Assembly (NCBI RefSeq): GCF_004122095.1
Contig: NZ_SAWZ01000006.1
Coordinates: forward strand, 124,001 to 188,000
Reading direction: 5' to 3'
Length of the DNA stretch: 64,000 nucleotides
From: Pseudoxanthomonas composti
GTDB lineage: Bacteria > Pseudomonadota > Gammaproteobacteria > Xanthomonadales > Xanthomonadaceae
Below, in pieces: positions 1-64,000 of the stretch. The notes beneath the pieces were generated by a model. That model saw only the letters and a list, made by a program, of their open reading frames with translations. It had not been told where the DNA came from and did no database searches. How positions within the stretch are numbered: the first letter of the stretch is position 1; each line of letters opens with the position of its first letter. The position numbers and the translations under genes were made by a program.

Positions 1-78
1 CGAACAGGCCAAGCCTTGAATCACCATCGGTCGGCCAAGCCGATCGATCCGGATCGCCAACAATCTTGAGGAGACGCG

Positions 79-999
79 ATGAAACGACGTGACTTCATGC
101 GACTGGCCGGGCTGACGCTGGCCGCGCTCGGCAGCGGCGGCAGCTGGGCGGCACTGCCGGCAACGCATGGCCGGCTGGACCAGGCAGGCCTGCGCAAGGC
201 CCTGAGGCGGATCGAAGCGCAGAGCCAGGGGCGGCTGGGCGTGAGCGTGCTGGACACCGCCAGCGGACAACGCGCCGGCTGGCGTCAGACCGAGCGCTTC
301 CCGATGTGCAGCACGGTCAAGTTCCCGCTGGCCACGGCGGTGCTGGCGCGCATCGACGCCGGCACCCTCAGGGCCGAACAGCGCATCGTCATCGCGCGAA
401 AGGACCTGCTGCCGTATTCGCCCTACAGCGAACAACACATCGGCGGGCAGGGCGTGGACGTGCTGACGCTGTGCGAGGCGGCGATGACGCAGAGCGATAA
501 CGCCGCGGCCAACCTACTGTTCGCGCTGGTCGGCGGCCCGGCCGGCCTGAGCGCCTATCTGCGCGGCATCGGCGACGCCCAGACGCGCTCGGACCGCATC
601 GAGCCGATGCTCAACACCTGCATCCCCGGCGATGCGCGCGACACCAGCACGCCCGAGGCCATGACCGACACGCTCCAGCGCGTGGCCCTGGGCGACACGC
701 TCAGCGCCGCCAGCCGTGCGCGGATGCAGGCCTGGCTGCGCGGCTGCAAGACCAACGCCGCGCGCCTGCGGGCTGGGCTGCCCCCGGGCTGGACCGTCGG
801 CAGCAAGACCGGCAGCAGCAGCGGAACGCCCGATGGCCGCAACGGCACCAGCAACGATGTCGGCATCCTCTGGCCGCGCGATGCCGCGCCGCTGGTGGTC
901 AGCTGTTTCCTCACCGGCAGCCCGCAGGATGCGGCCGCACGCGATGCGGTCATCGCCAACGTCGGTGCTGCGGTGGCCGAGGCCGTCGGCAGCGCCTGA
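79..999 (+). CDS. bla: Class A beta-lactamase, Tat-exported
   Basis: A 306-residue serine beta-lactamase that would open the beta-lactam ring in the periplasm. The class A signatures are all visible: STVK at 78-81 (nucleophile Ser78, Lys81), SDN at 139-141, the omega-loop motif RIEPMLN with Glu175 and Asn179, and KTG at 243-245. The N-terminus KRRDFMR followed by a hydrophobic stretch to about residue 25 is a twin-arginine signal, as in the L2 enzyme of Stenotrophomonas. Cys77 precedes the nucleophile (Ambler 69), but the partner Cys238 of carbapenemases such as KPC is Ser here, so that disulfide cannot form. A GAGGAGA ribosome site lies just before the ATG. Related loci often have a divergent ampR; only 78 bp of upstream sequence are present, so this cannot be judged. 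Family certain, substrate range unknown. Confidence 0.93.
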   Translation: MKRRDFMRLAGLTLAALGSGGSWAALPATHGRLDQAGLRKALRRIEAQSQGRLGVSVLDTASGQRAGWRQTERFPMCSTVKFPLATAVLARIDAGTLRAEQRIVIARKDLLPYSPYSEQHIGGQGVDVLTLCEAAMTQSDNAAANLLFALVGGPAGLSAYLRGIGDAQTRSDRIEPMLNTCIPGDARDTSTPEAMTDTLQRVALGDTLSAASRARMQAWLRGCKTNAARLRAGLPPGWTVGSKTGSSSGTPDGRNGTSNDVGILWPRDAAPLVVSCFLTGSPQDAAARDAVIANVGAAVAEAVGSA

Positions 1000-1034
1000 G
1001 CGCGACGCCGCGCAGGCCAGGGCAGCGCGGCGGG

Positions 1035-1874
1035 CTAGTCCGCCACCTGCGGCGCCGGCGCCGTCTCCAGCACCAGGTGCGAGGAGATCGCCGCCGCCAC
1101 CGCCTGGACCTGCGCGATCACCGCCTCGTCCATCGGCACCGGCTTGGGGTCCAGCGCGCACAGCGAGCCGAACAGCCGTCCATCGCCGAGCATCAGCGGC
1201 ACCGAGATATGGCTCTCGAAGCCGTAGATCTTCGGTGTGTGATGTCGGGCATAAAGCGGATGCGCGCTGGCCTGGCCGAAGGCGGTGGTCTGCCCGGGCC
1301 GCAGCTCGCGGCAGATCGTGGTCTCCAGGATCAGGTCCTGGCCCGGCTGCAGGCCGAAATCCAGCAGGTCGTTCACCGCGCAGGTGGTCCAGCGGTGTTC
1401 GGCCACGCGCGCCACGGCGGCAAAGCGCATGCCGGTGACGCTGCAGACCTTCGCCAGCAGGTCCTGCAGCTGCGGCACGCGTGCGACGGCGCGAACCTCG
1501 TCGTTGCGCACGTCGGCCTGCGCGTGCGCGGCCAGGGCCCGTTCGATCTCGGCAGGCGCTGGCGCTTGCGCGGTGCCGCGCTGTTGCAGGCGCGCCAGCA
1601 GGGCGGCGCGTGACACATCGGCCACCAGCTTCTGCACCGCCGCGGCGGCAAGCCGCAGCCGTGCCGCCGGCCCGACCAGGTGCAGGTGGGTGCCGATCAG
1701 GCGCAGCTGGGTGATTCCCTGCGCCGCCACGAACCGCTTGGACTGGCTCAGCAGCGCCTGTTGCCAGGCCGCATCCGGCACCCGGTCCAGCAAGGCGACC
1801 AGCACCGTTTCCAGCTCAGGGCCAAGCGCGGCGCCAGGCATGTCGAAACCAGACACATAGGGGGAGTTGGACAT
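1035..1874 (-). CDS. GAF-domain sensor-like protein
   Basis: A 279-residue soluble protein whose C-terminal half (about 125-270) looks like a GAF domain. The region from VCSVTGMRFAAVARV through ISVPLMLGDGRLFGSLCALD matches the small-molecule-binding GAF fold found at the N-terminus of phytochrome-like kinases and cyclases. The N-terminal 120 residues are Ala/Leu/Gln-rich and helical with no recognised domain. No kinase, GGDEF, EAL or DNA-binding output domain is attached, so it is a stand-alone sensor or a partner of another protein. No chromophore cysteine is assigned. It converges with bla and stands alone. Ligand and output unknown. Confidence 0.75.
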   Translation of the reverse strand: MSNSPYVSGFDMPGAALGPELETVLVALLDRVPDAAWQQALLSQSKRFVAAQGITQLRLIGTHLHLVGPAARLRLAAAAVQKLVADVSRAALLARLQQRGTAQAPAPAEIERALAAHAQADVRNDEVRAVARVPQLQDLLAKVCSVTGMRFAAVARVAEHRWTTCAVNDLLDFGLQPGQDLILETTICRELRPGQTTAFGQASAHPLYARHHTPKIYGFESHISVPLMLGDGRLFGSLCALDPKPVPMDEAVIAQVQAVAAAISSHLVLETAPAPQVAD

Positions 1875-1991
1875 CTGGCGCTCGTGGGGTGGGCGTCGCA
1901 GGGACAGCGCAGCAGGCGCCCATTGTCACACTTTCGTCGCCGCCGCGACGCTGCGGATGGCGCCGTTCGGGCGTTTGTGCGCCAGGGGCCC

Positions 1992-2022
1992 AGGCCCGTT
2001 CGGAACGATCCGGAACGGGCCT
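1992..2022 (-). terminator. Terminator-like stem-loop after the ggpS-like gene
   Basis: AGGCCCGTTC at 1992-2001 and its exact complement at 2013-2022 enclose an 11-nt loop, ten bases beyond the stop of the minus-strand gene. There is no T-run on the minus strand, so a Rho-independent terminator is only suggested; it may simply protect the transcript 3' end. Confidence 0.4.
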
Positions 2023-2031
2023 AGCTCTGCC

Positions 2032-4395
2032 TCAGGCGGGGCTGTTCTCGCTGGCACGGCGGGGCGCCGGGCGCGCGGCCACGGACTTCCTGCGCCCGGC
2101 AGGGCGCGCGCCGGCCTGCCCCACCGCTTCGAGGAAATCCTTGCCCCAGCGGTCCACGTCGTAGTACTCCACGATCTCCACCAGCTGACGCATGCGGCCG
2201 GCGATCTCCGCATCGGGCATGGTCAGCGCCTGGTGCAGTCCGTTGGACAGATCGTTGGTGTCGTGCGGATTGGTCAGCACCGCGCCCTTGAGCTCGGCGG
2301 CGGCACCTGCGAACTCGCTCAGCACCAGCACCCCGTCGCCGCCCTCGATGCCCTGGGTGGCCACGAACTCCTTGCCGACCAGGTTCAGGCCATCGCGCAG
2401 CGGGGTGATCCACATCACCTGCGCCGCCGCGTAGTGCGCCACCACCTCATCGAAGGGAAAGGCCTGGGCGAAGAACCGCACCGGCGTCCAGTCCATGCGC
2501 GCGAAGCGGCCGTTGATGCGCCCCACGGCCTGTTCGATCTGGTTCTGCAGCTGGCGGTAGACCGTCATTTCCTTGGCCGCCGGCACGCAGATCATCAGCA
2601 GGGTGACCTTGCCGTGGTGCTCGGCATGCGTTTCCAGCAGGCGTTCGAAGGCCTCCAGCTTGGCCAGGGTGCCCTTGGTGTAGTCCAGGCGTTCGACCGA
2701 CAGCACCAGCTTGCGCGCGCCGATCTCGCGGCGCAGCTTGAAGATGTTGTTGCGCACGTCGGCCTTGCCCAGCGTGGCCTTGATGCGGCGCATGTCCGTG
2801 CCCACCGGGTGCGCGCCCAGGGCGACCTCACGGTGGCCCACGCGCAGGCGCGTGGTCATGGTGTCCAGCCCCACCGCGCAGCCATAGGTGAGGAAGCGGG
2901 GCGCGCAGCTCTCGGTGCGCACGCGCTCCACCGGCGCCACCCCGCGCACCACGTCCACGAAATTTTCCACCTGGCGTGGAATGTGGAAGCCCACGTAGTC
3001 GCAGGACAGCAGGCTGCCGATGATCTCCCGGCGCCAGGGCACCACGTTGAACACATCGGCCGAGGGGAAGTAGGTGTGGTGGAAGAAGGCGATCTTCAGG
3101 TCCGGGCGCATCTCGCGCAGGTAGGCCGGCACCATCCACAGGTTGTAGTCGTGCACCCACACCGTGGCCCCGTCGGCGGCTTCGGCAGCGGTGGCCTCGG
3201 CGAACTTGCGGTTGACCTTCAGGAACACCTGCCAGTCGTCCTCGCGGAACTTGGCCCGTTCCCAGAACACGTGCAGCATCGGCCAGAACGCTTCCTTGCT
3301 GAAGCGCTTGTAGAAGATGTCGACCTCGGTCTTGGTCAGCGGCACGCGCGCGGCGGTGAGCGTCGGGTACTTCTCTGCATCGACTGGCGTGTGGGTCTCG
3401 AACGGCCCGCGCTTGGGGTCGTCGATGCTCCAAGCCACCCACGAGCCCTTCTGCCCGCCCTCGAAGAAACCCAGCAGCGAAGGAATGATGCCGTTGGGCG
3501 ACTTGGGCTGGCGCCGCACCACCTTGCCGCCCTCGAAGAACTCCTCGTAGGGCAGGCGGTGGTAGACCATCAGCAGTTCGGCCCCGCCCTTGCGCGGGGC
3601 GGGCGTGGCCGGCAGGCCGCTGTCGCCCAGCAGGTCGAAATGGTCGATGGCCTCAAGGATGCCGCCGCAGCCTGGCGCCTTGGCGTGGTAGACCTGCGCC
3701 AGCGAGCCGGTGGCCTCGATCAGCGCGGGCTCCGAATCGCCCACGCACACGCCGCGGAAGCCGGCCGCGTACATGGACAGATCATTGAGGGTGTCGCCAG
3801 CGACCAGGATGCGCTCGCGCGGCAGTTTCAGGTGCTTGGCCAGCGCCGCCAGCGTGCGGCCCTTGTCCGTGTCCGGCGGCAGCACGTCCAGGTAGCGCTC
3901 GCCCGAATACAGCACGGCGCAGCCCAGGTCCTGGGCGGTCTTCTCGATCTGCGAGCGGATCGGTGCCAGCGTCTGCGGGTCGCAATAGTAGGAGCAGCGT
4001 CGGGCCTGGGGCACGTCCTGGCGCACCAGCTGCGGGAACTCACGCAACGCCTGTGCCACCACGTAGTCGCCCGGCCAGCGGGCATCGATCCTGGATTGCA
4101 GCGGGTGCAGCGACTGCAGCGTGCGCCCATCGACCACGGTGGCGCCCACGTCGCAGACCACATAGTCCGGGCGCGGCACCGAGGGGTCGTTGAGCAGCGG
4201 CATCACCGCTTCCAGGCCGCGGCCGGTGATGAAGATCAGCTGGATCTCCGGGTGCTGGTCGATCAGGCGATAGAGCTTGAAGCGGTCTTCCGGCGAGCCC
4301 GCCAGGAAGGTGCCATCCAGATCGGTGGCGAGGATGAGCTTGGCCTCGTTGGAGGCGGAGGATGAGGGAGCGTTGTGTGGTTTCTGCGGGGTCAA
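2032..4395 (-). CDS. ggpS: Bifunctional glucosylglycerol-phosphate synthase/phosphatase (HAD-GT20 fusion)
   Basis: A 787-residue fusion. Residues about 18-265 form a HAD phosphatase: DLDGT at 25-29 gives the nucleophile Asp25 and Asp27, and GDTLND further on is the metal-binding motif. Residues about 275-770 form a GT20 glycosyltransferase of the trehalose-phosphate-synthase superfamily (WVHDYNLWMVP, LSVERLDYTKG, VLSEFAGAA). The segment FFHHTYFPSADVFN resembles glucosylglycerol-phosphate synthases rather than OtsA, which usually has HIPFP there. The order phosphatase then synthase matches the GgpPS enzyme described in Stenotrophomonas rhizophila, where it makes the osmoprotectant glucosylglycerol from ADP-glucose and glycerol-3-phosphate. 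Its ATG overlaps the stop of the upstream transporter gene by 4 bp (ATGA). The alternative reading is a trehalose-6-P synthase/phosphatase; the transporter neighbour favours glucosylglycerol. Confidence 0.85.
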   Translation of the reverse strand: MTPQKPHNAPSSSASNEAKLILATDLDGTFLAGSPEDRFKLYRLIDQHPEIQLIFITGRGLEAVMPLLNDPSVPRPDYVVCDVGATVVDGRTLQSLHPLQSRIDARWPGDYVVAQALREFPQLVRQDVPQARRCSYYCDPQTLAPIRSQIEKTAQDLGCAVLYSGERYLDVLPPDTDKGRTLAALAKHLKLPRERILVAGDTLNDLSMYAAGFRGVCVGDSEPALIEATGSLAQVYHAKAPGCGGILEAIDHFDLLGDSGLPATPAPRKGGAELLMVYHRLPYEEFFEGGKVVRRQPKSPNGIIPSLLGFFEGGQKGSWVAWSIDDPKRGPFETHTPVDAEKYPTLTAARVPLTKTEVDIFYKRFSKEAFWPMLHVFWERAKFREDDWQVFLKVNRKFAEATAAEAADGATVWVHDYNLWMVPAYLREMRPDLKIAFFHHTYFPSADVFNVVPWRREIIGSLLSCDYVGFHIPRQVENFVDVVRGVAPVERVRTESCAPRFLTYGCAVGLDTMTTRLRVGHREVALGAHPVGTDMRRIKATLGKADVRNNIFKLRREIGARKLVLSVERLDYTKGTLAKLEAFERLLETHAEHHGKVTLLMICVPAAKEMTVYRQLQNQIEQAVGRINGRFARMDWTPVRFFAQAFPFDEVVAHYAAAQVMWITPLRDGLNLVGKEFVATQGIEGGDGVLVLSEFAGAAAELKGAVLTNPHDTNDLSNGLHQALTMPDAEIAGRMRQLVEIVEYYDVDRWGKDFLEAVGQAGARPAGRRKSVAARPAPRRASENSPA

Positions 4396-5645
4396 TGGGG
4401 TTCCTTGTGGTGAGTGGAAGGGGAGTGCGCCGGGGCAGGTTCGGTCTCCGGGATCAGCTCCAGCGCGGACGGGGTGGTGCGCAGCATCGGCCGGAACGGC
4501 GTGGCGAAGATGCGGTGGCGCGGGAAGCGCAGGCGTGCGCCCAGGTAGCAGGTCAGCGCCAGCAGCATGACCGCGAAGTAGACCGGCAGCGCCTGCGCGC
4601 CGAAGCGCTGCATCGCCCCGCCGGCCAGCGCCGGGCCGATGGCCGAGCCCACCCCGTTGACCAGCAGCAGGCTGGAGCAGCCCGAGAGCAGATGCTCGCG
4701 CGGCAGGTAATCCAGCATGTGCGCCACGGCGAAGGGATACAGCGAAAAGCTCAGCCCGCCGAACAGGAAGAACAGGCCGAACAGCAGCCGGTGGTCGGCC
4801 TGCACCGCCGGCAACAACATGGCCAAGGCCACCAGCGCGGCGACCAGGGCAGTGGCCGCCAGCGCCGCGCGGCGATCGCGGCCGTTGCTGATGCGCCCGA
4901 TCGGCACCTGCAGCAGGGCGCCGCCAGCGATGGCCGAAAGCATGAACAAGGCCACGCCTTGCGTGTCCAGCCCGATGCGCCCGGCGTAGACCGGCGAGAG
5001 GCCCCAGAACCCGCCCATGGCCAGCCCGGATAGCGCCGCGCCGACCGTGGCGGCCGGGGCCAGCGCGTAGAGCCGGCGCAGGCTGAAGCGGGTCAGCGGC
5101 GGCACCTCCGGCTGCAGCAGCGGGGTGGCAGAGACCGGCATCACCGAGGCGCAGATCAGGATCGCGGTCAGCGAGAACAAGGTGGCCATGGCCATGCCGC
5201 CCCAGCCCAGCAGCACCTGGCCCAAGGCCAGCGCCGACAGGTTCACCATCATGTAGACCGAGAACACCTTCGCCCGGGTCTGCGCGTTGGGTTCGGCGTT
5301 GAGCCAGCTCTCGATGGTGGTGTACAGGCCCACCAGCGCCGCGCCGGTGATCAGGCGCAGCAGGCCCCAGGCCCAGGCGTTGACCCAGACCGGATGCAGC
5401 AGCACCGCGATGGCGGCCAGTGCGGCGAAAAAGGCGAAGGCGCGGATATGGCCGATGCGGCCGATCATCGGCGGCCCGATGAAGGTGCCGAAGAAGAACC
5501 CGGCGAAGTAGCCGGACATCACCAGTCCAAGGGTGCGGTCGTCGAAGCCGGCTTGCGCGCCGCGGACCGCCAGCAAGGTACCCAGAAGCCCGCTGCCCGT
5601 CAGGAGCAACGCCACGCCGAACAGCAGGGTGGTCAGCCTCAGCAC
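4392..5645 (-). CDS. ycaD: MFS transporter, YcaD-like, first gene of the ggpS operon
   Basis: About 417 residues and 12 predicted membrane segments typical of the major facilitator superfamily, with YcaD-like features (TIESWLNAE after helix 4, GRISNGRDRR in the central loop). In S. rhizophila the ggpS gene is paired with a ycaD transporter gene proposed to move glucosylglycerol, and the same pair is seen here with a 4-bp overlap. The reading frame stays open upstream to an ATG at 5762, but that extension is not membrane-like and covers a promoter (-35 at 5710-5715, -10 at 5687-5692). GTG at 5645, preceded by GAGG, is therefore the better start. Substrate is inferred from context. Confidence 0.75.
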   Translation of the reverse strand: MLRLTTLLFGVALLLTGSGLLGTLLAVRGAQAGFDDRTLGLVMSGYFAGFFFGTFIGPPMIGRIGHIRAFAFFAALAAIAVLLHPVWVNAWAWGLLRLITGAALVGLYTTIESWLNAEPNAQTRAKVFSVYMMVNLSALALGQVLLGWGGMAMATLFSLTAILICASVMPVSATPLLQPEVPPLTRFSLRRLYALAPAATVGAALSGLAMGGFWGLSPVYAGRIGLDTQGVALFMLSAIAGGALLQVPIGRISNGRDRRAALAATALVAALVALAMLLPAVQADHRLLFGLFFLFGGLSFSLYPFAVAHMLDYLPREHLLSGCSSLLLVNGVGSAIGPALAGGAMQRFGAQALPVYFAVMLLALTCYLGARLRFPRHRIFATPFRPMLRTTPSALELIPETEPAPAHSPSTHHKEPH

Positions 5646-5680
5646 GCCGACCACCTCGAACGGGAGGGGGACTCGGTCAT
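5639..5680 (-). CDS. Possible leaderless 13-residue leader peptide overlapping the transporter start
   Basis: On the minus strand an ATG at 5680 lies exactly 7 nt after the last base of the -10 box TAGAAT, so it would sit at the transcript's first base. It encodes 13 residues (MTESPSRSRWSAC) and stops at TGA 5641-5639, overlapping the proposed GTG start of the transporter. It could be a translation-coupling leader. Equally, it could be the true N-terminus of the transporter displaced by an indel, or chance. Confidence 0.25.
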   Translation of the reverse strand: MTESPSRSRWSAC

Positions 5681-5686
5681 AACTCG

Positions 5687-5715
5687 ATTCTAACGAAAAC
5701 CCGGGGTCTGGTCCA
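5687..5715 (-). promoter_or_regulatory. Sigma-70-like promoter of the ycaD-ggpS operon
   Basis: Read on the minus strand: TGGACC (-35, 5715-5710), a 17-nt spacer, then TAGAAT (-10, 5692-5687). Matches to consensus are 4/6 and 5/6 with ideal spacing. It lies 42 bp before the proposed GTG start. Confidence 0.5.
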
Positions 5716-5937
5716 GGCGGCACAAGATGGATTGCGAGCGTAACGGCGGCAAATGTCGTCAAACGCCGTCAATTTCATGCCAATTCCCACGCCGATACGG
5801 TGCGTTGCACCATCGTGGCCTGCGCGCACGGGAGGGCGGGTGAAGACCCATCGTGGCGATGGCGGGCGTCGCCGGGCTTGAAAGCCGCGGCTTAGGCCCG
5901 ATACTGCCGCCCTCCCGCGTCATCCTTGCTGCTCGCC

Positions 5938-6258
5938 ATGCCGATCTATGCCTTCCAGTGCGACCAGTGCGGTCACACCTTCGACCGCCTCCAGAAACTG
6001 TCCGATCCCGACCCGCAGACCTGCCCGTCCTGCGGCGCGGCGGCGATCCGCCGGCAGGTCACCGCGCCCTCGTTCCGCCTGGCCGGCGGCGGCTGGTACG
6101 AAACGGACTTCAAGAAGGACGGCGACAAGAAGCGCAACCTGACCGAAGGCAGCAGCGGGGCGCCGAAGGCTCCCTCGGGCGACGCTGGTGGCGCCGCCAA
6201 GACCGACAGCAAGCCGGCGACGGCGGCGCCCTCGGGCGCTGCGACCAAGGCCGATTGA
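5938..6258 (+). CDS. FmdB-family zinc-ribbon protein
   Basis: 106 residues from MPIYAF. The N-terminal 45 residues are the FmdB/CxxC zinc ribbon: CDQCG and CPSCG form the four-cysteine metal site, followed by RRQVTAPSFRLAGGGWYETDFKK, the usual family tail. The last 45 residues are a low-complexity Ala/Ser/Gly/Lys region. Members are commonly annotated as putative regulatory proteins and in xanthomonads lie just ahead of aspS, as here, although a minus-strand gene intervenes. Role unproven. An upstream ATG at 5926 adds four residues, but MPIYAF is the conserved start. Confidence 0.85.
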   Translation: MPIYAFQCDQCGHTFDRLQKLSDPDPQTCPSCGAAAIRRQVTAPSFRLAGGGWYETDFKKDGDKKRNLTEGSSGAPKAPSGDAGGAAKTDSKPATAAPSGAATKAD

Positions 6259-6315
6259 TCGGCGCCGGCCCGGGCGGGGCTGTCCCCGCCCGCGGCCCGG
6301 CGCCTGCCGCGGCCG

Positions 6316-7050
6316 TCAGCGGCTGGAGAAGGTGGCTCGGCAGCCACCACTGACCCACAGCTGGCCGCGCCGGTAACCCCAGTTGCTGCCCTCGCGGCAG
6401 GGGGTCTTAGACAGTTGCCTGACCAGCACTGGGCGGCCCCAGCGCGGCTCCCAGGCGCAGACCTGCTGGCGGTTGTCGTTGCTGGAACAGGTCACCGCCT
6501 GCGCCGGGCCGTCGCCGGGACGGCCAGGACCGCCCGGTCCCCAGCCATCGTCGGGGCGGCCCGGGCCCCAGCCGCCACCGCGGCCCTGGCGGAACTCGCC
6601 GCGGCAGCCGCCGTCGACCCAGATCGCGCCACGGCGCTGGCCCCAGGTGCGGCCTTCCTCGCAGCGCGTGCCCGACAGCTGCCGGCTCAGCTCGGCGCGG
6701 CCGCGGAAGTCGGCCGGGCATTCGCGATAGCGGCGGTCGGTGCTCTCGCAGCGAATCACCGCGCCGCCACCGCCACCCCCTCCGCCCCAGCCGCCGCTGG
6801 CTTCGGCGAAGCGGCCGCGGCAGCCGCGGTCCACCCAGACCGCACCGTTGCGACTGCCCCAGGTGCGGCCCTCGATGCAGGGGCTCTTGGACAGGGACTG
6901 CACCAGCTCGGCCCGGCGGAATCCGGCCGGGCATTCCCGATAGCGCGCGTCCTTGCTTTCGCAGGTCACGGTCGGGCCCTGGGCCCGCGCCGGCGGCGCC
7001 AGCCACACGGCCCAGCACGCCAGCACACACACGCACAGCAGTCGCAACAT
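6316..7050 (-). CDS. Secreted protein with three DUF3011 repeats
   Basis: A 244-residue exported protein. A signal peptide ends near residue 23 (APPARA). Three repeats of about 55 residues follow, each with the same four-cysteine layout: C at the start, a CPA/CPAD or CAWE element, C before REG/EGRTWG, then W-V-x-x-G-C-R and a final Phe. This is the DUF3011 pattern; twelve cysteines suggest two disulfides per repeat. Gly-rich linkers (a nine-Gly run, and [18 protein letters not shown]) separate the repeats. GGAGGGG lies just before the ATG at 7050. It is divergent from aspS. Function unknown; envelope or extracellular location is inferred. Confidence 0.85.
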
Positions 7051-7209
7051 GGCACCCCTCCACCGGTTGGTTGGTGCGCGGACTATATCCACGCCGGGCC
7101 TGAAAGCCCGGTGAGCCAAGGGCGGGATTTGCCGCCGCCGCCCGGGCACCCCAAAATGACCGGCTTTCCGGCTCGCTCGGCGCCGGTGTCTTTCCGGAGT
7201 TCCAAGTTC

Positions 7210-8967
7210 ATGCGTACCCACTTCTGCGGCCTGGTCGATGAGACCCTGATCGGCCAAACCGTCACCCTGGCCGGCTGGACCGACGTGGCCCGCAACCAGG
7301 GCGGCGTGTGCTTCATCGACCTGCGCGACCACGAGGGCATCGTGCAGGTCACCGTCGAGCTGGACAACGCCGAGGTGTTCAAGACCGCCGCCTCGCTGGG
7401 CTATGAGGACGTGCTGCAGGTCCAGGGCGTGGTGCGCGCGCGCCATGCCGTCAACGACAAGCTCAAGACCGGCAAGGTCGAGGTGATCGCCAACGCCATC
7501 ACCGTGCTCAACAAGGCCGCGCCGCTGCCGTTCCATGCCCATGAGAACCCGGGCGAGGAAACCCGCCTGAAGTACCGCTACCTGGATCTGCGCCGCCCGG
7601 AGATGCAGCGCATGCAGCGCACCCGCATCAAGCTGGTGCAGGCCCTGCGCCGCCATCTGGATGCGCGCGGCTTTCAGGACATCGAGACCCCCATCCTGAC
7701 CAAGGCCACCCCGGAAGGCGCGCGCGACTTCCTGGTGCCGGCGCGCATGCATCCGGGCGAGTTCTATGCCCTGCCGCAGAGCCCGCAGCTGTTCAAGCAG
7801 ATCCTGATGGTGGCCGGCTTCGACCGCTATTACCAGATCGCGCGCTGCTTCCGCGACGAGGCCCTGCGCGCCGACCGCCAGCTGGAGTTCACCCAGCTGG
7901 ACATGGAGTTCGCCTTCGTGCGCGAGCGCGACGTGCAGGATTTCGTCGAGGAGATGATCCGCGCGATCTTCAAGGAAGTGGTCGATGTCGACCTGGCCGC
8001 GCAGTTCCCGCGCATGACCTGGGCCGAGGCGATGCGTCGCTACGGCTCGGACAAGCCGGACCTGCGCATCGACCTGGAGCTGGTGGACGTGGCCGAGCTG
8101 GTCAAGGACAGCGAGTTTTCCGTGTTCACCGGCCCGGCCAACGATGCCGATGGCCGCGTGGCCGCCTTGCGCATCCCCGGCGGGGCCACGCTGTCGCGCA
8201 AGCAGATCGACGAGTACGCCGCGCACGCGGCCAAGTACGGCAGCAAGGGCCTGGCCTACATCAAGATCGCCGAAACCGGCGAGGTCACCTCGCCGATCGC
8301 CAAGTTCTTTGCGCAGGACGCGTTCGCCGCGCTGATCGCGCACGTCGGCGCCGGCAACGGCGACCTGGTGTTCTTCGGTGCCGGGGCCTACAACAAGGTC
8401 AGCGACTTCATGGGTGCGGTGCGGCTGAAGGCCGGCAAGGACTTCGGCCTGGTCAAGGAGGGCTGGGCGCCGCTGTGGGTCACCGACTTCCCGATGTTTG
8501 AATGGGACGATGAGGAGCAGCGCTACGTCGCCCTGCATCACCCCTTCACCGCGCCGGCCGTGGATTCGATCGACGACCTGCGCGCGCACGCCAAGACCGC
8601 GGTCTCGCGCGGCTATGACATGGTGCTCAACGGCAACGAGATCGGCGGTGGTTCGATCCGTATCCATCGCCCGGAAATGCAGAGCGCGGTGTTCGAACTG
8701 CTGGGCATTGGCGCAGAGGAAGCGCGCGCCAAGTTCGGCTTCCTGCTGGACGCGCTCAACTACGGCGCGCCGCCGCACGGCGGCATTGCCTTCGGTATCG
8801 ACCGCATTGCCGCGCTGATGGCCGGCACCGAGTCCATTCGCGATGTCATTCCCTTCCCCAAGACCACCGGCGCGCAGTGTCTGATGACCGACGCGCCCTC
8901 GCCGATCCCGGATGCGCAGCTGGCCGAAGTGCATATCCAGGTGCGCGAGAAGAGGAACGAGGGATGA
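7210..8967 (+). CDS. aspS: Aspartyl-tRNA synthetase
   Basis: 585 residues, charging tRNA-Asp with aspartate in the cytoplasm. It begins MRTHFCG with an OB-fold anticodon-binding domain, followed by the class II catalytic core: FRDE...[14 protein letters not shown] is motif 2 and [15 protein letters not shown] is motif 3; the bacterial GAD insertion lies between. In the OB fold, position 30 is Gln (RNQGG), where E. coli has Leu and the non-discriminating Pseudomonas enzyme has His. The last residues (KRNEG) and the stop codon are encoded by the left arm of a heptad-repeat hairpin, so the native C-terminus has been replaced by repeat sequence. Confidence 0.97.
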
Positions 8968-9057
8968 GGAACGAGGAACGAGTGGAAATGCATCCGCCAA
9001 ATCCAGCCATGGCGCAGTTCTTCACTCGTTCCTCGTTCCTCTCCACTCGTTCCTAGC
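8951..9057. repeat. Heptad hairpin element 1 (aspS 3' end)
   Basis: The left arm is about five 7-bp units (AACGAGG, GATGAGG, AACGAGG, AACGAGT) beginning inside aspS. The right arm from 9022 is the reverse complement in units of TTCACTC, GTTCCTC, GTTCCTC, TCCACTC, GTTCCTA. A perfect 19-bp inverted repeat pairs 8966-8984 with 9023-9041. The loop is 38 nt and starts GAAATGCATCCGCC. The element may also act as the transcript end of aspS. Confidence 0.9.
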
Positions 9058-9081
9058 ACCCAACAACAGGACAACCAAGAA

Positions 9082-9357
9082 ATGACCGACGTTCCGTTTT
9101 CGCTCGAGTGGGAAAGCCTGGGCAACGAAGGCGCCGAGCCTGGCCTGGTGACCCAGCGCGCCCGCGTGTTCGGCGGCTGGCTGGTGCGCGTGGGCAATAG
9201 CCCGGCGACCATGGCGCTGACCTTCGTGGTCGATGGCGAGGGCCGCTGGGATGGCGAAGACTTCGGCGTCGAGGATTACGAAGACGACGAGGACTACGAA
9301 GAAGAGGAAGAAGAGGACGAGGACGAAGAAGCCCACGAGCCGCACGGCAAGGAGTGA
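9082..9357 (+). CDS. Small acidic-tailed hypothetical protein
   Basis: 91 residues. The first 60 form a compact globular segment (VPFSLEWESLG, then FGGWLVRV and ALTFVVDGEGRW), suggesting a small beta-rich domain. Residues about 60-84 are almost entirely Asp/Glu with a few Tyr, ending HEPHGKE. No signal peptide or known family. The next gene starts in the stop codon region, implying co-translation with the acetyltransferase. Function not recognised. Confidence 0.7.
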   Translation: MTDVPFSLEWESLGNEGAEPGLVTQRARVFGGWLVRVGNSPATMALTFVVDGEGRWDGEDFGVEDYEDDEDYEEEEEEDEDEEAHEPHGKE

Positions 9358-9887
9358 GCGCCTTGACGCCGGTTCTGACCATCCGCCGCGCTACGGTCGA
9401 GGATGCGGCCACGCTGTCGGCGCTGGCCTGTCGCACCTTTACCGAGACCTTCGGGCATCTGTATCCGCCGGAGGATCTGGCCGAGTTCCTCGAAGATGCC
9501 TACGCGGTGGACAAGCAGCGGGTGATCCTGTCGCATCCGGATTACGCGGTGTTCCTGGCCGAAGAGGACGGCGTGGCCATCGGTCATTCCGCCGCCGGCC
9601 CCTGCGGCCTGCCGCATGACGATCTCGCCCCTGGCGATGGCGAGCTGAAGCGGCTGTATTTGCTGGCCACGCATCAGAACGGCGGACGCGGCTCGCGCCT
9701 GTTCGACGCCACCATGGCCTGGCTCTTGCGCGATGGCCCGCGCACCCTGTGGATCGGCGTGTGGTCGGAGAACTTCGGCGCCCAGCGCTTTTATGCGCGC
9801 CACGGCTTCACCCAGGTCGGCACCTACGAGTTCCCGGTCGGCAAGACCCGCGACCTGGAATTCATCCTGCGCCGGCCCGCCGGATGA
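9354..9887 (+). CDS. GNAT-family N-acetyltransferase
   Basis: About 174-177 residues of the GCN5-related acetyltransferase fold, transferring acetyl from acetyl-CoA to an unknown amine. The CoA-binding motif A is LKRLYLLATHQNGGRGSRL, with the Q/R-x-x-G-x-G/A-type loop, and WIGVWSENFGAQRFYARHGF is the typical motif B with the conserved Tyr. Two starts are possible: GTG at 9354, overlapping the upstream stop, or TTG at 9363 with GGAG 8 nt before it; the second has the better ribosome site. Substrate unknown. Confidence 0.88.
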   Translation: MSALTPVLTIRRATVEDAATLSALACRTFTETFGHLYPPEDLAEFLEDAYAVDKQRVILSHPDYAVFLAEEDGVAIGHSAAGPCGLPHDDLAPGDGELKRLYLLATHQNGGRGSRLFDATMAWLLRDGPRTLWIGVWSENFGAQRFYARHGFTQVGTYEFPVGKTRDLEFILRRPAG

Positions 9888-9912
9888 TCCCCGCGACGGC
9901 GCCTGCTGCCTG

Positions 9913-10557
9913 ATGGACGCAGCGCCGGCGCCCTGCGACCGCGTGCTGCTTCTCCACGGCATCTGGAATGCGCGCGCCTGGCTGCTGCCGCTGGCGTGGA
10001 AACTGCGGGCTGAAGGGTTTCAGGTGTCGGTGTTCGGCTATGCCAGCATCCTCGGCGGCCCCGAGGCGGCGGTCGAAGCGCTTTCGCAGCGCCTGGCGGA
10101 CGGGCCGCCCACCCATCTGGTCGGGCACAGCCTGGGCGGATTGGTGGCGCTGGAAGCCCTGCGTCGGCACCCAGGCCTGCCGGTACCGCGCCTGGTCTGC
10201 CTGGGCTCGCCGCTGTGCGGCAGCGCGACCGCGCGCGGGCTGCGTCGCTGGCGCGCGGCCGGGCTGGTGCTCGGGCGCAGCGGCAGCCTGCTGCACCGGG
10301 GCTGCGAGCCGTGGCAGGGCGCGACCGAGGTCGGCATGGTCGCCGGCAGCATTCCGCACGGCATCGGCCGCCTGATCGGCGGGCTGGGGCGCGATTCGGA
10401 CGGCACCGTGGCCCTGGCCGAGACCCGCCTGGATGGGCTGGCCGACCACTGCCTGGTGCCGGCCAGCCACACCGGCCTGGTGTTCTCGGCCCCGGCCGCC
10501 CGCCAGGCGGCCTGCTTCCTGCGACAGGGGCGCTTTGAGCCCCTTCGGTCCCAATGA
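9913..10557 (+). CDS. Alpha/beta hydrolase (lipase/PGAP1-like)
   Basis: 214 residues of alpha/beta-hydrolase fold. LLLHGIWN near the N-terminus is the oxyanion HG motif, and GHSLGG at 71-76 is the nucleophile elbow with Ser73. The rest resembles PGAP1/triacylglycerol-lipase-like proteins common in xanthomonads; the late SDGTVALAETRL segment probably supplies the acid and H-C-L or SHTGL the histidine. No signal peptide, so cytoplasmic. It starts 25 bp after the GNAT gene. Substrate unknown. Confidence 0.85.
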   Translation: MDAAPAPCDRVLLLHGIWNARAWLLPLAWKLRAEGFQVSVFGYASILGGPEAAVEALSQRLADGPPTHLVGHSLGGLVALEALRRHPGLPVPRLVCLGSPLCGSATARGLRRWRAAGLVLGRSGSLLHRGCEPWQGATEVGMVAGSIPHGIGRLIGGLGRDSDGTVALAETRLDGLADHCLVPASHTGLVFSAPAARQAACFLRQGRFEPLRSQ

Positions 10558-10622
10558 CCGCCAGCGCCCGGCAATCGGGGTAAAATTGCCGCTTCGCCAC
10601 ATGCACCAGCTGGAAGTCCGCA

Positions 10623-11354
10623 ATGGGGAGAGGCCCGTCGATCGAAGCCCGCAAGAACGCCACCGACGCCAAGCGCGGCAAGGTGTTCACCAAGATCATC
10701 CGCGAGATCAGCGTGGCGGCGCGCAGCGGGGGCGGCGACCCGGCCAATAATCCGGCGCTGCGCACGGCCATGGACAAGGGCCTGTCGGCCAACATGACCA
10801 AGGACGTCATGGAGCGCGCGATCAAGAAGGCCACCGGCGAGCTGGAGGGCGTGGAGTACGAGAACGTCCGCTACGAGGGCTACGCGCCCGGCGGCGTGGC
10901 GGTGATCGTGGACTGCCTGACCGACAACCGCGTGCGCACCGTGGCCGACGTGCGCCATGCCTTCAGCAAGTGCGGCGGCAACATGGGCACCGAGGGCTCG
11001 GTGGCCTTCATGTTCAAGAAGCTCGGCGTGCTCAGCTTTGCCGGCGGCGCCGACGAGGACGCGCTGACCGAGGCGGCCATCGAGGCGGGTGCGGACGATG
11101 TGGTGGTGTATCCGGAGGACGGCGCCATCGATGTGATCACCGCCCCGGAGGCCTTCGAAGCGGTCAAGCAGGCGCTCACCGCCGCCGGCTTCGAGCCTGG
11201 CTATGCCGAGATTACCTTCCGCGCCGACAACGATATCGCCGTGGACGCCGAGACCGCTCCGCAGGTCACCAAGCTGCTGGGCATGCTGGAAGACCTGGAC
11301 GATGTGCAGAACGTGTACTCCAACGCGGATCTGGGCCAGGACGCTTACGCGTAA
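10623..11354 (+). CDS. yebC: YebC/PmpR-family protein
   Basis: 243 residues, full length for the family. It starts [20 protein letters not shown], the conserved basic N-terminus, and contains [14 protein letters not shown] and the acidic C-terminal domains. YebC proteins were named as transcriptional regulators; more recent work links them to ribosomes stalled at proline-rich sequences. Located just upstream of ruvC, the common arrangement in proteobacteria (yebC-ruvC-ruvA-ruvB). Confidence 0.95.
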
Positions 11355-11363
11355 CAGCCTGAC

Positions 11364-11885
11364 GTGACCAGGATCCTTGGCATCGACCCGGGCTCGCAAC
11401 GCACCGGGGTCGGCATCGTCGACGTCGATGCCAGCGGGCGCACCACCCATGTGTTCCATGCGCCGCTGCGGCTGCTGGGCGAGGGCGACTTCGCCGCGCG
11501 CCTGCGTCGCCTGCTGATCGGGCTGGGCGAGGTGATCGAGCAGTGGCAGCCGCAGGAGGTGGCGATCGAGCGCGTCTTCATGTCCCGCAACGCCGATTCG
11601 GCCTTGAAGCTGGGACAGGCGCGCGGCGCCGCCCTGGCCGGGGTGGTCCTGCGCGACCTGCCGGTCAGCGAGTACGCCGCCAGCGAGATCAAGCTGGCCG
11701 TGGTCGGGCGGGGCGGGGCGGACAAGGCCCAGGTCCAGCACATGGTCGGGGCGATGTTGGGCCTGAGTATCAAGTTGCAGGCCGATGCGGCCGATGCCCT
11801 GGCCGTGGCCATCACCCATGCGCATGTCCGTGCCACCGCCAACCGCCTGGGCGTGGACGTGCGCCAGGCTTGGGGAAGGAAATGA
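11364..11885 (+). CDS. ruvC: Holliday junction endonuclease RuvC
   Basis: 173 residues, GTG start 9 bp after yebC. RuvC cuts Holliday junctions symmetrically, directed by RuvAB. The acidic active site is visible: Asp in [12 protein letters not shown], Glu in [11 protein letters not shown], and the paired Asp in [11 protein letters not shown] near the C-terminus. Normal length. A heptad hairpin separates it from ruvA. Confidence 0.97.
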
Positions 11886-11900
11886 TGAACAGCGTGGAAG

Positions 11901-12016
11901 GCCGGGACCGGGGACCGGGGACCGGGGACCGGGGAAAAGCAGATGCCCGCGCGCGGAAACCCGGTGCAGAAGGCGCCGCTTTCCCGGGTCCCTGGTCCCC
12001 GGTCCCCGGTCCCGGC
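11901..12016. repeat. Heptad hairpin element 2 (ruvC-ruvA), G-quadruplex-capable
   Basis: Left arm 11901-11936 consists of ACCGGGG units in tandem; right arm 11981-12016 is their complement, 34 of 36 positions pairing. The loop is 44 nt and starts AAAAGCAGATGCCC. The left arm also has four G-runs separated by ACC, a textbook G-quadruplex pattern. It fills nearly all of the ruvC-ruvA gap. Confidence 0.92.
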
Positions 12017-12033
12017 TCTACCGGAGCCCTCGC

Positions 12034-12621
12034 GTGATCGGCCGCCTGCGAGGTGTCCTGGTCGCCAAGGCACCGCCGTGGCTGATGATCGAGGTCAACG
12101 GCGGGGTCGGCTACGAGCTGGAAGCGCCGATGAGCACGATCTACGACCTGCCCGAGCTGGGCCGCGAGGTCACCTTGTTCACCCACTACGCGCAGAAGGA
12201 GGACAGCGTTTCGCTGTACGGCTTCCTGCGCGAGAGCGAGCGGCGGCTGTTCCGCGACGTGCAGAAGGTCACCGGCATCGGCGCCAAGATCGCCCTGGCG
12301 ATCCTGTCGGGGGTCAGCGTGGACGAGTTCGCCCGCCTGGTGCAGGCCGGCGATGTCACCGCGCTGACCCGCATCCCCGGCATCGGCAAGAAGACCGCCG
12401 AGCGCATGGTCCTGGAGCTGCGCGACAAGGCCGCCGACCTGGGCGGCGCAGGCGCGACCCTGACCACGATTCCGGACGATCCGCAGTCCGAGGCGGTCAT
12501 CGCCCTGCAACAGCTGGGCTACAAGCCGGCCGAGGCCTTGCGCATGGCACAGAAGGCCGCGGCCGCCGGCGACGATGCCGCCATGATCATCCGCAAGGCG
12601 CTGCAGTCGGCCCTGCGCTGA
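12034..12621 (+). CDS. ruvA: Holliday junction branch-migration protein RuvA
   Basis: 195 residues with a GTG start (IGRLRGVL is the conserved N-terminus). RuvA tetramers bind the four-way junction and load RuvB. Domain I is the OB fold; the two helix-hairpin-helix motifs are [11 protein letters not shown] and [13 protein letters not shown]; domain III ([16 protein letters not shown]) contacts RuvB. The ruvC-ruvA interval is almost entirely occupied by a strong hairpin, which could uncouple expression of the two genes. Confidence 0.97.
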
Positions 12622-12679
12622 GCTGCGTGAATTTTCGGTTCTTTTCCGTCACCCCGTCCGCAGTAGGCTAGCGCTCCCC

Positions 12680-14602
12680 ATGGCAGATTCCTCCACCCAG
12701 GCCTCCAGCGCCACTGCGGCCGCGCACCACGGGCAAGGCAACAAAGGCCTGCCCGGGCTGGTCGTCGGCGCCATTGGCGTGGTCTTCGGCGACATCGGCA
12801 CCAGCCCGCTGTACACGTTGAAGGAAGCCTTCTCGCCGCACTTCGGCCTGGTCGGCAACCACGACACCATCCTGGGCATCCTCTCGCTGGTGTTCTGGGC
12901 GCTGGTGGTGGTCGTGACCTTGAAGTACGTCACCATCATCATGCGGGCGGACAACGACGGCGAGGGCGGCATCATGGCCCTGATGACCCTGGCCCAGCGC
13001 ACCCTGCCCAAGGGCGGGCAGTCGGCCTACGTGGTGGGCATCCTCGGCATCTTCGGCGCCTCGCTGTTCTTCGGCGATGGCGTGATCACCCCGGCCATCT
13101 CCGTGCTGGGCGCGGTGGAGGGCCTGGAGGTGGCTGCACCGGCGCTGCACAGCTGGATCGTGCCGATCACCGTGGCCATCCTGGTGCTGGTGTTCGCCGC
13201 ACAGCGCTTCGGCACCGAGAAGATCGGCAAGGCCTTTGGCCCGATCTGCATCCTGTGGTTCCTCTCGCTGGGCGCCATCGGCGTCTGGAACATCCTGCGC
13301 GACCCGGAGGTGCTCAAGGCCTTCAACCCGGTGTGGGGCTTCAACTTCTTCGTGACCCATGGCTGGCACTCGGTGCTGATCCTGGGCGCGGTGGTGCTGG
13401 CCGTGACCGGCGGCGAGGCGCTGTATGCGGACATGGGCCATTTCGGCGCCCGGCCGATCCGCTATGGCTGGTACATCATGGTGCTGCCGTGCCTGATGCT
13501 GAATTACCTGGGGCAGGGCGCGCTAGTGCTGGAGAACCCGGCCGCGGTGCGCAACCCCTTCTATGAAGCCGTGCCGGAGTGGGCGCTGTACCCGATGATC
13601 ATCCTGGCCACCATGGCCGCGGTGATCGCCTCGCAGGCGGTGATCACCGGTGCCTACTCGGTGGCCCGCCAGGCCATGCAGCTGGGCTATATCCCGCGCA
13701 TGACGGTCAAGCACACCTCGCACGACACCATCGGCCAGATCTATGTGCCGGGGGTGAACTGGATGCTGATGCTGGCCGTGCTGGCGGTGGTGCTGGCCTT
13801 CGGCAGCTCGACACGGTTGGCCACGGCCTATGGCATCTCGGTGTCGGCGACGATGCTGATCGACACCCTGCTGCTGGCGCTGGTGGCGCGTGCGCTGTGG
13901 CCCAAGTGGCGCACCTGGGTACTGCCGCTGTGCGTGCTGTTCTTCATCGTCGACCTGGGCTTCGTGATTGCCAATGGCGCCAAGTTCTTCGATGGCGCCT
14001 GGTTCCCGCTGGCCCTGGGTGTGGTGGTGTTCACCCTGCTGCGCACCTGGCGCCGCGGCCGCGAGTTGCTGGGCACGGAGATCCGCAAGGACGGCATCGG
14101 CCTGGACAGCTTCCTGCCCGGGCTGATGCTGGCCCCGCCGGTGCGCGTGCCCGGCACGGCGGTGTTCCTGACCGCCCAGACCGGCATGGTGCCGCACGCG
14201 CTGCTGCACAACCTCAAGCACAACAAGGTGCTGCACGAGCGCAACGTGTTCCTGACCGTGGACACGCTGCCGCTGCCGTACGCGCCTGCCGACAAACGCC
14301 TGAAGATCGAGGAGATCGGCGACGAGTTCTACCGCGTCATCGTCAAGTTCGGCTTCATGGAAACCCCCGACGTGCCGCTGGCGTTGATGCGTTCCTGCGA
14401 CAAGGGCGGGCCGTACTTCGACCCGATGGACACCACCTTCTTCGCCAGCCGCGAGACCATCGTGGCCAGCGCCCACCGCGGCATGCCGATCTGGCGCGAC
14501 AAGCTCTTCGCTGCCATGCACCGCAACGCCGCCCCGGCGACCGGCTTCTTCCGCATCCCCGGTAACCGGCTGGTGGAGCTGGGGGCGCAGGTGGAGATCT
14601 GA
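12680..14602 (+). CDS. kup: Low-affinity potassium uptake protein Kup
   Basis: 640 residues, a K+/H+ symporter of the KUP/HAK/KT family in the inner membrane. It begins with the family signature [22 protein letters not shown] and has about 12 membrane helices, then a cytoplasmic C-terminal domain from about residue 460. It lies between ruvA and ruvB, an arrangement I believe is shared by relatives. Its stop is followed within a few bases by a heptad hairpin. Confidence 0.96.
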
Positions 14603-14603
14603 G

Positions 14604-14693
14604 GGCGAGGAGTGAGTGGAGAGGAGTGAGGAGTGAGGGGAAGCATGCCTTCGCTCTTGCTCACTCCTCACTCCTCTCCACTCACTCCTCGCC
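14604..14693. repeat. Heptad hairpin element 3 (kup-ruvB)
   Basis: A perfect 34-bp inverted repeat, 14604-14637 against 14660-14693, with a 22-nt loop beginning GGGAAGCATGCC. The left arm reads in 7-bp units GGCGAGG, AGTGAGT, GGAGAGG, AGTGAGG, AGTGAG. It starts 2 bp after the kup stop and ends 13 bp before the ruvB ATG. Confidence 0.93.
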
Positions 14694-14706
14694 TTACCAT
14701 AGCCGC

Positions 14707-15736
<1,030 letters not shown>

Positions 15737-15747
<11 letters not shown>

Positions 15748-16162
15748 TGCCATGTTCAGTTGGCCGACACGCGTCTATTGGGAAGATACCGATGCTGGCG
15801 GGGTGGTCTACCACGCGCAGTACGTGGCGTTCCTGGAGCGCGCGCGTAGCGAGTGGGTCCGTGCATTGGGGTATAGCCAGGAAACGCTGCGGCTGGAGCA
15901 GGACCTGGTGTTCGCCGTGCGCGCCATGCAGCTGGACTTCCTGCGCCCGGCGCGCCTGGACGACCTGCTGCAGGTGTCGGTGCAGGTGCGCCAGTGCCGG
16001 CGGGCCAGCGTGATCTTCGACCAGGCCGTCACCCGGGGCGAGGAGACACTGCTCAAGGCGCAGGTGCGGGTGGCCTCGCTGAGCGCCGCGTTCCGCCCGG
16101 TGGCCTTGTCCGACGCGCTGTACGACACCTTCAAATCGCTCGAAATCCCCTCCACACCCTGA
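15737..16162 (+). CDS. ybgC: Tol-Pal-associated acyl-CoA thioesterase YbgC
   Basis: About 141 residues of the 4-hydroxybenzoyl-CoA thioesterase hot-dog family. The active-site segment [27 protein letters not shown] contains the catalytic Asp. It is the usual first gene of the tol-pal operon. Starts at 15728, 15737 and 15752 are all in frame; 15737 has GAGG at a good distance. It overlaps ruvB, so translation is coupled. Confidence 0.94.
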
Positions 16163-16186
16163 CACGAAGCACCGAGGTAACGACGG

Positions 16187-16960
16187 ATGATTGGAATGCT
16201 CCTGGCCCTGCAGGACACCGTAGTGCAAGCCCTGCCCGAGGAGACGGTCAATGCTGCACAGCAGGCGACCGCCGCCACCGCGCAGACCAGCATCAACTAC
16301 CTGGAGCTGCTGCTCAAGGCCAGCCTGCCGGTCAAGATCATCGTGTTGCTGCTGCTGGTCGGCTCGCTGGTCAGCTGGGTGATCATTTTCCGCAAGGCCG
16401 GCGTGTTCAAGCGCGCCAACCGCGACGCCGACGAGTTCGAGAGCCGCTTCTGGTCCGGCGCGGACCTCAACAAGCTGTATTCGGCGGCCACCGACCGCAA
16501 CCGCGTGGTGACCGGCCTGGAGGCGATCTTCGAAGCCGGCTTCCGCGAGTTCACCCGCCTGCGCGACAAGCGCCGGGTCGACCCGCGCGTGCAGCTGGAA
16601 GGCGCCCAGCGCGCGATGCGCGCCACCTACGCGCGTGAAGTGGACCAGCTGGAGCGCAACCTGGAGCTGCTGGCCAACATCGGCTCGACCGCCCCCTACG
16701 TGGGCCTGGTCGGCACCGTGTTCGGCATCATGGTCACCATGCACGACATGCTCAACAGCGGCGAGCAGGCGGGCATCGCCGCGGTCGCGCCGGGCATTTC
16801 CGAAGCCCTGTTCGCCACCGCCATCGGCCTGTTCGTGGCGATCCCGGCAGTGTGGGCCTACAACCGCTTCACCACCCGCGTGGAGCGCATCTCGGTGCGC
16901 TACGAAACCTTCGCCGAGGAGTTCAGCTCCATCCTCCAGCGCCAGGGCGGCGAGGAATAA
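16187..16960 (+). CDS. tolQ: Tol-Pal system proton channel subunit TolQ
   Basis: 257 residues, inner-membrane MotA/TolQ/ExbB proton-channel family. Helix 1 is LPVKIIVLLLLVGSLVSWVIIF (about 46-67); helices 2 and 3 lie around TAPYVGLVGTVFGIM and ALFATAIGLFVAIPAVWAYN. With TolR it forms the motor that energises TolA for outer-membrane constriction at division. It is followed 12 bp later by tolR. Confidence 0.97.
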   Translation: MIGMLLALQDTVVQALPEETVNAAQQATAATAQTSINYLELLLKASLPVKIIVLLLLVGSLVSWVIIFRKAGVFKRANRDADEFESRFWSGADLNKLYSAATDRNRVVTGLEAIFEAGFREFTRLRDKRRVDPRVQLEGAQRAMRATYAREVDQLERNLELLANIGSTAPYVGLVGTVFGIMVTMHDMLNSGEQAGIAAVAPGISEALFATAIGLFVAIPAVWAYNRFTTRVERISVRYETFAEEFSSILQRQGGEE

Positions 16961-16972
16961 GGAAAGACACCC

Positions 16973-17402
<430 letters not shown>

Positions 17403-17413
<11 letters not shown>

Positions 17414-18428
17414 CGTCTCCCGCTACGGCGACCGCGATCCGCGCGACAGGCTGGGCCCGGCCGTGGGCCTGGCCATCGGCGTGCATGTCCTGCTGCTGCT
17501 GATCATCATCCTGTCCTCCTGGTTCCATTGGGACAGCGAACAGGCCGAGGCCGCGGCCGGCTCGCCCGCGGTGGAAGCGTCCCTGGAGATGTCCGCCGCC
17601 GATGCGCGCGCGGTGCAGCGCGCGGTGCAGGAAGCCTCCAAGGTGCCGCCCAAGCCCGAGCCCGATCCGCAGCCGGTCACCCAGGTGGCCGAGGAAGAAA
17701 CCGTGCCGCCGCCGCAGCCCCTGCCCGAGCCGCGTCCGCAGGATTCGCCGGTGCCGCAGCAGCAGGTGGCGCAGGAGCGTATCCCCGACCCGGACACCGA
17801 GGCGCAGGAGGCGGCCAGCCGCCTGGCCATCGCCCAGGAAAAGGCCGAGAAGGAACAGGAAGAGAAACGTCGCCAGGAGCAGATCGACCTGACCGAGCGC
17901 AAGCGCCAGGAAGAGGCCGAGCGCGTGCAACGCCTGGCCAAGCAGCAGGAAGAGGACGACCGCCAGAAGAAGCTGGCCGAAATCCGCAAGGCGCGCGCGC
18001 AGGCCGCGCGCGAGGCCGACCTGGCCGAGCAGAAACTGCGCCAGCTCACCGACGCGCGCGCGCGCACCGCCAGCCAGCAGGCCGCGGCCAGCAGCGCACA
18101 GGCAGCCACCGCCGCACCGCAGACCGGCCAGAACGGCACCGACGACAGCCTGCGCGCCAAGTACGCCGCGGCGATCCAGCAGGCGGTGCTACAGCAGTGG
18201 CGCCGTCCGGATTCGGTGGCGCTGGGGACCCGGTGCCGGGTGAGCATCACCCAGCTGCCGGGCGGGGAGGTGATCAAGGCCGAAGTCCAGCCGGGCTGCC
18301 CGATGGACCAGGCGGGCCAGGATTCGCTGGAGCGCGCCGTCCTCGCCGCCCAGCCGCTGCCTTATCGCGGGTTCGAGACGGTCTTCACGCGCCAGCTCAA
18401 CTTCAACTTCGAGGCCAGGGATCGGTAG
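17403..18428 (+). CDS. tolA: Cell envelope integrity protein TolA
   Basis: 341 residues. A short cytoplasmic tail, one membrane helix (about 21-38, VHVLLLLIIILSSWF), a Pro/Glu-rich stretch, a long charged coiled coil rich in Glu, Lys, Arg, Gln and Ala (about 130-230), then a C-terminal TonB-like globular domain (LRAKYAAAIQQAVLQQWRRP to the end). It spans the periplasm to reach Pal and TolB. A GTG two codons upstream is an alternative start. Confidence 0.95.
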
Positions 18429-18515
18429 TTCACGTCGCTTTTCGTTCACGATTGCGAAAGTGTTCATCCTTGCCTTGTTATCCCTTCCGCACCCTTGAAT
18501 CCGCGCACCAGACCC

Positions 18516-19853
18516 ATGAAGAAACTGCCGATCTGGCTGGCATCTCTCGTTGCCCTCCTGCTTCCCCTCCTCGCCTCGGCCCAGCAACAGGGACTGGAAA
18601 TCGACATTGTCGGCGGCAGCGCCTCGGCCACGCCGATCACCGTGGTGCCGATGCCGTACCAGGGCTCGGGCACGGCCCCGACCACCGATGTGGCGCAGGT
18701 GGTGCGCGCGGACCTGGACCGCTCCGGTACCTTCCGCACCCTGGCCGAGTCGGCCATCGTCGAAAAGCCGGTGCGGGGCAGTGAGATCCAGTTTCCGACC
18801 TGGCGTGCGCTGAAGCAGGACTACATCGTGGTCGGCCGTGTGCTCGACGGCGGTGCCGGCGCCTATCGCGTGGAGTACGAGCTCTACGACGTGGCCAAGG
18901 GCGAGCGCATGCTGGGCCTGGCCATGACCGCGCGTTCCAGCGCCATGCGCGATGTCGCCCACCAGATGGCCGACGCCATCTACGAGAAGATCACCGGCAT
19001 CCGCGGCGCGTTCTGGACGCGCATCGCCTATGTGACCCAGACCGGTCTGGGCAACAGCGCCCGCTACGCGCTGATGGTGGCCGACTCCGACGGCTTCAAC
19101 CCACAGACCGTGGTGCGCTCGGCCGAGCCGCTGCTGTCGCCTTCGTGGAGCCCGGATGGCCGCAAGCTGGCCTACGTGAGCTTCGAGAGCGGCAACTCCT
19201 CGATCTACATCCAGGACATCGCCACCGGTGGACGCGAGCACGTGGCCAGCTTCCGCGGCATCAATGGCGCCCCGGCGTTCTCGCCCGATGGCCGCAAGCT
19301 GGCGCTGACGCTTTCGCGCAGCGGCAACCCGGAGATCTACGTGATGGACCTGGGCAGCAAGGCGCTGACCCAGATCACCAATCAGTACGGCATCGATACC
19401 GAGCCGACCTGGAGCGCTGACGGTTCCTCCATCTATTTCACCTCCGACCGCGGTGGCCGCCCGCAGATCTACAAGGCGCCGGCTACCGGCGGCAGCGCCA
19501 GCCGTGTGACCTTCCAGGGCAGCTACAACGCCACGGCCACCGTCTCCTACGACGACAAGAAGATCGCCGTCGCCCAGGGCAGCGGCAACACTTACCGGAT
19601 TGCAATGATGGACAGCAGCCTGGGTTCGCCGCGCTGGAGCACGCTCTCGCCGGGCTCTTTGGATGAGTCGCCCAGCTTCGCGCCCAATGCCAGCATGATC
19701 CTCTACGCCGCACGCGAAGGCCGTCGTGGCGTGCTGTATGCCGTCTCCGCCGATGCGCGGGTGCGCCAGCGCCTGGTGCTGGCCGACGGCGACGTTCGGG
19801 AGCCGGCCTGGTCCCCCTATCGGACCCAGACCCCCGCGAGCACTACTCCCTAA
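18516..19853 (+). CDS. tolB: Tol-Pal system beta-propeller protein TolB
   Basis: 445 residues, periplasmic. The signal peptide is MKKLPIWLASLVALLLPLLA with cleavage after ASA. An N-terminal domain (about 25-165) precedes a six-bladed propeller whose blades repeat the SWSPDGRKLAYVS / AFSPDGRKLALTLS pattern. It binds Pal and signals to TolA. The ATG at 18516 was chosen over TTG at 18495 because the signal peptide starts there. Confidence 0.96.
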   Translation: MKKLPIWLASLVALLLPLLASAQQQGLEIDIVGGSASATPITVVPMPYQGSGTAPTTDVAQVVRADLDRSGTFRTLAESAIVEKPVRGSEIQFPTWRALKQDYIVVGRVLDGGAGAYRVEYELYDVAKGERMLGLAMTARSSAMRDVAHQMADAIYEKITGIRGAFWTRIAYVTQTGLGNSARYALMVADSDGFNPQTVVRSAEPLLSPSWSPDGRKLAYVSFESGNSSIYIQDIATGGREHVASFRGINGAPAFSPDGRKLALTLSRSGNPEIYVMDLGSKALTQITNQYGIDTEPTWSADGSSIYFTSDRGGRPQIYKAPATGGSASRVTFQGSYNATATVSYDDKKIAVAQGSGNTYRIAMMDSSLGSPRWSTLSPGSLDESPSFAPNASMILYAAREGRRGVLYAVSADARVRQRLVLADGDVREPAWSPYRTQTPASTTP

Positions 19854-19927
19854 GCTTAATTAAGGGTTAAAATCCCGCTGCTGTTTGATTCATACACCGC
19901 ACCGAGTCTTTTCTTTCAGGAAATCTC

Positions 19928-20440
19928 ATGAACACCACCACCCGCGTCGTCATGTTGTCGCTTCTTTCTGTGGCCGTGCTGGCCGGCTGCAAGAAGCAGG
20001 TCAAGGAAACCGCACCTGCTGAAACCACCCCGCCGCCGGCTGCCCCGGCTCCGGCCCCGACCTCCGGCCTGTACGGCCCGAGCGATCTGGACACCGATGC
20101 CTGCCTGCGCCAGCGCGTGGTCTACTTCGATCTGGACCAGGACGCCCTGAAGCCGGAGTTCCAGGCCATCATGTCCTGCCACGCCAAGTACCTGCGCGAC
20201 CGTCCGTCCTCGCGCATCACCCTGGAAGGCAACGCTGACGAGCGCGGTTCGCGCGAGTACAACGTCGGCCTGGGCGAGCGTCGCGGCAACGCCGTTTCCT
20301 CGGCCCTGCAGGCCAGCGGTGGTTCGGCCAGCCAGCTGACCGTGGTGTCCTACGGCGAAGAGCGTCCGGTCTGCACCGAGTCCAACGAGGACTGCTGGGC
20401 CCAGAACCGTCGCGTGGAAATCGTCTACACCGCCAAGTAA
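19928..20440 (+). CDS. pal: Peptidoglycan-associated lipoprotein Pal
   Basis: 170 residues. The lipobox is VLAGC with the lipidated Cys21. A Pro/Ala-rich linker is followed by an OmpA-type peptidoglycan-binding domain (RVVYFDLDQDALKPEF, ITLEGNADERGSREYNVGLGERR, NRRVEIVYT). It anchors the outer membrane to the wall and partners TolB. A TTAAAAT-type -10-like sequence lies in the short gap after tolB, so it may also have its own promoter. Confidence 0.97.
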   Translation: MNTTTRVVMLSLLSVAVLAGCKKQVKETAPAETTPPPAAPAPAPTSGLYGPSDLDTDACLRQRVVYFDLDQDALKPEFQAIMSCHAKYLRDRPSSRITLEGNADERGSREYNVGLGERRGNAVSSALQASGGSASQLTVVSYGEERPVCTESNEDCWAQNRRVEIVYTAK

Positions 20441-20449
20441 TCGGCGTTG

Positions 20450-21280
20450 ATGATGAGCGCCATGCGTTTGAAAGGTCTCATCCTGACCGTCGCGGCGACC
20501 CTGGGGGTCGCCGCGCCGGCTTTGGCGCAACGCCAGAGTCTGGCCGATCGCGTCGCGGCGCTGGAGTCGCAGGCGCAGGCCAATCAGGGCAATACCGTGC
20601 TGCTCAACCAGCTGGATCAGCTCCGCAACGAGGTCACCTCGCTGCGCGGCACGATCGAGCAGTTGCAGAACGAGAACGAACAACTCAAGCAGCGTGCGCG
20701 TGACCAGTACCTGGACCTCGACGGCCGGATCGGACGTCTTGAGGGTGGGGCTGCCGGCGCACCTGCCGCGCCGGCAGGGAACACCCCGCCGATCGCACCG
20801 CCTTCAGCGTCGAACCCGCCGCCGGCCGGCGCGACCGCGCCCGAGCGCGCCCCTGCCGTGCATGGGGACCCGGGTGTCATGGCCCAGGCCGCCGACGAGC
20901 GTACTGCCTACAACGTGGCCTTCGATGCGCTGAAGGGCGGCAAGTACGCCGATGCGGCGAACCTGTTCACCAGTTTCCTTGAGTTGTATCCCAGTGGCGT
21001 CTACGCGCCCAACGCCATGTACTGGCTGGGTGAGAGCTACTACGTGACCCAGAACTACGAGATGGCCGCCCAGCAGTTCCGCGGCCTGCTCGGTCAGTAC
21101 CCGACACACGACAAGGCCCCGGGCGCGATGTTGAAGCTCGGCCTGGCGCAGTACGGCCTTGGCCAGGTGCAGCAGGCCGAGGGCACCTTGAAGGACGTGA
21201 TCGGCAAGTATCCCAACAGCGACGTGGCGCGTACCGCCAACGACCGCCTGCGCTCGATCCAGCTCGGCCAGCTGCGCTAA
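20450..21280 (+). CDS. cpoB: Cell division coordinator CpoB (YbgF)
   Basis: About 276 residues, periplasmic. The signal peptide ends at PALAQ; a trimerising coiled coil follows (LADRVAALESQ to DLDGRIGRLEGG), then a Pro/Ala linker, then TPR repeats from about residue 150 (YNVAFDALKGGKYADAANLF, LGESYYVTQNYEMAAQQF, and others). CpoB links Tol function to PBP1b, which is also in this window. Several Met codons cluster at the start; the first ATG was used. Confidence 0.94.
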   Translation: MMSAMRLKGLILTVAATLGVAAPALAQRQSLADRVAALESQAQANQGNTVLLNQLDQLRNEVTSLRGTIEQLQNENEQLKQRARDQYLDLDGRIGRLEGGAAGAPAAPAGNTPPIAPPSASNPPPAGATAPERAPAVHGDPGVMAQAADERTAYNVAFDALKGGKYADAANLFTSFLELYPSGVYAPNAMYWLGESYYVTQNYEMAAQQFRGLLGQYPTHDKAPGAMLKLGLAQYGLGQVQQAEGTLKDVIGKYPNSDVARTANDRLRSIQLGQLR

Positions 21281-21384
21281 GCATCACGCCACCAGGCGCG
21301 CCGCGCGCCGGTGCGACAATCGACGCAAGACCCCCAAGCCACTGCAGCGTCGCCGCCGCGGTGGCCTGTCATTTTCCAGAACCG

Positions 21385-22068
21385 ATGAACGCCGCCGCCA
21401 TCCCCAGCGAGATCGTCCAGTCCCCCCTGGACCGCCTGAAGATCACCGAGATCTTCCTGTCCCTGCAGGGAGAGGCCGACGCGGCCGGCTGGCCCACCGT
21501 GTTCGTGCGCCTGACCGGCTGCCCGCTGCGCTGCCAGTACTGCGATACCGCCTACGCCTTCCACGGCGGCACCTGGTGGGAGATCGAGGACATCCTGGCA
21601 GAGGTCGCCCGCCACGGCGTGCGGCATGTGTGCGTCACCGGCGGCGAGCCACTGGCGCAGAAGCGCTGCATCGGCCTGTTGCAGCGCCTGTGCGATGCCG
21701 GGCTGGATGTGTCGCTGGAGACGTCCGGCGCGCTGGACATCGGCGCGGTGGACCCGCGGGTGTCGCGGGTGCTGGACATCAAGACCCCGGGTTCGGCCGA
21801 GGAGCACCGCAACCGCTGGGAGAACCTGCCGTTGCTGACCGCGCGCGACCAGGTCAAGTTCGTGCTGTGCAGCCGGGCCGACTACGAATGGGCGCGCGAA
21901 CTCGTCCTGCGCGAGGCCCTGCACCAGCGCTGCATGGTGCTGTTCTCGCCGAGCAAGAGCGAGGTCACCCCGCGCGAGCTGGCCGACTGGATCGTCGCCG
22001 ACCGCCTGCCGGTGCGCTTCCAGATGCAGTTGCACAAGCTGCTGTGGAACGACGAGCCGGGCCGATAG
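21385..22068 (+). CDS. queE: 7-carboxy-7-deazaguanine synthase QueE
   Basis: 227 residues, a radical-SAM enzyme of queuosine precursor synthesis. The cluster motif is C-P-L-R-C-Q-Y-C, the CxxxCxxC form, within [26 protein letters not shown] is the SAM-binding GGE motif. The ATG at 21385 was chosen; a GTG 24 bp upstream is possible. Followed by queC, the next enzyme of the pathway. Confidence 0.96.
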
Positions 22069-22141
22069 CCCCGCCGAAACCGCGCCACGCCGCTACGCTA
22101 TGCAGTCCCCGGCCTGTCCCGCCGGCAAGAAGAGTCACACC

Positions 22142-22807
22142 ATGAAGAAAGCAGTTGTCCTCGTCTCCGGCGGCATGGATTCGGCCGTCGTCCTGGCCAT
22201 GGCCCGCGAGCAGGGTTTCACGCCGTACGCGCTGAGCGTCAGCTACGGCCAGCGCCATACCTCCGAACTGGACGCCGCCGCGCGCGTGGCGCAGACCCAG
22301 CACGCGGCCGCGCACAAGACGGTCAACGTCGACCTGCGCAGCATCGGCGGCTCGGCGCTGACCGATGACATCGACGTGCCCGAATCCGGAGGGGCGGGCA
22401 TCCCCGTGACCTACGTGCCCGCACGCAACACGGTCATGCTGTCCGTGGCGCTGGGCTGGGCCGAGGTGCTGGGCGCGGCCGACATCTTCTGCGGCGTCAA
22501 TGCCGTGGATTACTCCGGCTATCCCGACTGCCGCCCCGAATTCATTGCCGCCTTCCAGGCGCTGGCCAACCTGGCGACCAAGGCTGGCGTGGAAGGCGCC
22601 GGGCTGCGCGTGCATGCGCCGCTGCAGTTCCTCAGCAAGGCCGACATCGTGCGCCAAGGCGTCCGCCTGGGCGTGGATTTCGCCGAGACCGTGTCGTGCT
22701 ACAGCGCCGACGCGCAGGGGCGCGCCTGCGGACACTGCGACGCATGCACGCTGCGCAGGGCCGGCTTCATCGATGCCGGCGTGGCCGACCCCACCCGCTA
22801 CACGTGA
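22142..22807 (+). CDS. queC: 7-cyano-7-deazaguanine synthase QueC
   Basis: 221 residues, ATP-dependent conversion of 7-carboxy-7-deazaguanine to preQ0. SGGMDSAV is the PP-loop near the N-terminus, and the zinc site is formed by Cys residues of [21 protein letters not shown]. It lies 73 bp after queE. A tRNA-Lys gene follows. Confidence 0.97.
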
Positions 22808-22826
22808 AGCCTGGCGCGCATTGCGC

Positions 22827-22832
22827 TAGAAT
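22827..22832 (+). promoter_or_regulatory. -10 box of the tRNA-Lys gene with GC-rich discriminator
   Basis: TAGAAT lies 36 bp before the tRNA and is followed at once by GCCGGCC, the GC-rich discriminator typical of stringently controlled stable-RNA promoters. The -35 region is poor (GTGAAG at 22804-22809, 17 bp away). Confidence 0.45.
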
Positions 22833-22867
22833 GCCGGCCCGGCGCAACGCCGGCCGGTGACGCAACC

Positions 22868-22943
22868 GGGCCGTTAGCTCAGTCGGTAGAGCAGAAGACT
22901 TTTAATCTTTTGGTCGATGGTTCGAATCCATCACGGCCCACCA
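22868..22943 (+). tRNA. tRNA-Lys (anticodon TTT)
   Basis: 76 nt including an encoded CCA. The acceptor stem GGGCCGT pairs with ACGGCCC; the D arm contains AGCTCAGTCGGTAGAGC, the anticodon loop CTTTTAA has TTT at 22901-22903, and the T arm has GGTTCGAATCC. All four arms pair. Confidence 0.98.
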
Positions 22944-23050
22944 TCGCCACCCGGTTTCCGGGCTTGACCCGGACACAGAGCATCGGCGCGCGCATGTCCC
23001 GTTGATTTCACGGGTCCTCACAGGACTTCACCGGAAGCTATCCGCGAGCG

Positions 23051-23311
23051 ATGTGGATCCTGGGAACGGCTGTGAAGCGCAAAGTCGGCGACTGCACCAT
23101 CGAGACGACCTATGCGGTGGATCACGCCATCGATGGGATCGTCGGTGTACTGCAGGTATATGGACCGACGGGGCTGTTGCTCAGTAGCCAGGTAGTCACG
23201 CGTGCTTTGAGAGAGGTGGAGCTGGTGGACGAACAGCTGCGCCGCCGTCTGGAGGCGGTGGTGGGCGTGGATGCACAGGGGCAGCTGAGTTTTCGTTCAC
23301 GACCCGACTGA
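23051..23311 (+). CDS. Hypothetical 86-residue protein beside tRNA-Lys
   Basis: The ATG opens 108 bp after the tRNA. The product is soluble: VGDCTIETTYAVDHAIDGIVGVLQVYG, then LREVELVDEQLRRRLEAVVGVD, consistent with a small alpha/beta domain. GC content looks lower than in neighbours and the codon choice is less biased, which with the tRNA location hints at acquired DNA. No family recognised, and no repeat of the tRNA end was found to mark an attachment site. Confidence 0.5.
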   Translation: MWILGTAVKRKVGDCTIETTYAVDHAIDGIVGVLQVYGPTGLLLSSQVVTRALREVELVDEQLRRRLEAVVGVDAQGQLSFRSRPD

Positions 23312-23385
23312 TCTTTCGGTCGTCTGTACCGGCTGGACCGCGGCGTTAGCCCACCGCGTGTCCTTCATCGCGAGAGGCCTGAGGG

Positions 23386-23820
23386 TTACCAGCCGAACGG
23401 CGGCGGGGCGGGGTAGCCGTATGGCGAGCCATAAGGACCAGGACCGAAGTAGCCGGGGCCGTCGTACTGGCTGACGCTGATGCTGACGCCGACCTTCTTG
23501 TCCTTGTTCTCGCCGTAGGCCTTGGTGATATTGAGGTTGGCGGCGTTGAAGTTGCTGTTGCCGCCACGCGAGCTGTAGCCGATACCGGTGGTGAAGCTGC
23601 CGTGGATCTGCGCCTTGTCCGGATCGATGCCGTCCTCGCGCGCGCCCGGGTCGGGCAGGCGGGGGCCGGATTTGTCGCCGTAATAGGTTCCCGGCGGATC
23701 GGCGGTGAAAGGAGACGGGGTGTTCTCCTTGGGCAGCGTCAGATCCAGTTCGCGCGCCGTGTCCTGCGCCCAGGCAGTGCCGGCAAGCAGCAGGAAGGGA
23801 ATCACCAGCAGGGCTTTCAT
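23386..23820 (-). CDS. Exported hypothetical protein with Gly/Pro/Tyr tail
   Basis: 144 residues. The signal peptide is MKALLVIPFLLLAGTAWA; GGAG lies 6 nt before the ATG. The mature part contains FTTGIGYSSRGGNSNFNAANLNITKAYGENKDKKVGVSISVSQ, whose alternating pattern resembles beta strands of a surface protein, and ends in a Pro/Gly/Tyr-rich tail. Family not recognised; I believe similar exported proteins occur in xanthomonads. Confidence 0.75.
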   Translation of the reverse strand: MKALLVIPFLLLAGTAWAQDTARELDLTLPKENTPSPFTADPPGTYYGDKSGPRLPDPGAREDGIDPDKAQIHGSFTTGIGYSSRGGNSNFNAANLNITKAYGENKDKKVGVSISVSQYDGPGYFGPGPYGSPYGYPAPPPFGW

Positions 23821-23935
23821 GTGGACTCCGGGCGGCACGGGCAAGGCGACAACGCTAGCAACCGGCATTTGAATCGCCGCTGCATATGTCGGTGCCAGTG
23901 TGCGCCAGCGCATGGCGGCGCGCGTGAACTTTCCG

Positions 23936-25729
<1,794 letters not shown>

Positions 25730-25806
25730 GTGCACAGGATAGCCGCTGGCCGTCTCAACCCAAGTAGGGATCAACCCCGCATCCCCGTGGGAAACACCCC
25801 CAAACA

Positions 25807-25834
25807 ACAACACCCAGCCGAAGCCGGGTGTTGT
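25807..25834 (-). terminator. Probable terminator downstream of dps
   Basis: ACAACACCC at 25807-25815 pairs with GGGTGTTGT at 25826-25834 around a GCTTCGGC-type inner loop. On the minus strand it is followed by TGTTTGG, a weak T-rich tail. It also lies upstream of recQ. Confidence 0.55.
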
Positions 25835-25863
25835 GTCGCAGGCACGATGTTTCAGACCAGGAG

Positions 25864-25967
25864 CCCCCTTAGTAAGGGGGCGCGCCGATAGGCGCGGGGA
25901 TTGGAGATGCGAGGCGGGGCCCAGCATTTGCGTAGCGAATGCTGGGAGGCGTGCCTGCATCGCAGGC
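25864..25967. repeat. Run of four small palindromes between recQ and dps
   Basis: Four consecutive stem-loops: CCCCCTT/AAGGGGG (25864-25880), CGCGCC/GGCGCG (25881-25896), CCCAGCATT/AATGCTGGG (25920-25946) and GCCTGC/GCAGGC (about 25953-25967). They occupy the 3' flank of dps and look like REP-type sequences rather than coding DNA. Confidence 0.65.
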
Positions 25968-25979
25968 AACGGCGTCCGC

Positions 25980-26528
25980 TTACTGCAGCAGCGACCGCAA
26001 CATCCAGGCGTACTTCTCGTGCGTCTGCAGGCGCTGGGTCATCAGGTCCTCGGTCGGGGCGTCGTCGGCCTCGTCGGCCGTGTCCAGCACCTGCCGCGCG
26101 GTGCGGCACACCGCCTCGTTGCCCACCACCAGCTGGCGCACCATCTCGCGCCAGTCGGCGCTGTCGGTCAGGCCGGGCTCCTCCTTGATGGAGGTCAGGC
26201 TGGAGAACTCGCGATAGGAGCCCGGCGCATTGAAGCCCAGGGCGCGGATGCGCTCGGCCACCTCGTCCAGGGCGCCCCATTGCTCGGTGTACTGGGTCTC
26301 GAACATCACGTGCAGCGAGTTGAACATCGCGCCGGTGACGTTCCAATGGAAGTTGTGGGTCTTCAGGTACAGCGTGTAGGCATCGGCCAGGAAGTGCGAC
26401 AGGCCATCGGCAATCTTCTTGCGATCGCCCGGGGAGATCCCGATATCGATGTTGGGCGCGCTCGGCGCGGTCTGCGCCAGCGGGGTGGCCTTCTCGGGCT
26501 TCTTGGAGGGGGTCTTGGTCTTGGCCAT
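25980..26528 (-). CDS. dps: Dps-family DNA-binding ferritin-like protein
   Basis: 182 residues. A Lys/Pro/Thr-rich N-terminal tail ([15 protein letters not shown]) is suited to DNA binding and is followed by the four-helix Dps core. The ferroxidase residues are in [10 protein letters not shown] and [23 protein letters not shown]. It stores iron and protects DNA during oxidative stress and starvation. AGGAG precedes the ATG by 6 nt. It is divergent from hrpA, 80 bp away. Confidence 0.95.
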
Positions 26529-26608
26529 GTCGGGCTCCTGGAGGGGATGCGTCACAATAACCAGCCTAGTGCAGCTTGTGTCATCGAAAGATTCACGCAG
26601 AACGATCC

Positions 26609-29600
26609 ATGTCCTCTATCGAACCATCGAACGCTGAGCTGACGGCCGCCCGTCGGGCAATCGGCCAGGCCCTGACCCGCGATCAGGGGCGGCTGCACGG
26701 CCTGTGGTCGCGCTGGCGCGGCAAGCCTGACGATGCCGACTTGCAGGCGCGGTTCGCGCAGTCGCTGGCGGCCTCGCTGGCCGCGCGCGAGGCCAGGGCG
26801 GCGCAGATCCCGGCGGTAACCCTGGACCAGGCGCTGCCGATCGCGCGCGAGGGCGAGCGCATCGTCGCGTTGATCCGCCAGCACCAGGTGGTGGTGATCG
26901 CTGGCGAGACCGGTTCGGGCAAGACCACCCAGCTGCCCAAGCTATGCCTGGCGGCTGGGCGCGGAGTGGCCGGCATGATCGGCTGCACCCAGCCCCGGCG
27001 CATCGCCGCGCGTGCGGTGGCCCGGCGCGTAGCCGAGGAACTGCACACTCCGATCGGCCAGGCCGTGGGCTACCAGGTGCGCTTTTCCGACAACGTCGGC
27101 GAGCAGACCTGCATCAAGTTCATGACCGACGGCATCCTGCTGGCGGAAATCGCCAGCGACCGTTGGCTCTCGCGTTACGACACCATCATCGTCGACGAGG
27201 CGCACGAGCGCAGCCTGAACATCGACTTCCTGCTCGGCTATCTCAAGCAATTGCTGCCCAAGCGGCCGGAACTGAAGGTCATCGTGACCTCGGCCACCAT
27301 CGATACCGCAAGGTTCGCCCAGCACTTCGATGGCGCGCCGGTGATCAGCGTGGAAGGGCGCACTTTTCCGGTGGAGGTGCGTTATCGGCCTTTGGATGAG
27401 CCGGAAGTGGGGAGTGGGGATTCGGGATTGGAAACGGCCGATGGTCGCCAGCGCTCGGCTGCTCGTGCTTCTGCCAATCCCGAATCCCGCACCCCCAATC
27501 CCGGCCTCAGCATCAACGAAGCCATCGTCGCGGCGGTGGACGAGATCACCCGCGCCGACCCGCGTGGGGACGTGCTGCTGTTCTTCCCGGGCGAGCGCGA
27601 GATTCGCGATGCCCACCAGGCGCTGGAGCGGCGCAAGTACCGCGAGACCGAAGTGCTGCCGCTGTACGCGCGCCTGTCGGCCAAGGACCAGGACGCGGTG
27701 TTCAACCCGGGCAGCAAGCGCCGGCTGGTGCTGGCCACCAATGTCGCAGAAACCTCGCTGACCGTCCCTCGGATACGCTACGTGGTCGATCCGGGTTATG
27801 CGCGGGTCAAGCGCTATTCGCCCAGGCAGAAGCTGGACCGCCTGCATATCGAACCGGTCTCGCAGGCCAGCGCCAACCAGCGCAAGGGGCGCTGCGGGCG
27901 CATCGCCGAGGGCATCTGCTACCGGCTGTATGCCGAGAGCGACTTCCAGTCGCGTCCGGAATTCACCGATCCGGAGATCCGGCGCTCGTCGCTGGCCGGG
28001 GTGATCCTGCGCATGCTGCAGCTGGGGCTGGGGCGCATCGAGGACTTCCCGTTCCTGGAGCCGCCGGACGAGCGCGCCGTGGCCGATGGCTGGCAGCAGC
28101 TGGTGGAACTGGGCGCGGTCAGCGAGCCGGACCACGGCCAGCGCAAGCTCACCGAGGTGGGACGCCAGATGGCGCGCCTGCCGGTGGACGTGAAGCTGGC
28201 GCGCATGCTGGTGGCCGCGCACAAGGCCGGCTGCCTGCGCCCGATGCTGGTGATCGCCGCCTTCCTGGGTATCCAGGACCCGCGCGAGCGCCCGCCGGAG
28301 GCGCGCGAAGCGGCCGACAATGCCCACGCCAGGTTCGCCGATGCGCGCTCGGAGTTCGTCGGCATCCTGCGGCTGTGGGAAGGCTATCGGCAGGCACATG
28401 AGGACCTGACCCAATCCAAGCTGCGTGGCTGGTGCGAACAGCATTTCCTGGGCTTCCTGCGCATGCGCGAATGGCGCGAGCTGCATCGCCAGCTGCAGGT
28501 GCTGTGCGAGGAACTGGGCTGGGCGCAGGAAGAAGCCGCCGCTTCGCTGCTGCCACTGTTGGCCGGATCGCCGCAGGGCGCGGCACCGGGCGAAGCCAAG
28601 CCGCAGCGGCCTCCGCGCGGTGAACTGCACCGGGCCGCGCGCCTGGCGCGCGAAGGGAAGTCGGCAGGAAAACCGGGGTCAGAGTCGACTTTTCCCGGAG
28701 ATGCTGCGAGTACCGGCGGCAAGGAGAGAAAAGTCGACTCTGACCCCGGTTTTCCTCCCGGTTTTCCGGAGCGCGTCCGCGCCCAGGCCTATCAGTCGCT
28801 GCACCGCGCCATCCTGGTGGGCTTGCCCACGCAGGTCGGTCATCGCACCGAGAAGGGCGATTTCCTCGGCCCGCGCCAGCGGCGCTTCCTGCCGTTCCCG
28901 GGCTCGGCGCTGGCCAGGAAACCGCCCGCCTGGCTCCTCGCTGCCACCCTGCTGGATACCCAGAAGGTCTGGGGCCTGACCAACGCGTCCATCGAGCCGG
29001 ACTGGGTGATTGCCGAGCTGCCGCACCTGCTGCTGCGCAGGCATTTCGATCCGCACTGGTCGCGCGCGCAGGGGCAGGTGCTGGCCTCGGAACAGATCAG
29101 CCTGTTCGGCCTGGTGCTGGCGCCGAAGAAGCCCGTGCACTACGGCCGCATCGCTCCGGCCGAGGCGCATGAGCTGTTCGTGCGCCAGGGCCTGGTGCCG
29201 GGCGAGATCAACACCCGGGCCACCTTCGTGGCCGACAACCAGAAGGTGCTGGCAGCCGCGCACGAGGAAGAAGCCAAGCTGCGCCGCGCGGGCATCGTCG
29301 CCGACGAGGACTGGCAGGCGCGCTGGTACCTGGACCGCATTCCCTCGGACATCCATTCGGCCGCCGGCCTGGATGCCTGGTGGAAAGCGCTGCCGGAGGA
29401 CAAGCGGCGCGGCTTGCGCTGGTCGCTGAGTGACCTGCTGCCGGGCGAGGGCAGCGAGGAAGACCGCTATCCCAAGTACTTCCCGATGGGCGATGCGCGG
29501 CTGGCGCTGCACTACCGGTTCGAGCCGGGCGCGCCTGACGATGGCGTGACCCTGGACGTGCCGCTGCATCTGCTCAATGCGCTGGATCCGGCACGGCTGT

Positions 29601-30811
29601 CGTGGCTGGCGCCGGGCTTCGTCGCCGAGAAGGCCGCCGGCCTGATCCGCAGCCTGCCCAAGGCCTTGCGGCGCAACTACGTGCCGGCCCCGGATTTCGG
29701 ACAGGCCTTCTACGAGGCGTTCAACGCGCCCTCGGCCGACGACCTGCGCGGGGAGCTGGCGCGCTTCCTGTCCAGGACCACCGGCACCCAGCTGTCGGCC
29801 CTGGAGTTCGACGAGCAGGCGCTGGAGCCGCACCTGCGCATGAACCTGCGCCTGCACGACGACCGCGGCCAGCCGCTGGCCGAGTCGCGCGACCTGGACG
29901 CGCTGCGCGCGCGTTTCGGCGAGCGTGCCGGCCACGCATTCGCCGCGCGCGCCGGCCGCGACATGGCGGCCGAGGGCCTGCACGCCTTTCCCGCCGTGGC
30001 GATCCCGCTGCAGGTGCCTGGCGAGGCCGGGGTGCCGGCGTATCCGGCGCTGGTGGATACCGGCGATGTGGCGGCCCTGCGCATCTTCGCCGACCGCAAC
30101 CAGGCCCAGGCTTCGCATCCACGTGGCGTGCGTCGGCTGCTGGAGATCGCCCTGGCCGACAAGGTCAAGCAGGCGCGCAAGCAGCTGCCGGTCTCGCCCA
30201 AGACCGGGCTGCTGTACGCGGCGCTGGAATCGCAGGAGCGGCTGCGTGGCGACATCGTCGATGCGGCGTTGAATGCGGTGCTGGCCGACGGGCTGGAGCA
30301 GATCCGCGACCCGGGCAGCTTCGCCCAGCGACGCGACAGCGCCGGCAAGGCGCTGTTCAGCGAAGCGATGGAGCGGCTGAAGCTGGCAGAGGCCATCCTG
30401 GGCGCGGTGGCCGAACTCAAGCCCGAGCTGGAAGCCCCGTTGATGGGTTGGGCGCGCGGCAACCTGGACGACCTGGAGGCGCAGCTGGCCGCGCTGGTGC
30501 ATCCGGGGTTCCTGCGGGAAACGCCGGCCGAGGCGCTGGCCCAGTTTCCGCGCTATCTCAAGGCGATGAAGCTACGCGCCGAGCGGGCCAAGCGCGATCC
30601 GGCGCGCGACCAGCAACGCATGCTGGAGCTGACCCCCTTCATCGAGGCGCTGGAGGAGGCAGCCCTGTTGGGCAAGCGCGATCAGCAGGCCTGGCAGGCG
30701 CTGCGCTGGGACTTGGAAGAGCTGCGTGTGTCGCTGTTCGCCCAGGAGCTGGGCGCACGCGGCGGCATCTCGCCGAAAAAGCTTGCCCAGCGGGTGGCGG
30801 CGCTACGTTGA
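26609..30811 (+). CDS. hrpA: ATP-dependent RNA helicase HrpA with two palindromic in-frame insertions
   Basis: 1400 residues, DEAH-box RNA helicase acting on stalled ribosomes and mRNA. Walker A GETGSGKTTQ is at about 98-107, DEAH at 196-199, SATID follows, motif VI lies in NQRKGRCGR, then the ratchet/OB region and the long C-terminal HrpA domain. Two peptides have no counterpart in the typical protein. Residues about 266-298 (VGSGDSGLETADG...) are encoded by heptad hairpin 4. Residues about 686-716 are encoded by a 28-bp-arm palindrome. Both are open in frame and fall in linkers, so the enzyme is probably active. ATG 26609 is preferred to GTG 26576. Confidence 0.95.
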   Translation: MSSIEPSNAELTAARRAIGQALTRDQGRLHGLWSRWRGKPDDADLQARFAQSLAASLAAREARAAQIPAVTLDQALPIAREGERIVALIRQHQVVVIAGETGSGKTTQLPKLCLAAGRGVAGMIGCTQPRRIAARAVARRVAEELHTPIGQAVGYQVRFSDNVGEQTCIKFMTDGILLAEIASDRWLSRYDTIIVDEAHERSLNIDFLLGYLKQLLPKRPELKVIVTSATIDTARFAQHFDGAPVISVEGRTFPVEVRYRPLDEPEVGSGDSGLETADGRQRSAARASANPESRTPNPGLSINEAIVAAVDEITRADPRGDVLLFFPGEREIRDAHQALERRKYRETEVLPLYARLSAKDQDAVFNPGSKRRLVLATNVAETSLTVPRIRYVVDPGYARVKRYSPRQKLDRLHIEPVSQASANQRKGRCGRIAEGICYRLYAESDFQSRPEFTDPEIRRSSLAGVILRMLQLGLGRIEDFPFLEPPDERAVADGWQQLVELGAVSEPDHGQRKLTEVGRQMARLPVDVKLARMLVAAHKAGCLRPMLVIAAFLGIQDPRERPPEAREAADNAHARFADARSEFVGILRLWEGYRQAHEDLTQSKLRGWCEQHFLGFLRMREWRELHRQLQVLCEELGWAQEEAAASLLPLLAGSPQGAAPGEAKPQRPPRGELHRAARLAREGKSAGKPGSESTFPGDAASTGGKERKVDSDPGFPPGFPERVRAQAYQSLHRAILVGLPTQVGHRTEKGDFLGPRQRRFLPFPGSALARKPPAWLLAATLLDTQKVWGLTNASIEPDWVIAELPHLLLRRHFDPHWSRAQGQVLASEQISLFGLVLAPKKPVHYGRIAPAEAHELFVRQGLVPGEINTRATFVADNQKVLAAAHEEEAKLRRAGIVADEDWQARWYLDRIPSDIHSAAGLDAWWKALPEDKRRGLRWSLSDLLPGEGSEEDRYPKYFPMGDARLALHYRFEPGAPDDGVTLDVPLHLLNALDPARLSWLAPGFVAEKAAGLIRSLPKALRRNYVPAPDFGQAFYEAFNAPSADDLRGELARFLSRTTGTQLSALEFDEQALEPHLRMNLRLHDDRGQPLAESRDLDALRARFGERAGHAFAARAGRDMAAEGLHAFPAVAIPLQVPGEAGVPAYPALVDTGDVAALRIFADRNQAQASHPRGVRRLLEIALADKVKQARKQLPVSPKTGLLYAALESQERLRGDIVDAALNAVLADGLEQIRDPGSFAQRRDSAGKALFSEAMERLKLAEAILGAVAELKPELEAPLMGWARGNLDDLEAQLAALVHPGFLRETPAEALAQFPRYLKAMKLRAERAKRDPARDQQRMLELTPFIEALEEAALLGKRDQQAWQALRWDLEELRVSLFAQELGARGGISPKKLAQRVAALR
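27404..27503. repeat. Heptad hairpin element 4, in frame inside hrpA
   Basis: Left arm units AGTGGGG, AGTGGGG, ATTCGGG, ATTGGAA; right arm units CCAATCC, CGAATCC, CGCACCC, CCAATCC. A perfect 15-bp stem pairs 27417-27431 with 27474-27488, and the pairing extends outward imperfectly. The loop begins AAACGGCCGATGG. It adds about 33 codons with no stop. Confidence 0.9.
28667..28755. repeat. 28-bp-arm palindrome, in frame inside hrpA
   Basis: A perfect inverted repeat, 28667-28694 against 28728-28755, with a 33-nt centre. The arm core is CCGGGGTCAGAGTCGACTTT. No 7-bp periodicity, so it is a different family from the heptad hairpins. I recall similar GGGGTCAGAGT palindromes as dispersed repeats in proteobacteria but cannot check here. 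It encodes KPGSEST on entry and KVDSDPGF on exit. Confidence 0.92.
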
Positions 30812-31187
30812 CCGGCGCGGGCCCACGCCCGCCGTTGGCCGCCCGAGCGTGGATGCAAGCGCGTCGTCCACCCGCCGCGTGGAGTGGAGTGGACACCGCG
30901 AAACGGCGTAGGGTGGACAACGCGAAGCTTGTCCACCTAGATCGCGCATGAAGGGTCGGCCCGGTCCTTTTGGCGTGGGGGAGGCAGGACCCGATGCCGG
31001 CCACGCCCGACCACCCTCTGGGCCGCCCGATGGTGGATGAAGGAGCGTCATCCACCCTACGACGTCGAGTGGACAACGCGAAGTTTGCCCGCCGAGGCCA
31101 AGCATGAGGCGTTGGCCCGGCGCCTCCGTCGTTGGGGCGGCGGGGCCCGTTGCCAGCGACGCCCGGCCCGCGCCAGGCCGCTCGCGG
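30812..31187. repeat. Intergenic region with dispersed GGTGGACAACGCGAA repeats
   Basis: No gene supported in 376 bp. The motif TGGACAACGCGAA occurs at about 30914 and 31070 and, with a change, at 30889. One copy forms a hairpin, GGTGGACAA/TTGTCCACC at 30912-30937. CGTAGGGTGGA at 30907-30917 is inverted at 31051-31061. GGTGGATGA pairs with TCATCCACC at about 31032-31055. Confidence 0.65.
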
Positions 31188-31766
31188 CTACTTGACGCGC
31201 TTGACCTTGGCCGAGGTGTTGTAGCCGTCGATGCGCATGTACCAGACGCTGCCGAGCACACCGGGCTTGATCGAGACCTCCGGCTCGCTGCGGCGCACGC
31301 CGGCCAGGCTGGCTGTGTCGGTCTGTTCCCATTCCTGGCCGTTGGCCAGCACGAAGCGACGACCCTTGCCGAAGCCGCGGAACTCGCCGACCAGGGTGGA
31401 CTCGATTGGCTCGGTGCTGCCGAAGTCGAAGAAGCCGCGGTTCTTCTGGATGACTTCCTGGCGGCCTTCCTCGCGGGCGCGTTCAAGCGCATCGGCATCG
31501 CCAGCGGTCGCCGCCGCCGCGGTGCCAAGGGCTGGCGTGGGCGCCACCGTGGCCGCGGCGCCAGCAGGCGCCGGCGCTGAGCCCCGTGTATCCAGCCAGG
31601 CATTGAGCGCCGCCAACTCGGCGGCGCTGAGCCGCTCGAGGCCGGCGGCCTTGAACTCAGTCGCGCTCATCTGCTGCTTGAGGTCGGTCCCGCCGCCGGC
31701 CTGGGCCCAGGCGTGCAGTGGAAGGGCGAACAGGGCGATCACGAGCGCGCTGCGCAGAGACGACAT
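31188..31766 (-). CDS. Secreted hypothetical protein
   Basis: 192 residues. The signal peptide ends at HAWAQ. LSAAELAALNAWLDTRG, soon after it, looks like a short helical hairpin seen in xanthomonad exported proteins. An Ala/Pro linker follows, then a C-terminal beta-rich part (STLVGEFRGFGKGRRFVLANGQEWEQTD) ending in a basic RIDGYNTSAKVKRVK. AAGGAAA precedes the ATG. Divergent from relA. Role unknown. Confidence 0.8.
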   Translation of the reverse strand: MSSLRSALVIALFALPLHAWAQAGGGTDLKQQMSATEFKAAGLERLSAAELAALNAWLDTRGSAPAPAGAAATVAPTPALGTAAAATAGDADALERAREEGRQEVIQKNRGFFDFGSTEPIESTLVGEFRGFGKGRRFVLANGQEWEQTDTASLAGVRRSEPEVSIKPGVLGSVWYMRIDGYNTSAKVKRVK

Positions 31767-31848
31767 GGGCTGTTTCCTTCGTGCTGAGGCCGTTAGTGTA
31801 TTCGGTGAGGGCGTCGCCAATGCCGCCTCCCGTCCCCCAACGCTTTCC

Positions 31849-33996
31849 ATGACGTCGATCGATTCACCTCTCGCATTGCTCGAACTGGCCCGACAGGGCG
31901 GCCTGCCGGCCGACCTGCACGCGGCCATGGGCGAGCGCATGGCCCAGGGCGATGTGCTGAGCGGTGCGCCGGACCCGCTGCGCGTGGTGGCCGGCACGCT
32001 GGACACCTTGCGCGGCCTGTCGGCCGATGGCGAGGTGGCCGCCGCGGCGCTGCTGTTCGCCTTGCCGGCGCTGCAGTCGGTGATGGACAAGCCGCGCATG
32101 GCGGCGCATCCGCAGGTGGCGGCGCTGCTGGATGGGCAGAACGCCGCCGCCCAGGTGTGGGCGCTGCACGCCGAGCAGGGCAACGCGCGCAACACTGAAG
32201 GCCTGCGCAGGCTGCTGCTGGCCATCGTGCAGGACCTGCGGGTGGTGCCGATCTTGCTGGCGCGGCAGCTGGCCAGGCTGCGCGCGGCCGAGCTGTATCC
32301 GCCGGAGCAGCGCGTGGCCCTGGCCAGGCTCACCCGCGACATCCACGGGCCGCTGGCCAACCGGCTGGGCATCTGGCAGCTCAAGTGGGAGCTGGAGGAT
32401 CTGTCCTTCCGCTACCTGGAGCCGGAGACCTATCGCGCCATCGCCAAGCAGCTGGACGACAAGCGCACCGGTCGCGAGCAGTACATCGAGGCGGTCAAGG
32501 CCCAGCTGCGCGATGCGCTGGCCGGCCACGGCATCGCCGCGGAGATCAGCGGGCGGCCCAAGCACATCTACAGCATCTGGCGAAAGATGCAGCGCAAGCA
32601 GGTGCCGATCCAGGAGCTCTACGACCTGCGCGCGGTGCGGGTGGCAGTCAAGGATGTCGCCGCCTGCTATGCCGCGCTGGGCGTGGTCCACGCGCTGTGG
32701 CCGCCGATCCCCAGCGAGTTCGACGACTACATCGCCCGGCCCAAGGCCAACGACTATCGATCGCTGCACACGGCGGTGATCGGCCCGGAAGGTCGCACGC
32801 TGGAAGTGCAGATCCGCACCCACGAGATGCATGCCCAGGCCGAGCTCGGCGTGGCCGCGCACTGGCGCTACAAGGAAGGCGGCGGTGATGCGGCCTTCGA
32901 CCGCAAGATCGCCTGGATGCGCCAGCTGCTGGAGCACACCGCCGAAGGCGAGAGCCTGTCCGGCGGGCTCAGTTCGGAACTGGCCGAGGAACGCATCTAC
33001 ACGCTGACGCCCAAGGGCGAGGTCATCGACCTGCCGCGCGGCGGCACGGTGCTGGATTTCGCCTACCACGTGCACACCATGGTCGGGCACCGCACGCGCG
33101 GGGCCAAGGTCAATGGCCGCATCGTGCCGCTGGGGTACCAACTGCGCAGCGGCGACCGGGTGGAGATCCTGACCGGCAAGGAGGCCGAGCCGCGGCGCGA
33201 CTGGCTGCTGCCGGCCAACGGCTTCCTGGCCAGCGGGCGCTCGCGCGACAAGGTGCGCGGTTGGTTCCACAAGCTGGACCGCGCCCGCAACGTGCAGGCC
33301 GGCAAGGAGCTGCTGGACCGGGAACTGCGCCGGCTGGGCCTGCTCAACGCCGACATGGCCGGGGTGCTGAAGAAATTCCGCGCCGAGTCGCTGGAGGAGC
33401 TGTACATCCAGATCGCGCTGGGCGACACCGGGCCGAACCAGGTCTCGCGTGCACTGGCCGAGGAACAGCGCGCCGCGGCCGCGCCGGAGCCATCGGCCAA
33501 TGCAGTGGCCGCCCCGCGCCCGCCGCGACACGGCGCCGCGCCCGCGCAAGCCTCGCGCTTTACCGTGCAGGGGGTGGGCAACCTGCTGGTGCAGATGGCC
33601 AGGTGCTGCCAGCCGGTGGCGGGCGAACCGATCTCCGGCTACCTGACCCAGACCCGCGGGGTGAGCGTGCACCGCAGCGATTGCGCCGCCTTCCGACGCC
33701 TGGCCGCACAGCATCCGCCGCGGGTGCTGCCGGTGGAGTGGGGCGTGGCCGGTGGCGGCTACGAGGTCGATGCCCATATCGACGCGGTGGACCGCAAGTG
33801 GTTGCTCAAGGACATCACCAACCTCATCGCGCAGGAGGATGCGCACGTGCTGTCGATCCAGAGCGACACCGCGCAGCGGCTGGGCCGGGTGCGCCTGCGC
33901 CTGCGACTGAAGGTGTCCGACTACGGCCAGCTCTCCAACCTGCTGGGCAAGCTCGACGCTCTGCCGGGGGTGGAGCATGCGCGCCGTTCAGGCTGA
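31849..33996 (+). CDS. relA: GTP pyrophosphokinase RelA
   Basis: 715 residues, ribosome-associated (p)ppGpp synthetase of the stringent response. The N-terminal hydrolase domain is degenerate: no His-Asp pair at the HD position. The synthetase domain has RPKHIYSIWRKM, DLRAVRV and EFDDY at 290-294, the acidic EXDD form typical of synthetase-only RelA rather than RXKD of SpoT-type enzymes. TGS (IYTLTPKGEVIDLPRGGTVLDFAY), zinc-finger (ARCCQPV...HRSDC) and ACT domains follow. The start is the conserved-length ATG. Confidence 0.96.
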   Translation: MTSIDSPLALLELARQGGLPADLHAAMGERMAQGDVLSGAPDPLRVVAGTLDTLRGLSADGEVAAAALLFALPALQSVMDKPRMAAHPQVAALLDGQNAAAQVWALHAEQGNARNTEGLRRLLLAIVQDLRVVPILLARQLARLRAAELYPPEQRVALARLTRDIHGPLANRLGIWQLKWELEDLSFRYLEPETYRAIAKQLDDKRTGREQYIEAVKAQLRDALAGHGIAAEISGRPKHIYSIWRKMQRKQVPIQELYDLRAVRVAVKDVAACYAALGVVHALWPPIPSEFDDYIARPKANDYRSLHTAVIGPEGRTLEVQIRTHEMHAQAELGVAAHWRYKEGGGDAAFDRKIAWMRQLLEHTAEGESLSGGLSSELAEERIYTLTPKGEVIDLPRGGTVLDFAYHVHTMVGHRTRGAKVNGRIVPLGYQLRSGDRVEILTGKEAEPRRDWLLPANGFLASGRSRDKVRGWFHKLDRARNVQAGKELLDRELRRLGLLNADMAGVLKKFRAESLEELYIQIALGDTGPNQVSRALAEEQRAAAAPEPSANAVAAPRPPRHGAAPAQASRFTVQGVGNLLVQMARCCQPVAGEPISGYLTQTRGVSVHRSDCAAFRRLAAQHPPRVLPVEWGVAGGGYEVDAHIDAVDRKWLLKDITNLIAQEDAHVLSIQSDTAQRLGRVRLRLRLKVSDYGQLSNLLGKLDALPGVEHARRSG

Positions 33997-34014
33997 GCCT
34001 CTAAGCTGCCCCCC

Positions 34015-35589
34015 GTGAGCACACGCCGCCCGCCGGACCCCATGCAACGCATCGAGCCGCATCTCGGCGGCGAGCCCGACCCGGTGCGTGCGCCGATGGC
34101 CGCGCCCCCGCGCCCACCCCGGCCGCCGCGCAACCGCAATGGTTGGCCGGTCTTCCTGGGACTGCTGGCGGTGATCGCGGTCGTGGCCGGCGGGGCGGCA
34201 CTGCTCGGACACGGCTGGCCCGGCACGCGCCTGCAGTCCCTGCTGGCGCAGGGCGATGCGGCGCTGGCCCAGGGCATGCTCGATGCCCCCGACGGCAGTG
34301 GCGCCCGACAGAAGTTCGAGGCGGCCCTGGCCCTGGACAGCGACCGCAGCGAGGCGCGTGACGGGCTGATGCGTACCGGCCTGGCGGCGCTGCAGCAGGC
34401 CCGCCAGGCCATGGCCGGCAACGACGTGGTGCTGGCGCGCCAGCGCCTGGAGCTGGCCGTGGCGCTGCAGGTGCCCAAGGCTGAGTCCGACGCGGTGGAC
34501 CGGGAGCTGCGGCAGAAGGAAGCCCGCGGCACGGGCATCGAGGCGATCCTGGCCAAGGCCCGGCAAACCCGCGAGGCCGGCCGGCGCAGCGGCAACGAGG
34601 AGGCCGCGCTGACCCTGTATCAGCGGGTGCTGTCGCTGCAGCCGGACAACACCGAGGCGCTGGAGGCCCGCGAGGATCTGCTGGCGGGCGTCCTGGCACG
34701 GGTGCGCGCCAAGCTGCAGGCCGGCGACCTGGACCTGGCGACCACGGCGTTGGCGCGCGTGCGTCGCTTCGACCCTGGCCACGCCGACCTGCCGCAGGCT
34801 CAGGCCGAGTGGGAGCGTGCGGTGGATGCCTTGCGTGCACGCGCGGACACCTTGCTGACCGCCGGGGATCTGAACAATGCCGCCACCACCTACCAGCAGG
34901 TGCTGCGCTACCGGCCGGACGAGGCGCTCACGCGCTCGGCGCTGCAACGGGTGGCAGAAGCCCATGCCCTGCGCGCGCGCCGCGCCGCCGGCGACTTCCA
35001 GTTCGCCGATGCCGAGCAGGAACTGGCGCAGGCCAAGGCCATCGCCCCGGACTCGGCGGCCGTGCGCCAGGTCGAGGCGTCGCTGAGCCAGTCGCGCGAT
35101 TCGATGGCGCGTTTGGGTCGGACCGGCGGCACGCCGCTGGGCCAGCAGCAGCGCGTGATCGACCATCTGGCGCAGATGCAGCAGGCCGCCGGCAAGGGCC
35201 AGTGGATCGAACCCCCGGGCGACAGCGCCTACGACCACCTGCGCGCCGCGCAGGCGATCGCGCCGGACGACCCGCGCGTGCGTCAGGCGGCCGCAAGCCT
35301 GGTCCCGGAAGTGCAGCGCTGCTTCGAAAACGAGCTCAGCGCCAATCGCATCGGCCGCGCCCGCGGCTGCCTGGACGCCTGGCAGGCCTTGGCGCGCGGC
35401 GATCAGCGGGTGCGCGATGGCCGCCGCCGCCTGGCCGCGCGCTGGATCGCGGTGGGCACCGAGCGCCTGGGCGCGGGCGATGTGCCCTTCGCCCTGCGCG
35501 CGGTCGGCGAGGCGCGCGGACTGGACCCGGCTGCCGCCGGTCTGGCCGACTTCGACGCGCGCGTACGCAGCGCACAGGTGGCGCCGTAG
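34015..35589 (+). CDS. TPR-repeat membrane protein
   Basis: 524 residues from GTG, or 515 from ATG 34042. A Pro/Arg-rich cytoplasmic N-terminus, one membrane helix at about 43-64 (GWPVFLGLLAVIAVVAGGAALL), then 450 residues of Ala/Leu/Arg-rich helical repeats in TPR-like 34-residue periods (ALTLYQRVLSLQPDNTEALE, NAATTYQQVLRYRPDEALT, and others). It starts 18 bp after relA, so is probably co-transcribed. No catalytic motif; probably a periplasmic scaffold. Function unknown. Confidence 0.85.
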   Translation: MSTRRPPDPMQRIEPHLGGEPDPVRAPMAAPPRPPRPPRNRNGWPVFLGLLAVIAVVAGGAALLGHGWPGTRLQSLLAQGDAALAQGMLDAPDGSGARQKFEAALALDSDRSEARDGLMRTGLAALQQARQAMAGNDVVLARQRLELAVALQVPKAESDAVDRELRQKEARGTGIEAILAKARQTREAGRRSGNEEAALTLYQRVLSLQPDNTEALEAREDLLAGVLARVRAKLQAGDLDLATTALARVRRFDPGHADLPQAQAEWERAVDALRARADTLLTAGDLNNAATTYQQVLRYRPDEALTRSALQRVAEAHALRARRAAGDFQFADAEQELAQAKAIAPDSAAVRQVEASLSQSRDSMARLGRTGGTPLGQQQRVIDHLAQMQQAAGKGQWIEPPGDSAYDHLRAAQAIAPDDPRVRQAAASLVPEVQRCFENELSANRIGRARGCLDAWQALARGDQRVRDGRRRLAARWIAVGTERLGAGDVPFALRAVGEARGLDPAAAGLADFDARVRSAQVAP

Positions 35590-35652
35590 CGGGCGGCGGA
35601 CGCGCAGGGCACGCCGCTATCATGGCCCGTCCTCGCTTGGCGCCTCTTTCGC

Positions 35653-36480
35653 ATGTCGCTCGTCCTGACCGGAGCCACCAGCCAGATCGGCTTTTTCCTG
35701 CGACCACGGCTGGCGCAGCGCGGTATCGCGGTGGCCGCGATCAGTCGCCGGCCTGCGGCCGATGCATTGCCCAATGAGCGCTGGCTGCAGGCCGATCTGG
35801 CCGAAGGTCTGCCGCTGGCGCCGCTGTCAGAGTGCCGCACCCTGGTGAGCTTCGGGCCATTGGACGGGCTGGGCCGCTGGCTGCGCACGCAGTCGCAGCT
35901 GCCGTTCGCGCGCCTGATCGCCACCGGTTCGATGAGCGTGGAGAGCAAGGCCGATTCTCAGGATGCGGCCGAACGCGCGCTGGTGGCGCGGCTGCAGACT
36001 GCCGAGGCCGACATCCGCCAGGCCTGCGAGCGCCTGGGCATCGCCTGGACCCTGCTGCGGCCGACGCTGATTTACGGTGCCGGCCTGGACAAGAGCCTGA
36101 CGCCGATCGCGCGGCGCGCGATGCGCACCCGCCTGTTTCCGATCCCCATGGCCCAGGGCCTGCGCCAGCCGGTGCATGCCGATGACATCGCCCAGGCCGT
36201 GGTCGCCGCCCTGGACGGGCGTGCCGACAACCTGGTGGTGCCGATCGGTGGCGGCGAACGCCTGCCGTACCAGCAGATGTTCGAGCGCGTGCGTGCCAGC
36301 CTGCCGGTGGCCACGCTGCCGGTGTTCGTGCCGCAGCTGGTGATGCAGGCGCTGACCCGGCTCAAGCCGGCCCTGCGCGGGCCGGTGTCGCGCCTGGACG
36401 CCGATCTCATCGCCGACAACACACGGCTGATCGAGCGGCTCGGCGTGCAGCCGCGCCGGTTTGCGCCGGTGTTCGCGTGA
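35653..36480 (+). CDS. NAD(P)-dependent epimerase/dehydratase-like protein (extended SDR)
   Basis: 275 residues. GATSQIG at 7-13 is the glycine-rich nucleotide-binding loop of a Rossmann fold; LLRPTLIYGAGLDKSLTPIAR is the typical substrate-domain entry and QPVHADDIAQAVV a conserved NAD-epimerase segment. The usual YxxxK catalytic pair is not evident, so it may be a non-catalytic or atypical SDR. Faces a glycosyltransferase gene on the other strand; a role in sugar or polyketide metabolism is only inferred. Confidence 0.85.
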   Translation: MSLVLTGATSQIGFFLRPRLAQRGIAVAAISRRPAADALPNERWLQADLAEGLPLAPLSECRTLVSFGPLDGLGRWLRTQSQLPFARLIATGSMSVESKADSQDAAERALVARLQTAEADIRQACERLGIAWTLLRPTLIYGAGLDKSLTPIARRAMRTRLFPIPMAQGLRQPVHADDIAQAVVAALDGRADNLVVPIGGGERLPYQQMFERVRASLPVATLPVFVPQLVMQALTRLKPALRGPVSRLDADLIADNTRLIERLGVQPRRFAPVFA

Positions 36481-36501
36481 CGCGCCGCCGGCGCGCCTGA
36501 C

Positions 36502-38616
36502 TCAACCGCGCTGCAGCAAGGCCTGGCGCACCACCGCGCGCGCGGCGTCCAGCGAGAAATGCTGGCGTACGTTGTCCAGCCCGTGATGTGCAAGGCGCTG
36601 CCAGGTATCGGGATCGGCGTGCAGCCGCAGGACCGCATCGGCGAAGGACTGCGCATCGTCGGCGATGAGCACGTCGGTCTCGTGTTGCAGATGCATGCCT
36701 TCCACAGCCGTGGTCGTGGCCACCACCGGCAGGCCGTGGGCCATGGCCTGGTTGACCTTGCCCTTGACGCCCGCACCGAACCGCAGCGGGGCGATGGACA
36801 CGCGCGCACGTCCCAGCAGCGGCTCCAGGTCGGGGACGTGGCCGTGGATGCGCACCCCCGCCCGTTGCCCGGCGCGCTTGAGCTCCTCGGGCGGATCCAT
36901 GCCGACCACGTCCAGGGTGATGCCCGGTTCGCGCGCGTGAACCAGCGGCAGGACCGCGTCGATGAACCAGGCCATCGCATCGACATTGGGCGGGTGGTGG
37001 AAACCGCCGACGAACAGCAGGCCGTGGCGATCGGAGAACGGCACCTGCTGCTGGGTGATCCGGTGCAGGTTGGACAGCACCTGGACCGGCACGCCGGGCG
37101 CCTGGCGCGAGAGCTCCTCCTGTTCCATCGGGCTTACCACCAGGGTCAGGTCGGCCGCGTGCATGGCTGCAAGTTCGACCTTGCGCGTGGCCAGCGCCTG
37201 GCGTTCCAGGGCTGGGTCCTGGCGCATCCGCGCGCCCCGCAGTTCGCGCAGGTAGTGCAGGTCCACCGTATCGAAGACGAGCTTGGCCTGCGGGGCATGG
37301 CGCCTGGCCAGCGGCAGCAGCGCGTTGGCAGTGGCATGGCGGCACAGCACGATGCTGTCAAAGCGCGTGCCCTGCCGCTTGAGCAAGTCGGAAAATCCTG
37401 CGACCCAGGGCGCATGCCATACCTCCACACCTGAGGCCTGCAAGGCCTCGGTGTAGCCTGCGACATAGGCCAGGTCCAGTGGTGCGAAGCACACGTGCGC
37501 GCCTTCTTCCTGCAGCACCCGCATCAGGTTGACCAGCCTTAGCGATCCGGAATCCCGATCCGGGCAGGGCGTTTGCGTGTCGACGATCAACACCTGCTTG
37601 CGGTCGCGGTGCAGCGTCCGCGGCGAGGGCTCCACGCTGTTGGGGAGCTGATGGCTCAGCGCCTGGCGCCATTTCTCGGCGAAGATGCCCGCATTGCGGA
37701 CCTGGTAGGCCTTCACTCCCGCGCCGGTGTCGGTGCCGGAGGTGACGCCTTCGCGATGGACCACGCGCGAGGCCGGCTGGTAGCGGACCTTGAGCCCGGC
37801 CTGGCGCACGGCAAAGGCCAGGTCGGTGTCCTCGTAGTACGCCGGCGCATAGCGCGTATCGAATCGGCCAAGCGTCTCGAACAGCTGCCGGCCAATGGCG
37901 ATCGCCGCGCCCGAGCAGTAGTCCGCCTCGCGCATGTAGCTGAAGCGCGGGTCCTCCGGCGATGCGAACTTGCCGTAGTTCCATGCGCTTGCATCGGAGA
38001 ACACCACGCCCCCGGCCTCCTGCAGGCGGCCGTCCGGATAGATCAGCTGCGCGCCGACCAGCCCGGTATCGGGGAAGGCGGTGAACGTGTCGAGCAGGGC
38101 GTCCAGCCAGCCCGGCTGCGGGATCGTGTCGTTGTTGAGGAAGACCAGGAACTGCCCGGTGGCCAGGGATGCGCCATCGTTGCAGGCCGCGATGAACCCG
38201 CCGTTCTGCGCGCGCAGGTGGTAGCGCAGGCCGTCGATGCGCGGCATGTACTGCGCGGTCTGATCCTTGGAGCCATCGTCGACCACGATGATCTCGATCG
38301 GCGCCTTTGGAGGATGGGCGGCCAGCGCGCGCAGGCAGTCCACCGTCATGTCCACCTGGCCGTAGACCGGGATGATCACGCTGGCTACCGGATGCGCCGA
38401 GCGGGGCACGGCGAACGGCGCGAAGGCCACAGGCGCCAGTGCGAACAGCTGGCGCTGGGGCGGGCGGCGGCTGAGCCGTTGGCGCAGGCGCAGGTGGATC
38501 CGGCGCAGGGTCGGGGCCAGGCCGCGGGTGCGCAGGCTGGTGCGGGCGCTCCGCCATGCAGATTGCAGGCCGCGCAACCGCACCCGGAACTCCTCGATCC
38601 ACGTCCACATCTGCAT
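36502..38616 (-). CDS. Two-domain glycosyltransferase (GT2 plus GT4-like)
   Basis: 704 residues. After a basic helical N-terminus, residues about 78-300 are a GT2 domain: VASVIIPVYGQVDMTV, IIVVDDGSKD, FLNNDTIPQPGWLD (DxD-like), and YYEDTDLAFAVRQAG. Residues about 340-700 are a GT-B domain with a GT4/GT1 C-terminal half: LLFVGGFHHPPNVDAMAWF, VGMDPPEEL, IAPLRFGAGVKGKVNQAMAHGLPVVAT. No membrane helices. Such fusions build surface polysaccharides such as O-antigen or rhamnan. Acceptor and sugar unknown. Single gene, no surrounding cluster. Confidence 0.88.
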   Translation of the reverse strand: MQMWTWIEEFRVRLRGLQSAWRSARTSLRTRGLAPTLRRIHLRLRQRLSRRPPQRQLFALAPVAFAPFAVPRSAHPVASVIIPVYGQVDMTVDCLRALAAHPPKAPIEIIVVDDGSKDQTAQYMPRIDGLRYHLRAQNGGFIAACNDGASLATGQFLVFLNNDTIPQPGWLDALLDTFTAFPDTGLVGAQLIYPDGRLQEAGGVVFSDASAWNYGKFASPEDPRFSYMREADYCSGAAIAIGRQLFETLGRFDTRYAPAYYEDTDLAFAVRQAGLKVRYQPASRVVHREGVTSGTDTGAGVKAYQVRNAGIFAEKWRQALSHQLPNSVEPSPRTLHRDRKQVLIVDTQTPCPDRDSGSLRLVNLMRVLQEEGAHVCFAPLDLAYVAGYTEALQASGVEVWHAPWVAGFSDLLKRQGTRFDSIVLCRHATANALLPLARRHAPQAKLVFDTVDLHYLRELRGARMRQDPALERQALATRKVELAAMHAADLTLVVSPMEQEELSRQAPGVPVQVLSNLHRITQQQVPFSDRHGLLFVGGFHHPPNVDAMAWFIDAVLPLVHAREPGITLDVVGMDPPEELKRAGQRAGVRIHGHVPDLEPLLGRARVSIAPLRFGAGVKGKVNQAMAHGLPVVATTTAVEGMHLQHETDVLIADDAQSFADAVLRLHADPDTWQRLAHHGLDNVRQHFSLDAARAVVRQALLQRG

Positions 38617-38717
38617 GCGCTAAATCCCAACTCCAGCTGATCGGTGCGACGCCGGGACGGGTTTGCCGGACCGGTGTGCGCTAACCTTTTGTTTATCCAT
38701 CCATTGTCTCATTCCCC

Positions 38718-41132
38718 GTGCCCCGAAAAGACTACGACGACGACACGTTCGACGAAGACGACGATGACAACGACGCGCAAAGCGCCTCGCGCAGCTGGCG
38801 TTCGCGACTGATCACGGCAGCGCTGGCCCTGGTGGGTTTGGGGCTGGGGTTCATGATTCCCTACGTGGCCTACCTCAACCATGAGGTGGGCGAGCGCTTC
38901 GGGGCGTTGCGCTGGCAGCTGCCGACCCGGGTCTATGCCCGTCCCCTGGACCTGGCGCCGGACGTGGCGATGGACGCGGCCACGCTCAAGACCGAGCTGG
39001 ATGCGGCGTCCTACCGCGAGGACGAGCACGCCACCCTGCCGGGCACGTATCACCGCGAAGGCAGTCGCTATCTCATCTCCAGCCGTGGCTTCACCGACGT
39101 AGGTGGGGTCATCGCGCCCTCGCGCATCCAGGTCAGCCTGTCCGGCGGGCGTGTGGTGGCGGTGCGCGACCTGGTCCGTAACCGGCCGCTCAAGCAGGCG
39201 CGCCTGGACCCGGCGCGGATCGCCACGCTCTACGGCCAGAAGCAGGAAGAACGCCGGCTGGTGCGCCTGGAAGACGTGCCCGAGCTGCTGGTGACCGGCC
39301 TGCAGTCGGTGGAAGACCAGGATTTCGGCAGCCACATCGGCATCGATCCGGCCGGCATGGCGCGCGCCCTGTGGGAGTTCGTCAGCAGCGGCGGCAAGGT
39401 CAAGCAGGGCGCCAGCACGCTGACCCAGCAGCTGGCGCGCAGCGGGCTGCTGGGCATCGGCAAGGAACAGACCCCGGCCCGCAAGTTCAACGAGATCCTC
39501 TACGCGTTGATCCTGGAGGCGCGCTACGACAAGCGCACCATCCTGGAGGCGTATTTCAACCAGGTGTTCTGGGGCCAGCGCGGCAACCAGGCTATTCACG
39601 GCATCGCCGCGGCCTCCGAGTTCTGGTTCGGGCGCGATCTCAACAGCCTGACCACCGAGCAGATCGCCTTGCTGATCGGCATCGTCAAGGGGCCTTCGTA
39701 CTACGACCCGCGGCGCTGGCCCGAGCGCGCGCTGGACCGACGCAACCTGGCGCTGCGGCGCATGCACGAGGCCGGGCTGATCGATGCGGCCGAGTTCAAG
39801 CGCGCCCTGGCCGCCCCGCTGGGGGTGCCGCGCGAGCCCGGGCTGGTGGCCGCTAACCGCTTCCCGGCCTATGTGGACCTGGTCCGCCGCCAGCTGGCGC
39901 GCGACTACCCGGAAAGCGCGCTGCAGGGCGCAGGCCTGAGCGTGATGACCGGCATGTCGCCCTCGGCGCAGGCCTATGCCGAAGGCGCGGTCACGCGCAC
40001 GATCAAGGCGCTGGAGAACAAGCGGCGCCCGCCGCTGCAGGCCGGGCTGGTGCTGACCGACGTGCACAACGGCGACGTGCTGGCGGTGGTCGGCGACCGC
40101 AACGTCTCGGCGCAGGGCTTCAACCGCGCGGTGGAAGCGGCGCGTCCGGTCGGCTCGTTGCTCAAGCCCTTCGTCTACCTGTTGGCGTTGGCCCAGCCTG
40201 ACAAGAATTCGCTGGCCACCTGGGTCGACGATTCGCCGGTGACCGTGCAGCTTGGCCGTGGCAAGCGCTGGAGCCCGGGCAACTCGGACAACCGCAGCCA
40301 CGGCACCGTGCGACTGATCGATGCGCTGGCCCATTCCTACAACCAGGCCACCGTGCGCGTGGGCATGCAGGTCGATCCCAAGCGCATCGCCCAGTTGATC
40401 AAGGTGCTGGCCGGCATCCAGGCCGATCCCAACCCGGCGCTGATCCTGGGTTCGACCGACCAGAGCCCGTACGCGATGGCCCAGCTGTACCAGTTCCTTG
40501 CCTCTGGCGGCGAGATCCAGCCGCTGCATGCCGTGCGCGGCGTGATCGATCCGCAGGGTAAGGTGCTCAAGCGTTACGACACCGCGCCGGCCGATGCGCA
40601 GGAGGGCGATTCGGTGGCCGCGCATCTGGTCAGCGTGGCCATGCAGCGCGTGGTCACCGAGGGCACCGCACGCTCGCTGCTCAGCAGCGGGCTGGGCCGG
40701 CTGTCGCCGGCGGGCAAGACCGGCACCAGCAACGATGGTCGCGACAGCTGGTTCGCCGGTTTCACCGGCGATCACCTGGCCGTGGTGTGGATGGGCAACG
40801 ACCAGAACGAGCAGACCGGCCTGTACGGCGCCACCGGCGCGATGCGGGTGTGGTCGGGCATCTTCACGCGACTTCCCAGCGCGCCGTTGAAAGTGTCGGA
40901 CAAGGGCATGGACTGGCAGTGGGTGGTGGGCGACAACGCCACCGACGCCACCTGCGCCGGCGCCCGGCAGTTTCCGTTCGTGGCCGGCTACGCCCCGGCC
41001 TACAGCGCCTGCGTCGCCGAACCGCCGGCGCAAGAGGACAGTGGTGGTGGCTGGCGCAGCTGGTTCGGCCTGCCGCCGAAGAAGGACGACACCGAGCAGA
41101 GTGCTGCCGGATCCGCACAGGAGACACCGTAA
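38718..41132 (+). CDS. mrcB: Penicillin-binding protein 1B (bifunctional transglycosylase/transpeptidase)
   Basis: 804 residues, GTG start. An acidic cytoplasmic tail (DDDTFDEDDDDND), one membrane helix (about 34-55), a UB2H-like regulatory domain, the GT51 transglycosylase (EDQDFGSHIGID, catalytic Glu199; GASTLTQQLARS; ARKFNEILYALILE) and the penicillin-binding transpeptidase with Ser480 in GSLLKPF, SYN in HSYNQATV and KTGTS at 667. It polymerises and crosslinks septal peptidoglycan, regulated by LpoB and CpoB in E. coli. Its stop overlaps the start of the next gene by one base. Confidence 0.96.
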   Translation: MPRKDYDDDTFDEDDDDNDAQSASRSWRSRLITAALALVGLGLGFMIPYVAYLNHEVGERFGALRWQLPTRVYARPLDLAPDVAMDAATLKTELDAASYREDEHATLPGTYHREGSRYLISSRGFTDVGGVIAPSRIQVSLSGGRVVAVRDLVRNRPLKQARLDPARIATLYGQKQEERRLVRLEDVPELLVTGLQSVEDQDFGSHIGIDPAGMARALWEFVSSGGKVKQGASTLTQQLARSGLLGIGKEQTPARKFNEILYALILEARYDKRTILEAYFNQVFWGQRGNQAIHGIAAASEFWFGRDLNSLTTEQIALLIGIVKGPSYYDPRRWPERALDRRNLALRRMHEAGLIDAAEFKRALAAPLGVPREPGLVAANRFPAYVDLVRRQLARDYPESALQGAGLSVMTGMSPSAQAYAEGAVTRTIKALENKRRPPLQAGLVLTDVHNGDVLAVVGDRNVSAQGFNRAVEAARPVGSLLKPFVYLLALAQPDKNSLATWVDDSPVTVQLGRGKRWSPGNSDNRSHGTVRLIDALAHSYNQATVRVGMQVDPKRIAQLIKVLAGIQADPNPALILGSTDQSPYAMAQLYQFLASGGEIQPLHAVRGVIDPQGKVLKRYDTAPADAQEGDSVAAHLVSVAMQRVVTEGTARSLLSSGLGRLSPAGKTGTSNDGRDSWFAGFTGDHLAVVWMGNDQNEQTGLYGATGAMRVWSGIFTRLPSAPLKVSDKGMDWQWVVGDNATDATCAGARQFPFVAGYAPAYSACVAEPPAQEDSGGGWRSWFGLPPKKDDTEQSAAGSAQETP

Positions 41133-41659
41133 TGCGTCATACCCGCCTGACCCTGACCGCGCTGGCGTTCACCCTGGCGTTGTCGGCCTGCGTCACCGCG
41201 CCGCCGCAGCCGCCTGCGCCGGCCAAGCCGCAGGTCAGCCCGCAGGCGCGCCTGGAGGCGGTGAAAGCGGCCGGGCAGGGCAGCGATGAGCGCGAGCTCA
41301 ACGTGCAGCCGCTGCGTGACCCTCAGGTCGAAGACCTGCGCGAGACGGCAGCGAACGCGCTGGCCAAGAACGACGCCAAGGCCGCCGCGCAGGTGCTGGA
41401 CCAGGCCCTGGAGATCACGCCGGAAGACCCGGCCGTGCTGCAGGAACGCGCCGAGGTCGCGCTGCTGCTGGCCGATGACGCCCAGGCCGAGGCCTTCGCG
41501 CACAAGGCGATCCAGCTCGGCTCCAAGACCGGCCCGCTGTGCCGCCGCCACTGGGCCACCATCTGGCAGGCCCGCCTGGCCCGTGGCGACGAGGCCAACG
41601 CCGCCTCGGCGCAGACGCAGATCCAAAGCTGCACGGTGGCGGGGTTGAATCGGTACTAA
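41132..41659 (+). CDS. TPR-containing outer-membrane lipoprotein next to PBP1B
   Basis: 175 residues. Lipobox LSAC with Cys20, Pro/Ala linker, then helical TPR-like repeats (AANALAKNDAKAAAQVLDQALEITPEDPAVLQERAEVALLLADDAQAEAFAHKAIQLG). Overlapping mrcB (TAATG), it is probably co-translated and could be a PBP1B partner, as LpoB is in E. coli, though it is not LpoB by sequence. The last ~45 bp of the gene are copied in the tandem units that follow. Confidence 0.85.
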   Translation: MRHTRLTLTALAFTLALSACVTAPPQPPAPAKPQVSPQARLEAVKAAGQGSDERELNVQPLRDPQVEDLRETAANALAKNDAKAAAQVLDQALEITPEDPAVLQERAEVALLLADDAQAEAFAHKAIQLGSKTGPLCRRHWATIWQARLARGDEANAASAQTQIQSCTVAGLNRY

Positions 41660-41661
41660 GG

Positions 41662-41757
41662 GGCAGGAACGAGGAACGAGTGATGAGGAACGAGTGAAAG
41701 CGATGAACCCCGCTTTCACTCTTTCCTCGTTCCTCCAAACTCTTTCCTCGCTCTTAA
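41662..41757. repeat. Heptad hairpin element 5a
   Basis: Left arm units AACGAGG, AACGAGT, GATGAGG, AACGAGT; right arm units TTCACTC, TTTCCTC, GTTCCTC, CAAACTC, TTTCCTC. The stem continues into the loop as GTGAAAGCG/CGCTTTCAC around ATGAACCC. It begins directly after the lipoprotein stop. Confidence 0.88.
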
Positions 41758-41888
41758 AGTGGCACGTATCCCACTTCGTCTATGCCAGCCGACGAGCCCT
41801 TAGCGGGAGCTGGGCGCTGGCCGACGGGTCAACGCCTCCTCAGATCCAAAGCGACACGATGGCGGGTTTGAATCGCTGTTGGGGATGA
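41694..41888 (+). pseudogene. Chimeric remnant, yoaA start joined to lipoprotein end (copy 1)
   Basis: An open frame of 64 codons through the first 210-bp unit. HFVYASRRALSGSWALAD echoes the YoaA N-terminus (LAYASRQALSEGGALAD), and PQIQSDTMAGLNR echoes the lipoprotein C-terminus (QIQSCTVAGLNR), both in their native frames. Most likely a by-product of the duplication, not a functional gene. Confidence 0.6.
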
Positions 41889-41967
41889 GGAACAAGGAAC
41901 GAGTGGAAAGCAGTGAACCCCACTTTCACTCGTTCCTCGTTCCTCCAAACTCTTTCCTCGCTCTTAA
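41882..41967. repeat. Heptad hairpin element 5b
   Basis: Second copy: left arm GATGAGG, AACAAGG, AACGAGT then GGAAAGC; right arm TTCACTC, GTTCCTC, GTTCCTC, CAAACTC, TTTCCTC. Confidence 0.88.
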
Positions 41968-42098
41968 AGTGGCACGTATCCCACTTCGTCTATGCCAGCC
42001 GACGAGCCCTTAGCGGGAGCTGGGCGCTGGCCGACGGGTCAACGCCTCCTCAGATCCAAAGCGACACGATGGCGGGTTTGAATCGCTGTTGGGGATGA
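41913..42098 (+). pseudogene. Chimeric remnant, yoaA start joined to lipoprotein end (copy 2)
   Basis: Same chimeric frame in the second unit, 61 codons. From the shared segment onward the peptide is identical to copy 1. Confidence 0.6.
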
Positions 42099-42177
42099 GG
42101 AACAAGGAACGAGTGGAAAGCAGTGAACTCCGCTTTTACTCGTTCCTCGTTCCTCTTAACTCGTTCCTCGCTCTTAC
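42092..42177. repeat. Heptad hairpin element 5c, before yoaA
   Basis: Third copy, ending 9 bp before the yoaA ATG. The left arm equals 5b. The right arm (TTTTACTC, GTTCCTC, GTTCCTC, TTAACTC, GTTCCTC) differs at several bases from 5a and 5b. Confidence 0.88.
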
Positions 42178-42186
42178 AATGCCCCC

Positions 42187-44208
42187 ATGTCCCGCCTCGC
42201 CTACGCCAGCCGACAAGCCCTGAGCGAGGGTGGGGCGCTGGCCGACCAGCTCGATGCCTTTGTCCCGCGCGCGGCGCAGCAGCACCTGGCCGAGGCGGTC
42301 GCAGATTGCCTGGAGTCGCGCGAAGTGCTGCTGGCCGAGGCAGGCACCGGCACCGGCAAGACCTTCGCCTATCTGGTGCCGGCGCTGCTGTCGGGCCTGA
42401 AGACCATCATCTCCACCGGCACCCGCGCGCTGCAGGACCAGCTGTATCACCGCGACCTGCCGCGCGTGCGCAAGGCCCTGGGCGTGGGACATTCCTCGGC
42501 CCTGCTCAAGGGGCGCGCCAACTACCTGTGCCGCTACCGCCTGGAGCAGGCCCGCGGCGAGCCGCAGTTCACCACGCGCGAGCAGGCCGGCCAGTTCCAG
42601 CGCATCGTGGCCTGGGGCGGGCGCACGCAGTACGGCGACATGGCCGAGCTGTCCTTCCTGCAGGAGGATTCGCCGCTGCTGCCGCGGGTGACCTCCACCG
42701 TGGATAACTGCCTGGGCAACGAGTGCCCGTTCTGGGCCGAATGCTTCGTGGTGCAGGCCCGGCAACGGGCGCAGGCGGCCGACGTGGTGGTGGTCAACCA
42801 CCATCTGCTGCTGGCCGACCTGGCCCTGAAGCAGGAAGGCTTCGGCGAGATCCTGCCCGGGGCGCAAGCCTTCGTGATCGACGAGGCCCACCAGTTGCCC
42901 GAGCTGGCCGCCAACTTCTTCGGCGAGGGTTTCGGCATGCGCCCGCTGCAGGAGCTTGCGCGCGATGTGATGGAAGAGGCCCGCCACATCGCCGGCGGCC
43001 AGGCGACGCTGCAGGGCCCGGCCAGCGAGCTGGAGCAGGCCCTGCGCGACCTGCGCGCGGCGATGGAGGGCCTGCCCGCGCGCGGCACCCAGGACCGCGC
43101 CCTGGCGCAGGCGCCGGTGCGGCATGGCTTTGAGACCCTCATCGCGGCAATGGCCGGCCTGGCCGAGCCGCTGGCGAGCCTGGCCGATGCTTCGGTGGGC
43201 ATGGACGCCTGCGCCGCGCGCCTGACCGAGTTCAGCGCGCGCCTGCTGCGCTGGCTGGGCGAGGATCAACCACTGCCGGATTTCGACGCCGAGCCGACCC
43301 CGGCCCCGCCGGACACCGACGTGGTCTGGTACGAGCTGACCCCGCGCGGCTTCCGCTGCCAGCGCACGCCGATGGATGTATCCGGCCCGCTGCGCGAGCA
43401 CCGGCAGAAATCGCAGGCGGCCTGGGTGTTCACTTCGGCCACCCTGGCCGTCGGCCAGGGCTTTGACCACATCGCCCAGCGCCTGGGCCTGGACGACCCG
43501 CAGATCCTGCTGCAGCCCAGCCCCTTCGACTGGCCACGGCAGGCGCTGTGCTATCTGCCCACCGGCCTGCCGGACCCGAACGCGCGGGGCTTCGGCACCG
43601 CCCTGATCGCCGCGATCTACCCGGTGCTGCAGGCCTCACAGGGCCGCGCCTTCCTGCTGTTCGCCTCGCACCGCGCCCTGCGCGAGGCCGCCGAGACCCT
43701 GCGCGATGCGCCCTGGCCGCTGTTCGTGCAGGGCGAGGCGCCGCGCGCCACGCTGCTGCAGCGCTTCCGCGAGTCCGGCAACGGCGTGCTGCTGGGCTCG
43801 GCCTCGTTCCGCGAGGGCGTGGATGTGGCCGGCGATGCGCTGAGCGTGGTGGTCATCGACAAGCTGCCCTTCGCCGCGCCGGACGACCCGGTGTTCGAGG
43901 CGCGCCTGGAGGCGATCCGCCGCAGCGGCGGCAACCCTTTCCGCGACGAACAGCTGCCGCAGGCGGTGATCGCGCTCAAGCAGGGCGTGGGCCGGCTGAT
44001 CCGCAGCGAGACCGATCGCGGCGTGCTGGTGTTGTGCGACCCGCGCCTGACCGGCAAATCCTACGGCCGGCTGTTCCTGGACTCGCTACCGCCGTTTGCC
44101 CGCACCCGCCAGGTGCAGGACGTGCAGCGCTTCTTCGGGGTCGAACCCCAGGCCGATGCCGTCGCACCCGACCCGCTACTGGATGCCTATGAAACTGCTC
44201 GCTTTTGA
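42187..44208 (+). CDS. yoaA: DinG-family ATP-dependent DNA helicase YoaA
   Basis: 673 residues, an XPD-like iron-sulfur helicase. Walker A AGTGTGKT is at about 53-60, DEAH at 232-235. The 4Fe-4S cysteines are Cys115, Cys175, Cys180 and Cys186 in the XPD spacing. Later motifs are WVFTSATLAVG, FLLFASHRALR, LGSASFREGVDVAG and QGVGRLIRSETDRG. The family name YoaA rather than DinG is chosen because tsaB follows directly, as in E. coli. YoaA works with the HolC clamp-loader subunit in fork repair there. Confidence 0.93.
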   Translation: MSRLAYASRQALSEGGALADQLDAFVPRAAQQHLAEAVADCLESREVLLAEAGTGTGKTFAYLVPALLSGLKTIISTGTRALQDQLYHRDLPRVRKALGVGHSSALLKGRANYLCRYRLEQARGEPQFTTREQAGQFQRIVAWGGRTQYGDMAELSFLQEDSPLLPRVTSTVDNCLGNECPFWAECFVVQARQRAQAADVVVVNHHLLLADLALKQEGFGEILPGAQAFVIDEAHQLPELAANFFGEGFGMRPLQELARDVMEEARHIAGGQATLQGPASELEQALRDLRAAMEGLPARGTQDRALAQAPVRHGFETLIAAMAGLAEPLASLADASVGMDACAARLTEFSARLLRWLGEDQPLPDFDAEPTPAPPDTDVVWYELTPRGFRCQRTPMDVSGPLREHRQKSQAAWVFTSATLAVGQGFDHIAQRLGLDDPQILLQPSPFDWPRQALCYLPTGLPDPNARGFGTALIAAIYPVLQASQGRAFLLFASHRALREAAETLRDAPWPLFVQGEAPRATLLQRFRESGNGVLLGSASFREGVDVAGDALSVVVIDKLPFAAPDDPVFEARLEAIRRSGGNPFRDEQLPQAVIALKQGVGRLIRSETDRGVLVLCDPRLTGKSYGRLFLDSLPPFARTRQVQDVQRFFGVEPQADAVAPDPLLDAYETARF

Positions 44209-44899
44209 AACCTCCACCGAGGCCTGCTCGGTCGCCGTGTATCTGGATGGGCAGGTGCGCGAGCGCCATGACATCGCCCCGCGTCGGCATGCCGAGCTCG
44301 CGCTGCCGTGGGCCGACGCGCTGCTGGCCGAGGCCGGCCTGGCGCGCGCGCAGCTGGATGCCATTGCCGTCGGCCGCGGGCCTGGCGCCTTCACCGGCGT
44401 GCGCCTGGCCATCGCGCTGGCCCAGGGCGTGGCCCTGGCGCTGGATCGGCCGCTGATCGGCGTGTCCACGCTGGAGGTGCTGGCCTGTCGCGCCCCGACC
44501 GAGGCCACCCAGGTGCTGGCGGCGATCGATGCGCGCATGGGCGAGGTCTACGCGGCCGCTTTCCAGCGCGCGGGCCAGGGCTGGAGCGCGCTGGACGCCG
44601 AGCGCGTGTGCGCCCCGGAGGCGGTGGCCCTGCCTGCGCTGGCGGTTGCGGACTGGCACGGAGTCGGCACCGGCTTTGCGGCCCAGGATGGCGCCCTGGC
44701 CCGGCATCTGGACTGGCCGCCCGCGCGCCTGGACGCGGCCGCGCTTCCGCATGCGGGCGATCTGGCCCGCCTGGCGGCCGCCGCCTACGCGCAGGGCGCG
44801 CGCCCGGCCCCGGAAACCATCGAGCCGGCCTACCTGCGCAACAACGTGGCCCTGACCCTGGTCGAGCAACAGGCCGCGCGCGCGGCCAAGGGCGCTTAG
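44189..44899 (+). CDS. tsaB: tRNA t6A biosynthesis protein TsaB
   Basis: 236 residues, ASKHA fold. MKLLAFETSTEACSVAVYLDG is the conserved start, and AVGRGPGAFTGVRLAIALAQGVALAL the family signature. It forms the TsaB-TsaD-TsaE complex that adds threonylcarbamoyl to A37 of ANN-decoding tRNAs. It overlaps yoaA by 20 bp. Confidence 0.95.
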   Translation: MKLLAFETSTEACSVAVYLDGQVRERHDIAPRRHAELALPWADALLAEAGLARAQLDAIAVGRGPGAFTGVRLAIALAQGVALALDRPLIGVSTLEVLACRAPTEATQVLAAIDARMGEVYAAAFQRAGQGWSALDAERVCAPEAVALPALAVADWHGVGTGFAAQDGALARHLDWPPARLDAAALPHAGDLARLAAAAYAQGARPAPETIEPAYLRNNVALTLVEQQAARAAKGA

Positions 44900-44902
44900 G
44901 GC

Positions 44903-45292
44903 GTGACGCTGCTGCACCACGTCTCCCTGGGGGTTCGCGACCTGACGGTGTCCGGCGCCTTCTACGATGCGGCGCTGGGCGCATTGGGATACCGCCGGGT
45001 GTTCAGCGGTGAGGCCTCGATCGGCTACGGTCTGGTCGAGGGGCAGGACTGGCTGCTGTTGAATCTCGAGCCGGACCCGGCACCTTCCGGCCCAGGTTTC
45101 CACCTGGCGTTTGCCGCTCCCTCGCGGCCGGCCGTGGATGCGTTCCACGCCGATGCGCTGCGCGTGGGCGGCACCGACAACGGCTCGCCCGGCTGTCGGC
45201 CCGACTATGGCCCGGACTACTACGCGGCCTTTCTGGTGGATCCGGACGGCCACCGGATCGAGGCGGTCGTCAACGTGGCGCACGCAGGCTGA
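44903..45292 (+). CDS. VOC-family (glyoxalase/bleomycin-resistance fold) protein
   Basis: 129 residues, GTG start 3 bp after tsaB. The vicinal-oxygen-chelate fold is indicated by LLHHVSLGVRDLTVSGAFYDAALGALGYRRVF and YYAAFLVDPDGHRIEAVVN, with probable metal ligands His5 or His6, a mid-protein His in FHLAF and the Glu of RIEAV. Substrate unknown. Confidence 0.88.
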   Translation: MTLLHHVSLGVRDLTVSGAFYDAALGALGYRRVFSGEASIGYGLVEGQDWLLLNLEPDPAPSGPGFHLAFAAPSRPAVDAFHADALRVGGTDNGSPGCRPDYGPDYYAAFLVDPDGHRIEAVVNVAHAG

Positions 45293-45321
45293 CCGCACAG
45301 CGCGGGAGCCGACGCGGCGCG

Positions 45322-46203
45322 CTATTCGTCGCGCACTTCACCGCCGGGCAGGAACACCCAGGTGCGGGTGACGTGCAGGATGTCCACCTGCTCGGAGGTC
45401 TGGGGCAGCGGCGGGAAAGGTGCGGCCAGGCGCACGATGCGCAGGGCGGTCGAGTCCAGCAGCGGGATGCCGCTGGAGCGGATGATGCGGCTCTGCTCGA
45501 CGCTGCCATCGCGGCGCACGGCCACGCTGATCACTACCTGCCCGGACAGCCGCTGCCGGCGCGCCTCGTCCGGGTAGTTGAGGTTGCCCACGCGCTCGGC
45601 GCGTTCCACCCAGGCGTGCAGGTAGTTGGCGTAGACGTATTCGCGGGTGCTGGCGGAGACGAACTTGCGCTTGGGCCGCTTGGCGTACAGCTCCGAGCGC
45701 AGGTGCACCTCGGCGGCCAGGCGGGCCATCTCCGCGTCGTGTTCGATCTTCTCCGCGCTGGGCTCGGGCAGCGGGTCTTCCTGCAGCGGGCGGGGCTGGG
45801 CCTGGGCGAGCGCGTCCAGTTGGTCGCGGCTGGTCACCACCCGCTCCTGCGGGGGCGGGGCCTGCGCGGGCGTCTGCGCCTGCAGCGGCAGCGGAGCCAT
45901 GCCCGGGTCGGCCTTGGGCACGAAGCCGGCCTGCGCTTCGCGCGGACGCCGGGTCTGGTCCTGCTCGCCGCCGCCCTGCTGGTTGGCCGCGGCCAGGAAA
46001 TCGGCTTGCTTCGGGGTCAGCGGCGTGCGCGTCTGGCTGAGGATCACATCCAGGGTCGGCACCATCGGCGCGGCGCCCTTGAGGGTGAAGCCCACGCCCA
46101 GGATCAGCAGGCCGTGCAGCACCAGCGACACCGCCAGCGCGATGCTCAGGCGCTGGTGCTCCCCGGCGCCTGGCGTGCGCAGCGAGGCCGCCGGCGGGCT
46201 CAT
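45322..46203 (-). CDS. TonB-like energy transducer
   Basis: 293 residues. One membrane helix near the N-terminus (LSIALAVSLVLHGLLILGVGF, about 19-39), a Pro/Gln/Ala-rich periplasmic linker, a charged helical stretch with FVSASTREYVYANYLHAWVERAERVGNLNYP, and the TonB C-terminal domain (YPDEARRQRLSGQVVISVAVRRDGSV to the end). It would transduce proton-motive force to outer-membrane receptors or another envelope machine. Its ATG overlaps the gshB stop by 4 bp. Not called tonB1 because no exbBD is nearby. Confidence 0.88.
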   Translation of the reverse strand: MSPPAASLRTPGAGEHQRLSIALAVSLVLHGLLILGVGFTLKGAAPMVPTLDVILSQTRTPLTPKQADFLAAANQQGGGEQDQTRRPREAQAGFVPKADPGMAPLPLQAQTPAQAPPPQERVVTSRDQLDALAQAQPRPLQEDPLPEPSAEKIEHDAEMARLAAEVHLRSELYAKRPKRKFVSASTREYVYANYLHAWVERAERVGNLNYPDEARRQRLSGQVVISVAVRRDGSVEQSRIIRSSGIPLLDSTALRIVRLAAPFPPLPQTSEQVDILHVTRTWVFLPGGEVRDE

Positions 46204-47168
46204 GCCTGGGCGGCGAACTTGCGGTCGATGACGTCGAACAGCAGCCCGGCGATGTTCAGGCCGAACTGCGCGTCCAGCTCCCGCACACAGGTCGGGCTGG
46301 TGACGTTGACCTCTGTCAGGAAGTCGCCGATCACATCCAGGCCGACGAACAACATGCCCTTCTCCTTCATCAGCGGGCCGACCTGCTGGGCGATCCAGCG
46401 GTCGCGCTCGCTGATCGGGCGGCCTTCGCCACGCCCGCCCGCGGCCAGGTTGCCGCGGAACTCATCGCCCTGGGGAATGCGTGCCAGGCAATAGTCCACC
46501 GGCTCGCCGTCCACCAGCAGCACGCGCTTGTCGCCGGCGGTGATGTCCGGGATGAACTTCTGCGCCAGGGTCAGCTTGCGGCCGCCGTCGGTCAGGGTTT
46601 CCAGGATCACGTTGAGGTTGGGGTCGCCGGTGGCCGAGCGGAAGATCGAGCGCCCGCCCATGCCGTCCAGCGGCTTGAGCACGGCCTGGCCGTGCTCGGC
46701 CACGAAGGCCTTCAGGGCCTTGGCATCGCGACTGACCAGGGTCGGCGGGCAGCACTGCGGGAACAGCAGCGCGGCCAGCTTCTCGTTGTAGTCGCGCAGG
46801 CCCTGCGGGTCGTTGACGACCAGGGCGCCGGCCTGCTGCGCCAGCGCCAGCACCTGGGTGTCGTAGATGTACTCGGCGTCCACCGGCGGGTCCTTGCGCA
46901 TCAGCACCACCTGGCCGGGGCCGAAATCCATCGCCTGCGGCTGGCCCAGGGTGAACCAGCTGTCCCCGTGGCCGGGCTTGACGTCCTGCACCGTCAGGTC
47001 GGCGACCTGGGCCATGGCGCGGCCCTCGCGGATGGACAGGCCGCCGGGGGTCACGTAGCGCAGGCGGTGCCCGCGTCGCTGCGCTTCCAGCAGCATGGCG
47101 AAGGTGGTGTCCTTGGCGATCTTGATGGAGCCGATCGGGTCCATCACGACGACGACGTCGTACGACAT
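46200..47168 (-). CDS. gshB: Glutathione synthetase
   Basis: 322 residues, ATP-grasp enzyme joining gamma-glutamylcysteine and glycine. MDPIGSIKIAKDTTFAMLLEAQRRGH is the conserved N-terminus; ATP-grasp motifs are VLKPLDGMGGRSIF and FVGLDVIGDFLTEVNVTSPT. ATG 47168 was chosen because MSYDVVVVMDPI aligns with the family; the frame is open a further 36 codons upstream. The gshB-pilG neighbourhood is also seen in Pseudomonas. Confidence 0.96.
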   Translation of the reverse strand: MSYDVVVVMDPIGSIKIAKDTTFAMLLEAQRRGHRLRYVTPGGLSIREGRAMAQVADLTVQDVKPGHGDSWFTLGQPQAMDFGPGQVVLMRKDPPVDAEYIYDTQVLALAQQAGALVVNDPQGLRDYNEKLAALLFPQCCPPTLVSRDAKALKAFVAEHGQAVLKPLDGMGGRSIFRSATGDPNLNVILETLTDGGRKLTLAQKFIPDITAGDKRVLLVDGEPVDYCLARIPQGDEFRGNLAAGGRGEGRPISERDRWIAQQVGPLMKEKGMLFVGLDVIGDFLTEVNVTSPTCVRELDAQFGLNIAGLLFDVIDRKFAAQA

Positions 47169-47269
47169 GCGCTGGGGGTCTGTGCGGTGGGAGCGGCGAT
47201 GGTAGCAGGCGCGCACTGCGACCCAGTTCGCATTAAGGTCCTTCCGCGGCGCCCGTCCGCGCTGGCGGC

Positions 47270-47301
47270 TTGACACGTCCGGGCGGGCGATGGGATATAG
47301 G
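47270..47301 (+). promoter_or_regulatory. Candidate promoter of the pilG-chp operon
   Basis: A perfect -35 TTGACA at 47270-47275 is followed by GGGATATAGG; GATATA (18-bp spacing) or TATAGG (20-bp) could be the -10. It lies about 55 bp before the pilG ATG. Confidence 0.4.
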
Positions 47302-47354
47302 CAACTTCGCAGCAGCGCCGGGAAGAAGCGCTGCGCGCTAGGGGATGAAGTGAC

Positions 47355-47756
47355 ATGACGGACATTGCAAGCCCGGCCGGGGATTTGAACGGTCTTCGGG
47401 TGATGGTGATCGACGATTCAAAGACCATCCGGCGCACGGCCGAGACCCTGCTCAAGCGCGAGGGCTGCGAGGTCGTGACCGCGACGGACGGGTTCGAGGC
47501 GCTGGCCAAGATCGCCGACCAGCAGCCGCAGATCATCTTCGTGGACATCATGATGCCGCGCCTGGACGGCTATCAGACCTGCGCGTTGATCAAGAACAAC
47601 CAGGTCTTCAAGCGCACGCCGGTGATCATGCTCTCGTCCAAGGACGGGCTGTTCGACAAGGCGCGCGGTCGCATCGTCGGTTCCGAGCAGTACCTCACCA
47701 AGCCGTTCACGCGCGAAGAACTGCTGGACGCCATCCGCACCCACGTCGGCCACTGA
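47355..47756 (+). CDS. pilG: Twitching-motility response regulator PilG
   Basis: 133 residues, a single CheY-like receiver domain with no output. Phosphoacceptor Asp64 lies in IIFVDIMMP, the acidic pair in VMVIDDSKT, the conserved Thr/Ser in IMLSSKDG and Lys in YLTKPF. It receives phosphate from ChpA and promotes pilus extension and cAMP signalling in Pseudomonas. First gene of the Chp operon. Confidence 0.94.
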   Translation: MTDIASPAGDLNGLRVMVIDDSKTIRRTAETLLKREGCEVVTATDGFEALAKIADQQPQIIFVDIMMPRLDGYQTCALIKNNQVFKRTPVIMLSSKDGLFDKARGRIVGSEQYLTKPFTREELLDAIRTHVGH

Positions 47757-47834
47757 GGCGATGCGGGTGTTCGCGCAGACACCAACGCAATATCGGGTGC
47801 GCACGCCGCAGCGCGTGCGCCAAGGGGCCCCGTC

Positions 47835-48368
47835 ATGATCCGTACGCCGTTCGACATCCTGGCCGAATACGAGCGCCGCAGCCTGGCGCACGCGGTCGTG
47901 CTCCCCATCGCCGAGACCGCCCCGGACCAATGGCGGGGCGTGGGTTACCGCGTCGGCAAGCGCCGGCTGGTGTCTGCCTTCGACGAGGTGGTGGAAATCG
48001 TGCCGATGCCGCCGATCACCCCGGTGCCGGGCGCGCAGCCGTGGATGCTGGGCATCGGCAACCTGCGCGGAAATCTGTTTCCCGTCATCGACCTCAAGCA
48101 GTTCCTCGAGGGCGAGCGCACGGTGCTGCACGAAGGCCAGCGCGTGCTGGTGATGCGTCAGGCCGGCGGCGACGTGGCCCTGACCATCGATGAGCTCTAC
48201 GGCCAGCGCAGCTTCGGCACCGCGCAGGAAGTGGAGGCCGGCAGCCTGGCCGAGGGGCGCTACAGCCACTTCGTGGGGCGCGCCTTCAAGGCCGAGGACG
48301 AGGCCTGGGGCGTGTTCGCGCTGTCGCTGCTGGCGCGCACGCCGGAATTCCGCCAGGCCGCCCACTAA
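47835..48368 (+). CDS. pilI: CheW-like adaptor PilI
   Basis: 177 residues, CheW domain: GVGYRVGKRRLVSAFDEVVEIVPMPP, GIGNLRGNLFPVIDLKQFL, and RVLVMRQAGGDVALTIDELYG. It couples the receptor PilJ to the kinase ChpA. In Pseudomonas pilH sits between pilG and pilI; here the 78-bp gap has no room for it. Confidence 0.92.
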   Translation: MIRTPFDILAEYERRSLAHAVVLPIAETAPDQWRGVGYRVGKRRLVSAFDEVVEIVPMPPITPVPGAQPWMLGIGNLRGNLFPVIDLKQFLEGERTVLHEGQRVLVMRQAGGDVALTIDELYGQRSFGTAQEVEAGSLAEGRYSHFVGRAFKAEDEAWGVFALSLLARTPEFRQAAH

Positions 48369-48389
48369 GGGCGACCGGCGTCGTTTTAT

Positions 48390-48413
48390 CCGCCCCGGGG
48401 TTGGGCGGTTTTT
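48390..48413 (+). terminator. Terminator/attenuator-like hairpin between pilI and pilJ
   Basis: CCGCCC at 48390-48395 pairs with GGGCGG at 48403-48408, followed by TTTTT. The stem is short but the layout is that of an intrinsic terminator, which would reduce read-through into pilJ and chpA. Confidence 0.5.
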
Positions 48414-48440
48414 CGGGTTTTGACTTCAGGGGTTGTAAGG

Positions 48441-50474
48441 ATGAGTACTGCTGCGAGTTCTCCGAATGCCCGGCCCTCCGGCCGCGGAAGCGCCTTCTGG
48501 CTGATCCTGCTGGGACTGTCGGTGATCCTGTTCGGCGCCAACACCGGCGTGGCCACCTACGAGGGCAGCCGCCTGTCCGGGGCCAGCACCGGTGCGGCCG
48601 ACCTGCAGGTGCTGTCCCAGCAGCTGGCCAACCAGGGCCGCGACGCGGTGGCCGGCAGCGCCGACGCCTACGCCGCCTTCAAGGACACCGAGAAGCGCAT
48701 CGACGCGACCATCGCCGACCTGCAGTCCCGGTTCGGCCAGGAGCGCGCGGTGACCGGCCCGCTGCAGGCCCTGGCCCAGACCTGGGCGCCGCTGTCCAAG
48801 AATGCCGACCAGCTGATCGCCGCCGAGCCGGCGGTGCTGGCGCTGTCGGGCAACGCCAACCGCTTTTCCGGGCAGGTGCCGCAGCTGCAGGCCCAGCTCA
48901 ATGAAGTGGTGCGCGCCATGTCCTCCAGCGGCGCGCCGGCCTCGCAGATCTACAACGCCCTGCAGCAGGTCGTGGTCGCCGGGCGCATGGCCCGCAGCGT
49001 GACCGAGGTGCGCGCCGGCGGCAGCGGGGCGAGCATGGCCGGCGATGCCCTGGCCCGCGATTCGATGCTGTTCGCCCAGGTGATGGGCGCGCTGCGCGAG
49101 GGCAACGAGGAATTGGGCATCGTGCCGGTGCGCAACGGCGCGGCCCTGGCCGCGCTGGAGCAGTCCAACGCGACCTGGACGGCGATGAAGCGCGACCTGG
49201 ACGCCATGCTGGGCAGTGCGCGCAACCTGTTCGGCGCGCAGGTGGCCTCCACCGCGCTGGCGCAGGGCTCCAACGGCATGCTGGAGCAGAGCAAGCGCCT
49301 GTTCGAAGCCTTCTCGGCGTTCGGTTCGGCGCGCGATACGCGCCTGTTCCCCAACTTCTGGATCTCCGTCGGTTCCGGCGCGCTGCTGCTGATCTCCATC
49401 ATCGGCCTGCTGCGCAGCTTGTACGTGTCGCGCAAGCGCGAGCAGGAGATCCGCTACCAGACCCAGGTGGAATACAACAGCCGCAACCAGCAGGCGATCA
49501 TGCGGTTGCTGGATGAAATCAGTTCGCTGGGCGAAGGCGACCTGACGGTCAAGGCCACGGTGACCGAGGACATGACCGGCGCGATCGCCGACGCGATCAA
49601 CTACGCCGTGGACGAGCTGCGCAACCTGGTGACCACCATCAACGACACCTCGGTGCAGGTGGCGGCCTCCACCCAGGAGACCCAGGCCACTGCGCTGCAG
49701 CTGTCCGAGGCGGCCAATCACCAGGCCAGCGAGATCGGCTCGGCGTCCGAGCGCATCAGCGACATCGCCGGCTCGATCGAACAGGTCTCGCGCAACTCGG
49801 CCGAATCGGCCGGCGTGGCCCAGCGTTCGGTGCAGATCGCGGCCGAGGGCGCGGGCGTGGTGCGCGAGACCATCCGCGGCATGGACCAGATCCGCGACCA
49901 GATCCAGGAGACCTCCAAGCGCATCAAGCGCCTGGGCGAGTCCTCCCAGGAGATCGGCTCGGTGGTGGAGCTGATCAACGACATTTCCGAGCAGACGAAT
50001 ATTCTGGCGCTCAACGCCGCCGTGCAGGCGTCCTCGGCCGGTGAGGCCGGCCGCGGTTTCGCCGTGGTCGCCGACGAAGTGCAGCGCCTGGCCGAGCGCA
50101 CCTCCAGCGCCACCCGTCGCATCGAATCGCTGGTCCAGGCCATCCAGGCCGACACCAACGAGGCGGTCAACTCCATGGAGCAGACCACCGCCGAGGTGGT
50201 CTCCGGGGCGCGCCTGGCCGAGGACGCCGGCACCGCGCTGGGCGAGATCGAACGCGTGTCCAGCGATCTCAACGAGCTGATCAAGAACATTTCCGGCGCT
50301 GCCCAGCAGCAGTCCGACGCCGCTGCCGACATCACCCGCACCATGGAGGTGATCCGCCGCATCGCGTCGCAGACCTCGCAGGGCGCGGGGCAGACGGCCG
50401 AGTCCATCGGTCACCTGACCCAGCTGGCCTCGGATCTGCGCCGTTCGGTGGCCGACTTCAAGTTGCCGGGTTGA
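48441..50474 (+). CDS. pilJ: Type IV pilus methyl-accepting chemoreceptor PilJ
   Basis: 677 residues. Helix 1 at about 17-38 ([20 protein letters not shown]), a periplasmic region of about 260 residues with two PilJ-type four-helix parts, helix 2 around 310-330 ([17 protein letters not shown]), HAMP-like linker, and the cytoplasmic signalling domain with the hairpin tip [46 protein letters not shown] precedes the ATG. Confidence 0.94.
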
Positions 50475-50556
50475 GACGGTCCATGCGGATGAACTGTGGA
50501 TCGAACGAGCGCCGATGGATGCCGCCGGATGCGGCAGTCCGTACCAGGAGGCTGCG

Positions 50557-53500
50557 ATGAGTGCGTTGCGTGATGCCATGAGCCATGCCGTGCTGGGCTG
50601 GGTAAAGCCTGAGCTGGATGCCACCCTGCGCCAGGCGCGGGAAGAGATCGAACTGTTCGCCGAGCAGCCCACCCATCTGCAGCACATGCAGCAATGCGGC
50701 GCGCACCTGCACCAGGTGCAGGGCACGCTGCGCATGGTCGAGCTGCACGCCCCGGCGCTGGTGGCCGAGGAACTGGAAGCGCTGGCGCTGGCCCTGCAGG
50801 AAGGGCGCGCCCAGGACATCGACGAGGCCTGCGCGGTGCTGATGCGCGGCACGGTGTTGCTGCCGGATTACCTGGAGCGCCTGCAGAGCGGGCACCGCGA
50901 CATCCCGATCGTGCTGCTGCCGCTGCTCAACGAGATCCGCGCCGCGCGGGGCGAGGCCGGCCTCAGCGAAGGCGTGCTGTTCGCGCCGGACCTGGACCGT
51001 CCGCTGCCGCCGACCGCCGGAACGGCCGAACCGCTGCCGGTCAGCAGCCGCGCCAGCCGCCTGGAAGCGGCGCAGGAGCGCCTGGCGCGCGCCCTGCAGG
51101 CCTGGCCGGAAGCGGCCGCGCCGGACAACGCGGCCGAACTGGCCGACGCCACGCGCGACATGCTCGCACTGATGAAGGACGAGTCGTCCCGACGCATGCT
51201 GTGGGTGGCCAGCAGCGTGGCCGAAGCGCTGCGCGACGGGGCGCTGCAGGCCAGCCCGGCGGTCCGCCAGGGCTTTGCCAGCGTGGTGCGCTCGCTGCGC
51301 CAGGCGCAGGAAGACAAGTTGCTCAGTTCCACGCCCGGCCAGGAGCCCACGCGCGAACTGCTTTACCAGGTGGCCAATAGCGACGCCCAGCACCCCGCAC
51401 TGGACGATTTGCGCAGCACCTTCGGCCTGGAAGCGGCCGAGCCGACGCCGGCCGAGATCGAACACGCCCGCAGCAGCCTGACCGGGCGCAACCGCGCCCT
51501 GCTCGACACCGTCGGCGGCGCGGTCAAGGAAGAACTGCTGCGCATCAAGGATGCGCTGGATCTGCACCTGCGCACCGGCGGCGATGTCGCCGCGCTGGAA
51601 TCCCAGGTCCAGCACCTGACCAGCGTGGGCGAGACGCTGGGCATGATGGGGCTGGACGCGGCCCGCGGCGTGGTGGTCGAGCAGCGCGATGCGCTGTCGG
51701 ACCTGATCGCCGGGCGTCGTTCCAACGATGAGGGCGTGCTGCTGGACATCGCCGGCGCGCTGCTCTACGTGGATGCCTCGCTGGATGACCAGGTCGCCGG
51801 CCTGGGTGCAGCCCCGGGCGACGCCTCGGACGAGGCGCACTCCAGCGAAGCCATGCGCACGATCGAGATCGTCGCGCAGGAGGCGATCCGCAATTTCGCC
51901 GCCGCGCGCGAAGCGTTCGTGGCCTTCATCGAGACCAACTGGAACCACGAGCAGCTGTCCGACGTGCCGCGCCTGCTGGGCGAGGTGTCCGGCAGCCTGC
52001 GCATCCTGGACCTGGCGCCAGCGGCCGCCCACGTCGACGGCGTGCGCCGTTACGTGGAGGTCGAGCTGGTCGGCAACCGGCGCGTGCCCGGCGGGCAGCA
52101 GCTGGACACGCTGGCCGATGCCATGGCCAGCCTGGAGTACTACCTGGAAGCGCTGCGCGACCGGCGACCGAACCGCGAGGAAATCCTGGACGTGGCGCGC
52201 GCCAGCCTGGAGAACCTGCGCTATTCGTCCGCAGGGGCCGTTGCCGATGCGCCCGTCCAGAACGTGGAGCCGGCTGTCCCCGCCTTGCCGCAGGCCGACC
52301 CGGCCGCGGCAGCCGAACCCGGCACCCGCGAGAACGCGGCTGGCGAACCGCCGGTATTCGAATGGCCGGCCGAGGATGCGATCGCCGCGCCGGCGGACCC
52401 GGCGCTGCAGATCGAGCGTTTCGAGGCCGCGCCCGAAAGCGGCGAACGTCTGACCCTGGCGCCGCTGGAGCTGGACGAAAGCGCGCACCTGGCCGATGAC
52501 CAGGTCGCGCGACCCGAGGCCGAGTCGGCTCGCATCGCGCCCTGGACGCTGGAAGAGGACGCACCCGGCGAGCGCCTGGAGCTGGCGCCGCTGGAGCTGG
52601 ACGATGGCGCCCACGGCGTGGAGGTGGACGCATCTGCCAGCGATGAGCCGCTGGACATCGCCGTGGACACGTCCGAGTGGACGCTGGAGATCGAGGAGGA
52701 CGCACCCAGCCCCGCGCCACTGGCGTGGGAGCCCGAGGACACCCTCCAGGCCGATGGCGCTGGCGACCCGCCGCCCCTGGATTTTCAAGAAGCCCTGGCG
52801 CACGAAGCGCCCACTACGGAGCACTCGCCCACGGCCGAGCCACTGCCGCCGGTCGCGCTGGACGCGCAGGTGGAAGATGCGCCGCAGGCGACGGCTTCAT
52901 CCCAGCCCCCCTCACCGGTGGGCGATGGCCCGGCCATCGAAGCCGGCTTTGACACCTCCGCGGGCGACATCGACGATGAGATCCGCGATGTGTTCCTGGA
53001 GGAGCTGGCCGAAGAGGTCGGCAGCATCGCCGCCCTGGTCCCGCACTGGCGCGAGGACCTGTACGACCTGGAGCGCATGCGTCCGATCCGCCGCACCTTC
53101 CACACGCTGAAGGGCAGCGGCCGGCTGGTCGGCGCCCGCGTGCTGGGCGAGTTCGCCTGGAAGGTCGAGAACATGCTCAACCGCGTGCTCGACGGCACGC
53201 GTCCGCCTTCGCCGGCGGTCCTGGACCTGCTGGAGCGCTCGACCCTGGTGCTGCCGCAGCTGGAAGCCGCACTGCGCGGCACCGGCGCGGTCACCGCCGA
53301 TCTGCATGGCCTGGAAGCGGTGGCCGATCGCCTGGCCGAAGGCGAGGAAGCCTGGTACACCCCACGTGCGTCGCTGGATCAGGCCGAGGCGGTCGCTGAA
53401 GCGCAGGTGCCGCCGCCGCTGCCACCTACCGACCTGGACGGCATTCCCGCCTCGGTGGACAGCGTGCTGCGCGAGATCCTGGAAGCGGAGGTGCAGGCGC

Positions 53501-56500
53501 ACCTGAAGACCGTGGATGCGTGGCTGGCCATGGCCGCCACCGGCGCCGGCAACGCGCGCGTGAACGAGCCGCTGCTGCGCGCCTTCCACACCATGAACGG
53601 CGCCTTCGCCATGGCCGACGTGCCTGGCATCACCGAGGTCACCGGACCAGCCGAACAGTTCCTCAAGCGCGCCCTGCCGACCAATGCGCCGGTCACGGCC
53701 GAGGCGGTGCAGGCCATCGACGAGGCCGCCACTGCGATCCGCCAGGCCATCGCCGCCCTGCACGCCGACGCGCCGCGCATCCCGCGCTTTGAAGCCCTCA
53801 ATGCGCGCCTGGTGGCGCTGCGCGACACCCTGCCGCAGGCCAAGCCGACCGTGCTGACGGTGCCGGACCTGCCGGCCGAGTCGTCGCAGGAAGCGGCGCA
53901 GGACGAGATCGCCCCGCCGGTGCTCGATGGCACGCTGCAGGACATGGACCTGTCGGCCTACCTGGATCCGGCGCATCTGCCGGGCAACCAGGCGCCGCAG
54001 GACCAGGCCACGGGCGCCGATGACGCAGGCGCGCCGCTGGCAACGCCCGCGTTCGACGAGGATCAGGAACGCGCTGCGGTCCAGGACGTGGAGCCGATCG
54101 AGCAGGTTCCAGTACTGGACGAGGCCCTCAGCCTGGAAGAGGACGCGCCCGCGTTCGCGCAGGACGATGAGGGGTCCCAGGACACCACACTGCACGACGA
54201 GGCGGCGCTGGATGCCGCCGAGCAGGATGAATCCGCGGCGATTCCGCCGGCCGAGGCGGTCGAAGCGGACGCCGATCGCCATTTCCGCGGCTTCGAGCTG
54301 GACGCGACCTACAGCGGTCGCCCGGCGGCGGAGATGACCCCGATCACGGGCGCCGTGGCGCTGGTACCTGCCGATGCCCTGCCCGAGGCGCTGGAACCGG
54401 CGCCCGCCGCTGCCGCAGACGCGCCAGCCGAGGACATCCTTGTCGAGGAAGTGCCGGCCGAGGATGCGCCTGCCGAGGACATCCTTGTCGAGGGTGTGTC
54501 GGCCGAGGAAGAGCCTGCCAATGAACTGCCAGCCGATCGCTGGACCATCGCCCAGGACGCTGCCGTCGAGGCCGTGACCGAGCCACAGGCCCCCGCCATC
54601 GCCATCGCCGAAACCTCGTCCGAGGAAGAAGCCACGCCATCGCTGGAGTCCGAGCTGGGACCGGCCGTGTTCGAGGTAAGCCAGCCGGTCGCCGACCCGG
54701 TCGAGTTCGATTTCGCCGATGGCACGGTCCTGGCCGACGACGCGCCGGCCTCGCTCGGCGCGCTCGATTACGACACCCCCCAGGACCCCGCCGCCGGCAT
54801 CAGCCTGGAAGAGGCCGAATCGGCCGTCCAGGGCGAAGAGCTGGACGCGGTCCTGGCCGAGCAGGCGCCGGTCGAGTCCGACGCTGCGCCGGATCCGGAG
54901 AATGCGCCTGCCGAGGCCTGGTCCGACGCGAGCGCGCAGGACCCGGAACCGGCGCTTCAGGCGCAGGAGCCGTCTCCTGCCGAGGACTTCACCTGGACCG
55001 AGCCGCCGGCGGATGTGATCGAATCCATCGCGCTGCTGCCGGACCCCGACGCCGATGCGCTGACCGTGGCGACCGACGATGCGCACGCCCCGGACATCGC
55101 GCCGACGCAGCCGGAGGAGGCCTTCGTCGTCTCCGCGCAGGATGCGCAGGAGGAAGCAGCCACGGTCGAGGCGCTGCTGGGTGGAGACGACGGCAGCGCC
55201 GCCGTCGATGCGCCGCAGGCGACCGACGCACCGGTCCAGGCAGGCGTGGAGGCCACGGCCGCGGCCGAGAGCATCGATGCGCTGATCGGCGAGCCGCTGC
55301 CGCTGGACGAGCTGGACCGCGACCTGGTCGACATCTTCGTCGAGGAAGGCCGCGACCTGCTGGATCACTCCGACGGCGTGCTGGCGCAGCTGCGCCAGGC
55401 CCCGGACGACCACGCGCTGGTGGCCGCGCTGCAGCGCGACCTGCACACGCTCAAGGGCGGTGCGCGCATGGCCGGCATCAACGCCATCGGCGATCTGGGC
55501 CATGCCATCGAATCGCTGCTGGAGAAGGTCGCGGCCAACCGCCTGCAGCTGGACCGCGGCGGCGTGCAACTGCTGGAGCAGGGCTTCGACGGACTGCACC
55601 GCCTGCTCACCGGCGCGGCTGGGTACCGGGCGGTCGGTCACCCGCAGGCCTTGATCGCTGCGTTCGACGCGATGGCCGAAGGCCGCAGTCCGGCGCCAAT
55701 CGATGCACCCGCATCCCAGCCGGCCCAAGCGCCCGCGTCGGTGCCCGCACCGGCGCCGACCGAGCAGGCGCCGCCCACCTCGGTGCAGGAGGCCGCCGCG
55801 GAGGACGCCGCGTTGCCGACGCCTCAGGCTGAAGCACCGGCGCGGCAGGCCGAAGCACCGGTCGCGCCGGTCGCGGCCGCCAGGCCGGAGCTTGCGCCGC
55901 TGTCCGCGCCGGTGGATGCCTCGGCCTTCCAGGACGAGGAAGTGCAGCTGCAGAGCGGCAGCGAGCAGGTGCGCGTGCGCGCGGACCTGCTCGACCGCCT
56001 GGTCAACAACGCCGGCGAAGTGGCGATCTACCGGGCGCGCCTGGAGCAGCAGCTCGGGGCCTTCCGTGGCGCCATGGCCGAACTGGACCGCACCAACGTG
56101 CGTCTGCACGACCAGCTGCGACGCCTGGACCTGGAGACCGAGGCGCAGATCGTGGCGCGCTACCAGCGCGAGCAGGATCAGCGCGATCCCACCTTCGATC
56201 CGCTGGAGCTGGACCGCTTCTCCACCCTGCAGCAGCTCAGCCGCGCGCTGGGCGAATCGGCCGCCGACCTCAGCGGCCTGCAGGGCGTGCTGGACGATCT
56301 GGCCCGCCAGTACGACAGCCTGCTGCAACAGCAGTCGCGCGTCAGCTCGGAACTGCAGGACGGCCTGATGCAGGCCCGCATGGTGCCGTTCGAAGGCATC
56401 GTGCCGCGCCTGCGCCGGACCTTGCGCCAGGCCGCCAACGACACCGGCAAGCAGGTGCGCCTGCAGCTGCAGGGCACGCATGGCGAACTGGACCGCAACG

Positions 56501-57768
56501 TGCTCGAGCGCATGACCGCGCCGCTGGAACACCTGCTGCGCAACGCCCTGGCTCACGGCCTGGAAGCGCCGCAGGCGCGTCGCGAGGCGGGCAAGGCCGA
56601 GGAAGGCCTGGTCACCATCGCGCTGGACCGCGAAGGCTCGGAAATGGTGTTGCGCGTCAGCGACGACGGCGCCGGCCTGAACCTGGACGCCATCCGCGCC
56701 CGGGCCGAGCAGCGCGGCCTGCTGGCGGCCGGCTCGGAGATCTCGCGCGTGGACCTGGAGCGCATGATCCTGGAGCCCGGCTTCTCCACCTCCGAAACGG
56801 TCAGCCAGTTGGCCGGCCGTGGCGTGGGCATGGACGTGGTGCACAACGAGGTGCGCGCGCTGGGTGGCACGCTGGATATCGATTCGACCTCCGGCAAGGG
56901 CACCACCTTCACCCTGCGCCTGCCGCAGACTTTGGCGGTGACCCGCGCGGTGTTCGTGCAGGTCGGCGAGACCCGTTTTGCGGTGCCGGTGGCGGCGGTC
57001 AGCGGCATCGGCCGCATCACCCGCGACCGTTTCACCAAGGACGGCGCCAGCTACGTCTACGCAGGCGAGGAATACAGCCTGTACGACCTGGGCACGCTGG
57101 TGGCCCACAACCCCTCGCTGGCCGAAGGGCAGGAGCAGATCCCGCTGCTGCTGGTGCGCTCGGGCGACCTGCGCGCGGCAGTGGCGGTGGATGCGGTGCT
57201 GGGCAACCGCGAAATCGTGGTCAAGCCGGTGGGCCCGCAGGTGTCCTCGATCCCGGGCATCTACGGCGCCACCATCACCGGCGATGGCAGCGTGGTGGTG
57301 ATCCTGGACGCGGCCCCGCTGGTGCGTCGCTTCATCGCGCGCCCCGCGGGCGCCACGCCGCAGGCGGCGGTGGCCGAGCAGCGCCACGTCCCGCTGGTGA
57401 TGGTGGTGGACGACTCGCTGACCATGCGCAAGGTCACCGGCCGCGTGCTGGAGCGCCACAACTTCGAGGTGGTCACCGCGCGCGACGGCGTGGAGGCGCT
57501 GGAGCGACTGGAAGACCGCGTCCCGGACCTGATGCTGCTGGATATCGAAATGCCGCGCATGGATGGCTACGAGCTGGCCACGGCCATGAAGGCCGATGCC
57601 CGTTTCGCCGGCGTGCCAATCGTGATGATCACCTCGCGCAGTGGCGACAAGCATCGCCAGCGCGCGTTCGAGATCGGCGTGCAGCGCTACATGGGCAAGC
57701 CCTACCAAGAGCTGGATCTGATGCGAAACGTGTACGACCTGTTGGGGATGGCCCGTGTCCGCGAGTGA
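50557..57768 (+). CDS. chpA: Hybrid chemotaxis histidine kinase ChpA/PilL
   Basis: 2403 residues; AGGAGG lies 6 nt before the ATG. In order: Hpt-like domains, with candidate His52 (LHQVQGTLRM) and more degenerate copies to about 560; an acidic linker; Hpt His849 (HTLKG); a decayed Hpt at His1011 (HTMNG); a very acidic Ala/Asp/Glu/Pro linker (about 1100-1580); Hpt His1630 (HTLKG); dimerisation and HATPase (LLRNALAHGLE, DDGAGLN, GRGVGMDVV), CheW domain and a C-terminal receiver with Asp2329. It phosphorylates PilG and controls twitching. Comparable in size to Pseudomonas ChpA. Confidence 0.94.
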   Translation: MSALRDAMSHAVLGWVKPELDATLRQAREEIELFAEQPTHLQHMQQCGAHLHQVQGTLRMVELHAPALVAEELEALALALQEGRAQDIDEACAVLMRGTVLLPDYLERLQSGHRDIPIVLLPLLNEIRAARGEAGLSEGVLFAPDLDRPLPPTAGTAEPLPVSSRASRLEAAQERLARALQAWPEAAAPDNAAELADATRDMLALMKDESSRRMLWVASSVAEALRDGALQASPAVRQGFASVVRSLRQAQEDKLLSSTPGQEPTRELLYQVANSDAQHPALDDLRSTFGLEAAEPTPAEIEHARSSLTGRNRALLDTVGGAVKEELLRIKDALDLHLRTGGDVAALESQVQHLTSVGETLGMMGLDAARGVVVEQRDALSDLIAGRRSNDEGVLLDIAGALLYVDASLDDQVAGLGAAPGDASDEAHSSEAMRTIEIVAQEAIRNFAAAREAFVAFIETNWNHEQLSDVPRLLGEVSGSLRILDLAPAAAHVDGVRRYVEVELVGNRRVPGGQQLDTLADAMASLEYYLEALRDRRPNREEILDVARASLENLRYSSAGAVADAPVQNVEPAVPALPQADPAAAAEPGTRENAAGEPPVFEWPAEDAIAAPADPALQIERFEAAPESGERLTLAPLELDESAHLADDQVARPEAESARIAPWTLEEDAPGERLELAPLELDDGAHGVEVDASASDEPLDIAVDTSEWTLEIEEDAPSPAPLAWEPEDTLQADGAGDPPPLDFQEALAHEAPTTEHSPTAEPLPPVALDAQVEDAPQATASSQPPSPVGDGPAIEAGFDTSAGDIDDEIRDVFLEELAEEVGSIAALVPHWREDLYDLERMRPIRRTFHTLKGSGRLVGARVLGEFAWKVENMLNRVLDGTRPPSPAVLDLLERSTLVLPQLEAALRGTGAVTADLHGLEAVADRLAEGEEAWYTPRASLDQAEAVAEAQVPPPLPPTDLDGIPASVDSVLREILEAEVQAHLKTVDAWLAMAATGAGNARVNEPLLRAFHTMNGAFAMADVPGITEVTGPAEQFLKRALPTNAPVTAEAVQAIDEAATAIRQAIAALHADAPRIPRFEALNARLVALRDTLPQAKPTVLTVPDLPAESSQEAAQDEIAPPVLDGTLQDMDLSAYLDPAHLPGNQAPQDQATGADDAGAPLATPAFDEDQERAAVQDVEPIEQVPVLDEALSLEEDAPAFAQDDEGSQDTTLHDEAALDAAEQDESAAIPPAEAVEADADRHFRGFELDATYSGRPAAEMTPITGAVALVPADALPEALEPAPAAAADAPAEDILVEEVPAEDAPAEDILVEGVSAEEEPANELPADRWTIAQDAAVEAVTEPQAPAIAIAETSSEEEATPSLESELGPAVFEVSQPVADPVEFDFADGTVLADDAPASLGALDYDTPQDPAAGISLEEAESAVQGEELDAVLAEQAPVESDAAPDPENAPAEAWSDASAQDPEPALQAQEPSPAEDFTWTEPPADVIESIALLPDPDADALTVATDDAHAPDIAPTQPEEAFVVSAQDAQEEAATVEALLGGDDGSAAVDAPQATDAPVQAGVEATAAAESIDALIGEPLPLDELDRDLVDIFVEEGRDLLDHSDGVLAQLRQAPDDHALVAALQRDLHTLKGGARMAGINAIGDLGHAIESLLEKVAANRLQLDRGGVQLLEQGFDGLHRLLTGAAGYRAVGHPQALIAAFDAMAEGRSPAPIDAPASQPAQAPASVPAPAPTEQAPPTSVQEAAAEDAALPTPQAEAPARQAEAPVAPVAAARPELAPLSAPVDASAFQDEEVQLQSGSEQVRVRADLLDRLVNNAGEVAIYRARLEQQLGAFRGAMAELDRTNVRLHDQLRRLDLETEAQIVARYQREQDQRDPTFDPLELDRFSTLQQLSRALGESAADLSGLQGVLDDLARQYDSLLQQQSRVSSELQDGLMQARMVPFEGIVPRLRRTLRQAANDTGKQVRLQLQGTHGELDRNVLERMTAPLEHLLRNALAHGLEAPQARREAGKAEEGLVTIALDREGSEMVLRVSDDGAGLNLDAIRARAEQRGLLAAGSEISRVDLERMILEPGFSTSETVSQLAGRGVGMDVVHNEVRALGGTLDIDSTSGKGTTFTLRLPQTLAVTRAVFVQVGETRFAVPVAAVSGIGRITRDRFTKDGASYVYAGEEYSLYDLGTLVAHNPSLAEGQEQIPLLLVRSGDLRAAVAVDAVLGNREIVVKPVGPQVSSIPGIYGATITGDGSVVVILDAAPLVRRFIARPAGATPQAAVAEQRHVPLVMVVDDSLTMRKVTGRVLERHNFEVVTARDGVEALERLEDRVPDLMLLDIEMPRMDGYELATAMKADARFAGVPIVMITSRSGDKHRQRAFEIGVQRYMGKPYQELDLMRNVYDLLGMARVRE
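54423..54512. repeat. 45-bp tandem duplication in the chpA acidic linker
   Basis: Two 45-bp units (54423-54467 and 54468-54512) share GCCGAGGACATCCTTGTCGA exactly; they encode repeats of the form PAEDILVE-V-AE. In frame, so it lengthens the linker. Confidence 0.8.
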
Positions 57769-57775
57769 GCCCGCC

Positions 57776-59212
57776 ATGACCCGACCGCGCGTGGCGCTGC
57801 TGGCCCGGGAAGGGCGGGCACGCGACCAGCTGAGCCAGGCCCTGCGCGCCTCCGGTGCGCAGACCGTGCTGGTGGCCGATCCCAATGCCCTGGATGCCCA
57901 TACCCTGCGCGCGGCCCAGCCCGAGGCGGTACTGGTGGCCCTGGAGCCGGCGGTGGAGGACAGCGTGTTCCGCCTGGATGACGTGCTGCACGATCCGGCC
58001 CTCAACGTGATCTTCGACGACGCCGAGCTGGCCCTGCAGCGCGAAGGCTGGGATGCCCAGCGCTGGGCGCGGCACCTGTCGGCCAAGCTGTTCGGCCACG
58101 CCGACGTGCTGCCGCCTGGGCGCGAGGCGGACGATCCGCAGCGCTGGCCCGGCCTGTCGACCACGCCGGCAGCGCCGCATGCGGACCTGCCGCCGGAGAG
58201 CGATCTCGCCACCACGCAAATCACCGATGCCGCCGCGCCCACCGCCGGTGCGGAGCGCCCGGACTTCTCCAGGCTGAGCCTGGTCGAGGATGCGCCCGCC
58301 GCGGCCGAGCCGGATCCTGCGCCTGCCTCGGCCGCGCCCGCCGAGGCACCGCCGATCGGACTGCAGTTGGAGGACGAGCAGGCCCAGGAGCAGCCGGCCG
58401 AAGCCTTCACCATCGACCTGGACAACTGGAAGCCGATCGAGCGGCCCGAACTGGCGTTGGTGGATCGGTTCGATGCCCCCCTGCCGGAAGCGGACGCGCC
58501 CGCGCCCAGCCCGCTGCCGCCACGCGTCGGCCCGCCGCCGCTGCCGCCGCTGGATCCGGCGGCGGACGCGGCCGCTTCCGCGCCCGCAACGACCGCCGAG
58601 TCCGCACCGCCGCCGGTCCCGCGCAGCAGTGGGCTGACCCTGGAACTCGAGGCGCTGGACGGCACGCATGCCGGCCCGGTGGCCAAGGGCGCCGTGGTAC
58701 TGCTGGCCGGCATCGGCGGTCCCGACGCAGTGCGGCGGGTGCTGAGCGGCCTGCCCTCGGGCACCCCGCGCCCGGTACTGATCCGCCTGCGCCTGGATGG
58801 CGGGCGCTACGACAATCTGGTCCGCCAGATCGCACGCATCTCCGAAATGCCGGTGCTGCTGACCGTCGCCGGCCAGCGCGCGGCCGCCGGGCATGTCTAC
58901 GTATTGCCCGACGAGGTGGGCGTCCAGGTCGGCGCCGACGGCGCACTGACCTTCACCGAGGGCGCGCCTGAGATCGGCGCGCTGCTGTCGGCCCTGCCGG
59001 CGGCCGACAGCGCGGTGCTGCTGCTGAGCGGCGCCGAAGTCGCGCACGTGGAGCCGGCGCTGTTGCTGGCCCGTCGTGGCGCCTTCGTCGGCGGACAGTC
59101 GCCGCAAGGCTGCTACGACCCGGCCGCCTCGCGCGAGCTGCTGTCCCTGGGCGGCAACGTGGCCACGCCCGAAGATCTCGCCGCCGAGCTGTTCGGCCAT
59201 CTCTACAGCTGA
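57776..59212 (+). CDS. chpB: CheB/ChpB-like protein lacking methylesterase catalytic residues
   Basis: 478 residues (485 from GTG 57755). The N-terminal part (RVALLAREGRARDQLSQALRASG) is a degenerate receiver; a Pro/Ala linker leads to a C-terminal CheB-like domain from about 305. The active-site loop GASTGG of CheB corresponds to LAGIGG here, so the nucleophilic Ser is absent. The expected catalytic His region reads VLIRLRLDGG, and the late MGxDG loop is LSGAEVAH, so His and Asp are missing too. Position after chpA fits ChpB. Probably a structural or regulatory derivative. Confidence 0.75.
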   Translation: MTRPRVALLAREGRARDQLSQALRASGAQTVLVADPNALDAHTLRAAQPEAVLVALEPAVEDSVFRLDDVLHDPALNVIFDDAELALQREGWDAQRWARHLSAKLFGHADVLPPGREADDPQRWPGLSTTPAAPHADLPPESDLATTQITDAAAPTAGAERPDFSRLSLVEDAPAAAEPDPAPASAAPAEAPPIGLQLEDEQAQEQPAEAFTIDLDNWKPIERPELALVDRFDAPLPEADAPAPSPLPPRVGPPPLPPLDPAADAAASAPATTAESAPPPVPRSSGLTLELEALDGTHAGPVAKGAVVLLAGIGGPDAVRRVLSGLPSGTPRPVLIRLRLDGGRYDNLVRQIARISEMPVLLTVAGQRAAAGHVYVLPDEVGVQVGADGALTFTEGAPEIGALLSALPAADSAVLLLSGAEVAHVEPALLLARRGAFVGGQSPQGCYDPAASRELLSLGGNVATPEDLAAELFGHLYS

Positions 59213-59223
59213 AGGGTGACGCC

Positions 59224-59694
59224 ATGATGCTTTCCAACGACGAACTGCGTGGCGTGCTGGTGCAGACCGCCGGCGAGCGGCTGCTGCTGCCCAACACCAC
59301 GGTGGCCGAGATGATGTCGCGCGTGCCGATCACCCCGCTCGCCGATGCGCCGGAGTGGCTGGTTGGTCAGATCGCCTGGCAGGGCCTGTCGGTGCCGGTG
59401 CTGTCCTTCGCGCGCCTGGCCGGCATCGGCGCCGACCCGGTGGGCGGCAACGTCAAGCTGCTGGTGCTCAAGGCCCTGGGTGGCAATCCGCAGCTGCCGT
59501 ACTTCGCGCTGCTGACGCCGTCCTTCCCGCGGCTGGTGACCGTGCCGCGCGATGGCCTGCTGGCCGACGCCACCGAGGAGTCGCTGCCCCTGGGCGTGCA
59601 CATGCGCGTGCTGCTGGGCGAGGAGTCGGCGCTGCTGCCGGACCTGGAGCGCCTGGAAACCCTGATCGACGAGGCGCTCTCGCTGGGCGCGTGA
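59224..59694 (+). CDS. chpC: CheW-like protein ChpC
   Basis: 156 residues, CheW-like: LRGVLVQTAGERLLLPNTTVAEMM, WLVGQIAWQGLSVPVLSFARL. Last gene of the Chp cluster, 11 bp after chpB, matching chpC position in Pseudomonas; probably an alternative adaptor for ChpA. Two adjacent ATG codons are possible starts. Confidence 0.82.
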   Translation: MMLSNDELRGVLVQTAGERLLLPNTTVAEMMSRVPITPLADAPEWLVGQIAWQGLSVPVLSFARLAGIGADPVGGNVKLLVLKALGGNPQLPYFALLTPSFPRLVTVPRDGLLADATEESLPLGVHMRVLLGEESALLPDLERLETLIDEALSLGA

Positions 59695-59721
59695 GCAGAC
59701 GCGCCCCGATGTAGAAGCAGA

Positions 59722-59748
59722 GGCGTGCGGATCACCGCACGCCTTTTT
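59722..59748 (+). terminator. Rho-independent terminator of the Chp operon
   Basis: GGCGTGCGG, loop ATCA, CCGCACGCC, then TTTTT. A perfect 9-bp GC-rich stem with a U-tract, 27 bp after the chpC stop. It lies just past the convergent barrel gene's end. Confidence 0.92.
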
Positions 59749-59757
59749 CATGCGCGG

Positions 59758-60570
59758 TCAGAAGCGCACTTCGAGCCCAAGCGTGGCGGTGTCGGCGCGA
59801 TTGATCGTGTAATCGTCGCCGTAGTAATCGTAGTAGTCGTCGTCGGAGTAGACGTAGCTGTTATAGATCAGCTGGACGTTGAAGTGTCGCGTGATGTCCA
59901 CGCCCAGCCCCAGGCCGGCGTAGGCACCGACCACAACCCTCTGGTCATTGTCGCCGAAGCTGTCGATTTTCGATCTGAAGTAACCCAGGCGCGCGATGCC
60001 GAAGATCGGGCTGTTGCTGCCGAAGTTGAAGCGCGCGCTCGCACCAAGCGTGAAGTAACGCGCCTGGGGATAGACCTCGGTGTACGTGAAGTTTTGCTGC
60101 CAGAACGGATCCCACTCAGTCGTGGATGTCTCCTCCTTTTTCAGCTTTCCGTAGGCGGCCTCGATGCCGACCTGCGTCACCGGGCCGGCCTGCCAACGGA
60201 AGCCGGCACTGGCGGCAGTGAGCTCCTGCTTTTTGTCGTCGTAGATCCAGCCATGACCTTTCTGCACGCCGACGAAGAACGCGCTGCGCGGCGCATCGCC
60301 TCGCGCACGAGGCGTGGGTTCCAGTGCCGGCTGCGCGGATGCGGGCTGGGAGGTAACAAGCCGGGTGGCCGGTGGGGCAGCCACGGGCGTGGACGCTTGC
60401 TCGCTCTGCGACTGCGACTGCGACTGCGCCTGCTGCTGCGGCACAGGCTGTGCGGCGCTCTGCGCCTGCTGCTTGCGGTAGGCGTTCCAGGACGGTGAGA
60501 CGGACTGAGCGTGCGCCTGCACGGCCACGACGGCCAGGCAGAGCGGAAGCGCGCGGATGACGGACTTCAT
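59758..60570 (-). CDS. Outer-membrane beta-barrel protein
   Basis: 270 residues. The signal peptide ends at QAHAQ. A Gln/Ser/Ala/Pro-rich segment (QAQSQSQSQSEQAS) precedes eight or so amphipathic strands of an OmpA-like porin/adhesin barrel (FFVGVQKGHGWIYD, VTQVGIEAAYGKL, YFTLGASARFNFG, AYAGLGLGVDI, and others). It ends LGLEVRF with the C-terminal Phe needed for BAM insertion. An acidic loop DDDYYDYYGDDY near the end is probably surface-exposed. Function unknown. Confidence 0.85.
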   Translation of the reverse strand: MKSVIRALPLCLAVVAVQAHAQSVSPSWNAYRKQQAQSAAQPVPQQQAQSQSQSQSEQASTPVAAPPATRLVTSQPASAQPALEPTPRARGDAPRSAFFVGVQKGHGWIYDDKKQELTAASAGFRWQAGPVTQVGIEAAYGKLKKEETSTTEWDPFWQQNFTYTEVYPQARYFTLGASARFNFGSNSPIFGIARLGYFRSKIDSFGDNDQRVVVGAYAGLGLGVDITRHFNVQLIYNSYVYSDDDYYDYYGDDYTINRADTATLGLEVRF

Positions 60571-60907
60571 GGTGTTCCCCCTGATGAAAGATCATGGACC
60601 GGCCGCTGTGCGACGGATGGGACGTGTCCCCATCCACCCATCGCAGGTGTCGGCTGGTCATCGAGTGCGGGCGCAAGGCCGCTGGGCCTGCGCGAACGAC
60701 GTGGCGCATCTTGCGCCTGTGCTGGGCCTGGCCCACGCGTCCCGCGGCTGCGGGCGTGATGTCCTTATGCGATTCCCCTGGTGGGCTTACAGTGGAGTTG
60801 CGCCCTGCACGTGTCAAGATGCTGCGGCGCGGGGGATGGGGCGCGGCGTGCACGGGCAGGTCATCCGGGCCGGCTTAAAGTCCGCGCTTTGACCGAGGAG
60901 GTAAGCC
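60571..60907. other. Gene-free divergent promoter region
   Basis: 337 bp between divergent genes. It holds a perfect 7-bp inverted repeat (60615-60635) and no convincing gene; open frames here have no ribosome site and atypical composition (many Cys, Trp and His). Confidence 0.6.
60615..60635. promoter_or_regulatory. Operator-like palindrome
   Basis: GGATGGG, spacer ACGTGTC, CCCATCC: an exact dyad about 45 bp upstream of the barrel gene's ATG, positioned to bind a dimeric regulator. Regulator unknown. Confidence 0.35.
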
Positions 60908-61240
60908 ATGAACGTCCGGATCCTCATCGCCATGCTCGGCCTGGTGTCGATGCCCGCGCTGGCGCAGGTGGCCACCAGCGAGCTGCGCGACCGCCAGAAC
61001 GGCGGGACCCAGCTGATCGACGGTCCACAAGGCCCGGTCAACCTGACCTGGGGCCAGAACCGCCAGCTGGCCAACGCCTCGGACTACAAGGTGACCATCG
61101 CCGACCTGGACCGCAACGGCGATGGCGTGCTGACGCTGGACGAAGTGCCGGACACCCACGCCCTGCACAGCGAATTCCGCCTGGTCGATGCCAACGGCGA
61201 CGGCAAGATCAGCGCCGAGGAACTGGCCAACTGGCGTTGA
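60908..61240 (+). CDS. Exported EF-hand calcium-binding protein
   Basis: 110 residues. The signal peptide ends at PALAQ. Two EF-hand loops: DLDRNGDGVLTLDE and DANGDGKISAEE, each with Asp/Asn at 1, 3 and 5, Gly6 and Glu12. Small EF-hand proteins are common in the xanthomonad periplasm; the role is unknown. AGGAGGT precedes the ATG by 6 nt. Confidence 0.88.
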   Translation: MNVRILIAMLGLVSMPALAQVATSELRDRQNGGTQLIDGPQGPVNLTWGQNRQLANASDYKVTIADLDRNGDGVLTLDEVPDTHALHSEFRLVDANGDGKISAEELANWR

Positions 61241-61429
61241 GCCGGTCCCGGACGGCCCGGTTTCGCCACGCCCGAATCGAGCCAGCCGGCGCCTCCTAGG
61301 TGAGCGGTTCTGTGTGGCCTTGGCCAGTAGCCGCGAAGCGGTCTCTCGCGCAAGCCCCTTCGCCGCTCAAGCCGCGCCCACGATTTGCTTGGAGGGGTTG
61401 AACCAGATTCTCTTAAGGCGCACGCGACG

Positions 61430-62164
61430 TCAGAGGTCGCCGTACAAGGCCTGCAGCGCCGCGATGGCGGCCAGTCCAGCCGTTTCGGTACGCAGGATGC
61501 GCGGCCCCAGGCGCAGTCCGCGGAAGCCCAGCTCACGCAGCTGGCTGCGATCGCGCTCGGACCACCCGCCTTCCGGACCGATCGCCACCAGCACCGGCGC
61601 GCCCGGTGCGGGCTTAAGCGAGGTCAAGGTTTCCGCGCCTTCCGGGTCCAGCATCAGCCGCAGGCCCTCGATGGGCAGCTGCGCGGACACGGTGGCCAGC
61701 GTGGCCACCGACGCCAGCGCCGGGACCTGCGCACGACCGCTCTGCTCGCAGGCCGAGACCATCACGCTGCGCCAGTGCGCCTCGCGCTTGGCCAGGCGCT
61801 CGCCTTCCAGGCGCACCTCTGTGCGGTCGGCATTGACCGGATGCACCTGGGCCACGCCCAGCTCGGTGGCCTTCTGCAGGATCAGGTCCATCTTCTCGCC
61901 GCGGGCGATGCCCTGGATCAGGCCGATGCGCAGCGGCGATTCGCGCGCAACCGGCACTGGCGTGCCCAGCACGACGCGCACCTCGCGCTTGTCCGCGCGC
62001 GTCAGGGTTGCCGGCACGTCCAGGCCATCGCCGTTGAACAGCACGCAGGCCTCGCCCTCACGCAGGCGCAGGACCCGCACCAGATGGCCGGCCACATCGT
62101 CTGGTAGCAAGATCTCGGCGCCAGGCTGCAGGGGCAGGTCGACGAAGCAGCGGGTCAGGCGCAT
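61430..62164 (-). CDS. rsmE: 16S rRNA (uracil1498-N3)-methyltransferase RsmE
   Basis: 244 residues, SPOUT methyltransferase. The N-terminal PUA-like domain is followed by the knotted SAM site: IQGIARGEKMDLILQKATELGV, IGPEGGWSERD and LGPRILRTETAGLAAIAALQ. It modifies the 30S decoding centre. Divergent from nudE. Confidence 0.95.
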   Translation of the reverse strand: MRLTRCFVDLPLQPGAEILLPDDVAGHLVRVLRLREGEACVLFNGDGLDVPATLTRADKREVRVVLGTPVPVARESPLRIGLIQGIARGEKMDLILQKATELGVAQVHPVNADRTEVRLEGERLAKREAHWRSVMVSACEQSGRAQVPALASVATLATVSAQLPIEGLRLMLDPEGAETLTSLKPAPGAPVLVAIGPEGGWSERDRSQLRELGFRGLRLGPRILRTETAGLAAIAALQALYGDL

Positions 62165-62348
62165 GTGTTCGGGCTCCAGGCCAACGGTGGGCGGGGGCCT
62201 GCGGCAAAGGCCAGGACGGGTCGCCGCGGTGGCACGCCCAGGTCATCGGGTCGGTCACGCCGACCTGCTAGGATTGCGCCCACATGATCGTCCGTTCGCA
62301 TCCCTCCATGATATCGGCAAGCCTCCCGCGCGACGCTGGAACCTGCGC

Positions 62349-62894
62349 ATGAGTCGCCGCCTGCCGACCATCCATGGCGTGACCGAGAAGCCGGCAGGCT
62401 TCTACAAGGCCGAGCAGCTGGACCTGGAGTTTTCCAACGGCGAACGCCGCCAGTTCGAGCGCATGCTGGCGCGCGGACATGGCGCGGTGGTCGTGGTGCC
62501 GATGCTGGACGATCAGACGGTGCTGCTGGTGCGCGAGTACGCGGCCGGCATGCACCGTTACGAGCTGGGGCTGGTGAAGGGGCGCATCGATGCGGGCGAG
62601 ACCCCGCTGGAAGCGGCCGACCGGGAACTGAAGGAAGAGGCAGGCTATGGCGCGCGCAGGCTGGATGCGCTGCGGCAGATGACCCTGGCCCCGACCTACA
62701 TGAACCACCAGTCCTGGTTGGTCGTCGCGCGCGACCTGTACCCGGGAAAACTGCCGGGCGATGAGCCCGAGGACATGGAAGTCGTGCCGTGGAAGCTGGA
62801 TGCGCTGCATGAATTGATGCTGCGCGAGGATTTCTCCGAAGGACGGTCGCTTGCGGCGTTGTTCATTGCACGAGAATGGTTGAAGAACGCTTGA
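62349..62894 (+). CDS. nudE: ADP-compound hydrolase NudE (Nudix)
   Basis: 181 residues. Nudix box GRIDAGETPLEAADRELKEE followed by AGY fits GX5EX7REUXEEXGU exactly. It hydrolyses ADP-ribose, NADH and similar compounds in E. coli. The ATG at MSRRLPTIHG is chosen; the long open frame upstream is antisense to rsmE and not real. The 3' end overlaps cysQ by 19 bp, as nudE and cysQ neighbour each other elsewhere. Confidence 0.93.
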   Translation: MSRRLPTIHGVTEKPAGFYKAEQLDLEFSNGERRQFERMLARGHGAVVVVPMLDDQTVLLVREYAAGMHRYELGLVKGRIDAGETPLEAADRELKEEAGYGARRLDALRQMTLAPTYMNHQSWLVVARDLYPGKLPGDEPEDMEVVPWKLDALHELMLREDFSEGRSLAALFIAREWLKNA

Positions 62895-63706
62895 CCCGCA
62901 TTACCCCCGATATCCACGAGGCCGTCATCGCCATCGCGCGCGAGGCCGCGTCCGCCATCCTTCAGGTCTACGAGCGTGGCTTCGAAGTCGAGCACAAGGC
63001 CGACCACAGCCCGCTGACCCAGGCCGACCTGGCCGCCCATCGCGTGATCGCCGAAGGCCTGCACCGGCTCACCCCCGGCTTGCCGCTGCTGTCCGAAGAA
63101 GGGGCGCATGTGCCCTGGTCGGTGCGCCAGGATTGGCCGACCTACTGGCTGGTCGATCCGCTCGATGGCACCCGCGAGTTCGTCAAACGCAACGGCGAGT
63201 TCACCGTCAACATCGCCCTGATCGAGGACCACCGGCCGGTGTTCGGGGTGATCCTGGCCCCGGTCACCGGCCAGGTCTGGCACGCGCAGGAAGGGCGCGA
63301 CGCGTTCCTGCGCGAAGGCGAGACCGACCGCCTGATCCGCGTGCGCCGCCCGGCCAGCGCTACCTTGAAGGTCGCGGCCAGCCGTTCGCATCGCGACCCG
63401 CGCACCGACGCGCTGCTCGCCCGCATCGGCGATGCGCAGACCGTGGCCCTGGGTTCCTCGCTGAAGTTCTGCCGCATCGCCGAAGGCCTGCTGGACGTCT
63501 ACCCGCGGTTCGGCCCGACCTGCGAGTGGGACACCGCGGCGGGGCAGTGCATCCTGGAAGCGGCCGGCGGCGTGCTGCTTGCGCCCGATGGCCGCGCCTT
63601 CCGCTACAACCGCCGCGAGACCCTGCTCAATGGCGATTTCATGGCCCTGGGCGATGCCACGCTGCCCTGGCGCAGCTGGGTGCCCGAGGTGGCCGCGCAG
63701 GAGTGA
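62876..63706 (+). CDS. cysQ: 3'(2'),5'-bisphosphate nucleotidase CysQ
   Basis: 276 residues, inositol-monophosphatase-like metal phosphatase removing the 3' phosphate of PAP from sulfate assimilation. Metal-binding motifs: LLSEEGAHV, the WLVDPLDGTREFVKRNGEFTVNIAL signature (DPLDGT) and CEWDTAAGQCILEAAGG. Coupled to nudE by overlap. Confidence 0.95.
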   Translation: MVEERLTRITPDIHEAVIAIAREAASAILQVYERGFEVEHKADHSPLTQADLAAHRVIAEGLHRLTPGLPLLSEEGAHVPWSVRQDWPTYWLVDPLDGTREFVKRNGEFTVNIALIEDHRPVFGVILAPVTGQVWHAQEGRDAFLREGETDRLIRVRRPASATLKVAASRSHRDPRTDALLARIGDAQTVALGSSLKFCRIAEGLLDVYPRFGPTCEWDTAAGQCILEAAGGVLLAPDGRAFRYNRRETLLNGDFMALGDATLPWRSWVPEVAAQE

Positions 63707-63743
63707 GTCGCCGCCCCGCAGGCCGGTATCAAAGGACATCCGC

Positions 63744-64000
63744 ATGAGTGCCCCCGCACAACAGATCGACCGCCTGCTGCGGATCATGGCCAGGCTGCGC
63801 GACCCCCAGGGCGGTTGCCCCTGGGACCTGCAGCAGGACTTCGCCTCCATCGCCCCGTACACGGTGGAAGAGGCCTACGAGGTCGCCGATGCCATCGACC
63901 GCAACGACCTGCACGACCTGAAGGACGAGCTGGGCGACCTGCTGCTGCAGGTGGTGTTCCATGCGCAGATGGCGGCCGAGCAGGGCGCATTCGCCTTCGG
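63744..64000 (+). CDS. mazG: Nucleoside triphosphate pyrophosphohydrolase MazG (5' part)
   Basis: The first 85 codons only; the window ends within the gene. LLRIMARLRDPQGGCPWDLQQ is the conserved start of MazG, and EEAYEVADAI and DELGDLLLQVVFHAQMA are the EExxE and ExxD metal-binding motifs of the all-alpha NTP-PPase fold. AAAGGA lies upstream. MazG hydrolyses NTPs and lowers ppGpp in E. coli. Confidence 0.93.
   Translation, partial: MSAPAQQIDRLLRIMARLRDPQGGCPWDLQQDFASIAPYTVEEAYEVADAIDRNDLHDLKDELGDLLLQVVFHAQMAAEQGAFAF

Follow-up and report, generated by a model that had tools for sequence, protein, structure and literature searches.

The gap between a lipoprotein-like gene and yoaA in Pseudoxanthomonas composti is 527 bp long, compared with 2-277 bp at 18 named Pseudoxanthomonas loci (a 19th, L118, has no lipoprotein match), and it contains pieces of both neighboring genes repeated together with a hairpin. 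How did such an array arise? In our opinion, the best explanation as a whole, and a probable one, is that a hairpin came to lie in the gap, that it was duplicated there along with the ends of both adjoining genes, that the copied gene ends decayed, and that a 210-bp block was recently re-copied. The locus was analyzed within a 64-kb stretch of DNA, referred to here as the window, from a genome of 4.33 Mb assembled in 24 contigs.

In the window, the gene for PBP1B (38718-41132) is followed by the gene for a lipoprotein-like protein of 175 amino acids and then by yoaA (Table 1). The lipoprotein-like protein belongs to no Pfam family, and its only NCBIfam match is weak and below the cut-off. YoaA is 81% identical to its counterpart in P. 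wuyuanensis, a value also reached by some Xanthomonas and Stenotrophomonas proteins. The gene pair is conserved: both genes are present at 100 of the 110 loci examined, a count that includes the window and, because the collections overlap, some genomes twice, while one gene is absent from the other 10; in the 99 rows other than the window, the lipoprotein-like gene lies upstream of yoaA. It should be noted that a record titled Bacillus subtilis SK7B5 (L085) carries a Xanthomonadaceae-like lipoprotein-yoaA pair, with 80% identity to the YoaA of the window, and is therefore probably mislabeled or contaminated.

The original prediction described a tandem 210-bp array joining the start of yoaA to the end of the lipoprotein gene, which is confirmed by TRF, by the identity of the units over 196 bp, and by shuffle tests. 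TRF reports a single array at 41686-42246, with a period of 210, 2.7 copies, and 92% matches. Units 1 and 2 show unbroken identity over 196 bp (41723-41918 vs. the positions 210 further on); over the full 210 bp, they have 4 differences (at 41702, 41703, 41712, and 41722). The make-up of the unit could be refined: the gap holds three hairpins, H1, H2, and H3, and between them two spacers, each a copy of the same junction of a yoaA 5′ piece with a lipoprotein 3′ piece. When folded with DNA parameters, each hairpin is more stable than all of its 200 shuffles. H1 contains an extra piece in its left arm, which places that arm outside the 210-bp register.

Table 1. Positions in the window of the two genes, the hairpins, and the copied gene ends between them
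Feature	Position	Strand	Basis
Lipoprotein-like gene (175 aa) with the true 3′ end from which the lipoprotein 3′ pieces derive	41132-41659	+	Translation
Hairpin H1, family member, 90.6 bits; extra piece of about 14 bp in left arm	41662-41762		R1 match C21:165662-165762; fold z -5.40; TRF 41671-41697
Putative exchange interval of the second event, most parsimonious, in H1 coordinates (H1 loop 41703-41710)	41704-41708		Column table, fold of H1
Unit 1, decayed copy of yoaA 5′ end, lacking the start codon	41757-41825	+	Match to yoaA, shuffles
Unit 1, decayed copy of lipoprotein 3′ end, lacking the stop codon and 11 bp	41826-41883	+	Match to gene end, shuffles
Hairpin H2, junction: left side H3-like, right side H1-like	41878-41972		R1 match C21:165878-165972; column table; fold z -4.72
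Unit 2, decayed copy of yoaA 5′ end	41967-42035	+	Identical to unit 1
Unit 2, decayed copy of lipoprotein 3′ end	42036-42093	+	Identical to unit 1
Hairpin H3, adjoins true yoaA start	42088-42182		R1 match C21:166088-166182; fold z -4.65
yoaA, DNA repair helicase YoaA, true gene	42187-44208	+	NF053712, 843.6 bits vs. cut-off 680

Codons 2-20 of yoaA and the yoaA-like piece agree at 47 of 57 positions in a gapless alignment; the second-best place in the window, on either strand, reaches 32 of 57, a value that none of 60 shuffles of the unit core exceeds. Analogously, the lipoprotein-like piece matches the end of its gene at 33 of 42 positions (34 at the offset that scores best in the shuffle test), compared with 24 at the second-best place in the window on either strand and with at most 24 in 60 shuffles. 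The yoaA-like piece has lost its ATG through a one-base shift, and the lipoprotein-like piece lacks the stop codon and 11 bp. All reported elements of the array are present and far above chance.

The order of the pieces indicates how the array began. Lipoprotein end, H1, copied yoaA start, copied lipoprotein end, H3, and yoaA follow one another as a tandem duplication of the segment from lipoprotein end through hairpin to yoaA start would leave them. This order, together with matches far above those of shuffles, supports the original claim of a duplication with its endpoints in both flanking genes, and the order in itself shows that a tandem duplication took place. In the proposed course of events, a hairpin of a dispersed family would have come to sit in a short lipoprotein-yoaA gap, and a segment comprising the last approximately 70 bp of the lipoprotein gene, the hairpin, and yoaA to about its 20th codon was then duplicated. 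As to mechanism, we infer that this happened most simply by backward slippage, the replicating strand stalling at the hairpin and rejoining at a chance homology of a few bases; CTGGCC and GGCGAC/GCCGAC occur near the junction on both sides, as short matches in GC-rich DNA. The outcome was two intact genes and, between two hairpins, a useless junction of yoaA start and lipoprotein end, which subsequently decayed as non-coding DNA.

The state of the copied gene ends bears on this decay. Mismatches with the true gene ends number 10 in 57 positions for yoaA and 9 in 42 for the lipoprotein gene, i.e., 18-21%, and they are spread evenly over the first, second, and third codon positions (3, 4, and 3 in the yoaA piece; 2, 3, and 4 in the lipoprotein piece). 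When the 10 yoaA differences are polarized against 18 relatives (the named Pseudoxanthomonas loci, 19 in all, without L104), 6 fall on the side of the unit and 2 on the side of the gene, and 2 are unclear. The two changes on the gene branch indicate that the first duplication also precedes some changes in yoaA itself. The contrast between this divergence and the 4 of 210 differences between units agrees with the original reading, in which an old duplication decayed and was then re-amplified or homogenized, and the even spread over codon positions and the polarity lend the decay further support. Thus, comparison of the sequences largely supports a history in which an old tandem duplication was followed by decay, for the most part on the side of the unit, and by a much younger second duplication.

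The second event has left its trace in H2. Over the compared region (41682-41771), H2 follows H3 at all 14 differing columns left of 41704; right of 41708, it follows H1 at 14 of the 15 columns at which H1 and H3 differ, 9 of which lie in the yoaA-start piece and 6 in the hairpin. The exception, at 41722, and a single base private to H2, at 41712, each need one later change. The simplest reading of this pattern is that H1 and H3 exchanged sequence, switching at 41704-41708, inside the H1 loop. When all 29 columns were shuffled 200,000 times, so low a number of switches was reached only once, a result that depends on columns of the left arm, in which H1 and H3 do not share a register; restricted to the 17 in-register columns, the test reached it 20,125 times in 200,000. 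Moreover, the H1 loop accounts for 8 of the 66 in-register bases, and a switch point would fall there anyway with a chance of approximately 12%. For these reasons, the loop position is suggestive only. In the proposed mechanism, the two hairpins would, much later, have undergone unequal exchange or slippage that re-copied the 210-bp block and raised their number to three. The pattern within the array and its recurrence at other hairpins point to slippage at a hairpin, followed by exchange between hairpins, as the probable mechanism.

The hairpin is one member of a family dispersed over the genome, with at least 80 elements at 68 sites. These were identified with a covariance model built from 25 copies, which gave 150 hits, counted on both strands, that merge into the 80 elements; the count is a lower bound, as 150 of 1,189 first-look candidates were scored. 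A DNA search returned 104 matches in the same genome. The alignment of 25 sequences contains 29 invariant and 9 nearly invariant columns, located in the arms, which are built of GGAACGA heptamers, while the loop is variable; across the genome, arms are alike and loops differ. Four family members fold at z -4.65 to -6.88. Covariation is nearly absent, with a change on both sides in 1 of 17 pairs, which indicates that the arm sequence is the conserved feature and lends no support to selection for RNA pairing. A strict exact pattern detects the hairpins in 10 genomes among the 395 of the bacterial family, with 21 forward matches in P. composti and no more than 3 in any of the other nine, overlapping matches included. 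With the looser covariance model, five selected genomes gave from at least 25 to at least 100 hits each, counted on both strands with at most 150 candidates scored per genome. Within the window, a second, single copy of the GGAACGA family is located at 8939-9068 (C21:132939-133068), and a different heptamer-armed hairpin, in which GGGACCG is repeated about 4.6 times and followed by its reverse complement, is located at 11895-12020 (fold z -8.02).

Inverted conserved arms and a variable loop are traits that the family shares with REPINs. Mobilization as a REP by a RAYT was nevertheless rejected, since the 3.3-kb locus of the only RAYT (Y1_Tnp) gene in the genome contains none of the hairpin words searched. 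That gene, of RAYT type and single (L167; C18:352323-352646), is surrounded by KTGVRVQF and similar peptide strings repeated in several frames, which suggest a different repeat around it. Nor do the ends of the arm consensus, AGGAACGAGTG..GAGGAACGAGGAACGAGTGAAAGC and its mirror, carry a GTAG or CGTC tag such as defines tagged REPs. What the array does display are head-to-tail units of hairpin plus flanking DNA, the mark of a tandem hairpin-repeat cluster.

Is the duplication at yoaA an isolated case? Among approximately 71 family sites of the genome (68 from the model and, by our count, 3 from the DNA search alone; 69 loci), about 8 have local direct duplications that include non-arm sequence, 6 of them at 83% identity or more and 2 at 75-79%; the latter, L213 (79%) and L220 (75%), were included although weak. 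Three loci (L131, L147, and L161), in which the likeness is weak or mostly confined to the arms, were excluded, as was one row of L209, at 1,415 bp, between two separate elements. The 63 sites counted as having no duplication of this kind include L203, where two elements lie 264 bp apart. The closest parallel in anatomy is found downstream of an intact atpC (L168, 1116-1943; C24, approximately 109.6-110.4 kb), where the scar consists of a decayed second end of atpD, a hairpin, and approximately the first 31 bp of atpC. In P. wuyuanensis (L171, 2298-2673), a 106-bp unit repeated 3.5 times upstream of pbpC copies the start of that gene, whose N-terminus (MKKSRFHSFL...) is encoded by a hairpin arm; the orthologous site of another genome, G025, has the hairpin and no such array. 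G025 itself has a 102-bp unit repeated 4 times, with 4 hairpins, after nrdA (L232, 1316-1727), in which three units share the same 5 differences, over 24 bp, from the true nrdA end; here again, divergence would have preceded amplification.

A control sample of 464 kb, consisting of the window and 20 stretches of 20 kb at chosen coordinates, shows that such duplication is not special to the GGAACGA hairpin. TRF found 6 arrays with a period of at least 60 in the sample, namely the yoaA array and 5 arrays (L179, L192, L193, L195, and L196; period 73-164, up to 6.4 copies) with another palindromic motif, GTAGGGTGGA/TCCACC. Since 5 of the 6 hold this other palindrome, long-period arrays appear to go with palindromes generally rather than with the yoaA hairpin alone. 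Self-BLAST of the sample revealed further local duplications without hairpin words, some of which may be coding. The original suggestion that the hairpin drove the duplication is thus plausible, and it is strengthened by recurrence at other copies; its causal role is something that we infer from these patterns.

The junction appears to be confined to this genome. The 128-bp junction was found at E≤1e-5 in 1 of 395 genomes of the family, the one being P. composti itself, which is represented in this set by a single strain. At E≤0.01, matches of 20-26 bp occur in 4 of 60 relatives and are taken as chance. Relatives carrying the unit without likeness to the flanking genes had been named as evidence that would speak against the original prediction; the unit was found in none of the relatives searched (sets of 60 and 394, which overlap). 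Two 8-base words of the arms, searched for as words rather than with the model, are absent from the gaps of the 99 other rows with both genes, except for a single word in one row. Among relatives, such hairpin-free gaps are too diverged for a target duplication, as a mobile insertion would leave it, to be delimited by comparison. No plasmid record matched the array.

Several other explanations deserve consideration. Near-identical units would also be expected had an older array of at least two decayed units been made uniform by gene conversion, with no recent change in copy number, and the arms, being alike genome-wide while the loops differ, would be convertible between copies; re-duplication and gene conversion are in fact indistinguishable from each other on the present pattern. 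We nevertheless regard homogenization as unlikely, because it requires an older three-hairpin state, evidenced in none of the searched relatives, whereas a single re-duplication and two point changes account for all 4 differences between the units. An identical run of 196 bp in a 24-contig genome also brings to mind a second unit produced by misassembly. All three hairpins are different, however, H2 has its private base, and each decayed spacer lies between hairpins that can be told apart, which makes a simple false repeat unlikely. We judge an artefact of this kind to be very unlikely, and an undercount, through collapse of identical middle units, to be likelier than an overcount.

If the units were lipoprotein-yoaA pieces of another species, recombined in, they would differ from the resident genes from the outset, and at 2 of the 10 yoaA differences it is indeed the unit, not the resident gene, that has the commonest base of the 18 relatives. 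Yet at 6 of the 10 the unit departs from 16-18 of the 18 relatives; start and stop codons are lost; the differences are even over codon positions, whereas a foreign gene is expected to differ mostly at third positions; and the unit was detected in its own genome only. A foreign origin is disfavored by the polarity in particular and is, in our opinion, extremely unlikely. The persistence of the hairpins while the gene pieces decay might suggest, in turn, that the array is functional, with stacked hairpins acting as an attenuator or a stabilizer of mRNA, or with copied boxes from upstream of yoaA acting as extra promoters. A TACAAT box (window 42175-42186) lies 6 bp upstream of the yoaA ATG, with a TAAAGT remnant in each unit. 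These points are opposed by the lack of any match to an intrinsic terminator or a sigma-70 promoter in 41500-42400, by the near-absence of covariation, and by the occurrence of the array in one genome only, and we consider such a function quite unlikely. Boxes similar to that of yoaA (TACAAT/TATCAT) are present in several Stenotrophomonas relatives.

The GTG frames of the unit, of 61-64 amino acids, are out of keeping with either gene, and a coding role was rejected. An Rfam search of 41000-43000 gave 18 matches at E≤1 (16 microRNA families, IRES_Bip, and sR32), all far under the gathering scores and taken as chance. The array has no evident gene product; any effect it has would come from its three hairpins, as mRNA or as DNA, which widen the gap to 527 bp.

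Clusters of hairpin repeats are known from other bacteria. In Pseudomonas fluorescens SBW25, 16 tandem REPIN clusters consist of near-identical units that include flanks, the unit being a flank, a REPIN, and a shorter flank, according to the excerpts of that report used here (PMC3116915). The yoaA array resembles these clusters in its tandem hairpins, repeated as near-identical units with flanking sequence; unlike them, it has a different arm sequence and no RAYT link was seen, and its flanks are identifiable, decayed gene ends from which the order of events can be read (compared with the same excerpts of PMC3116915). REP clusters of the GTAG/CGTC families are likewise described, in the portion of the text used, as reiterated together with flanking DNA (PMC3733652), although those families bear an end tag that the present arm consensus lacks. 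Within the same bacterial family, Xanthomonas has inverted repeats of a GGGAATC heptamer, of which 70 and 75 convergent pairs are given for two genomes in the part of the account used (PMC4692102). As described there, they share with the present hairpins a convergent, heptamer-built, stem-loop-capable design, but the GGAACGA heptamer has no quadruplex-type GGG runs and its arms are interrupted; duplications of gene ends are not mentioned in those parts of PMC4692102. The main text of a 2025 survey of REPs contains no word starting with "Xanthomon" or "tandem" (PMC12306157). A limited literature search did not find the 15-base arm string; among the matches listed, it returned nothing on the hairpin family under Pseudoxanthomonas palindromic repeats and no case of a gene-end scar under tandem duplication with hairpins or palindromes. 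In view of the published REPIN and REP clusters with flanks, we file the yoaA array under tandem hairpin-repeat clusters with flanks; it is not a REPIN or a GTAG/CGTC REP proper.

The yoaA array is, then, a well-preserved and nicely resolved case of a known bacterial hairpin-repeat habit and not a new kind of element, and it leaves our knowledge of the lipoprotein gene and of yoaA themselves unchanged. Its value lies in the duplicated flanks. Because these are pieces of conserved genes, the first duplication, the decay, the second duplication, and the switch point can be read, and in part polarized, one after another, a step-by-step reading that is hard to obtain from anonymous intergenic repeats. 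The atpD/atpC, pbpC, and nrdA cases, taken together with this array, yield a testable claim on how intergenic hairpins generate duplications in compact genomes. We tentatively propose, as a possibility that may well prove too broad, that in Xanthomonadaceae, hairpins with heptamer arms generally seed tandem duplications in which the ends of both adjoining genes are copied, that these copies then decay into scars that can be dated, and that later exchanges switch strands in the loop. If this is true, gene-end scars next to intergenic hairpins could be read, across genomes, as a clock of duplication driven by hairpins.
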